The notes under the pieces were generated by a model, which saw only the letters and a list, made by a program, of their open reading frames with translations, searched no databases and was not told the origin of the DNA. Of a DNA stretch of 39,377 nucleotides, positions 1 through 39,377 are shown in pieces. Source of the DNA: Sulfurovum sp. (lineage in GTDB: Bacteria; Campylobacterota; Campylobacteria; Campylobacterales; Sulfurovaceae); assembly GCA_012329065.1 (NCBI GenBank), contig JAAXPZ010000078.1, positions 1 to 39,377 on the forward strand, given 5' to 3'. A program made the translations under genes and the position numbers. Every line of letters starts with the position of its first letter. Position 1 is the stretch's first letter.

Positions 1-60
1 AGTGGTCTAGGAAAAAGGGGAGCATTATATTATCCTATGGAGGATATAATTTCTGTTTAG
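1..60 (+). other. possible 3' end of a truncated gene at the window edge
   Basis: Frame 1 of the plus strand is open from base 1 to a TAG at 58-60 and reads SGLGKRGALYYPMEDIISV. It could be the tail of a gene entering from the left, but 19 codons is too short to identify a family or to exclude chance. I do not recognise it. Confidence 0.2.
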
Positions 61-81
61 CAGAAGATATTACAGTCACCA

Positions 82-119
82 CAATCTCTCAACTCAATAT
101 TCATTTTAAGGAGAGATTG
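82..119. repeat. 9-bp perfect inverted repeat with 20-nt loop
   Basis: CAATCTCTC at 82-90 is repeated in inverted form as GAGAGATTG at 111-119. There is no U-tract on either side, so it is not a standard intrinsic terminator. It lies downstream of trpC on the minus strand and downstream of the possible truncated frame on the plus strand, so it could be a bidirectional stem-loop marking the end of both. Confidence 0.35.
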
Positions 120-144
120 AAAGATGCTTTAGGTTTGGTATAAT
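117..144 (+). promoter_or_regulatory. orphan promoter pointing toward the 3' end of trpC
   Basis: TTGAAA at 117-122 is followed 16 bp later by TATAAT at 139-144, and TGG directly before the -10 gives an extended TGn motif. The same TGGTATAAT element occurs upstream of minus-strand genes elsewhere in this window. Nothing coding follows on the plus strand; transcription would run antisense into trpC. A short RNA starting near 151 is possible. Confidence 0.3.
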
Positions 145-243
145 ACTGGGACAAATTAGGTGTTGACACAGGATTTATTACAGTCCCGATATAGCACCCC
201 TCCTATCCATCATAAGTAATACATTGCCACATTTTCTATATCT

Positions 244-1050
244 CTATTCTTCTCTGTTCTTCCCGTATTTCAAATCTATTAGAGCCTCTGTGATATCATC
301 CTGTCTCATAAAATGTTCTCCTACTAAAAAGGCATCTGCACCTACTTTGGCAAGCTCTATCACTGTATCATGATCATTGATGCCACTCTCTGCCACGATA
401 ACTTTACTGTTTGGTATAAGAGGAATAAGTTTTTGGCTTAGCTTCATATCCATTTCAAAGGTTTCTAGATTTCTATGATTGATGCCGATGATATTTGCTC
501 CAGCAAATATTGCTTTGATTAGATCGGTCTTGTCGTGAATCTCTACAAGCACTTCCATACCTAAATGGTGTGTATATGCCAACAGCTCTTTGAGCTCTTT
601 TCGCGAAAGTGCCTTAGCGATAAGTAGTACATAATCTGCTCCATACACCAATGCCTCTACGAGCTGATATTTATCCACAATAAAATCTTTGCGAAGAAGT
701 GGTATATTTACATATCGTCGTACCATACCTAGATACTCTTTGTCTCCTTGGAAATAATGAGGCTCGGTTAAAATAGACAATGAATCTGCCCCACCCTTCT
801 CGTAAGCCTGTGCGATTACCATTGGATCAAAATCTTCTCGTATTACACCTTTGCTCGGGCTAGCCTTTTTGACTTCTGCTATGATTCTGTATGGATTCTC
901 CTCTGTAGACCTTAATGCTTCGAGCACATCTTTTGGCATAAACGGATTATACGCCAAAGATCTACCAAGCCACTCCATAGGAAACTCTACTTTTCTCTTC
1001 TGGAGATCATCACGAGTTTTTCTTATGATCTCATCTAAAATATCTACCAC
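244..1050 (-). CDS. trpC: indole-3-glycerol-phosphate synthase
   Basis: Converts 1-(2-carboxyphenylamino)-1-deoxyribulose 5-phosphate to indole-3-glycerol phosphate in tryptophan synthesis, in the cytoplasm. The 268-residue length is normal for a monofunctional TrpC TIM barrel. The catalytic set is visible: E59 and K61 in [12 protein letters not shown]121 in LLRKDFI, E170 in VLVEIHD, N191 in GINHRNL and E221 in AESGI; these correspond to E51/K53/K110/E159/N180/E210 of the well-studied archaeal enzyme. The start is GTG, preceded by GGGAG about 9 bases upstream. It sits 15 bases after the TPR gene, so it is probably the last gene of the trmN6-ykgJ-TPR-trpC unit; no other trp gene is nearby. Confidence 0.96.
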
Positions 1051-1065
1051 TTGCTATGCTCCCTC

Positions 1066-2322
1066 TTATTTTTTAATATAGCACTGCCGTATCAGATCCC
1101 AGTGTATTTTGATCTCTTCCTCAGAAAGACCCTCTTGAGCTACAACTTGTTTCATGATCTCATATGCCTTGTCACATTTACCTTTTTTATATAAACCCCA
1201 TGCCAAAGAGTCTAAATAATAAGTATTATTTGGTTCTTTCTCAAGAGCTTTCTTGACAAGTTCTATCCCTCTGTCTATATCTAAATCATGATCAATAAGG
1301 GTGTAGCCGTAATAATTGAAATAAATGGCATCGTTTAGACCTTTTTTTATAGCTTCCTCCATCAGCTCGCCCATCTGCTTTAGTACATGTGGACTTACTG
1401 CCTTGGATTGCTGTTTTGCATTCTCATAAATAAGCATACTCTCTTCTGCCAACCATTTTGGATTTTTGCTCTTCTTGTATAATTTCTGAGCGATTTCTAT
1501 GGCTTTGACAAATCTTTTTTTCTCTTTATAGAAAGTAAAAAGTATCTCTTCGTTCCCTTTATTTTGTTCTAAAAAAAAGATAACGCCATCTATATCATTT
1601 CTATATAAAGATATCTCTATAATTTTCTGAAGAAAATATTTTTGAGGATCTTTACTATAAAGTTTTTTATATATCTCAGCCACTTTCTCTAGATTTTTCT
1701 CTCTAGAATACAGCTCAATCAGCTTAAAATAAGCCCCTATAGATGCATTATTATACCTATTGAGATAATTGCTCAATAGTGCTATCGCCTCTTTTGACTT
1801 TTTAAGGTCTCCTTCTAGGACATTCACAAGCTGAAGAAGTACTCTCTCGTCATCACTTTTTTTATAGGATTTTTTAAGAAGTTCTACAGCCTCTTCTGGC
1901 TTGTTTAGCCCTATCTTGAGAGCTGCTACTGCCATCTGGTCTTCTATGGGTGTATCCTCAGCTAGATATTCGTCAGCCACATTTTCAGCATCTACAAGTG
2001 AGCCCTGCTCTATATATAGTGCAACAAGCATACGATAGAGTGACACATCTCTATCTTCAGGATGTTTCGTAATCCACTTGACAAGGCTGTCTATAGAGTG
2101 ACTCAGATTATCCTTTTGCAACAGTGCCCCTTTGGCTTCTTGGATGAGGTACTCTTTTTTTCCAGTAAGTTGATAGAGCTCTTCGTATAGTTTTCTACTC
2201 TTTGAAAGCTCTCCTGATTCTTCCCCTATTAGTGCTTGGATAATCAACATATCTTCAGTATATTTAAGATTCTCAATAGGTGCAGCATTGGCTAAGAAAC
2301 CCATACATAAACACAATGTCAT
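1066..2322 (-). CDS. TPR-repeat protein, probably exported
   Basis: A 418-residue helical-repeat protein of unknown specific role. Degenerate TPR units run through most of the length, with a clear pair near the C-terminus (DAIYFNYYGYTLIDHD and TYYLDSLAWGLYKKGK), as in bacterial tetratricopeptide scaffold lipoprotein/secretin-assembly families. The frame is open upstream to 2436, but that part overlaps the ykgJ coding region; the ATG at 2322, six bases after the ykgJ stop and preceded by AGGAAT, is the natural start. The N-terminus MTLCLCMGFLANAAP is a hydrophobic stretch ending in a signal-peptidase-like ANA site but lacks the usual positive charge, so export is likely but not certain. Operon with ykgJ and trpC. 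Confidence 0.8.
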   Translation of the reverse strand: MTLCLCMGFLANAAPIENLKYTEDMLIIQALIGEESGELSKSRKLYEELYQLTGKKEYLIQEAKGALLQKDNLSHSIDSLVKWITKHPEDRDVSLYRMLVALYIEQGSLVDAENVADEYLAEDTPIEDQMAVAALKIGLNKPEEAVELLKKSYKKSDDERVLLQLVNVLEGDLKKSKEAIALLSNYLNRYNNASIGAYFKLIELYSREKNLEKVAEIYKKLYSKDPQKYFLQKIIEISLYRNDIDGVIFFLEQNKGNEEILFTFYKEKKRFVKAIEIAQKLYKKSKNPKWLAEESMLIYENAKQQSKAVSPHVLKQMGELMEEAIKKGLNDAIYFNYYGYTLIDHDLDIDRGIELVKKALEKEPNNTYYLDSLAWGLYKKGKCDKAYEIMKQVVAQEGLSEEEIKIHWDLIRQCYIKK

Positions 2323-2327
2323 GATTT

Positions 2328-2708
2328 TTATATTATTCCTGGACACTCGTCTCTTACCTCTTGTTTGTTTGTCTTGAACTGTTCCCAAAATGGAAATGTA
2401 CAACACTGTAATGGTCGTACAGGATAGATAGAACAACGCTTAATCGAATCATCAAAGAAAACGCAAGCATAATTATCTTCAGTCAATATCTTCTCTCTGA
2501 GAGAATATCGATGTTTTACTTTTCGTAAATACATTGTAGCAAATTCTTCCGTAGAAAGGTTAACAAAATCTGCCATTTTTTCTATCTCAGCATACTTTGC
2601 CCATATGTAGCCACTCTCGCCAGTACAGCAGTGTCCACCACAGTCCGTACAGGCAGAAGAATTGAAACTATACCCGTAGCCCTCTTTTTGTACAAAGGAG
2701 TCCTTCAT
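2328..2708 (-). CDS. YkgJ-family cysteine-cluster protein
   Basis: A 126-residue member of the YkgJ/UPF0153 family, predicted to bind zinc or an iron-sulfur cluster; biochemical role unknown. The cysteine layout is diagnostic: C20-x2-C23-x3-C27-C28, then C82, C92, C102-C103 in PLQCCTFPFW, and C122 near the end. It begins inside an ATGA overlap with trmN6 (2705-2708), implying translational coupling, and ends six bases before the TPR gene. Cytoplasmic, with no signal or membrane segment. Family assignment is firm, function is not. Confidence 0.85.
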   Translation of the reverse strand: MKDSFVQKEGYGYSFNSSACTDCGGHCCTGESGYIWAKYAEIEKMADFVNLSTEEFATMYLRKVKHRYSLREKILTEDNYACVFFDDSIKRCSIYPVRPLQCCTFPFWEQFKTNKQEVRDECPGII

Positions 2709-3439
2709 CGTAAGCTCCTTACACCGTTATCATCGGCTATTTGATCAATGTCTGCTTTTATGCTGTGAGTACGAGCTTTATAAAATGCCTCCTGTGCTTG
2801 AGGCATATAGGTACTCATTTCATCAAAAACAACAAGCGGGGGTAGTATTTGCATCATAGATTTGGAGTTGTTTCGTGCTGCTATCATCACTAGTTTTGAT
2901 TCTCTGTCTATTTTTGAGTGCACAAACTGTATCTTCTCTGGGTTAATTCCATTTTGATTTAGATATTGTAAAAGCATATCAACATGCCTTGCATCATAAC
3001 AAAAAATAAACCTTCCTTTTGGTTTAAGAAAAGTTTTAACTCGTCTAAAAAAGTGTTCTACTGGTAGATGGTGTGCATAGCGTGCGGTATTTAGACGCAT
3101 ATCTTCACTCTGAGTGCTAACTGAATTATAAAATGGTGGATTTGATACAATATAATCAAATCTCTCTTCTGTTTTCATTTCTATAAAATCAGCAAGATAA
3201 CTTTTAACATCTAGGCTATTTAATGCGAAATTGCGAATAGCGTATTTTAACATCTGTTCCTGCTTGTCATTAATACTTGTCTCTATACTAAAATCGCGAC
3301 TCAACAGAAGTGAGATTATCCCTACGCCACAGCCAACATCGAGTAACTTGCCCTTTGGTGCAAAAGACGATATGAAATCATAGAGGAAAATAGAGTCGCT
3401 GTTATAACAGTATCCATTGCTTGGTTGATAGAGAAACAC
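2705..3439 (-). CDS. trmN6: tRNA1(Val) A37 N6-methyltransferase-like (YfiC/TrmN6)
   Basis: SAM-dependent N6-adenine methyltransferase, 244 residues. Motif I is LDVGCGVG (33-40) and the catalytic motif IV is NPPF (100-103, in YIVSNPPFYN), the signature of N6-adenine enzymes acting on tRNA or nucleic acid; the overall size matches YfiC, which modifies A37 of tRNA1(Val). The residues after NPPF (S-x-x-x-R-x-x-A-R) fit YfiC better than HemK/PrmC. First gene of a minus-strand unit divergent from bpt, separated by only 57 bases. Substrate is inferred from family. Confidence 0.8.
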   Translation of the reverse strand: MFLYQPSNGYCYNSDSIFLYDFISSFAPKGKLLDVGCGVGIISLLLSRDFSIETSINDKQEQMLKYAIRNFALNSLDVKSYLADFIEMKTEERFDYIVSNPPFYNSVSTQSEDMRLNTARYAHHLPVEHFFRRVKTFLKPKGRFIFCYDARHVDMLLQYLNQNGINPEKIQFVHSKIDRESKLVMIAARNNSKSMMQILPPLVVFDEMSTYMPQAQEAFYKARTHSIKADIDQIADDNGVRSLR

Positions 3440-3483
3440 TTGTGACCTTAAAATAAAATATTTTAATTTTACAATAATTTCAG

Positions 3484-3489
3484 TATAAT
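3484..3489 (+). promoter_or_regulatory. -10 element of bpt, placing the start codon at +1
   Basis: TATAAT lies at 3484-3489 and the bpt ATG begins at 3497, seven bases later. Transcription from this box would begin at or next to the A of ATG. The bases between the box and ATG (CGCCATT) contain no ribosome-binding site. Upstream sequence is a T/A-rich tract as is usual for Campylobacterota promoters. Confidence 0.5.
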
Positions 3490-3496
3490 CGCCATT

Positions 3497-4255
3497 ATGA
3501 ATGAAGAACTAGACAGAAATCTATTAAATCCAACATCTACAGATTTTTCCATGCTTGACTATAGCTGTGCATATCTACCTGATCATATGGTCAGGATGAA
3601 CTATAAGCATGTCAATCATGCAAGCAAAACTTTTACTACTGCTGCAGTAAAGCGTGGTTGGAGAAGGTTTGGCAAATATTTTTTCTATCCTGTTTGTCAT
3701 GGATGTAACGGATGCAAAAGTCTTCGTATAGAAGTTTCCGATTTCCATCCTAGTAAATCCCAAAGAAGGGTGATCAAAAAAAATAATAAAACAAAAATTC
3801 TTATCCAGTCAGCGTCACTAAGCCAAAATCACATCCAGCTCTACAATCGCTATCATGTCTGGAAATCCATCAAAGATGCATGGAGACACAGAGAGATATC
3901 TCAAAAAGAGTATTACGAAAACTTTGTTGATGGTGCTCACGACTTCGGAAGAGAAGTTCTCTATTATAGAGATAGCAAACTAGTCGGTGTAGATCTAATC
4001 GATATTATAGATGATGGTATAAGTGCGATATACTTCTACCATGATCCTGACTATGCAAATCTTTCACTTGGAACATATTCTTTGTTGTATCAGATTGAGC
4101 TCGCCAAACAGATGAATCTTGAGTATATCTATCTGGGATATTGGGTTGAAGGATGTCAGGCATTTGCCTACAAAAAGAATTTTAAGCCATTAGAGCTACT
4201 GGATGGCTTCCCTGACTTTAAAAATAATCCAGACTGGGTTAGTATACAATCTTAA
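3497..4255 (+). CDS. bpt: aspartate/glutamate leucyltransferase (L/F-like arginyl-transferase family)
   Basis: Transfers leucine from Leu-tRNA to N-terminal Asp or Glu of proteins, creating an N-degron for ClpS/ClpAP. The 252 residues cover the ATE N- and C-terminal domains: N-terminal cysteines C24 and C67-x2-C70-x2-C73 (YPVCHGCNGCK), basic tract SKSQRRVIKKN (86-96), and the GNAT-like core with YHDPDYANLSLGTYSLL and YLGYWVEGC. This matches Bpt rather than Aat. Its TAA interlocks tail-to-tail with the ttcA stop on the other strand (4252-4255). No Shine-Dalgarno is present; see the promoter entry. Confidence 0.9.
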   Translation: MNEELDRNLLNPTSTDFSMLDYSCAYLPDHMVRMNYKHVNHASKTFTTAAVKRGWRRFGKYFFYPVCHGCNGCKSLRIEVSDFHPSKSQRRVIKKNNKTKILIQSASLSQNHIQLYNRYHVWKSIKDAWRHREISQKEYYENFVDGAHDFGREVLYYRDSKLVGVDLIDIIDDGISAIYFYHDPDYANLSLGTYSLLYQIELAKQMNLEYIYLGYWVEGCQAFAYKKNFKPLELLDGFPDFKNNPDWVSIQS

Positions 4256-5037
4256 TCCAAATCATCCCTTTTCCAGCGTTCTGGGTCAAGTAGTGTATCA
4301 TCATTAATATGTTTAAATGATGCCTTGATCATCTTAAAAAAATTCTTCTGCTCCTGCTCCATGTTCGCAAGCCAATCTTTGGTCTTGGCTCTGGCATAAG
4401 GCGTCTTGACATCTTTCATAATCATCCCAGGACATGCCTCATCACCTATGGTTGCAAAGTTATTTTCTTCAACAAAACTTTGTAGCTGTCTCTCTCTAGC
4501 CTCTATGAGTGGGCGGATGACATGATAGTCTCTCTCAGCCTTGTATATGGGAGCCATGGCTCTCATAGTACCATTATAAAACATATTCATAAAGAAGCTC
4601 TCCACTGTATCATCAAGATGATGCCCTAGGGCTATCTTGTTAAATCCTCCCTGCTCTACGAAAGTACCCAATGCTCCACGACGCATACGCGAATAATAGC
4701 TACAAAATGAGCTTCCCTCCCTGATAGTGTCTTGTGATATCTCAAAGATTCTAGTCTCATATACAGTATGTTTGATACCGTATTCTTGGCAGTGACTAGA
4801 AAGTTGTTCGTAGTTTTCATCTGGCATACCATAGTTAATCGTACATGCTTCAAATTCAAAAGAGAATGGTGCATGTCTTTGCATATGTTTAAGTAGGTGC
4901 ACCAACGACAATGAATCTTTGCCTCCGCTAAGCCCTACAGCTACCCTGTCGCCATCCTGTATGAACTTGTATTCTGCATTAGACTTACCTAAAATACGCA
5001 AAAGTTGCTTGCTTATTTTTGCTTTTTTCTCTTGCAT
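4252..5037 (-). CDS. ttcA: TtcA-family PP-loop tRNA thiolation enzyme, with altered cysteine motifs
   Basis: N-type ATP pyrophosphatase of the TtcA group, which in enterobacteria makes 2-thiocytidine-32 in tRNA. The PP-loop is SGGKDS (37-42) and the second motif is GHHLDD (138-143). Length (261) is a little below E. coli TtcA. In place of the CxxC that ligates the [4Fe-4S] cluster in E. coli TtcA, this protein has C112-S-Y-Y115 (FCSYYSRMRRG), and in place of the C-terminal CxxC it has a lone C202 (EACPGM). So only one cysteine remains at each site. It overlaps the mtnN stop in TAATG (5035-5039). Substrate is therefore less certain than family. Confidence 0.8.
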   Translation of the reverse strand: MQEKKAKISKQLLRILGKSNAEYKFIQDGDRVAVGLSGGKDSLSLVHLLKHMQRHAPFSFEFEACTINYGMPDENYEQLSSHCQEYGIKHTVYETRIFEISQDTIREGSSFCSYYSRMRRGALGTFVEQGGFNKIALGHHLDDTVESFFMNMFYNGTMRAMAPIYKAERDYHVIRPLIEARERQLQSFVEENNFATIGDEACPGMIMKDVKTPYARAKTKDWLANMEQEQKNFFKMIKASFKHINDDTLLDPERWKRDDLD

Positions 5038-5735
5038 TATTGATTCTTCAGTTTTTCAACCATGGAGAGGATAAAATTGGCACTTAACTTTGCGGAACTC
5101 TTAAGAAATTCATCAAAATCAAATCCTGCATCCATGTCAGCACTGTCACTTATGGCTCTAAGGACAAAAAACGGTACATCTAAGGACGCACAAACCACTG
5201 CAACTGCTGCACCCTCCATCTCAAGTGCATCAGCCTTAAAAGTCTGCCTAATCCACTCTTTTCTTTCAGATGAAGCTACAAACTGGTCACCAGTAGCAAT
5301 GATGCCTTCTTTTAGAATCAAGTTCTTGTCATATGCGACCTTTTTTGCTATCTGCTTAAGCCATGAATCAGCCCAAATACATACATCACCCTCTGGTACG
5401 AATCCATACGGATGTCCAAAAGCGGTAATATCCAAATCATGCTGACAAAGCCCGTCAGCCATAATCAAATCACCTATCTTTAGCTCCTTATTGATCGCTC
5501 CTGCCACACCAGAAAATAGTAATTTATCACAACAAAACCTCTCTATGAGTATCGCGGTAGTCAGAGTAGCAAAAACTTTGCCTATCTTAGAGTAAGCGAC
5601 CACAACCTCCTGCCCTTTATAGTTGCCCTCATAATAGACATTGGCAGCATATTCGGTCTCTCTAAGATCATGCAAAGTGGCGATAATTGGCTCAATCTCC
5701 TCAGGCATAGCACCCATGATAGCTATTTTACCCAT
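5037..5735 (-). CDS. mtnN: 5'-methylthioadenosine/S-adenosylhomocysteine nucleosidase
   Basis: Hydrolyses MTA, SAH and 5'-deoxyadenosine, removing inhibitors of SAM-dependent reactions and feeding AI-2 precursor synthesis; in Campylobacter and Helicobacter the same enzyme also cleaves aminofutalosine in menaquinone synthesis. The 232-residue protein has the family's catalytic E12 region (MPEEIEPI), the substrate-binding MEGAA (173-177, E174) and D197 in ISDSAD. It directly abuts fabD (no spacer) and overlaps ttcA by one base, so fabD-mtnN-ttcA is one transcriptional unit. Confidence 0.95.
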   Translation of the reverse strand: MGKIAIMGAMPEEIEPIIATLHDLRETEYAANVYYEGNYKGQEVVVAYSKIGKVFATLTTAILIERFCCDKLLFSGVAGAINKELKIGDLIMADGLCQHDLDITAFGHPYGFVPEGDVCIWADSWLKQIAKKVAYDKNLILKEGIIATGDQFVASSERKEWIRQTFKADALEMEGAAVAVVCASLDVPFFVLRAISDSADMDAGFDFDEFLKSSAKLSANFILSMVEKLKNQ

Positions 5736-6674
5736 CTATATGCCTTTTATAGCTTCGATTGTAGCTTCCAATGAAGCCATATCACTTATATTAAAATGAG
5801 GTTTTTTCGTAGTCTTTCTGTTGAGTCCTTTGAGTACATTTCCATGACCAAACTCTATGTAACAATCTATCTCATCGTCAATGCCAAGAATAGACTGCTT
5901 GTAGAGCACGGGCTTGACTAACTGTTGTGGTAGGAGCTCAAGTGCCTCAGACTTACTGTTATAAGACTTGGCGGTAACATTTGATATAACTGGTGCTACA
6001 AACTCATCTCGCAGTACTTCTTTAAGTTTTTTAGCCAATGGTACTGATGCACTCTCAAGCAAAGGACAATGTGAAGCTATAGACATATCAAGTAGCATGG
6101 CTCTCTTGGCTCCAGTAGCTTTCAATACTGCAACTAACTCTTCGAGGTCGCTTTTAATCCCTGCGATGACTATTTGTCCTTCAGAGTTGTAGTTGACAGC
6201 CCAAACCTGCCTGCCTGCATCTCTTTGAGCTTTGCACACCTGCTCTACTGCTTCATCGCTTAACCCAAGACTAACAAGCATTCCTACAGCCTGAGACGCA
6301 CAAGCCTCTGCCATAAGCTTTCCTCTCAAGTTCACAAGCTCCACTGCATCGATAGCATCCACTGCACCTGTTGCCACCAATGCGGTAAACTCTCCAAGAG
6401 AGTGACCCATAGTCACAGTAGGCTTTAATCCAGCACAATCAACAAAAAGCTTATGTGCTATTGCACCCACAAGCAGTATAGCGGGCTGTGTATACTCTGT
6501 CTGTCCCAGCTTATCATTTTCTTCAAAGAGTAAATTTTTAAAATCTACACCAGTTCTATGACTTGCCTCTGATATCATTTTCTTCGCCATATCCGAATTA
6601 TTGAAGAAATCTTTTCCCATTCCAAGAGCCTGAGAGCCCTGACCTGGAAATAAAAATACTATTTTTTTTGACAT
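5736..6674 (-). CDS. fabD: malonyl-CoA:ACP transacylase
   Basis: Loads malonyl groups on acyl carrier protein for fatty-acid elongation. The 312 residues are standard. Visible motifs: FPGQGSQ (Q11 oxyanion region), nucleophile S92 in GHSLGEF, R117 in NLRGKLM, H202 in SIASHCPLL, and the C-terminal EFGHGNVLKGLNRK. First gene of the fabD-mtnN-ttcA unit, with AAAGGTACAAGT before ATG as ribosome-binding site. Follows slyD after a 170-base gap containing two hairpins. Confidence 0.95.
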   Translation of the reverse strand: MSKKIVFLFPGQGSQALGMGKDFFNNSDMAKKMISEASHRTGVDFKNLLFEENDKLGQTEYTQPAILLVGAIAHKLFVDCAGLKPTVTMGHSLGEFTALVATGAVDAIDAVELVNLRGKLMAEACASQAVGMLVSLGLSDEAVEQVCKAQRDAGRQVWAVNYNSEGQIVIAGIKSDLEELVAVLKATGAKRAMLLDMSIASHCPLLESASVPLAKKLKEVLRDEFVAPVISNVTAKSYNSKSEALELLPQQLVKPVLYKQSILGIDDEIDCYIEFGHGNVLKGLNRKTTKKPHFNISDMASLEATIEAIKGI

Positions 6675-6731
6675 ACTTGTACCTTTAAATAATTTGTATA
6701 ATTTTATCGTAAAGTGTATTAGGAGAATACA

Positions 6732-6767
6732 TCGAGCTACTCAATCTCAAAAGATGGAGTAGCTCGA
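6732..6767. repeat. 11-bp perfect stem-loop between slyD and fabD
   Basis: TCGAGCTACTC (6732-6742) and GAGTAGCTCGA (6757-6767) form a perfect 11-bp stem around a 14-base loop. Neither flank has a U-run, so a Rho-independent terminator is doubtful. It lies in the presumed leader or promoter region of fabD and could be a processing site, an operator or a Rho-dependent element. Confidence 0.5.
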
Positions 6768-6829
6768 CGAAATATCAAAAAGATATTGATGTTATAAAGT
6801 TTAATTTAAAATGTAATTACTTTATGCGT

Positions 6830-6844
6830 GAACCGCCCGGGTTC
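6830..6844 (-). terminator. possible terminator hairpin abutting the slyD stop
   Basis: GAACC at 6830-6834 pairs with GGTTC at 6840-6844 around a GC-rich 5-base loop. On the minus strand it starts at the base after the slyD stop codon and is followed by AT-rich sequence but not by a clean T-run. It is modest in stem length. Confidence 0.35.
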
Positions 6845-7363
6845 CTAGCAATCACAACCGCAGCCACCGCCCCCGCCATTGCCGCAGTGCTCTTTGCCAC
6901 CTACTGTACCAGCAGCTATCTCATCATCCGTAGCATCTCTCTCGCTAGCGATTACGACAGAAAACATCAAATCTTTTCCAGCCAATGGATGATTGTAGTC
7001 AATAGTCACTTCGTCATCTGTAAAAGATTTTACAATGACTTGAACCTGCTGACCATCTTCACCTTGACCATATAACATCATGCCCTCTTCGAGTTCCACA
7101 CCTTCAAACTGCTCTTTTGGTAGCTTTTGGACTGCTTCTGGTTTGATATCGCCATAAGCATCTGCTGCTTTTACCATAATATCTGCACTTTCGCCTTCAT
7201 TCATACCTGCTATTTGTGCCTCAAGTCCAGGAATAAGTTGACCTTTTCCTGTGATAAACTCTAGTGGCGTAGCACCTTTGTTGCTGTCTACTATCTCTGT
7301 TGTGCCCGCTTCCTTGACTTCGTATTCAAGAGCAACGACGCTATTTTCTACTTTGATTGCCAT
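6845..7363 (-). CDS. slyD: SlyD-like FKBP-type peptidyl-prolyl isomerase and metallochaperone
   Basis: A 172-residue FKBP-fold isomerase with the inserted IF chaperone flap typical of SlyD (residues about 65-125). Core motifs include TPLEFITGKGQLIPGLE and the C-terminal metal-binding tail HCGNGGGGGCGCDC, which suggests nickel or zinc binding. The frame opens further upstream, but the ATG at 7363 has AAGGAT at the right distance and gives the usual N-terminus (MAIKVENSVVALEYEV). Located between ybgF and fabD in the ancestral order; here a large insertion separates it from ybgF. Confidence 0.92.
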   Translation of the reverse strand: MAIKVENSVVALEYEVKEAGTTEIVDSNKGATPLEFITGKGQLIPGLEAQIAGMNEGESADIMVKAADAYGDIKPEAVQKLPKEQFEGVELEEGMMLYGQGEDGQQVQVIVKSFTDDEVTIDYNHPLAGKDLMFSVVIASERDATDDEIAAGTVGGKEHCGNGGGGGCGCDC

Positions 7364-7432
7364 CTGTATCCTTAAAAAATTTATATTTTGCATTGTAGCT
7401 AAGAGACCTTTAAAAAAGCTTGTATATTATTA

Positions 7433-7451
7433 CATAATAATTATCATTTTT
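7433..7451 (-). promoter_or_regulatory. Fur-box-like site in the slyD / ABC-importer divergent region
   Basis: On the minus strand the 19 bases read AAAAATGATAATTATTATG and match the classical Fur consensus GATAATGATAATCATTATC at 15 of 19 positions by hand alignment. It lies about 60-75 bases upstream of the importer's binding-protein start (7510) and 70-90 bases upstream of slyD. Which gene it controls, if either, is not evident. Confidence 0.4.
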
Positions 7452-7509
7452 ATTATTTATTAAGATGTTTTCGTGTAATCTATACTTCAAATCAAATTGG
7501 GAGAAAAAA

Positions 7510-8562
7510 ATGAAAAAGATGTATTTACTATTAATTTTGGCATTTGCAGTGTTGCCATTATCGGCGGCTGATAAGATTAAAGAGCTTGTGCTTGCAGGAC
7601 CTAAATCTAGTGTTACCCATCCTATGGCATACATAGTCGAAAAAGGTCTATTGAACAATGTGGCAGAAAATGTAAAGTTGGTCATTTGGAACAATCCTGA
7701 CCAAGTAAGATCCCTGATAGCTGGAAAGCAAGCTCACTTTTCTGCTGTACCTAGCTATGTAGCTGCAACTTTTTATAACAAAGGGGTTCCAGTTCGTCTT
7801 TTAAATATCTCAGCTTGGGGTATACTATATATGGTATCTAGCGACCCTAAAGTAAAAACTCTAGCAGACCTCAAAGGCGAGACGATTTCTATGCCATATC
7901 GAAATGATATGCCTGATATTGTATTGAAAACTATTCTTAGCAAACAGGGCATGAATCCAGACAAGGATTTTAAATTTAACTACCATACAAGCTTACCCTC
8001 AGTTTTGCAAGAAGTAATGAGTGGCAAAACAAAACATGGTCTCTTGGCTGAGCCATTAGTATCCATGGCTCTTATGAAATCAAAAAAACTTGCCAAAGCT
8101 GGAAAGGCTTCAAAACTATATAGAGCAGTTAGTCTGCAAAAAGAGTGGGGCAAAACATTTAATCGTGATTCCAAAATACCTCAAGCTGGAATTCTGGCAA
8201 CAGCCAAGGTTCTAGATAGACCTGATGTGATTAATGCATTCCAAAAAGCATACAAAGAGGCTATAGAATGGTGCAACAATAATCCAGAAGAGGCTGGTAA
8301 AATTGTGAGTAAATACATACCTGGTCTCAAACCAAAGCCAATAGCAACTGCACTCAAAAATGCAAATATAACTTTTGTTTCTGCGGTAGACTCAAGAGCT
8401 GAATTAGAATACTTTTATAACATTCTAAAAGAAACAAACCCAGCAAAAATAGGTGGAAAGCTACCTGATGATGACTTTTATTGGAAAGCTCAAGAAGAAA
8501 AAGAAATGAAAAAAGTTGCACAGAGACCCAGCATAAATCAAGCACAAACTGCTCTACACTAG
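7510..8562 (+). CDS. NitT/TauT-type ABC transporter substrate-binding protein
   Basis: Periplasmic binding protein of the NMT1/SsuA-like group, 350 residues. Signal peptide MKKMYLLLILAFAVLPLSAA is clear. Features of the group: AGPKSSVTHPMAYIVEKGLL at the N-terminus, DQVRSLIAGKQAHFSAVPSY, LADLKGETISMP, and a C-terminal lobe with AYKEAIEWCNNNPEEAGK. The start at 7510 follows GGGAG; an upstream in-frame ATG at 7465 would place extra residues before the signal peptide. Substrate cannot be read from sequence: sulfonate, nitrate, thiamine-precursor and metal-chelate importers all share this fold. It heads the operon with the permease and ATPase. Confidence 0.85.
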   Translation: MKKMYLLLILAFAVLPLSAADKIKELVLAGPKSSVTHPMAYIVEKGLLNNVAENVKLVIWNNPDQVRSLIAGKQAHFSAVPSYVAATFYNKGVPVRLLNISAWGILYMVSSDPKVKTLADLKGETISMPYRNDMPDIVLKTILSKQGMNPDKDFKFNYHTSLPSVLQEVMSGKTKHGLLAEPLVSMALMKSKKLAKAGKASKLYRAVSLQKEWGKTFNRDSKIPQAGILATAKVLDRPDVINAFQKAYKEAIEWCNNNPEEAGKIVSKYIPGLKPKPIATALKNANITFVSAVDSRAELEYFYNILKETNPAKIGGKLPDDDFYWKAQEEKEMKKVAQRPSINQAQTALH

Positions 8563-8574
8563 AGAACGGGAAGG

Positions 8575-9318
8575 ATGAACAGACAGCAAGTACTGACAGC
8601 AATAGGCTTTATGCTATTGCTGTCAGGATGGCAAATACTTGCTATGAACATGCACCAAATTCTCTTAGCGTCACCCATTCAAGCCATAACTTCACTTTGG
8701 GAAATGCTACATACCCCATACTTTTATGATAATTTTTTAATCTCGATAAAGCGTATCTCTTTGGGTATTATTTTTGGTGGATTTTCTGGGTTTGTGTTTG
8801 GTACTATTGCTGGAATCAATCAAAACATCAAATATCTGCTGGATCCTCTTCGCTGGCTTATCATGAGTATGCCATCTGTTATTATCGTCGTTCTTGCAAT
8901 GCTTTGGTTTGGCATGGGTTCTACTATGGCTGTCTTTATGATTGCTGTGATTACAGCACCAGTGGTCTATGTAAACACAGTCAAGGGCATAGAGGCTGTA
9001 GACAAAGAGCTCATAGAAGTGGCAAAAATATACAAATTTCCATTTTTTACTCGCATCAAAAATCTATATACTCCTGCAATCGCTGGTCCTCTCAGCGCTG
9101 CTATTGTCATGATCACTTGCCAGGGAGCCAGAATAGCAGTGATGGCAGAACTTTTGGGAGCAAATGAGGGCATAGGGTACGCTGTAGGCATCACTAGGTC
9201 AAATCTTGAAATACCTCAGCTGTTTGCATGGATACTTACAACTCTCTTTATCGTAGCAATATTTGAATTTGTACTATTTCGCCCTATCCAAAACTACTTT
9301 ATGCGTTGGCAGAGATGA
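8575..9318 (+). CDS. ABC transporter permease (SsuC/TauC/ThiX-like)
   Basis: Integral membrane permease, 247 residues, with about six hydrophobic segments and the cytoplasmic EAA loop (EVAKIYKFPFFTRIKNLYTPAIAG), which couples to the ATPase. Begins 12 bases after the binding-protein stop, with GGGAAGG as ribosome-binding site, and ends in an ATGA overlap with the ATPase gene (9315-9318). Single permease gene implies a homodimeric channel. Confidence 0.88.
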   Translation: MNRQQVLTAIGFMLLLSGWQILAMNMHQILLASPIQAITSLWEMLHTPYFYDNFLISIKRISLGIIFGGFSGFVFGTIAGINQNIKYLLDPLRWLIMSMPSVIIVVLAMLWFGMGSTMAVFMIAVITAPVVYVNTVKGIEAVDKELIEVAKIYKFPFFTRIKNLYTPAIAGPLSAAIVMITCQGARIAVMAELLGANEGIGYAVGITRSNLEIPQLFAWILTTLFIVAIFEFVLFRPIQNYFMRWQR

Positions 9319-9944
9319 ATAAAATCATCACCTTTGACTCAGTCGGTAAAAAATATGGGCAGAAAACTGTATTATCTAATATCTCTTTTTCTATATATGA
9401 GCAAGATATCATTGGGTTGCTTGGTCCTAGTGGTATTGGTAAAACAACTATATTGAAACTTATATCTGGATTGGAGAAACCTACAAGTGGCAAAATCTTT
9501 GTCAGCTCTAAAAAAATCAGCTATGTATTTCAAGAGCCTAGACTTTTTCCTTGGAAGACAGCTATAGAGAATATATTACTACCACTCATGGTATCTGGGC
9601 ATAGTAAAAAAGAAGCGATGAATATTGCCAAACACTACCTTGACTCTATGGGACTATCAGAATTTATGGATTACTATCCTGCAAAATTATCTGGCGGGAT
9701 GAGGCAAAGAGTCTCATTGGCTAGAGCTTTATCACTTTGTCCAGACATACTTCTCTTAGATGAACCTTTCTCTGCTTTAGATTCCAAAAGGAAAGGTTCA
9801 CTAGTAGAACTATTAGCAAAAAGTATTGAAGAGTATCCTATGGTAGTACTATATGTTTCTCATTTTCCTGAAGAGGCTAAAAAAATAGCCAATAAAATAC
9901 ATACACTATCTTCTAAAGACAAGCTAGTTGAATCTAACTTATAA
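9315..9944 (+). CDS. ABC transporter ATPase (SsuB/TauB-like)
   Basis: Cytoplasmic ATPase of the importer, 209 residues, slightly short for the family. Walker A GPSGIGKTT (37-45), Q-loop Q73 in YVFQEPRLFPW, signature LSGGM (125-129), Walker B ILLLDE (145-150), D-loop SALD, and H-loop in YVSHFPEEA. The FQEPRLFPW sequence is typical of the nitrate/sulfonate/taurine subfamily. The start chosen (9315) lies in the ATGA overlap with the permease. Confidence 0.9.
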   Translation: MNKIITFDSVGKKYGQKTVLSNISFSIYEQDIIGLLGPSGIGKTTILKLISGLEKPTSGKIFVSSKKISYVFQEPRLFPWKTAIENILLPLMVSGHSKKEAMNIAKHYLDSMGLSEFMDYYPAKLSGGMRQRVSLARALSLCPDILLLDEPFSALDSKRKGSLVELLAKSIEEYPMVVLYVSHFPEEAKKIANKIHTLSSKDKLVESNL

Positions 9945-9971
9945 CCTTTACTACACCATAAAATTTCATTA

Positions 9972-9989
9972 ACACTCTTAGTGTAATAT
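9972..9989 (+). promoter_or_regulatory. candidate promoter with short inverted repeat upstream of the YyaL-like gene
   Basis: ACACT (9972-9976) and AGTGT (9980-9984) form a short inverted repeat immediately followed by TAATAT (9984-9989), a plausible -10, about 30 bases before the ATG at 10019. It suggests the YyaL-like gene has its own promoter rather than only read-through from the importer operon. Confidence 0.3.
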
Positions 9990-10018
9990 ATAAAAAACTA
10001 ATATGAGGTTATAAGAAA

Positions 10019-12007
10019 ATGAAAAATATTATCATAGGAGTCATTGTGTCACTCACTATAGCATCTGCCAATCAGCTTGCAAACGAACAATCACCGTATC
10101 TACTCCAACACAAAAACAATCCTGTAGCATGGATGCCATGGAATAAAGAAACACTTCAAAAAGCCAAAAAAGAAAATAAACTTATATTCTTATCTATCGG
10201 ATACAGCACTTGCCACTGGTGCCATGTAATGGAGGAAGAAAGTTTTGAAAAAGAGGATGTGGCCAAAGCAGTCAATAAGGACTACATAGCTATCAAGGTT
10301 GATAGAGAAGAGATGCCACAGATCGATAGCTATTACCAAAATATTTACCAAGTTATGAATGGTCGTGGAGGCGGATGGCCTCTGACTATTATTATGACCC
10401 CTGATGCAAAACCTTTTTGGTCTGCTACTTATCTTCCCAAAAATGACCTCTTACGAATACTTGCTGAAATATCTGAAGTATATGTAAGTAAAAAAGAGGA
10501 GATAATACAGGTCACGAAAGATTTAAATGCTGTCATGCAAAAACTAGACAAACAAAAAAGTCGCAGTGGCAACTCAGATCTAAACCAAACCATCCTTACT
10601 TTTACAGAGTCTGTACGGAGTGGCTTTGATGAGATGAGTGGAGGGTTTGGTACTGCACCTAAATTCCCCAGAGCTACACTAATCGAAGCGATACTAGATT
10701 TGTACAGTATAAACAAAAATAAAGAGCTTCTGCGTATTGCAGAAACTACGCTTAAGGGCATGGCAGATGGAGGTATCTATGATCAGATAGAGAGTGGCTT
10801 TTACCGCTATAGCGTAGATGGGCAATGGCATATTCCACATTTTGAAAAAATGCTTTACTCACAGGCAGAGATGCTTAGGGTCTACTCCAAGGCTTATCTA
10901 CTTACAGGCAAAGAGCGATACAAAAAGATTGTAGATGACTTGACCCGTTTCATAAATAAACGCTTTGATAAAGAATATCTATTATATAGTGCCTCTGACG
11001 CGGATAGCTTGGCTCCAAACGGGAAAAAAGAAGAAGGCTACTATTTTGTATTTGCCTATAATGAAACATTGGATTTCCTGAAGGCGAAAGGCTACTCGAA
11101 AACTGAAGCAAACGCTATTCTTGGCTACTTTAATATCAGCAAAAACGGAAACTTTGAGCACAACAGTACAAACCCCAATATTCAAACAAGCAAACCCATA
11201 GCCAATCTAGAAAAAGTCAAAGAGGATCTTACAGAGCTTAGATCAAAAAAACCTTACCCTTTTGTGGATAACAAGATATTAGCATCTTGGAACAGCATGT
11301 ATATCTCTGCCCTAGTCCAAGCCTCTAAAATTGATAAAAAATATGGAGATGAGGCACTCAATAGACTAGATACCTTACTCAAAAGCATGATAATAGATGG
11401 AAAACTATACCACCAAAAACTCCATGGTAAAAAACTCAAAGTTCTGGGTCTCCTTGAGGATTATGCCTTTTTAGTTGATGCTCTTACGGATGTATATCAG
11501 CTAAACTACGACAGAAAATATATTGATTTGGCACACCAATTGGCTAAAGAATCTATAAATAAGTTCTATGATCAGGGAAACTGGAATCTTAGTGATGATG
11601 CCTATAGAACCAAGTCATCTCTTTATGATAGTGCGTATGCCTCTCCTGCGTCCGTAATAACCAGAGCCCTTTTCAAGGTTGCACTTTTGACTGATGATCT
11701 AAAAATATATGAAATTGCTAAAAAATCCATATCACAAAATCCTGATCTGATGCAACAGTACCCAGATAGCATAGCGACTGCATTTAGCACTTTTGTAGGA
11801 TATAAAACAGAATATAAAGTGTTAAAGTCCGCCAAAAATGAGCTAATCAAAAATCGTAGCAAAATAGAGGAGCTAAAGCATCCATATCTCCTCACAAAAG
11901 CGATAGAGCTTGACAAGCCACTTTATTTGGGATGTGAGATAAAGCTTTGCTTTGTGACAGACAAAGACTTAGATAAAGTGCTAAAGAGTATAGAGAGTCG
12001 GAAGTAA
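10019..12007 (+). CDS. YyaL/SSP411-type thioredoxin-domain protein with an export signal
   Basis: A 662-residue member of the family with an N-terminal thioredoxin-like domain (C65-H-W-C68 in [15 protein letters not shown]) fused to a glycosidase-like (alpha/alpha)6 barrel; the family's biochemical role is poorly defined. Diagnostic blocks: [55 protein letters not shown]. Most relatives I know begin directly at the SPYLLQH block and are cytoplasmic; here 18 residues ([18 protein letters not shown]) precede it and look like a signal peptide, implying a periplasmic protein. Probably its own transcription unit after the importer; convergent with doxX. Confidence 0.88.
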
Positions 12008-12015
12008 AAGTTATC

Positions 12016-12483
12016 TTATACCTTTTGTTTCTTTTTTTCACGACTATACATTGCTGCTCCTAAAACGAGTCCCGCACTAACGATAACGATGTTTTTGACA
12101 ATGTATTGACCCTCTATAGTGAATGCATATGGAATCTTCGTAAATGATAATTCTGGAAATAGAAATAATGGTGTAAAGGTTCCAAGCATTTGTGTAAATA
12201 AAAGAAATAATGTAAAACGCATATAAACTCCAAATATCAGACCGATACCAATCAATACTTCCCATGTAGCTAGAACCCTTATAGATACCTCAGGTGGGAT
12301 AGTACCAAATGATAACAGGCTGACGGTTTGTGTTGATAGTGCCTCAGCAGGACTCAATCCTGGAAAAAATTTAAGGATACCAAACCAGAAAAATATTACA
12401 CCTATACTTATTCTCAAAAGAAGCATGCCGTATCTATCCATGAAAGATATCATTTTATCATCTAAATTATTAAATTGACCCAT
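12016..12483 (-). CDS. DoxX-family membrane protein
   Basis: A 155-residue protein with four predicted membrane segments (about 20-38, 69-88, 90-110, 125-145) and the DoxX signature start LLLRISIGVIFFWFGILKF. DoxX proteins are quinol-oxidase-associated or thiosulfate:quinone oxidoreductase subunits in archaea; many bacterial homologues are of unknown function. Last gene of the minus-strand run, 46 bases after the DCC gene, with a perfect palindrome in the spacer. Convergent with the YyaL-like gene, nine bases away. Confidence 0.8.
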   Translation of the reverse strand: MGQFNNLDDKMISFMDRYGMLLLRISIGVIFFWFGILKFFPGLSPAEALSTQTVSLLSFGTIPPEVSIRVLATWEVLIGIGLIFGVYMRFTLFLLFTQMLGTFTPLFLFPELSFTKIPYAFTIEGQYIVKNIVIVSAGLVLGAAMYSREKKKQKV

Positions 12484-12503
12484 ATAGTTTTCCTTGACTT
12501 ATA

Positions 12504-12517
12504 ATGATTATAATCAT
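12504..12517. promoter_or_regulatory. 14-bp perfect palindrome, Fur-box-like, upstream of doxX
   Basis: ATGATTATAATCAT at 12504-12517 is a perfect palindrome. The surrounding 19 bases on the minus strand match the classical Fur consensus at about 15 of 19 positions by eye. It contains TATAAT in the minus-strand orientation (12507-12512), so a repressor bound here would cover a -10 element for doxX. Confidence 0.45.
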
Positions 12518-12529
12518 AGCATAAATAGC

Positions 12530-12958
12530 TTAACTTTTCTTTCTATCATCGTTTGGTATTATGGGGCAAAATTCATTTTTTCCGAAAATCTTATACCTAT
12601 TTTTGGCGATTAACCCATAAAGCCAGTCCCTAAAAACTAAAGGGGCTACTTTAAAAATAGTAAATAGTTTCCATGGATATTTCATCTTTGCCATAATAGC
12701 AAGAACTGCTTCACTTTTTTCATAACTTTGACCCCCTGTTATCAAAATTATTGATTCTAGATAGTCATCTGGATATCCAAAGTGCCTGAGTATCTCTTGA
12801 CCTTCATTGGATTGGATACTTAACAACCTAAATCTATTATCCAAGTCATGCTTTACAATGAATTTGCCCCATGTATTACAAAGATTACAAATACCATCAA
12901 ACAGCACTATATCCTTGTTTTCCCTCATATATGCTGGTATATTGTTTGTATTATTCAT
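12530..12958 (-). CDS. DCC-family thiol-disulfide oxidoreductase-like protein (DUF393)
   Basis: A 142-residue DUF393 protein. The defining motif is VLFDGICNLCN, with C24-x2-C27 in a thioredoxin-like context, and the family's FRLLSIQSNEGQEIL and SEAVLAIMAK blocks follow. Role in vivo unknown; a redox function is inferred from the CxxC. Starts 16 bases after cysK and so probably belongs to the metY-rrf2-cysK transcript. An internal ATG at codon 11 is a possible alternative start. Confidence 0.85.
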   Translation of the reverse strand: MNNTNNIPAYMRENKDIVLFDGICNLCNTWGKFIVKHDLDNRFRLLSIQSNEGQEILRHFGYPDDYLESIILITGGQSYEKSEAVLAIMAKMKYPWKLFTIFKVAPLVFRDWLYGLIAKNRYKIFGKNEFCPIIPNDDRKKS

Positions 12959-12974
12959 CTATTTTTCTCTACAA

Positions 12975-13892
12975 TTAAGTGTATAATCCCGCACTAAGGT
13001 ATCTCTCTCCAGTATCACAAAGTATGGTAACAATCACTTTTCCTTGGTTTTCTTCTCTTTTTGCAACCATGGAGGCTGCATATACATTAGCTCCAGAGGA
13101 GATACCTACAAGTAAGCCTTCTTCTTTGGCAAGATTTCTGGAAACCTCTATTGCGTCATCATCTTTGACCCGAATCACTTCACCATATATTTCAGTGTTG
13201 AGCACAGTGGGTACAAATCCAGCCCCTATACCTTGTATTGCATGAGGTGCGGGACCTTCACCGCTAAGCACAGCTGATTTATCTGGCTCTACCGCGATAA
13301 TCTGTATCTGCGGGTTGTGATGTTTAAGCACTTCTGATATCCCTGTGATGCTGCCTCCAGTACCTACTGCTGCAACAAAAATATCTATTTTCCCCTCTGT
13401 GTCTTCCAGTATCTCTACAGCTGTTGTCTGGCGATGTATCTCAGGGTTGGCTGGGTTATCAAACTGTTGTGGGACAAAGGATTTATCTGTGCTCTGAGCA
13501 AGCTCTTTTGCTTTATCAATCGCACCCTTCATTCCTTTGGCTGGCTCTGTTAGTACTAGTTCTGCCCCCAGTGCACTAAGCAACCTTCTTCTTTCGATAC
13601 TCATAGAGCTCGGCATTGTCAATATCAACTTGAGTCCTTTTGCTGCACATATTGCAGCAAGACCTATGCCAGTATTGCCACTAGTAGGCTCTATGATGGT
13701 GCTATGCTTGTCAATCTTGCCTGACTGTAATGCCTGATCAATCATGCTACTAGCAATTCTGTCTTTTACTGAGTGGGTGGGATTCATAAATTCACACTTT
13801 CCAAGCACTAATGCTCCATCTTTGCTAGCACCAGATAATTTAACTAGTGGTGTTTTTCCTATCAAACCAATAATATTTTCTGCGTATTTCAT
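12975..13892 (-). CDS. cysK: O-acetylserine sulfhydrylase (cysteine synthase A)
   Basis: PLP enzyme making L-cysteine from O-acetylserine and sulfide. The 305 residues are typical. The PLP lysine is K43 in NPTHSVKDRIA; the substrate loop TSGNTG is at 70-75; GTGGSITG and the late serine motif (ILCDTGERYLS) are present. The protein lies 48 bases after the rrf2 gene, and with it and metY forms a sulfur-assimilation unit. Relatives can bind serine acetyltransferase or, in Bacillus, the Rrf2 regulator CymR. Confidence 0.95.
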   Translation of the reverse strand: MKYAENIIGLIGKTPLVKLSGASKDGALVLGKCEFMNPTHSVKDRIASSMIDQALQSGKIDKHSTIIEPTSGNTGIGLAAICAAKGLKLILTMPSSMSIERRRLLSALGAELVLTEPAKGMKGAIDKAKELAQSTDKSFVPQQFDNPANPEIHRQTTAVEILEDTEGKIDIFVAAVGTGGSITGISEVLKHHNPQIQIIAVEPDKSAVLSGEGPAPHAIQGIGAGFVPTVLNTEIYGEVIRVKDDDAIEVSRNLAKEEGLLVGISSGANVYAASMVAKREENQGKVIVTILCDTGERYLSAGLYT

Positions 13893-13940
13893 GTATGCTC
13901 CTTATTTATTATTAGAGGTGCCCTGTACCAAATAATAGGA

Positions 13941-14354
13941 TTAGATACTAAAATGCAAAGATTCATTATATGCTTCCTTGTATTTCTCTAATTCTGCTAA
14001 GTTGAGTAAAAACAACTCCATAATCTTCTCTTGCTTATCTGCAAAAAAAAGAGTCAGTGCCGTATTGTCATTGTCATAATCAGATAGCCTCAAACTCTCT
14101 CCAGATGCCAATAATATATCTTTGACAAGTATATCTTTTGCATCCATTGATATCGAATAGCCTCCATGTGGACCCCTAGTACTGACAATCATCCCTGCGT
14201 TACGAAGCTTTGCCAGTATCTGATCTAGATAATTTCTTGGGATATTATAGCTGTCCGATATTTCTCTTACTCGCATAGGAGTTTTATTGCCATGCTGATA
14301 TAATGCATACATGGCAGACAATGCGTAAACACCCTTTGAGGAGACTAGTGTCAT
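13941..14354 (-). CDS. Rrf2-family transcriptional regulator without cysteines
   Basis: A 137-residue winged-helix repressor of the Rrf2 family: GVYALSAMYALYQHG, recognition region REISDSYNIPRNYLDQILAKLRNAGMIVSTRGPHGGY. The protein has no cysteine, so it cannot hold the Fe-S cluster of IscR or NsrR; in this respect it resembles CymR, the cysteine-metabolism repressor of Gram-positives that works in complex with CysK. Being encoded between metY (ATGA overlap at 14351-14354) and cysK supports a local sulfur-control role. The palindrome inside the metY promoter is the likely operator. Confidence 0.88.
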   Translation of the reverse strand: MTLVSSKGVYALSAMYALYQHGNKTPMRVREISDSYNIPRNYLDQILAKLRNAGMIVSTRGPHGGYSISMDAKDILVKDILLASGESLRLSDYDNDNTALTLFFADKQEKIMELFLLNLAELEKYKEAYNESLHFSI

Positions 14355-15631
14355 ATGCCCTGCTCTCCTATGGCCTGGCTAAGGTCAGCAATCAGATCTA
14401 TACTATCTTCTAGACCTATGCTGAGCCTTACAGCAGTCGGCTTGATGCCTGCCACAGTGAGTTCTTCCTCACTCATTTGAGAATGAGTGGTGCTAGCAGG
14501 ATGCACTATCAAGGATTTTGAATCACCTATATTTACAACTACCGAGAATAGTTTGGCACTATCAATAATTCTTTTTGCCTCGTCATAACTCTCGACTTCA
14601 AACGATATGAGTCCAGATGCCTTGCCGTTCTTGAGATACTTTTGTGCTCTACTGTATCCATCATCCGACTTAAGTGCAGGATAATTGACCTTGAGCACCT
14701 TTGGATGTGCCTCCAAGAAATTTGCAATCTCCAATGCGTTATCAGAATGTTTCTGCATACGAAGATCAAGTGTCTCAAGTGTATTGATCAGCAGCCATGA
14801 ATTGAATGGCGACTGTGCCGCACCCAAATCCCTAAGTAATCCTAGCCTAATACGAAGAGAAAAACATGGAAGGGGAACATCCACATACACTAGACCATGA
14901 TATGAAGCATCAGGCTCAGTAAAAAATGGATATCTCTTGGCATTTGCTTTGAAAAACTCACACATTCCTTCTCTTTCTATGATAATACCGCCAATAGCTG
15001 TACCTTGACCATTAGTATACTTAGAAGTTGAATGGACCACGATATCAACACCCCATTGAATAGGATTACATAACACAGCTGAGGCTACCGTGTTGTCACA
15101 TATGGTCAATACACCATGTTTTTTGGCAACACTTGCAATCTTCTCTATATCTGCTAAAGCTATCTGAGGATTTGATAGGGACTCAAAAAAGATAGCTTTT
15201 GTCTTGTCATCAATTTGTTCTTCTAAATCACCTGCACTTTCTACGCAGAAAACCTTTGCATCTATACCAAAACGCTTCATGGTAAATGTGAGTAGTGTGA
15301 CTGCACCGCCATATAGCTTATCTGAAATGAGTATATTATCGCCCGCCTGAGCTACATTTGCTACAGCATAAAATATCGCACTTTGCCCACTTGCCACAGC
15401 TATAGCGGCCACACCATCTTCAAGCTGTGCATATCTACTCTCTAGTACATCTGTAGTGGGGTTTGTTAGTCTTGTGTAGATTGAGCCAAGCTCTTTGAGT
15501 GCAAATAAATTTGCAGCATGCTCGGCATCCCTAAATGCGTACGCAGTCGTCTGTGAAATAGGCACGGACATCTCTCCATTGCCTATTGTTTTATCATATC
15601 CTGCGTGTAGAGCAACTGTCTGTTTCTGCAT
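14351..15631 (-). CDS. metY: O-acetylhomoserine sulfhydrylase
   Basis: Cys/Met-metabolism PLP enzyme using O-acetylhomoserine and sulfide to form homocysteine. The 426-residue length and insertions fit MetY rather than the shorter MetB/MetC. PLP lysine K204 in VVHSTSKYTNGQG; substrate motifs YTRLTNPTTDVLE (52-64) and SGQSAIFYA are conserved. C-terminal VRLSIGLEDSIDLIADL is typical. First gene of the metY-rrf2-cysK-DCC unit, driven by a consensus promoter at 15662-15690. Confidence 0.95.
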   Translation of the reverse strand: MQKQTVALHAGYDKTIGNGEMSVPISQTTAYAFRDAEHAANLFALKELGSIYTRLTNPTTDVLESRYAQLEDGVAAIAVASGQSAIFYAVANVAQAGDNILISDKLYGGAVTLLTFTMKRFGIDAKVFCVESAGDLEEQIDDKTKAIFFESLSNPQIALADIEKIASVAKKHGVLTICDNTVASAVLCNPIQWGVDIVVHSTSKYTNGQGTAIGGIIIEREGMCEFFKANAKRYPFFTEPDASYHGLVYVDVPLPCFSLRIRLGLLRDLGAAQSPFNSWLLINTLETLDLRMQKHSDNALEIANFLEAHPKVLKVNYPALKSDDGYSRAQKYLKNGKASGLISFEVESYDEAKRIIDSAKLFSVVVNIGDSKSLIVHPASTTHSQMSEEELTVAGIKPTAVRLSIGLEDSIDLIADLSQAIGEQGI

Positions 15632-15661
15632 ATACTATCCTTTGTCTTGTGTTATGCAGAA

Positions 15662-15690
15662 ATTATAGCAATATATCTATATATTGTCAA
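15662..15690 (-). promoter_or_regulatory. consensus promoter with 18-bp inverted-repeat operator, metY-rrf2-cysK operon
   Basis: On the minus strand TTGACA (15690-15685) is separated by exactly 17 bp from TATAAT (15667-15662). The spacer is filled by an inverted repeat: CAATATAT (15669-15676), two central bases, ATATATTG (15679-15686). A bound dimer would block RNA polymerase. The metY ATG is 31 bases downstream of the -10. Rrf2 is the obvious candidate ligand, by proximity. Confidence 0.8.
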
Positions 15691-15703
15691 GTAAGTTAAT
15701 AAC

Positions 15704-15717
15704 GATTATATATAATC
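15704..15717. promoter_or_regulatory. second AT-rich perfect palindrome upstream of metY
   Basis: GATTATATATAATC at 15704-15717 is a 14-bp perfect palindrome 14 bp upstream of the metY -35 box. It could be an upstream operator, or an AT-rich structural element such as the end of the ybgF transcript. The sequence between 15718 and 15764 is almost wholly A/T with further short TATATA runs. Confidence 0.35.
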
Positions 15718-15764
15718 CATTATATGGTACTTATAAATATATATAATATATATACTTATGTATA

Positions 15765-16547
15765 TTATAGGTACTTTTTTGCTATCTTAGCACTGCCTGT
15801 GTCTGGATAGCCATCTATAATGGCTTGAAAAAATCTCTTGGATTGAGCCTTGTCTCCAGTTTTTTCAAGTGAGATTCCTGTATGCAAAAGGAGTGTATCC
15901 ATGTAATTTGCATTTTCATTTGCCTCAGCACTAACTTTATAATACCCTATAGCGTCACGGTAGTTTTTAGTTCTATATGCTATCTCACCTAGATAAAAAT
16001 AGGTAGACGCTTTTTTATAATCTCTTTTTTTAAGAATATCAAATCGAAGCTTTGCCATGCTATATTTTTTCTTTTTTACTAGCCTTACACCTCTACTGTA
16101 TAGATCTTTTGATTTTGCCGATTCTAGTTTATTCTCAACCTTTTTATCTCTCTTGGTATCTTTTGTTGAAGGTGGCTTTGTTTTACTAGAGTTTTTTGCA
16201 AGCTTTCCATTTTTTAATACTTTCTGCAATTCTACCCTAGACACATAGTTACTGTTGATTTTATCTATCATGGCACTAAGATCCTGTAGCAGTTTGGCAT
16301 CTCCGCTACTATTGGCTGTGCCAGAACTAGCCTCTTTTTGCTGTATTTGATTAAATGTAAGACTTAAGCCCTCCACGATGGACCTAAGTCCTTCTATCTC
16401 CTGCTTTAGCTGAGAGATCTCTTCCTGAAGAGAGATAATAGAATTACGATTTTTCTTAGCAGAGCCAGAAGAAGAACTTCCATATACTGAAGGCTCTGCC
16501 CACACCATAGTGACAGCTAATAGAGATACAAAGATTAGTTGACGCAT
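15765..16547 (-). CDS. ybgF: Tol-Pal system protein YbgF/CpoB
   Basis: Periplasmic coordinator of outer-membrane constriction and peptidoglycan synthesis in the Tol-Pal system. The 260-residue protein has a signal peptide (cleavage near VWA-EP, residue 17), a coiled-coil/trimerisation stretch (about 38-105), a Lys-rich linker (115-145) and TPR repeats in the C-terminal half ending PDTGSAKIAKKYL, as in CpoB. Follows pal by 11 bases and closes the tolB-pal-ybgF unit. Confidence 0.9.
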   Translation of the reverse strand: MRQLIFVSLLAVTMVWAEPSVYGSSSSGSAKKNRNSIISLQEEISQLKQEIEGLRSIVEGLSLTFNQIQQKEASSGTANSSGDAKLLQDLSAMIDKINSNYVSRVELQKVLKNGKLAKNSSKTKPPSTKDTKRDKKVENKLESAKSKDLYSRGVRLVKKKKYSMAKLRFDILKKRDYKKASTYFYLGEIAYRTKNYRDAIGYYKVSAEANENANYMDTLLLHTGISLEKTGDKAQSKRFFQAIIDGYPDTGSAKIAKKYL

Positions 16548-16558
16548 ATTATTTTCTC

Positions 16559-17056
16559 CTACTTATAGTCAGCACGGCGATTCTGCTGATAGCACTCCTG
16601 TGTTTTATCTGTACATTCAGGATTGCTTTCTCCGTAGCTCACTAACTTTATCTTTTTTGCTGGAACACCTTTTGCAACCATTGTGTCTTTAACTGCCTTC
16701 GCTCTTCTAAGTCCCAGTGCGTAGTTGTACTCATCTGTGCCAAATTCATCACTATTTCCTTCTACCTTGATGACTGATTTAGATTTAAGAGTGCCCGAAT
16801 CTTGGGATATTTTTCTCTTTTCTTTCTGGCTTAACTTGTTGCTGTCATAGGCAAAATGCACACTATTCTTTCCTTTGCCGTAAGCTCCTCCAGAGCTACT
16901 AGCACCTCCGCCTGAACTATCCAAAGTAACTGTATCTGATGCCACCATAGTTGCACCATTAGCATTTTTTGGGTTCGCCGAAGCTACCTGCTGAGTACAT
17001 CCACTAAATATTAATAATCCTGTGATAGATGAGATGATTATAAAACTTTTTTTCAT
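16559..17056 (-). CDS. pal: peptidoglycan-associated lipoprotein Pal
   Basis: Outer-membrane lipoprotein that binds peptidoglycan and TolB. The N-terminus has a lipobox (LLIFSGC, C20), then a short Gly/Ser linker, then an OmpA-like domain with VHFAYDSNKLS, the EGNSDEFGTDEYNYALGLRRA block and the final QNRRADYK. The 165-residue length is normal. Homologue of Campylobacter Omp18. Sits between tolB and ybgF. Confidence 0.95.
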   Translation of the reverse strand: MKKSFIIISSITGLLIFSGCTQQVASANPKNANGATMVASDTVTLDSSGGGASSSGGAYGKGKNSVHFAYDSNKLSQKEKRKISQDSGTLKSKSVIKVEGNSDEFGTDEYNYALGLRRAKAVKDTMVAKGVPAKKIKLVSYGESNPECTDKTQECYQQNRRADYK

Positions 17057-17075
17057 TTTTTTCCTTTGTGTTTAG

Positions 17076-18308
17076 TTACCAATCGATTGATTGTATTTTT
17101 CTACTCCCCAATGGGAATAGCATAGTTTGATTGGTCTTTAGACCAATATACCCGATAGCATTGACACCTTTGTCCCGCTTGATATACAATACGATATCCC
17201 CATTATGCGCAAATCTTGGGAACTGGTTGACTCCAGTACTTGTTAGTGGTCTTACACTACCACCTGCACTATTTGAGAGGTATATATTGAACTTATTGGG
17301 GGCTTCCTTGCTAGAATAAACAACTCTTGAGCCATGAGTATCGCAACTGTTATTTTTATGCCCGTGAAATATAAGCTGAGAAACCGCTGTGCTTCCTATA
17401 TTTTTTTTATAAATATTTGGACGGCCGACACGATCTGAAACAAAAACAATCGAATGCTCGTTGTTACTATACTTACCATTGACATCAATGCCAGAAAAAG
17501 AAGTCAATCTCTTGGCACTTTTATTGGCTATAGAAAACTCATAGATATCAGGTTGAAAATTTGGAGCCATGGTCAAAAGTAGCTTACTCCCATCCTTGCT
17601 AACATCTGAGCAGATCAGCATTCCAGAAGAAGAGACAATATTTTTTCGCTCTCCTGTATAGAGATTTAAGTGAAATATAGTAGGAGTTCCAGTCTCATAA
17701 GATGTATAATAAAATCCTTGTTGTTTAGGATCTCCCCACTGCGGAAAAAGGTTTAGCCCGCCTCGTATCACCGTCTTTGTATAGTTGAAAGTATAATCCG
17801 CCAAGATAATTTCACTTTGTTTTTTACCTGTATATCGAACAAAGACTACATAGCGATTGATCCATTCAATAGAGTTGAACCCTAATATCGCATTAATGTC
17901 TGTCGTTGCCTTGTGCACAATAAATGGATATTTTGCCAGCGAAGGGATAGCATACTTTTTCTCCAGTACTATTTTTCCATTTGAACTCTTGAGAAGCTTG
18001 ACCATCAATACAGCCCCTGCATCACTTTTTCCAAAATCGTATTTCAGTATATACTCTTTGGATTTCAATAATGGGTCAATGTTACTATCATACCGTCCTA
18101 TATGGTACTTTTTATCGGGCACAAAATGACCACTTATCTTAAGGTCAGAGAAAAATATTTTATGTAGTTTTTTAGATATATCTGTAGAGGTGCTACTATC
18201 AACTATAGCTATACTCGCTCTCTGGTCTACATCTTTAGATATTTTAAGTGTTGCATCAGGTGCAGCAAATAAAATAAATGGCAACAATAATGCAAATATA
18301 TATTTCAT
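17076..18308 (-). CDS. tolB: Tol-Pal translocation protein TolB
   Basis: Periplasmic beta-propeller protein linking Pal to TolA. The 410 residues comprise a signal peptide (MKYIFALLLPFILFAAP), an N-terminal alpha/beta domain and WD-like propeller blades with DVSKDGSKLLLTMAPN and RPNIYKKN. The ATG at 18308 follows GGAATA and starts the signal peptide; upstream in-frame codons lack a ribosome-binding site. In the ancestral order it follows tolA directly; here three membrane-protein genes intervene and tolB has its own -10 box. Confidence 0.93.
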   Translation of the reverse strand: MKYIFALLLPFILFAAPDATLKISKDVDQRASIAIVDSSTSTDISKKLHKIFFSDLKISGHFVPDKKYHIGRYDSNIDPLLKSKEYILKYDFGKSDAGAVLMVKLLKSSNGKIVLEKKYAIPSLAKYPFIVHKATTDINAILGFNSIEWINRYVVFVRYTGKKQSEIILADYTFNYTKTVIRGGLNLFPQWGDPKQQGFYYTSYETGTPTIFHLNLYTGERKNIVSSSGMLICSDVSKDGSKLLLTMAPNFQPDIYEFSIANKSAKRLTSFSGIDVNGKYSNNEHSIVFVSDRVGRPNIYKKNIGSTAVSQLIFHGHKNNSCDTHGSRVVYSSKEAPNKFNIYLSNSAGGSVRPLTSTGVNQFPRFAHNGDIVLYIKRDKGVNAIGYIGLKTNQTMLFPLGSRKIQSIDW

Positions 18309-18340
18309 AAATATTCCAATCTTTAGGTTCAGTAGCACTT

Positions 18341-18346
18341 ATTATA
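18341..18346 (-). promoter_or_regulatory. -10 element for tolB-pal-ybgF
   Basis: TATAAT in the minus orientation lies about 33 bases upstream of the tolB ATG, within the 146-base gap following the kefB stop. No convincing -35 is seen at 16-18 bp. It fits tolB-pal-ybgF being an independent transcription unit from tolQRA. Confidence 0.45.
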
Positions 18347-18454
18347 GCAAGCTGTGCTGAAATCAATATTAAATAGTATTAGAAATAGCTAAAAGATCTC
18401 TTTGTGGAATATACACTAATTTTGTTACCTGAAGGTTACTGAGATATGCAATGA

Positions 18455-20056
18455 TTACACTTTTTTGATCTCTTGAAACATTGCCATTGCAGTATTTTGA
18501 GTCTCCACAATCACATGAGTAAGGTTTAGCTCCTCTAGTGCCTCTTTCTCCTCAATCTTACTCACTCTGACTATAGTTTTTGTATTGTGTGTCAAGTCGT
18601 TTACTACTTCACAAATATGCTGCAATTTCTGACTGTTTCCTAGAGATATGATGACTGCTGAAGCATCTCTGATATTGATTGACTCTAAGATATTTGCCTG
18701 TGCAGCATTTCCAAATACTACTGGCAAGCCCTGCTTTTGTGCCTCTTTTATGTTCTTTATATCGTGTTCTATGGCTATAAATTCATATCCCTCTTTTTGT
18801 AGTAGCTTTGCGATATGTCTTCCAAGTCTTCCAAATCCTATAAGTACAACATGATTTGTCATATCTTGGTCATGCTTACTGTGGAAGCAGATGTCCTCAT
18901 CTTGCTCTTTGTATAATAAATCTGCTATTTGGGATATATTTTTCAAAACAAAAGGTGTCATTATCATCGATATAACAACTATGACAATTAATATTTGGGC
19001 AAGCTCTGCATCAAGTATTCCTCTTGCAAACGATAGCTCGAAAATCACCAATGCAAATTCGCCCAGCTGGAAAAGTGCTATGGAGCTCTTGAGAGCAGTT
19101 CTTTTGTCTGTTGCAAATCTCAATATACCAAAGATTATGAGCATTTTGATAACAATTAAGGCAGGAAGCAAAAGCGATATAGTGATAATATTTTCATAAA
19201 TGATGGCAAAATCCAACTGCATACCAACTGTGATAAAAAATATGCCCAACAACAGATCCCTAAAAGGTATCAAATCAGCCTCAACCTGATATTTGTAATG
19301 TGTTTCAGATATCATCATTCCTGCCATGAATGCACCAAGAGAATATGAAAATCCTAACTTATGGGCAATAAACGATGAGCCTATCACTATGAGTAAAATT
19401 GAACTGATAAATATCTCATTTGATTTGGTTTTACTAACTTCATGAAAAAAAGGTTCCAATAGATACTTACCTACCATGAGCAAACCTACTATTAATGCAA
19501 CTGCTTTGAGTGATGTCAAAAGCAATATAGACGAGACAGCTTGGTCTTTTATAGAAAAAAGGGTAATCATAAGTAAAATAGGGATTACTGCAATATCCTG
19601 AAAAAGCAATACTCCTAACACTTTTCTACCATATAGCTTATTTATATCTCTATTTTCATTTAACAACTTCAACACAATTGCAGTTGATGAGAGTGCAAAT
19701 GCCGCTCCTATTATTATAGATGCTTTGATCTCTATATTGAAAATGTAATACGCGATAGAGGTGAAAAATACCGTTGTCAATACAACCTGAAGCCCACCAT
19801 AGATAAATACTTCTTTTTTCATTCTTTGTAAATGTTTTACAGAGAACTCCAAACCTATGGTAAACATCAGAAACACAACACCAAACTCTGCTATCTCTTT
19901 TAATTCCTCATTATGCTTTACATCGTGCAAACCAAAACCATAAGCTATGATGGTTCCAGTGGCGATATAGCCTATAATAGTTGGTATATTGAACTGTCTT
20001 AAAAAGAGGTTCAATATTGTTGATATAAGTATAGTAAAAATAATAATTTCTAACAA
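18455..20056 (-). CDS. KefB/CPA2-type cation:proton antiporter with RCK domain
   Basis: Monovalent cation:proton antiporter of the CPA2 family, 533 residues. About twelve membrane segments fill residues 1-375, with the conserved LFQDIAVIP (Q153-D154) and ALSSTAIVLKLL motifs. A C-terminal NAD-binding TrkA-N/RCK domain starts at NHVVLIGFGRLG (GFGRLG at 407-412). There is no clear TrkA-C domain after it. K+ versus Na+ specificity cannot be told from sequence. First identified member of the three-gene membrane cassette splitting tolA from tolB. Confidence 0.88.
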   Translation of the reverse strand: MLEIIIFTILISTILNLFLRQFNIPTIIGYIATGTIIAYGFGLHDVKHNEELKEIAEFGVVFLMFTIGLEFSVKHLQRMKKEVFIYGGLQVVLTTVFFTSIAYYIFNIEIKASIIIGAAFALSSTAIVLKLLNENRDINKLYGRKVLGVLLFQDIAVIPILLMITLFSIKDQAVSSILLLTSLKAVALIVGLLMVGKYLLEPFFHEVSKTKSNEIFISSILLIVIGSSFIAHKLGFSYSLGAFMAGMMISETHYKYQVEADLIPFRDLLLGIFFITVGMQLDFAIIYENIITISLLLPALIVIKMLIIFGILRFATDKRTALKSSIALFQLGEFALVIFELSFARGILDAELAQILIVIVVISMIMTPFVLKNISQIADLLYKEQDEDICFHSKHDQDMTNHVVLIGFGRLGRHIAKLLQKEGYEFIAIEHDIKNIKEAQKQGLPVVFGNAAQANILESINIRDASAVIISLGNSQKLQHICEVVNDLTHNTKTIVRVSKIEEKEALEELNLTHVIVETQNTAMAMFQEIKKV

Positions 20057-20071
20057 AATACTCCCCCCTTA

Positions 20072-20530
20072 CTATAAAACATCGTCTTTATGATGCAATC
20101 CTACCAAGTAGTATGTAACACCAAGTGCGATAACAACCGCAGCAGTAGCAATTACATATATAGGTGAAATCTCCTTGAAATCCAAAATAATAACTTTTCT
20201 AGATATCGCCATAAGTGCTGTGGCTACAACCAACTTGATGGGGATAACATCTGTTCTCAAATACAAGACAATATTCTGATATATCTCTATAGCTATAAGC
20301 ACTGCCAAAAATGCAGCAAAAGTATGGAGAATATCTGTGATCTCCAGAAGTAAAAATGGTGGAGCCATCAACTTTTGATAAAGTACATAAACAACATCAA
20401 TAACTCCCCAGAATATAACTGCAACCATTAGTATAGCCAAGGCCTTGACAGCAACTTTTATTGCTTTGTTCAAAAATACCATTAACAAATCATCTAAATG
20501 TACTGGTAGCTCATTATGACTTTTTTTCAT
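20072..20530 (-). CDS. PsiE-like membrane protein
   Basis: A 152-residue protein with four hydrophobic segments and the pattern of the phosphate-starvation-inducible PsiE family (LLLEITDILHTFAAFLAVLIAIEIYQNI, then DVIPIKLVVATALMAISRKVIILD). Function unknown even in E. coli. Lies between the AI-2E transporter gene and the antiporter with 12- and 15-base gaps, so co-transcription is likely. Confidence 0.75.
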   Translation of the reverse strand: MKKSHNELPVHLDDLLMVFLNKAIKVAVKALAILMVAVIFWGVIDVVYVLYQKLMAPPFLLLEITDILHTFAAFLAVLIAIEIYQNIVLYLRTDVIPIKLVVATALMAISRKVIILDFKEISPIYVIATAAVVIALGVTYYLVGLHHKDDVL

Positions 20531-20542
20531 GTCTTTTCCTTC

Positions 20543-21574
20543 TTATTTTTTATCAACAGAGCTCAACAGCATAGCAATAGGCCTTGTAGATGGGTGAGTA
20601 TCGAGTGCTATTTTGATAGTCATACTCAAAGGTACAGCCAAAAACATGCCCACTGGCCCTAACACCCAACCCCAAAATATCAAAGAGAAAAACACAACTA
20701 CAACAGATAAGCCCAAGCTTTTGCCCATGAGACGAGGATCGATAATATTTCCCATGACAATATTAACTGCCAAATAAATACTAATCACCCAGAAAACATC
20801 ACCCAGATCATTACCAACAAGAGCTACTAATATTGCTGGTACAGCCGCCAAAATAGAGCCAAAACTTGGAATATAATTCAATAAAAAAGCAATCAATCCA
20901 AGCAAAAATGCAAAGTCTATTCCCAAAAAGAATAATCCCAATGCTATCAACAATCCAGTAATAAAACTTATAATAGTTTTGATCGCAAGATAGTGATTGA
21001 GTTTGTTACTAAAACTATTGAGTAGGCTCTCACCTTTTGTGCTATTTTGACTAAGCAAAGCAACTTTGGTCTGAAAACTAGATATCTCAAAAAGCATAAA
21101 AGTTGCTCCCAAAAAGATAATAAATGATTTGGAAAGTATGGCGGTAAATGATTTAAGGAATAGAGTAGCGAAGCTTAAGATACTTCCAGGATCTAACATG
21201 CTCTTGAGATGTGGCTTGGATATATCTACTCCAGACAAATTGAGGTAATCACTCATGAGATCTATCAGTTCAATAATCTTTGCCTGATATATTGGCATAT
21301 TTGAGAGAAAGCTATCTACAGAACTGGACAGAATATAACCAAAACCAAACAGTACAACTACAACAATACTCAGCACTATCAAGAATGCTATAAATCTAGG
21401 TATCTTTAGTCTCTCAAGCCAAAACAGAGCAGGGGCACTGACAGTAGCTATAAAGACTGAGATAAGAAATAGCACAATAATAGATGATGCCGCTTTCATG
21501 CCCGCAACAATCACCACAAAGGCTGCGAGTCCTATCCATATCTTATATATATCTATACTCTGTTTTTCCAACAT
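20543..21574 (-). CDS. AI-2E (PerM/TqsA) family transporter-like protein
   Basis: A 343-residue protein with about eight membrane segments. Typical family blocks: SVDSFLSNMPIYQAKI in the soluble part, LLIALGLFFLGIDFAFLLGLIAFLLNYIP, and FGSILAAVPAILVAL. Members include the AI-2 exporter TqsA and Na+/H+ antiporters, so substrate is open. First gene of the PerM-PsiE-KefB cassette, starting 84 bases after the tolA stop. Confidence 0.85.
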   Translation of the reverse strand: MLEKQSIDIYKIWIGLAAFVVIVAGMKAASSIIVLFLISVFIATVSAPALFWLERLKIPRFIAFLIVLSIVVVVLFGFGYILSSSVDSFLSNMPIYQAKIIELIDLMSDYLNLSGVDISKPHLKSMLDPGSILSFATLFLKSFTAILSKSFIIFLGATFMLFEISSFQTKVALLSQNSTKGESLLNSFSNKLNHYLAIKTIISFITGLLIALGLFFLGIDFAFLLGLIAFLLNYIPSFGSILAAVPAILVALVGNDLGDVFWVISIYLAVNIVMGNIIDPRLMGKSLGLSVVVVFFSLIFWGWVLGPVGMFLAVPLSMTIKIALDTHPSTRPIAMLLSSVDKK

Positions 21575-21658
21575 TTAGAACCTGCTTATCTTCTCTTTAA
21601 GTTATACTAATATTATCATAATTTTATAAATACCACACCTAACAATAAAGAGCCAAAA

Positions 21659-22375
21659 TCACTCAGTGGCTTCAAACTCTACTAATATTTTGTACGGCTT
21701 TGTGCGCTTATGTTTCCCAAGTCCTATAGATTGGAGTTGCTTGAGGTACGCGATCAGTGCTTCATTAAATTCGCTATTTGCCGAGAGGTGCTTGACCTTA
21801 AAATCAAACCTCCCACTAGGATAGATTGTAAGCAATACTGAGATCTGCTCACCTGCAAAATTTGCTTGCTCTGGCCACCCCTGCAACTTCTCTTCTATAG
21901 ATGCTAAATAGGCATTTTCGACACCTCTATCGTTCTGTGTTGGTTTTTTTATGGAGTCTGGTACTTTTTTAGAAGCAATATTTTGATTGAACTTCGAAGC
22001 TTTTGTCTGAGTTTTCTTCTCTGGTTTACTCTGAGATTTAACAGATGAAAAAAGATCTTTTGTTTGGATTTTCTTAGCGGGTTTTTTACTAGGTTGAACT
22101 TTAGATATTGGTGGTTTTGGAGTAGTTATATTTCTTATTTTTTTAGGTTTTTGCTTAGGTTTTTTGCTGCTATTTTTCTTTTTACCTTCTTTTTTTGGGA
22201 CTTTTTGCTTTGAGCCTGCTAGAGAAACTGTTATGGCTTCTTGAGTATTTTTCTTGACATAGTGAACTGCTCTCTCTTTGTCCTTGCTGTTTGTTATTCC
22301 AAATACTAAAGTTATTAAAACTAAATAAATCGATATGGCGATCAAACCAGATATTATCTTGAAACTATCTCTCAT
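21659..22375 (-). CDS. tolA: TolA/TonB-like energy transducer
   Basis: Inner-membrane-anchored protein coupling TolQ-TolR to TolB/Pal. One N-terminal membrane helix (LIAISIYLVLITLVFGIT), then a very Lys-rich low-complexity periplasmic stretch (about 45-140) and a TonB-like C-terminal domain (about 155-238, with VLLTIYPSGRFDF and YKILVEFEA). The 238-residue length and position after exbD-type and exbB-type genes match the Campylobacter protein encoded before tolB. Its start overlaps the tolR stop in TAATG. Confidence 0.85.
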   Translation of the reverse strand: MRDSFKIISGLIAISIYLVLITLVFGITNSKDKERAVHYVKKNTQEAITVSLAGSKQKVPKKEGKKKNSSKKPKQKPKKIRNITTPKPPISKVQPSKKPAKKIQTKDLFSSVKSQSKPEKKTQTKASKFNQNIASKKVPDSIKKPTQNDRGVENAYLASIEEKLQGWPEQANFAGEQISVLLTIYPSGRFDFKVKHLSANSEFNEALIAYLKQLQSIGLGKHKRTKPYKILVEFEATE

Positions 22376-22761
22376 TATTCTGTTATCAAAGACACCTTGG
22401 AAAAACCAACATCTTTGACACTCTTGAGTAGATACATTACATCCCTATATTTGAGATCCTGATCAGCACGGATGAAAACATCGCTTTTAAAATTATATGA
22501 TTTTGACTTAAGCATAAAATTATCTGCAAAATCTTTTAGCGTATAGACATCTTGATTGAGATATATTCTGCGATCTTTATCTATTCTTATAGTTATTGTA
22601 GGGGTTTTCTCTTTGACTTTAGTTTTTGTGCCTTGAGGTAGTGTAATCTGCTCTTCGTAGTTTACTGCTGGAGCCGCTATCATAAGTATAGCCATAAGTA
22701 CTAGCATGATATCCACTAGCGGAGTAATATTTAGATCTGGATCGTCATCCCAAGTAAACAT
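22375..22761 (-). CDS. tolR: TolR/ExbD-family proton-channel subunit
   Basis: A 128-residue ExbD/TolR protein with one membrane helix near the N-terminus containing the proton-carrying aspartate (DLNITPLVDIMLVLMAILMIAAP, D17) and a periplasmic domain ending SKVSLITE. Starts one base after tolQ. Overlaps tolA by one base. Part of the tolQRA unit directly downstream of atpC. Confidence 0.92.
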   Translation of the reverse strand: MFTWDDDPDLNITPLVDIMLVLMAILMIAAPAVNYEEQITLPQGTKTKVKEKTPTITIRIDKDRRIYLNQDVYTLKDFADNFMLKSKSYNFKSDVFIRADQDLKYRDVMYLLKSVKDVGFSKVSLITE

Positions 22762-22762
22762 G

Positions 22763-23320
22763 CTAACTCTCTTGTGTTCTCTTAGACATAACTACATCTG
22801 CTTGTGATGAAAGTACTGAACTCAATTCGTAGGCTTTTCTCTTGAGTAATAAATGAAAAGAATAAGCAAAGATAGCCACAAATATCCCAACTGCCGTAGC
22901 GACAAGGGCTTGACTGATAGCAGGTGCAATCACTGAAAGTGATGCACTTTTTTGACTAGAAAGGTGACTGAATGTTTCCAATAGTTCTACCACGGTACCA
23001 AACAAACCAATAAAAGGAGAGGTTGACGCAACAATAGATATAAATGTTAAGCCTTTAGTCGAAACCCTCACTGTATCACCTATAGCAGCTTTCAGTATTT
23101 CGCTATTTACATTGCCTACTCTTTTTATATATGACGAGAGTACAGACATTTTGGATACGGAATTAGATTGACCCATATAGAGTCTAGTAAGTGAATCTGA
23201 CTCTAAGTTGAATCGTTGTTGCAAGAGTCTATACCTATATATAAATATCCACATAACTCCAATCAGGTAAACAGAAAGCAATAAAATCACAAATACTGTA
23301 ATCAAATTACTTTTTGCCAA
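22763..23320 (-). CDS. tolQ: TolQ/ExbB-family proton-channel subunit, start uncertain
   Basis: Inner-membrane proton-channel scaffold with three membrane helices: one near the N-terminus and a pair at about 88-115 and 130-155 containing STSPFIGLFGTVVELLETF and APAISQALVATAVGIFVAIFAY, which are typical of TolQ/ExbB. The 185-residue version starts at TTG (23320), which has no ribosome-binding site. The frame continues eight codons upstream (IFSLLFEY) to an ATC at 23342-23344 preceded by AGGAAG inside the atpC 3' end, so a rare ATC start giving 193 residues is a real alternative; no ATG or GTG exists in between. Confidence 0.88.
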   Translation of the reverse strand: MAKSNLITVFVILLLSVYLIGVMWIFIYRYRLLQQRFNLESDSLTRLYMGQSNSVSKMSVLSSYIKRVGNVNSEILKAAIGDTVRVSTKGLTFISIVASTSPFIGLFGTVVELLETFSHLSSQKSASLSVIAPAISQALVATAVGIFVAIFAYSFHLLLKRKAYELSSVLSSQADVVMSKRTQES

Positions 23321-23345
23321 ATATTCAAAAAGGAGAGAAAAGATG

Positions 23346-23726
23346 TTATCTTCCTACTGAATCTAGTTTATTTACTGCTGCAGCCAATGTAGAACTTGAT
23401 ACTTCTGCACTCTTGAGGAGATCTTTGGCCGCTTCTATGTTGCTTGTGATTTCACCCTCTTCATCATTTAGAGCAACTGCACCATCTACTATACATAATG
23501 CCTTATTTTCATCTATCTTCACATAACCACTATTGATGGCAACAAGCACACTTTTACCACCTTGGGTCTCTATATCGATCACGCCTGCATTTAGCAAGGA
23601 GACTAGTGAAGCATGCTCAGGAAGCACACCAAACTCACCTTGTTCGCCAGGTAATGTGACCTGCTTGATATCACCATCATATATGACACCAGCAGGCGTA
23701 ACTATCTCTAGTTTCATAGTTTTCAT
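23346..23726 (-). CDS. atpC: ATP synthase F1 epsilon subunit
   Basis: A 126-residue F1 epsilon subunit, regulatory stalk protein. N-terminal beta-sandwich (MKLEIVTPAGVIYDGDIKQVTLPGEQGEFGVLPEHA) and short C-terminal helical part. The start at 23726 has AAGGA at the right spacing; a second ATG three codons later is possible. Last gene of the atp unit; followed after about 2-25 bases by tolQ, so tolQRA may be co-transcribed. Confidence 0.95.
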   Translation of the reverse strand: MKTMKLEIVTPAGVIYDGDIKQVTLPGEQGEFGVLPEHASLVSLLNAGVIDIETQGGKSVLVAINSGYVKIDENKALCIVDGAVALNDEEGEITSNIEAAKDLLKSAEVSSSTLAAAVNKLDSVGR

Positions 23727-23735
23727 ACGCTTTCC

Positions 23736-26043
<2,308 letters not shown>

Positions 26044-26058
26044 ATTTTAGCCTTTCAC

Positions 26059-27573
26059 TTATGCCGAAAACTGTTTTTTGAAGTCTTCAATTGCATTACG
26101 CAATTCTTCTTCAGTGTTGTCATCGATCTTTTTACTTGACCTAATCGCATCCAATATGCCTGCGTACTTAGTATCTATAAACAGACTCAGCTCTTGCTCA
26201 AATTTACCAACAGACTCTACTGCTATGTCATCAAGATAACCTTTTGTTCCTGCAAAAATAGCAATGACTTGCTTCTCAACTGGAACAGGAGAGTAAGGAG
26301 GCTGCTTGAGTATCTCCACCATTCTCTCACCTCTTTCTAGTTGATGTCGACTATGTTCATCAAGATCTGAAGCAAACTGTGCAAAAGCCTGAAGCTCCCT
26401 ATATGATGCAAGATCCAACCTCAGCGTACCAGCTACTTGCTTGGTTGCTTTGATCTGTGCAGTACCACCAACTCTAGATACAGATAGTCCAACATTAATC
26501 GCTGGTCTTACACCTGAGTTGAAGAGGTCAGTCTCTAGGAAAATTTGACCATCCGTAATAGAGATAACATTAGTAGGGATATAAGCAGAAACATCTCCTG
26601 CCTGAGTCTCGATAATCGGAAATGCGGTTATAGAACCAGCACCTAGCTTATCATTGACCTTTGCAGAACGCTCAAGTAGTCTTGAGTGTAGATAAAATAC
26701 ATCACCAGGATATGCCTCTCGACCTGGAGGTCTTCTGAGAATAAGTGACATCTCTCTATAGGCAACTGCGTGCTTGGAGAGATCATCATAAAATATAACT
26801 GCGTGCCTAGCATTGTCTCTGAAGTACTCAGCCATAGTAACACCAGCATAAGGAGCAAGAAATTGTAAAGCAGAAGCATCAGAGGCACCAGCATTGACAA
26901 CAATTGTATATTCCATAGCTCCATGCTCTTCTAATTTTTTGACAATAGACGCAACTGTAGATTGTTTTTGACCAATAGCGACATAAACACAAGTGACATC
27001 TTGCCCTTTTTGATTGATGATTGTATCAATAGCAAGTGTTGTTTTACCAGTTTGCCTGTCACCAATAATCAACTCTCTCTGTCCCCTACCAACTGGTACA
27101 AGTGCATCTATAGCTTTGATTCCAGTCTGTAGTGGCTCGTGAACGGACTTTCTAGCCATAATACCTGGTGCTTTTTCTTCAACAACTCTTTGTTCAGCTG
27201 CTTCGATTGGACCTTTTCCATCAATAGGCTCACCCAATGGATTTACCACACGACCTACCATTCCATCACCTACTGGTACTTCAAGTAATGCTCCTAATCT
27301 TTTGACGCTCATTCCCTCGCTGATACCATCTGTTGAACCTAGAACAACCACACCTACACTTGCTTCCTCTAAGTTAAGAACCATTCCTCTAATCGCGTTT
27401 TCAAATTCGATCATTTCGCCTGCCATGACATTGTTCAGTCCGTAAACTTTCGCAATGCCATCACCAACGCTAACAACCTTACCTACTTCATTTATATCTA
27501 CATCTATCTCAAAATTTTCAATTCTCTCTTTGATTATTGAACTTATTTCGTCTGCTTGCAATTTTGCTGCCAC
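26059..27573 (-). CDS. atpA: ATP synthase F1 alpha subunit
   Basis: Non-catalytic nucleotide-binding subunit, 504 residues. Walker A GDRQTGKT (171-178), the alpha-specific sequence [15 protein letters not shown], and the signature [14 protein letters not shown] with the arginine finger. Full length with normal termini. Sits 29 bases after atpH. Confidence 0.98.
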
Positions 27574-27602
27574 CTCTTCTCCTTTCTATGATAAATTATA
27601 TT

Positions 27603-28136
27603 TTAGAGTGCTTTTTGGATATAATCAAGCAACGCTATCTTGATCCTATCTTTAGAAAAATTAAGCTCTAAGCCCAAATCTTCAACCTCAACTTTAACAC
27701 CATTCAAGTCACTCTTTACCTGCTCCAATTTTATCTCAGAAGCACTATGTCTCGAGAGTGCATCCTCCAAGCTTTTTAGTTCAGTAGCATCAAGCTTTTT
27801 TCTACTCTCAACGCGCCCAGTAAAACTATTGGAGTCTTTTTTCTTCTCAAACTTTAAAATAGCAGTAAGTTCAGGTATCAAACCAAGTCTTCCCTTTTCG
27901 CCCATAAGCTTCATAAGTTCTACCAAAATAGGATCTGCACTTTTTCCTAATCCTTCCAAAAGAAGACTCACTTTATCATCAATTGATATCAGTGGTGAAG
28001 CGATAATCTCTTTAGCTTTAGGCTCTGCCAATGCAGAGCTAAGTCCATCTAGCACATCGATAAATCCATCTATTTTATTGCCTGAGTCGATATCCATAAG
28101 TGCTTTTGCATATCTTTTGGCTACGAGCTCTACCAT
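27603..28136 (-). CDS. atpH: ATP synthase F1 delta subunit
   Basis: Peripheral-stalk subunit (OSCP-like), 177 residues. N-terminal VAKRYAKALMDI is the usual delta start and the C-terminal domain LGLELNFSKDRIKIALLDYIQKAL fits. Overall sequence is weakly conserved, as for the family. One base separates it from atpF. Confidence 0.93.
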   Translation of the reverse strand: MVELVAKRYAKALMDIDSGNKIDGFIDVLDGLSSALAEPKAKEIIASPLISIDDKVSLLLEGLGKSADPILVELMKLMGEKGRLGLIPELTAILKFEKKKDSNSFTGRVESRKKLDATELKSLEDALSRHSASEIKLEQVKSDLNGVKVEVEDLGLELNFSKDRIKIALLDYIQKAL

Positions 28137-28137
28137 T

Positions 28138-28677
28138 TCATGCCACCTTCTTTGCTATGATTTCGACCACTTGTTTTTCAGAAAGTGGAATATCATCACT
28201 TGTGATATTTTCACTGAGTACTTCATCAATAGTCTCTTTGACCATTCTTCGCTCTTCATGACCCATACGCTCTTCATGAAGTTTATCTAAAAGCTCAATA
28301 TCTCTTTCTCTACCCTCTTCTAGTCGTTTTGCCAAAAGTTCAGCCTCATTTTTACTATCTTCGATAATCTCTTTGGCTTTAATCTCGCTTTCGACAAGTT
28401 CGTTCTCTGCATTTTTCTGTGCATCTTTTGCCTCTTGAAGTTTTGATTCTATTTCATTCAGCTGAGCAGCAATCCCCTCTTTCCTACCAACAAAGAAATC
28501 TTTGACAGGAGATGCTAAAAGATAATATAATAAACCAACAAAAATCACAAAATTGAATGCTCGAGGGAAAAAGTCTGTATGACGACCAGTCTGCTCAAAA
28601 TATCTACTTTCCCCACCTGCTGCCATTATAGCAACTGGAAGAAGTAACAACAATACAAATATTATTTTTTTATTCAT
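28138..28677 (-). CDS. atpF: ATP synthase F0 b subunit
   Basis: Membrane-anchored peripheral-stalk subunit, 179 residues. N-terminus MNKKIIFVLLLLLPVAIMAA looks like a signal peptide or extra membrane anchor, followed by the b-type segment around RAFNFVIFVGLLYYLLASPV (40-59) and a long charged helix. An N-terminal extension of this sort is seen in Campylobacterota b subunits. Follows b' by 14 bases. Confidence 0.92.
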   Translation of the reverse strand: MNKKIIFVLLLLLPVAIMAAGGESRYFEQTGRHTDFFPRAFNFVIFVGLLYYLLASPVKDFFVGRKEGIAAQLNEIESKLQEAKDAQKNAENELVESEIKAKEIIEDSKNEAELLAKRLEEGRERDIELLDKLHEERMGHEERRMVKETIDEVLSENITSDDIPLSEKQVVEIIAKKVA

Positions 28678-28691
28678 TTTTCATCCTATTT

Positions 28692-29114
28692 TTATAATTG
28701 GCTAAACTTGGCTTTTAAACTCTCTTTAACTAGTGGAATTTGAGAAATTAACGCATTTTTAAGATCTGACTTCTCCTTCTCTAGTTTAGTGGCAAAACTT
28801 TCTTGCCTCTTGTCAAGTTCGGTCTGCTTCAGTGCAATAGCTTCTGATGCTCTAGTTTTGCCTACTTCTATCGCGTCTTGTCGAATCTTCGCTGCACTTG
28901 CCTTTGCCTCGTCTAAATTGGCTTTAGTTTTTGCCTGTAGTTCATCTGTATTTCCGCTCATATTTTTAGCAACTTCCATATCTTTGGATATGGCAGTATC
29001 TCTATCGTCCATGAATTTGAGCAGTGGCTTATAGAGCTTTTTGTTTAGTCTATACAACATTACAAAGAAAGTCACCAGAGTGATAGCCATAAGTGATGGA
29101 TATAAATCTAACAT
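28692..29114 (-). CDS. atpF': ATP synthase F0 b' subunit
   Basis: Second, shorter b-type subunit, 140 residues. One N-terminal membrane helix (LMAITLVTFFVMLYRLNKKLYKPLL) followed by a long Ala/Lys/Glu-rich coiled coil to the end. Split b and b' genes are usual in Campylobacterota, photosynthetic bacteria and chloroplasts. First gene of the atp operon, separated from parB by 65 bases; the a and c subunit genes are not in this window. Confidence 0.92.
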   Translation of the reverse strand: MLDLYPSLMAITLVTFFVMLYRLNKKLYKPLLKFMDDRDTAISKDMEVAKNMSGNTDELQAKTKANLDEAKASAAKIRQDAIEVGKTRASEAIALKQTELDKRQESFATKLEKEKSDLKNALISQIPLVKESLKAKFSQL

Positions 29115-29179
29115 CTAATCTCCTCTCAAAAAATTTAAAGCAATATTATCAAATAGGGTGTTAAGTATGGATTAAACTA

Positions 29180-30052
29180 TCATCTACTCTTAAGAAAATG
29201 AATAAATTTTGTTAGCTCTTCTTCATTTTGTAACATTATCTCTATGCTTCCTTTTTTTATCTTATACTGAAATGGCAAAATATCTTCAATCTGCCCTATA
29301 TCTGCACTTTCGATAAGGTAACTTTTTTTGACCTGCTTCTGAACTGCACTAGTGCCTTTTTTAGTATTTTTAACAATATTTTCTACCTCTCTGACACTCA
29401 GCTTCTGTCCAGTAATTGTATCTACAACTATTTTCTGCTTAGCCCTATCTAGCCCTACAAGTATCTTTGCATGCCCTTGCGAAATCTTCTTGTTAGCAAG
29501 TGCCTCTTGTGCATAGTTGTCCAGTAAAAGAAGTCTGATTGTATTTGTAATCTGAGATCTGCTTTTATACACAATTTTAGATAGGGACTCATGAGTAATA
29601 TTATGTACTGCTATCAGTTCTTTATAAGAGTGTGCTAGCTCAATAGGATTGAGATTTTCTCTTTGTATATTTTCAATGAGTGCCAACTCACGCATCTTGA
29701 TTTCATCAAACTCCACACTTGCTACAATAGCCTTAATGTGTGTAAACATGGCAAGCTTATGTGCACGAAGCCTTCTCTCTCCTGCTACTAAAATATATCG
29801 ATCGTCCATTGCAACAACAACAACTGGTTGCAAGAGCCCATGTTTTTTAATCGAGTCGCTTAGTTCAAGTAGTTTCGCTTCATCGAAGTGTTTTCTTGGT
29901 TGGTAGGGATTAGGATCAACAAGTGATACCTCTATATCTTCTACTAACTCTTGGACTCTGGATGACGAGAGGTTTTCTGTATCTGCTAGTTCACTCGCAT
30001 ATGCCTCTCCCACCTCTTCTAGGATTGCCTCTAGACCTCTTCCTAGTGCCAT
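29180..30052 (-). CDS. parB: chromosome-partitioning protein ParB
   Basis: Centromere-binding CTPase that loads at parS sites, 290 residues. N-terminal ParB/Spo0J domain with LVDPNPYQPRKHF (44-56) and the nucleotide-binding GERR (91-94 in LVAGERRLRAH), then the HTH (ESLSKIVYKSRSQITNTIRLLLL) and a C-terminal dimer domain. Two bases after the parA stop, same operon. No parS-like palindrome was noticed within the window. Confidence 0.95.
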   Translation of the reverse strand: MALGRGLEAILEEVGEAYASELADTENLSSSRVQELVEDIEVSLVDPNPYQPRKHFDEAKLLELSDSIKKHGLLQPVVVVAMDDRYILVAGERRLRAHKLAMFTHIKAIVASVEFDEIKMRELALIENIQRENLNPIELAHSYKELIAVHNITHESLSKIVYKSRSQITNTIRLLLLDNYAQEALANKKISQGHAKILVGLDRAKQKIVVDTITGQKLSVREVENIVKNTKKGTSAVQKQVKKSYLIESADIGQIEDILPFQYKIKKGSIEIMLQNEEELTKFIHFLKSR

Positions 30053-30054
30053 CT

Positions 30055-30834
30055 TTATGCCCTTATGATTGCAGAGGCTAGTGCCTTATAAGCTACAGAC
30101 CCTTTTGAAGCAGAAGCATAATCAGTCACAGGTTTTCCAAAGCTCGGACTTTCTGCTACTTTGACATTTCTAGGCACAACTATGCACTTTTTTTTATGGC
30201 TAAAAAGTTTATCTTTGAAATGGTGTTCTAGATCAGCAAGTACTTGTTTGGAAAGATTATTCTGGTTGGAGTACATAGTTGGTAGAAAGCCTTTAATCTT
30301 GAGTTTTGGATTGATTGTTTTTTTCAAAAGTGAAACCGTATTGAGTAGCTGTGCCAAGCCCTCCAATGCAAAAAACTCACACTGTATAGGTATGATTACA
30401 GAATCTGACGCACTAAGTGCGTTGATAGTAATGGGGCCCAATGCAGGAGGTGAGTCTATGATAATATAGTCATATTTTGACTTAATCAGATCTAGCTTTT
30501 TCTTGAGAATCAACTCTCTGTTTTTCTTTCGAGCACTATGGAACTCTTTCTCTATTCCAACCAAGCCTATATTTGAAGGAGCTAGATGAAGTTTATTGAT
30601 AGAAGTTTTGAGTATTATATCTTCAAGGTCTTTGGTTCCTATGAGCACATGGTAGATATTGAACTCATAGTCTCCTCTACGGTAGCCTAGATTAGTTGTT
30701 GCATTTGATTGTGGGTCAGCATCAACAAGTAGTACTTTTTTGCCTCTGTCTGCCAAAGATGCGGCTAAGTTTACAGCGGTTGTAGTTTTTCCTACACCCC
30801 CTTTTTGATTGGCAATACTGATAATTTCACTCAT
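30055..30834 (-). CDS. parA: chromosome-partitioning ATPase ParA (Soj)
   Basis: Deviant-Walker ATPase, 259 residues. KGGVGKTT (11-18), [12 protein letters not shown] (about 38-49) and [10 protein letters not shown] (about 123-132) are all present, and the short N-terminus is that of chromosomal Soj-type ParA without a plasmid-type HTH. Overlaps birA in ATGA (30831-30834). Segregates origins together with ParB. Confidence 0.96.
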
Positions 30835-31466
30835 CTTGAACCATACACCTTTCCCCCATCTATCGATAGCGACCCATCATCACACAAAATCGCATCTTTC
30901 ATATCTATTTTTGACCCATTTTTATGTGTAAAATAGGATTTACTAAGCTCAAATTCTATCTTGTATTGACTAAATACTTGCTTCCAATTTTGCTTTTGTT
31001 TCAATTCATTCAAAAATATATTAAGTAGTATCAAGGGCGAAATATCGGTATCTAGGGAGCTGTAGCTATTTTGATTTTTCTTTAAATTTATCCCGATACC
31101 CACTATTATAAAATCTGATTTTTTGTTAGTAACTACACCACCAATCTTGCTGTCTGCACAATATATATCATTTGGCCACTTCAGCCAAACTCTATATGAT
31201 AAATCATTGAGTACTTTTTTCATTAAAAAAGCAAAATATACAGAGGCTGAGTGAATTGGTAAATCAGAAGGTAGAGTATCCGACCTTATAGCAACAGAAG
31301 CAAAAAAGTTTCCCTTGCCTCCATCCCACTCATTGTCTCTACTTCCTATGCCATCTAACTGCTCTGTGGCTATCACTGCTGTAGACTTTATAATCCTACC
31401 TATCCTAATCTCTTCTATGAGGTATTTTTGTGTGGAAGAGAGAGCGTCAAATGAGAGTATTTCCAA
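30831..31466 (-). CDS. birA: biotin-[acetyl-CoA-carboxylase] ligase, short form
   Basis: Attaches biotin to the biotin-carboxyl carrier protein. Short ligase-only form (no HTH repressor domain). Visible motifs: the biotin-binding [21 protein letters not shown] block (where BirA usually has GRGRRGR.W), KWPNDIYC with K for carboxyl-phosphate chemistry, and [10 protein letters not shown] frame to 31502 (GTG) exists inside fmt, but the TTG at 31466, preceded by AGGAAGAGGA at 7 bases, gives the best ribosome-binding site and the expected length (211 residues), with a 20-base overlap of fmt. Confidence 0.85.
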
Positions 31467-32367
31467 CTTTAAGTCCTCTTCCTGCACAATATGCTTTGGC
31501 ACTCATCGGCTTCTTGCCTGCTGGCTGTAGTTTTTCTATCCTAACACTTCCCCTGCCACATCCAATAATCACTGCTTCAGTATCAAAATGAAGTATCATG
31601 CATGGTTCGTGCCTTTCTTGTGCTTCAATTATAGATAAACCATCCAGTTTGACACCATTACGAGTAAATATACCTGGCCAGCCCTCAAACGCTCTATACT
31701 TATTGTAGATAGTCTCTGCATCTTCAAAGTTTATTTCACCGTCAGACTTCTTAATCTTCTTACAAAGTGTTGCTTCCATATCATCTTGTTTTTGAGGCGT
31801 GATGTTTTCAAAGTTACGGATGGTACTCAAAGTAAGCTCACGAGCATCATTGGTCAACTGTTGCATCAAAGCATGTAGTCTCATATCTTTGGGGATGACA
31901 AATTCAACTATCTCCAATATATCCCCCGTATCAAGCCCCTCTTCCATCAACATAGAAGTGGCACCAGTTTTTTCATCACCATTAAGCAATGACTGCTGTA
32001 CAGGTGATGCACCTCTATACTGTGGCAGAAGTGAGGCATGCAAATTAATACATGGGGCAATGTCCAGTATATTTTTAGGCAATATCTGTCCAAAAGCTGC
32101 AACTACAATGTAATCAGGTTTAGCCTCTCGTATAGCCCCGAACATCCTCTTATCAGAAAGACGGTTAGGTTGTAATACTTTGATATCATGTTCTTCTGCC
32201 AATACCTTCACAAGAGGAGGTGTCAAAACCTTTTTACGCCCCACAGGACGGTCAGGCTGTGTCAAAACCAATGACACAGCCACATCATCTGCTTTTATTA
32301 AGGTTTCTAATATCTCTCTTGCATAATGGGGTGTACCCATGTAGACTATTTTATATTTTTTACTCAT
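31447..32367 (-). CDS. fmt: methionyl-tRNA formyltransferase
   Basis: Formylates initiator Met-tRNA using 10-formyl-THF. The 306 residues include the catalytic triad N108, H110 and D146 (CINLHASLLPQYRGASP; GLDTGDI), SLLPQYRGA at 112-120 and the C-terminal OB-like domain with PAGKKPMSAKAYCAGRGL. Its ATG overlaps the stop of the HigA-like gene as ATGA (32364-32367), so in this genome the translation of an essential-type initiation enzyme seems tied to an antitoxin gene. Confidence 0.96.
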   Translation of the reverse strand: MSKKYKIVYMGTPHYAREILETLIKADDVAVSLVLTQPDRPVGRKKVLTPPLVKVLAEEHDIKVLQPNRLSDKRMFGAIREAKPDYIVVAAFGQILPKNILDIAPCINLHASLLPQYRGASPVQQSLLNGDEKTGATSMLMEEGLDTGDILEIVEFVIPKDMRLHALMQQLTNDARELTLSTIRNFENITPQKQDDMEATLCKKIKKSDGEINFEDAETIYNKYRAFEGWPGIFTRNGVKLDGLSIIEAQERHEPCMILHFDTEAVIIGCGRGSVRIEKLQPAGKKPMSAKAYCAGRGLKVGNTLI

Positions 32368-32669
32368 GCTACTTCAAAATGTCCTATTTCTACTTCGTCT
32401 AATTCTTTTTTCTTTTTTACACTTACTTTATACAAGTCATATTGATTTTGCACATTGAGCCATAGCTGTGGTGACGTACCAAAATACTTTGCTAACTTTA
32501 ATGCCATCTCTGTGGTCACCCCTCTTTTTTCATTGACAAGTTCATTGATGGCACGAAAAGAGGTATGAAGTGCTTTAGCCAAATGACTCTGTGTCATCCC
32601 TAGTGGCTCTAAAAACTCTTCCTTGAGTACCTCACCTACATGTGTCGGTTGTCTTTTCAATTCTGTCAT
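32364..32669 (-). CDS. higA: HigA-type XRE antitoxin
   Basis: A 101-residue helix-turn-helix protein of the HigA group: start HVGEVLKEEFLEPLGMTQSHLAKALHTSFRAINELVNEKR, then MALKLAKYFGTSPQLWLNVQNQYDL, the classic HigA ending. Good ribosome-binding site (TAGGAGGTTAAT before ATG). It is preceded by the end of a HigB-like toxin reading frame (stop 32681-32679, gap nine bases). Its own stop overlaps the fmt start. The antitoxin is intact although the toxin appears not to be. Confidence 0.88.
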   Translation of the reverse strand: MTELKRQPTHVGEVLKEEFLEPLGMTQSHLAKALHTSFRAINELVNEKRGVTTEMALKLAKYFGTSPQLWLNVQNQYDLYKVSVKKKKELDEVEIGHFEVA

Positions 32670-32678
32670 ATTAACCTC

Positions 32679-32941
32679 CTAATGGTAGTCCGTAATCACA
32701 ACATCATAAGCATTGCCATTTTCAAAAGAAAATACAATACGATATTGCTTATTGATGCGAATAGAGTACTTGCCTGAAGAGAGGAGCGTTTTCTATAGAT
32801 ATATGGATTGTCTGGGATAGCATTTATTTTTACGATAATCGCGTCAAAAAAAGCCAATGCCCTAGCGACACTATCAAGGGCAATATAATCCACAATCCTC
32901 TCTAACTCATCTTTGAACCTATCTGACTTTTCAAGTATCAA
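32679..32941 (-). pseudogene. chimeric toxin: ParE-like front joined out of frame to HigB-like tail
   Basis: From TTG at 32941 the frame reads a ParE/RelE-type start (RFKDELERIVDYIALDSVARALAFFDAI ... IPDNPYIYRK), then continues out of frame to 32696. From about 32792 to the TAG at 32681-32679 another frame reads the end of a HigB toxin (KTLLSSGKYSIRINKQYRIVF, then FENGNAYDVVITDYH). One extra A in the four-base A-run at 32789-32792 would join the two into an 87-residue toxin. Between the upstream antitoxin (TTGA overlap at 32938-32941) and higA this gene looks like a ParE-HigB recombinant, inactivated by a single-base loss. Confidence 0.7.
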
Positions 32942-33147
32942 AGTTTTGACACCAACTTTTCTCTGATGTCACTTATTCCTTCCTTGAAAGGGGTTGTTTT
33001 CATGTTGCCGTTTCTGTACTCTGTGACTCTTTTTGTAATCTCATCGTCCAAAGAAGAGCTTATTTCTACAGCACCTTTTGGGAGTGAAGCTATCCATTGC
33101 TCAAACTTTGCGATATATCTATCATCTACTTTTATTGTCGCAGTCAT
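32938..33147 (-). CDS. small antitoxin-like protein (ParD-type position)
   Basis: A 69-residue acidic/basic protein (TIKVDDRYIAKFEQWIASLPKGAVEISSSLDDEITKRV) directly upstream of and overlapping a ParE-like frame by four bases, in the position of a ParD/RelB-type antitoxin. Family not recognised with certainty; no clear ribbon-helix-helix is visible beyond the N-terminal TIKVDD strand. Has a good ribosome-binding site (AAAAAGGAGCATTT) and a -10 at 33169-33174. Confidence 0.65.
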   Translation of the reverse strand: MTATIKVDDRYIAKFEQWIASLPKGAVEISSSLDDEITKRVTEYRNGNMKTTPFKEGISDIREKLVSKL

Positions 33148-33168
33148 AAATGCTCCTTTTTAAACCCC

Positions 33169-33174
33169 ATTATA
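33169..33174 (-). promoter_or_regulatory. extended -10 for the hybrid toxin-antitoxin unit
   Basis: TGGTATAAT on the minus strand, with TATAAT at 33174-33169, lies about 22 bases before the antitoxin ATG. A T-rich tract upstream completes a typical Campylobacterota promoter. It would drive the antitoxin, the chimeric toxin, higA and through the ATGA overlap also fmt. Confidence 0.5.
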
Positions 33175-33209
33175 CCATACACCCCAAAAAACATCAAAAA
33201 CCAAAGCAA

Positions 33210-33225
33210 CCCACGCTACTGTGGG
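33210..33225 (-). terminator. possible terminator following the PEGA remnant
   Basis: CCCAC (33210-33214) and GTGGG (33221-33225) form a GC-rich 5-bp stem with a 6-base loop. On the minus strand the stem is followed within the next 25 bases by several T-runs (TTGCTTTGGTTTTTGATG, then TTTTTT). It would end transcription from the PEGA gene just before the promoter of the antitoxin gene. Confidence 0.45.
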
Positions 33226-33307
33226 GGTTACTGTCTGCCTCTAACACAGCCAACATTGCACTACTTGACTTAGATATGCTTGATACCGATTTTGCATATA
33301 CCACAAA

Positions 33308-33429
33308 CTACCTCTTCTCGTGTAGCTTTAGTGTCCATGCATCACTGCTGCCTGCACCTTTTGAGCTTGTATTTCCAGCGACTGCAAAGCCACCATATCA
33401 CCATCTTTCCCACCTAAGGTTTTATCCCA
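33308..33429 (-). pseudogene. decayed repeat-protein remnant downstream of the PEGA gene
   Basis: Immediately past the PEGA frame, another frame reads WDKTLGGKDGD (from 33429) and, after one more shift, GGFAVAGNTSSKGAGSSDAW followed by TLKLHEKR and a stop at 33308. This is the pattern of beta-propeller-like repeats of the DGGFxVAGxTxSxGAGxxDxWxLKLDxxGxxxWDKTxGG type found in large exported proteins. Only about one repeat is left, with a missing central part and two frame changes. It is probably the tail of a once-longer PEGA-repeat protein. Confidence 0.6.
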
Positions 33430-33734
33430 AATCGTTTCAAGCCTCTTGCTTGTAGTTGTAGTTTAAAGCTTATCTTTGTAGAGGTATCTTCCCCTACAAA
33501 TACTCTTTTTTCTGCCATATAGCCCATATACTTATCTTTTGGTTTGACAACCTTGATGGTATAGTCTCCCTCCTCAAGCAAAATAGAGCTAAACCCCTCT
33601 CCCGTCATCGCCTTTTTCTTGCCATCGACATACACATATGCTCCCTGCATATCCGAAGCCACCCGTATCTTGCCCTTGCCTGCGTAAAGTACTGTCGCAA
33701 ATACGAGTAGGATTAGGGTTAGTTTTTTTGTCAT
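33414..33734 (-). CDS. PEGA-domain exported protein, likely truncated
   Basis: A 106-residue protein with a signal peptide (MTKKLTLILLVFATVLYAGKG) and one PEGA domain (GAYVYVDGKKKAMTGEGFSSILLEEGDYTIKVVKPKDK). PEGA domains are surface-associated beta-sandwich modules. The last residues (QARGLKRFGIKP) seem to be out of frame: in another frame the same DNA reads ETIWDKTLGG and continues into a repeat-protein remnant, so the original gene was longer. Whether the short product is still made is unknown. Confidence 0.65.
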   Translation of the reverse strand: MTKKLTLILLVFATVLYAGKGKIRVASDMQGAYVYVDGKKKAMTGEGFSSILLEEGDYTIKVVKPKDKYMGYMAEKRVFVGEDTSTKISFKLQLQARGLKRFGIKP

Positions 33735-33770
33735 GTTTTCTCCTCCTTAATTCTTATGATGCATACCAAG

Positions 33771-34039
33771 CTATGCCACAGAATGACTCTCTTCGAGTAT
33801 CTTCATGTTTTGGGCTTTTTCATACAAAGAGTGGGGACTTAACTCTAGTCCATTTTTCCAACAAATAGCCCCAACTCCAAAAAGAACGCCTGAAAATACT
33901 CTTGCTGTCTCAATGGCTGTACAAGCGAACCTTTTTTCTCCAAAAGGTATGAAAAATCATACGCTACACACTTCCTATCTGAAAATTCAAGCTCTATCAC
34001 ATAGCCCTCTACATAGCTTGCTTTTACAATCTTAATCAT
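33771..34039 (-). pseudogene. DUF2442-type protein gene, frameshifted at a G-run
   Basis: Open from ATG 34039 and typical of DUF2442 (IKIVKASYVEGYVIELEFSD, YDFSYLLEKKG, PLRQQEYFQAFFLEL) but it stops early, at 33845, as ELGLFVGKMD. In the next frame the DNA continues with ICWKNGLELSPHSLYEKAQ to a TAG at 33773-33771, which is the expected C-terminus. Adding one G to the four-G run at 33869-33872 restores a continuous protein of about 89 residues. Overlaps the DUF4160 gene by eight bases. Confidence 0.7.
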
Positions 34040-34301
34040 TGTCTGCTCCTTTTATATGCTCTAATGGCTCAAGCTCTATGGCTTTAGCCCAATTATCTAC
34101 CAATGCTTCTTGATTCTCTACTGCCCATTCTTTTATGATTTTTCTAGCTTTATTTGGCAAAGAACCACGAAGAATTTCGCCCGTTTTCAAGTCTACTATA
34201 GCTTCACAACCTTGATACTCCGCATGGAAATGAGGAGGATTGTGATCATCATGATACATCCTAATATAGATACCAAAAGAGTACGATAAACTGGCATTCA
34301 A
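34032..34301 (-). CDS. DUF4160 protein, partner of DUF2442
   Basis: An 89-residue DUF4160 protein: FGIYIRMYHDDHNPPHFHAEYQG, IVDLKTGEIL and KARKIIKEWAVENQEAL are characteristic. DUF4160 and DUF2442 genes commonly occur as a pair of unknown function, often considered toxin-antitoxin-like. The frame has only a TTG start (34301). Six bases downstream, ATG-CCA in another frame matches the usual start (MPVLSYSFG...) if one T were added at the TTT run around 34288-34291, so this gene may also carry a one-base loss. The AAGGAT site upstream is better placed for that ATG. Confidence 0.65.
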   Translation of the reverse strand: MNASLSYSFGIYIRMYHDDHNPPHFHAEYQGCEAIVDLKTGEILRGSLPNKARKIIKEWAVENQEALVDNWAKAIELEPLEHIKGADND

Positions 34302-34327
34302 ATCATCCTTTTTAATATCTTAGCTAC

Positions 34328-34333
34328 ATTATA
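34328..34333 (-). promoter_or_regulatory. extended -10 for the DUF4160-DUF2442 pair
   Basis: TGGTATAAT on the minus strand with TATAAT at 34333-34328, about 27-35 bases before the two candidate starts of the DUF4160 gene. The pair therefore appears to have its own promoter just after the end of the PIN-toxin gene. Confidence 0.45.
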
Positions 34334-34352
34334 CCAAAAGCAACTTTTTTAC

Positions 34353-34784
34353 TTACTTCAAAACCTTCAACGCCTCCACAGCACTAAGTACAGGCACATC
34401 CCCAGAAGCAAAGTCATTGTCGTTTGTGATGATGTAGTCACATTTCTCTTTCCTTGCCATCACATACTGTATGGTGTCTTCTAAATCTGTATATTTTTCG
34501 TTTCTTTCCATGAGTTCTATGCCTTCGTTTATCTCTTTATTTCCAAATTCAACCACATAAATAAGCTGATTCATTAACTTTATTTGTGCTAAAGTTTCTA
34601 CTTTATTTAATTTTTTTCTCAATATATAATATACCGTCGTCATCAAATCACAAGAGGTACAAAAATTATACTGCTCTATATTATCCATAAAATAATCTAA
34701 TAATGCTCTACTTTCCCTATATGTCGGACGTGAAGTATCAGAAATATCTATCAAGATATTTGCATCAAAAAATATTTTAGTCAT
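34353..34784 (-). CDS. vapC: PIN-domain toxin (VapC-like)
   Basis: A 143-residue PIN-fold ribonuclease. Metal-binding acids visible: D7 in FFDANILIDI, an acidic site in KYTDLEDTIQY (about 97-107), and D in TNDNDFASGDVP near residue 120. The frame is complete. Starts inside the last eight bases of the ribbon-helix-helix gene, the usual antitoxin-first layout of vapBC pairs. Confidence 0.82.
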   Translation of the reverse strand: MTKIFFDANILIDISDTSRPTYRESRALLDYFMDNIEQYNFCTSCDLMTTVYYILRKKLNKVETLAQIKLMNQLIYVVEFGNKEINEGIELMERNEKYTDLEDTIQYVMARKEKCDYIITNDNDFASGDVPVLSAVEALKVLK

Positions 34785-35028
34785 CTCTGTTTGCTTTAAT
34801 CACTTGTATATCTGGTGTATTTGCAGATATAATGCCCATTTTCATTTTGAATTCTTGTGCCAACTCTTTGCGTTTTTTCTTTTCTATATAGTCGGCTATC
34901 GCCTCAGCGACAATATGACTCTTTTTCTTATGCGTCTCTTGTGCGTAATTTTTTAATCTTTCCACAATATCTGAGGGTAAAGAAAACAGCTCTTTTTTAT
35001 ATTCTGATTTTTCAACTTTTACTAGCAT
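34777..35028 (-). CDS. ribbon-helix-helix-type antitoxin partner of the PIN toxin
   Basis: An 83-residue protein with the pattern of CopG/RHH antitoxins: a leading strand (KVEKSEYKKELFSLP), then the helix-turn-helix-like SDIVERLKNYAQETHKKKSHIVAEAIADYIEKKKRKE. The C-terminal tail (about 55-83) would neutralise the toxin. Good ribosome-binding site AAAGGATGC. The palindrome in its own promoter is a plausible autoregulatory operator. Confidence 0.78.
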   Translation of the reverse strand: MLVKVEKSEYKKELFSLPSDIVERLKNYAQETHKKKSHIVAEAIADYIEKKKRKELAQEFKMKMGIISANTPDIQVIKANRDD

Positions 35029-35040
35029 AATGCATCCTTT

Positions 35041-35087
35041 ATATACTTCAGTAACTATAGTATATACTTTATAGGTTAAAAAGTCAA
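35041..35087 (-). promoter_or_regulatory. vapBC-like promoter with palindromic operator
   Basis: On the minus strand TTGACT (35087-35082) and TATACT (35064-35059) are separated by 17 bp. AGTATATACT at 35059-35068 is a perfect 10-bp palindrome covering the -10. The half-site ATATACTT occurs twice in direct orientation on the plus strand (35041-35048 and 35062-35069), 21 bp apart, i.e. two helical turns, a layout common for RHH repressors. Confidence 0.7.
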
Positions 35088-35088
35088 A

Positions 35089-35850
35089 TTATGATTTAAA
35101 AAGTGTACCACCCACATGTTCACCTTTTATGAGAAAATCCTTGACATCATTCAAGTCAAATCCTGAAGCTAAAAACATCTCTCTATCGTGTCTCATGAGA
35201 AAATCTGCTGCTTGAAGCTTAGTCACTATACCTCCTGTGGCAAATTTATCGCTTGGTGTAGCTGTTGCATTTAGTTCATCATCTGATATGTTTACTACAA
35301 TCTTTTTTGCCTTAGCATCCCCATGCTTGTTTGGGTCTTTGTCATAATAAGCATCTATGTCTGATAACAACACCAGAAGCTCAGCATCAAAATAATACGC
35401 AACATGAGCTGATAGCCTGTCATTGTCACCAAAAACAAGCTCATCAATACTCACTGTGTCATTTTCATTTATGATAGGAACTACACCGTTTTCCAAAAGT
35501 GTATCTATCGCCATCTTGGCATGTTTGGTATGTTTTCTAGAATCAAATACATCAGCACTCAAAAGAACTTGAGAGCATAGGATATCATGCTTAGAAAAAA
35601 AGTTTTGGTACATGGATAGCAAAAAAGGCTGCCCTATGGCTGCCAATGCCTGACGGTTAGATACACTAGCTCTGTCTAGTTGGAGCTGAGTATAGCCAGT
35701 AGCTACAGCTCCTGAACTGACCAGTATGACTTCTGTACCTTTGGATTTTATCTGGGCGATGAGTTCTATAAGTGCGTTTATGCGATCATTTGCCATGCCG
35801 CCATTTTCTGTTAAAACATGAGAGCCTACTTTGAGTACCACTCTTTTCAT
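35089..35850 (-). CDS. proB: glutamate 5-kinase (kinase domain only)
   Basis: First enzyme of proline synthesis. The true start is the ATG at 35850 ([17 protein letters not shown]) preceded by AAGGAGC; the frame upstream lies inside obgE. The 253-residue protein has only the amino-acid kinase domain: [17 protein letters not shown], then [25 protein letters not shown] and the [14 protein letters not shown] block. It lacks the PUA domain of E. coli ProB, as in other Campylobacterota. One base after the obgE stop. Confidence 0.93.
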
Positions 35851-35851
35851 T

Positions 35852-36970
35852 TTATTGCTCCTTATTGTCCTGCTTTGTCTTGGCTTTTGCCAAATCTGCA
35901 AGTGCGTATCTGAGCACCTCAGTTTGGATTTGTGCCACAGACGATATGGGTAACACAAATACAGGCTCTTCAAGTACTATATCTTCCCACTCTTCTTTTT
36001 GATGTGCGTAGTTACTGTATCCCTTGGTATCACCAAATTTTGCTAAACCATTATTTCGCTTTAGTTTCAAGTCTAGAAGAAACTGTTCACACTTTTGATT
36101 GACCTCTTCTGTGCTCATTGCATCTATTTTTGTGATGACTACAGCATGGGGACGAATAGAGAGCTCCTCGGAATACTTTTTAAGCTCTTGTTTGAGTACC
36201 TTGTATTGATACTCCATCTCTCTATAGTTGGTTGCGTCTATTAGTAGTAATAGCGTCTTGGTTCTCTCTATATGTTTTAGAAATTCTAGCCCGAGTCCTC
36301 TGCCGTCACTTGCCCCCTCTATGATACCTGGAATATCTGCCATCATAAAAGAATCATATTCTCCTACCATCACCACACCAATATTTGGTATGAGCGTAGT
36401 GAACTCATAATTGGCAACTCTGGGTCTAGCATTGGATAGTGTAGATATAAGAGTCGATTTGCCTACATTTGGAAAACCGACAAGCCCTACATCAGCTATT
36501 AACTTCATCTCCAATCTTAGCTCTCGACTTTCTCCAGGAAGTCCAGGCTGTGCATATGTTGGTCTTTGATTGGTAGAGTTTTTAAAATGAGTATTGCCTA
36601 GCCCTCCTTTGCCACCCTCTAGGAACTTTATCACATCACCTTCATTTAGCAAGTCCAGCAATAATTCTCCTGTCTGTGTATCTATGACTTGTGTGCCAGG
36701 AGGAACTACGATAGTTGTATCTTTGCCCTTTCTACCTGAGCAGTTACGCCCTTCTCCTGGCCTGCCATTTTCAGCCTTGATTACTCTGCGGCCTCTAAGA
36801 GCTGAGAGAGTGTCTGTATTGTTATCTATTTTAAAAAATACTGATCCACCACGACCGCCATCTCCACCATCTGGACCACCTTTTACCACAAATTTCTCTG
36901 TCCAAAATGAAACACATCCTGCCCCACCCTTACCAGATGTGATCGTCAGCTCTACACTATCTACAAACAT
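35852..36970 (-). CDS. obgE: ribosome-assembly GTPase ObgE/CgtA
   Basis: Essential GTPase in 50S maturation, 372 residues. Gly-rich Obg domain (1-158, with [23 protein letters not shown] and GGKGGLGN), then the G domain with GFPNVGKS (165-172), [16 protein letters not shown] and TKIDAM. The C-terminal part is short and acidic/Lys-rich. Belongs with rplU-rpmA, as in most bacteria. Confidence 0.96.
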
Positions 36971-37121
36971 TTTATACCTTTAGTTTTATAGCTTACACCA
37001 AATCAAATTATAATAATTTCAATATTATACCCTAGCATCACATATTATCGTAAATCTACAATGTATGTAGTAATGATAGATGAATGATTATACTGAAAAA
37101 TGAAAATATTGTGGGATATCC

Positions 37122-37137
37122 GCAGGCATTCGCCTAC
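37122..37137 (-). terminator. possible weak terminator between rpmA and obgE
   Basis: GCAGGC (37122-37127) and GCCTAC (37132-37137) form a 6-bp stem with a 4-base loop and one G:U pair. On the minus strand it lies just beyond the rpmA stop and is followed by ATATTTTCATTTTTC, which is T-rich but not continuous. The 180-base rpmA-obgE gap otherwise contains AT-rich sequence with no frame. Confidence 0.35.
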
Positions 37138-37150
37138 AGAATTATGGAGA

Positions 37151-37405
37151 CTAAGCGGGAACTACAGAAACCTTTTTCTGCTTAGTTGTTCTGTTTTCGA
37201 ACTTTACAACACCTTCGATGAGTGCAAATATAGTATGATCTTTGCCCATACCTACGCCGTTGCCTGGGTGAACTTTTGTTCCTCTTTGTCTAATAATGAT
37301 ATTTCCAGGGATGACTACTTCTCCGCCATACTTCTTGACTCCTAATCTTCGTCCAGCTGAATCACGGTTGTTTTGAGTTGATCCTTGACCTTTCTTGTGT
37401 GCCAT
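37151..37405 (-). CDS. rpmA: 50S ribosomal protein L27
   Basis: An 84-residue L27. Starts [20 protein letters not shown] and contains [12 protein letters not shown] and [24 protein letters not shown], all diagnostic. The mature N-terminus reaches the peptidyl-transferase centre. Located 129 bases after rplU. Confidence 0.98.
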
Positions 37406-37445
37406 ATCAATCGCTCCTTGTATTATTAATTTTCTTCTTGAATAA

Positions 37446-37525
37446 TTGGCAAAGCCAATCTTTCAATTGCCCGTAGGAAATACCCTTGGGGTGCATATCA
37501 CTAAAGTCTTATGCTAAACGCATAA
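37446..37525. repeat. two perfect hairpins in the rplU-rpmA spacer
   Basis: TTGGC-AAA-GCCAA lies at 37446-37458 and TTATGC-TAAAC-GCATAA at 37509-37525. Both are perfect short stems in a 129-base spacer between two ribosomal-protein genes that are usually much closer together. They could form structure in the joint transcript; neither has a proper U-run on the minus strand. Confidence 0.4.
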
Positions 37526-37534
37526 AAAATCTAG

Positions 37535-37840
37535 CTAGGCTATCTTTGTAATTCTAACTCTTGTGAAGTCTCTTCTGAAACCTCTTTTGAGTTTTGAATC
37601 TTTTCTTCTTCTTTTTTTATAGATGATCACTTTTTTATCTCTACCTTCATTGATCACCTCACCTTTGACCACTGCACCCTCTACAAATGGAGTACCTACT
37701 GTCAATTCACCATTGTCTACTGCTAGAACTTCTTTGAACTCTACTGCTACTTTTGGCTCTAGTCCCATGTTGTCAAAACAGATGATATCGCCCTCTTGGA
37801 CTTTGAACTGCTGACCGCTTGCTTTTATGATTGCGTACAT
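37535..37840 (-). CDS. rplU: 50S ribosomal protein L21
   Basis: A 101-residue L21 with the start [18 protein letters not shown], the basic [20 protein letters not shown] tract and the end TRVRITKI. Begins the rplU-rpmA-obgE-proB run. A TATAAT box on the minus strand lies about 43 bases upstream. Confidence 0.97.
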
Positions 37841-37882
37841 TGCAAACCCTTTGTGTGTATTAATCTCTCTAAAAAGTCTGGG

Positions 37883-37888
37883 ATTATA
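37883..37888 (-). promoter_or_regulatory. -10 element for rplU-rpmA
   Basis: TATAAT (in GGGTATAATCCC, minus strand) lies at 37888-37883, 43 bases upstream of the rplU ATG. The region upstream is AT-rich, with T-runs, and reaches the RidA stop at 37925. It is the only good -10 seen before this operon. Confidence 0.55.
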
Positions 37889-37924
37889 CCCAAAATTATA
37901 TTAAAAAATTTTGAATATAAAAAA

Positions 37925-38311
37925 TCAATAACTATAATGCAGTATTCTCGCAATACAATCTATCTCTATATCAACATTTTTTGGAAGAGTTTTGACTGCT
38001 ACTGTGCTTCTAGCTGGTTTGTGTTCATTGAAAAACTCTGCATATACCGTATTTACAGCCAAGAAATTGTCCATATCTGTTATGTATATAGTTGTCTTGA
38101 TAACATCATTGTAGCTTGCTCCCGCCTCGCCTAGTACCTCTCCTAGATTCTTAAGTACTTGTCTCGTTTGCTCTCTGATATCACCTTTGATCAGCTCACC
38201 ATCTGGAGTCATAGGTATTTGACCCGATGTATATAACATACCACCTACTTGGATGGCTTGTGAATATGGTCCTATTGCTACTGGTGCATTTTTTGTTTCT
38301 ATAACTTTCAT
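37925..38311 (-). CDS. ridA: RidA-family reactive intermediate deaminase
   Basis: Hydrolyses reactive enamine/imine intermediates such as 2-aminoacrylate. The 128-residue protein has all the signature blocks: NAPVAIGPYSQAIQ, LYTSGQIPMTPDGEL, GASYNDVIKTTIYI, and KPARSTVAVKTLPKNVDIEIDCIA with the catalytic-site arginine. Separated from the lipoprotein gene by 12 bases on the same strand. Confidence 0.94.
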   Translation of the reverse strand: MKVIETKNAPVAIGPYSQAIQVGGMLYTSGQIPMTPDGELIKGDIREQTRQVLKNLGEVLGEAGASYNDVIKTTIYITDMDNFLAVNTVYAEFFNEHKPARSTVAVKTLPKNVDIEIDCIARILHYSY

Positions 38312-38323
38312 ATGCTCTCCTTC

Positions 38324-38656
38324 TTAGTTGTTTTCATAAAATATATAGCTAGTAGAATAATCCGAAAACTCAAAATAAGTTTTCTTCTCTTCTGGATCTT
38401 TCTTCAAGTTGAAGTTTTTATCATCATAGCCGTATCCGTATCTATATGGTCTAGGATTTCCATCTGTTGTACCGTATGCTGTTGAGAGCTTATCGATTTT
38501 TATAAACCTCTTCACAAGCTTATTACCTGCATACACATCAAGCACACCATTGGTACCAGTCCAATTCTGTATAGATCTACTGAGGCTGTTTTGTGTTTCC
38601 TGCGTGCAACCAACAAATAATAATGAAAATAATAAAACTATACTTTTTAGTTTCAT
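38324..38656 (-). CDS. small lipoprotein of unknown function
   Basis: A 110-residue protein with a lipoprotein signal peptide (MKLKSIVLLFSLLFVGC, lipobox LFVGC, C17). The mature part is Tyr/Gly/Asn-rich (NPRPYRYGYGYDDKNF) with a central VLDVYAGNKLVKRFIKIDKL stretch. No family recognised. Likely co-transcribed with ridA. Divergent from the PKD lipoprotein gene, 269 bases away. Confidence 0.75.
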   Translation of the reverse strand: MKLKSIVLLFSLLFVGCTQETQNSLSRSIQNWTGTNGVLDVYAGNKLVKRFIKIDKLSTAYGTTDGNPRPYRYGYGYDDKNFNLKKDPEEKKTYFEFSDYSTSYIFYENN

Positions 38657-38925
38657 AGCAAATCCTTCGTATAATATATTTAATATTGTAGCACTATTTG
38701 GCTTTCTGCATTAAATAAGTTAAACTATTGCTAACAATTTATTTTTGATTATTAGTATCAAACTAATCATCTTCTAACTAGCTATTGGTTATTCTTTCAA
38801 TAAGACAATGTTATGACCTTTATGTCATTGTGTGTGGCATATTGATTAAAGGTGTACAGAGGAAACAAGCCTGAAGACATTCAAGTGTCAAGGTACCTGC
38901 GTATACCATGTCTAAGAGGAGAGTT
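38657..38925. other. divergent intergenic region with structured leader
   Basis: 269 bases between the small lipoprotein and the PKD-protein start, with no gene. The part nearest the plus-strand gene (about 38850-38900) can fold into a hairpin: CCT (38870-38872), then GACA (38876-38879) pairs with TGTC (38886-38889) around a 6-base loop, and AGG (38891-38893) closes the outer stem. No standard riboswitch consensus was recognised. The rest is AT-rich promoter-like DNA. Confidence 0.35.
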
Positions 38926-39377
38926 GTGAAATTTAAAAAATATAAACTGCAATGGTTGCTGGCTTGTTTATCTGCTATTTTATTAGGCTGTGGTAGTGGT
39001 GGCGAAAAAACAAACATAAAACCAATAGCTGTCATCAATGATGGTGCAAATAGTAAAAGAGCCTGTAAGTCATCCAGTATATTATTGGATGGAAGTACTA
39101 GTAGAGATAGTGACGGAAGTATCATCTCGTATGCTTGGATGGATCAAAATTCTCAAATAGTAAGTACTCAAGCATCATTTAATAAAAGTTTTTTAAGCAT
39201 AGGAACATATACCTATACACTGACAGTAAAAGATAATGATGATGCATCTTCATCTGATACTATTATGATAACAGTTACAGACTGCAATAACCCGCCAATA
39301 GCTGTCATTAATGGCGGCGAAAACAACAGAACGATTTGTGAATCATCCATTATAGTATTTGATGCAAACTCTAGTAG
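38926..39377 (+). CDS. PKD-repeat surface lipoprotein (5' part only)
   Basis: Open to the window end. Starting at GTG (38926), preceded by AGAGGAGAG at the right distance, it reads a lipoprotein signal (MKFKKYKLQWLLACLSAILLGC, as two parts: MKFKKYKLQWLL, ACLSAILLGC; C22), then Ser/Gly linker and PKD-type repeats: first from PIAVINDGANSKRAC to VTDC, with SYAWMD, IGTYTYTLTVKDN; second from PPIAVINGGENNRTIC. The repeat unit is exactly 91 codons (273 bases between matching CCAATAGCTGTCAT copies at 39022 and 39295). An upstream in-frame ATG at 38908 lacks a ribosome-binding site. Probably a long adhesin or enzyme-associated surface protein. Confidence 0.85.
   Translation, partial: MKFKKYKLQWLLACLSAILLGCGSGGEKTNIKPIAVINDGANSKRACKSSSILLDGSTSRDSDGSIISYAWMDQNSQIVSTQASFNKSFLSIGTYTYTLTVKDNDDASSSDTIMITVTDCNNPPIAVINGGENNRTICESSIIVFDANSS

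Follow-up and report, generated by a model that had tools for sequence, protein, structure and literature searches.

A conserved element over the -35 box as candidate operator of a putative sulfur-responsive Rrf2-CysK switch in Campylobacterota

The operon considered here lies in a window, by which we mean the whole stretch of DNA that was analysed (39,377 nucleotides), corresponding to contig 8 of the 82 contigs of a 1.94-Mb Sulfurovum genome. On its minus strand metY is followed by a gene for a small regulator of the Rrf2 family and then by cysK, with two further co-directional genes downstream that are candidate members of the same regulated unit (Table 1). A sequence-only reading of this DNA had pointed to an Rrf2 regulator that lacks cysteine and is encoded between metY and cysK, and both the gene order and the lack of cysteine are as it described. 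An NMT1/SsuA-like binding protein and two transporter-like open reading frames (ORFs) are encoded near the sulfur operon (window 7465-9944, plus strand), and a TATATATAATATATATA tract occupies window positions 15737-15754, upstream of the candidate operator and just 3' of a YbgF-like gene.

Table 1. Features of the metY operon and its promoter region, in window coordinates.
Feature	Position	Strand	Remarks
Conserved element AATCGTTATTAACTTACTTGACAAT, candidate Rrf2 operator	15683..15707	-	core ACTTGACAAT at 15692-15683
-35 hexamer TTGACA	15685..15690	-	within the conserved operator-like element; same place conserved in relatives
18-bp inverted repeat CAATATATCTATATATTG	15669..15686		probably due to chance, the spacer being AT-rich
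-10 hexamer TATAAT	15662..15667	-	17 bp from the -35
Probable transcription start (A)	15655	-	inferred position
metY, O-acetylhomoserine/O-acetylserine sulfhydrylase	14351..15631	-	TIGR01326 557 bits, cut-off 495
Rrf2-family regulator	13941..14354	-	137 aa, no cysteine, C-terminus LHFSI; Pfam/NCBIfam
Codons of C-terminal F-S-I, proposed CysK anchor	13944..13952	-	predicted from sequence only
cysK, cysteine synthase A, proposed co-repressor partner	12975..13892	-	TIGR01139 446 bits, cut-off 351
DCC1-like thiol-disulfide oxidoreductase	12530..12958	-	downstream, co-directional; candidate member of the regulated unit
DoxX-like membrane protein	12016..12483	-	downstream, co-directional; candidate member of the regulated unit

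The promoter of this operon is real. Running from 15690 to 15662 on the minus strand, it matches the TTGACA-17-TATAAT consensus at 12 of 12 positions, as had been claimed, with a TG preceding the -10 and the metY ATG (15631) 31 bp downstream of the end of the -10. Its description as by far the best promoter in the window holds for the perfect score but not for its uniqueness, as a second 12/12 match, TTGACA-18-TATAAT, is found at 28502-28531 on the plus strand. The latter is probably spurious, because it falls inside an ORF on the opposite strand (28138-28677), while the metY promoter exceeds chance because it coincides with a phylogenetically conserved element.

That element emerged from a comparison of 32 regions upstream of regulator-bearing operons (window included), 25 of which contain a ACTTGACA-like sequence. 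Its consensus is about AATnnYTATWRATTTACTTGACATT, covering the -35 and placed exactly 17 bp from the -10. A matrix of 24 sites was built over positions -17 to +12, position 0 being the A of ACTTGAC; one locus (L057), a poor match, had been discarded ahead of the first matrix. When 60 further genomes were scanned at a threshold score of at least 14, the matrix found the element in 46 and missed it at the regulator loci of the other 14, and nearly all of the 46 sites directly precede metY, rrf2 or a short gene ahead of rrf2. In the profile of these held-out sites position -8 is A in all 46; 43 have T at -7, 44 have R at -5 and 37 have T at -2, and next comes ACTTGACATT with its C, G and C nearly invariant; the -10 hexamer starts 17 bp past the -35, though it lies outside the matrix, and an A at position 37, the likely transcription start, is present in 40. 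A further set of named loci, the best 80 of 250, was collected by means of a single conserved peptide pattern and shares genomes with the earlier sets, of which it is not independent. The gene order metY-rrf2-cysK is kept in 66 of these best 80 of 250, and the element is present in 73 and absent at threshold from seven. Of the 73 sites (again from the best 80 of 250), 65 precede metY and five precede rrf2 by less than 110 bp, while 72 have a -10-like hexamer, no part of the matrix, at exactly 17 bp.

The window's own element scores 32.4 bits when the window is left out of the matrix, despite deviating from the consensus at several positions (CAAT for CATT, GTTATTAA for nYTATWRA). A scan of the window returned no second strong sulfur element, the next best site reaching 7.5 bits. 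The earlier prediction that this promoter is under conserved control in Campylobacterota gains support from both the held-out genomes and the named loci. What the element lacks is pronounced symmetry: the complement rate is 0.49 at the best dyad centre, 0.47 at the next and about 0.3 at most others, and the best centre yields a weakly supported 25-bp pattern, AATnTCnA...TnGAnATT. The borders of the putative operator are uncertain, because the dyad is weak and because the IscR type-1 consensus (PMC6599224) fits best in another register, 13 bp from the best one of the element.

In relatives the element is not confined to the regulator operon. It precedes, at one locus each, a stand-alone cysK, a DUF2061 gene directly ahead of cysH, a DUF2061 gene directly ahead of a CysH-CysD-like fusion ORF, ssuD (FMNH2-dependent alkanesulfonate monooxygenase, above its cut-off), a sulfate-binding protein (above cut-off) and a MetQ-like protein (below cut-off). 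Four genes for FadL/TodX-type outer-membrane proteins (Pfam for one of them only) also carry it, three with a clear left half, and their products may import an organic sulfur compound. In one clade (three loci, Pfam for one) a DUF4395-type gene stands first in the regulator operon, with rrf2 next and then a distant MetY-like PLP enzyme, and DUF4395 may belong to sulfur assimilation. Within the present genome, pattern searches found no second sulfur gene with the element. Exact TTACTTGACAWT occurs at two places here, the second being in front of a LysM-like gene (named by eye) and scoring only 15.5 bits; a third -10-linked match has no ORF downstream within 300 bp and may be a stable-RNA promoter. 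With one mismatch there are 33 places, at 28 of which the downstream genes were read, and sites at dapD, grpE and others (names by eye) were judged to be chance.

The sulfur link of the proposed switch comes from the element's presence at sulfur genes, and autoregulation is the natural reading of its place in front of the regulator's own operon. It could nonetheless be the site of some other sulfur regulator, the Rrf2 gene merely travelling in the operon. Room for such an arrangement is left by the indirect assignment of the Rrf2 protein to the element, by one genome (G042) with a fadL-linked site and no clear regulator gene, and by an IscR-like Rrf2 paralogue (ending ILP) encoded in the present genome. 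We consider it unlikely, in that the element stays upstream of the regulator across several arrangements of genes (metY-rrf2-cysK, DUF4395-rrf2 and rrf2 first), and sulfur genes unlinked to the regulator carry the element only in genomes that encode the regulator, in 5 of 34 of these and in none of the 65 that lack it (Fisher p 0.004). Counting the regulator operon as well, the figures become 21 of 34 and 1 of 65, a comparison that is partly circular because the regulator must be there for its operon to have a site.

A plainer account of the conservation is that TTGACA merely marks a strong sigma-70 promoter without a dedicated operator, as the ideal -35/-10 spacing would allow. The element core also occurs in relatives at grpE, clpB, groES, tRNA/rRNA-like and pilin promoters, and its occurrence at the tRNA/rRNA-like and heat-shock ones speaks for a bare promoter. 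Conservation, however, extends to the left of the -35 hexamer, through the A at -8 and the T at -7, and it is this left half that separates sulfur-linked sites from others with the same core. A search of 99 genomes with TACTTGACATT plus a -10 gave 52 sites against six for the reversed pattern; we placed 28 with the regulator operon, sulfur or FadL-like genes and the remaining 24 elsewhere. The left half, which played no part in the choice of sites, has a median score of +6.6 bits at 22 sulfur- or regulator-linked sites and -5.3 bits at 23 others (Mann-Whitney p 4e-7, on 45 sites, after six from operons and one duplicate coding copy had been set aside from the 52), where "sulfur-linked" was assigned by us according to the gene downstream and extends to DUF4395 and FadL-like genes, linked by association only. 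A sigma-70 promoter and nothing more is thus a distinctly unlikely explanation. The grpE and clpB promoters of relatives (five loci) combine ACTTGACATT with a downstream TCAAGT/TAAAGT-like arm, and we take these sites, with their ACTTGA...TCAAGT-like arms, to resemble HspR/HAIR sites.

The sequence-only reading had placed the operator elsewhere, in an 18-bp inverted repeat said to make up the spacer. The repeat exists, as two perfect 8-bp arms flanking 2 bp, but it is not exactly the spacer, which on the minus strand reads ATATATAGATATATTGC: it takes in the last two bases (CA) of the -35 and ends one base short of the -10. Its appeal as an Rrf2 operator lies in those perfect arms between -35 and -10 and in its being the sole perfect copy of CAATATATCTATATATTG in the genome, where one place has one mismatch and six have two (seven further places at two mismatches or fewer, against two for a reversed control). 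Such repeats are nevertheless easily come by in this sequence. The window has 12 with arms of at least 8 and a loop of at most 4, whereas 20 shuffles gave between 0 and 10 (mean about 4), and at least one arose in 22% of 2000 dinucleotide shuffles of the 133-bp upstream stretch, which is 80% AT. None of 78 other aligned promoter sites of relatives forms more than 6 of the 8 spacer pairs, most having 2 to 4 (commonest 3, with 6 seen once), the repeat is missing from a same-genus relative with the same operon (G004), and spacer positions 11-19 hold little information in the profile of the 46 held-out sites. Non-conservation in relatives with the same operon had been named in advance as the result that would count against the proposal, and all 78 aligned sites lack the repeat; by that criterion it is not the operator. 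On the alignment of relatives and the shuffle test we rejected the palindrome, which is very improbable as a binding site and probably a consequence of the high AT content. Most likely the conserved -35 element serves as operator instead.

The regulator itself clears the Rrf2 family cut-offs (PF02082, 86.2 bits against 30; TIGR00738, 81.6 against 73.3) and falls well short of the more specific ones, with 66.3-67.1 bits for the CymR family NF047409 (cut-off 195) and 71.1 bits for the IscR family TIGR02010 (cut-off 207.55), the latter still being its best equivalog match by score. Being so far below the NCBI CymR cut-off, it is not filed here as CymR. Among the matches listed, its relatives come from Arcobacter, Sulfurospirillum, Sulfurimonas and Sulfurovum, the closest named one being 51% identical and from a Sulfurovum MAG. 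An AlphaFold model (pLDDT 86.4, last block 64) has its highest TM-score with Bacillus subtilis CymR (2y75_D; TM 0.82, rmsd 2.0, about 26% identity), while IscR, at a TM of about 0.76, comes first by E-value in the fold search. On this model the protein is an Rrf2 fold without Fe-S ligand cysteines, CymR- and IscR-like. An Fe-S sensing regulator of the IscR/RsrR kind, working without CysK, might be suggested by the leading equivalog match and by IscR's lead in E-value, but was rejected on cysteine content and is most improbable, given a score far under the IscR cut-off, sulfur-acquisition genes as targets of the element, and no cysteine in the window protein or in 47 of the best 80 of 250 named relatives, which share no conserved set. 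The regulator is best read from its sequence as a CysK-assisted repressor that would work like CymR, even though it scores so far below the CymR cut-off.

What stands out in the regulator is its tail. A C-terminal isoleucine is present in 35 of 35 orthologues and in all of the best 80 of 250 named regulators, these last also sharing a tyrosine at -3 with -2 and -4 variable; the window protein has phenylalanine at -3. All orthologues looked at share an aromatic-x-isoleucine ending. In the cysteine synthase complex a C-terminal isoleucine anchors CysE in the active site of CysK (PMC12895370, PMC4961446) and contributes about 80% of the energy of CysE-CysK binding; a list of proteins with such a tail for CysK includes CymR (PMC12895370). 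The regulator's tail looks built for docking into CysK, and the partnership proposed earlier from gene neighbourhood is strengthened by this invariant residue. CysE of the present genome, by contrast with its counterpart in that complex, ends IKSMKD, and none of the 16 regulator genomes checked (this one included) has a CysE with a terminal isoleucine, which is likewise missing from CysE in 12 of 15 genomes without the regulator (difference not significant, p 0.10; tails located by BLAST, with one weak match, G089, whose true CysE is uncertain). One may tentatively suppose, at somewhat less than even odds, that the CysK anchor has moved from CysE to the Rrf2 regulator, so that CysK would signal cysteine status to the DNA and no longer to CysE. 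Such an exchange is not proven, because CysE also lacks the isoleucine in most of the regulator-free genomes. If true, it would make for a self-contained CysK-sensing regulon across Campylobacterota with its operator fused to the -35.

Taken together, we propose with a probability of roughly 70% that metY-rrf2-cysK is an autoregulated sulfur switch in which the Rrf2 protein represses at the -35 element with CysK as co-repressor and O-acetylserine as signal. We infer the binder, the repression, the docking and the signal alike. The Rrf2 protein would bind the roughly 25-bp element, whose centre lies about 40 bp before the probable start, and keep RNA polymerase off the near-consensus promoter; an element lying over the -35 of so strong a promoter fits a repressor better than an activator. 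When cysteine is sufficient and O-acetylserine low, the isoleucine tail would dock in the CysK active site, and CysK would stabilise the regulator on DNA as its co-repressor. In sulfur shortage O-acetylserine would compete the tail out of CysK and the operon would open. The same regulator may control further sulfur-acquisition genes in relatives, with one strong site found in the present genome. CysK-assisted repression is known from Firmicutes, and many Campylobacterota live from sulfur chemistry, so that the regulator, should the proposal be true, is a candidate master switch of sulfur assimilation in this phylum. It would also be a third setting for CysK docking, besides CysE and CymR, and one open to single-residue change. 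The open-access literature searched yielded no paper on such a Campylobacterota regulator.

Among known systems the nearest is CymR of Bacillus subtilis and Staphylococcus aureus. With it the regulator would share a cluster-free Rrf2 fold, the isoleucine motif at the C-terminus (CymR's per PMC12895370), control of cysteine and sulfur genes (here on comparative grounds only, through cysK, cysH, ssuD, the sulfate-binding protein and metQ) and a CysK partnership that is known for CymR and predicted here. The logic of CymR, CysK and O-acetylserine (PMC3828012, PMC2940859) is taken over by analogy, its application to this operon resting on gene neighbourhood and the tail. Unlike CymR, our regulator sits between metY and cysK, in Campylobacterota, and scores far under the family cut-off. 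The pair CAC2236-CAC2235 of Clostridium acetobutylicum likewise has an Rrf2 gene directly upstream of cysK and a predicted sulfur regulon (PMC3828012), but belongs to a Firmicute, is a prediction only and comes with no mention of a metY in front. The resemblance to IscR is of another kind: its type-1 consensus also measures 25 bp, its sites also overlap -35 boxes, and its half-site ATASYYGACT recalls TTACTTGACA of the element (PMC6599224), whereas the regulator here has no cluster cysteines and has sulfur targets, and the second half-site of the consensus does not match in the register of the first. The cysteine synthase complex, finally, offers the same kind of C-terminal isoleucine anchor, carried here by the regulator and not by CysE.
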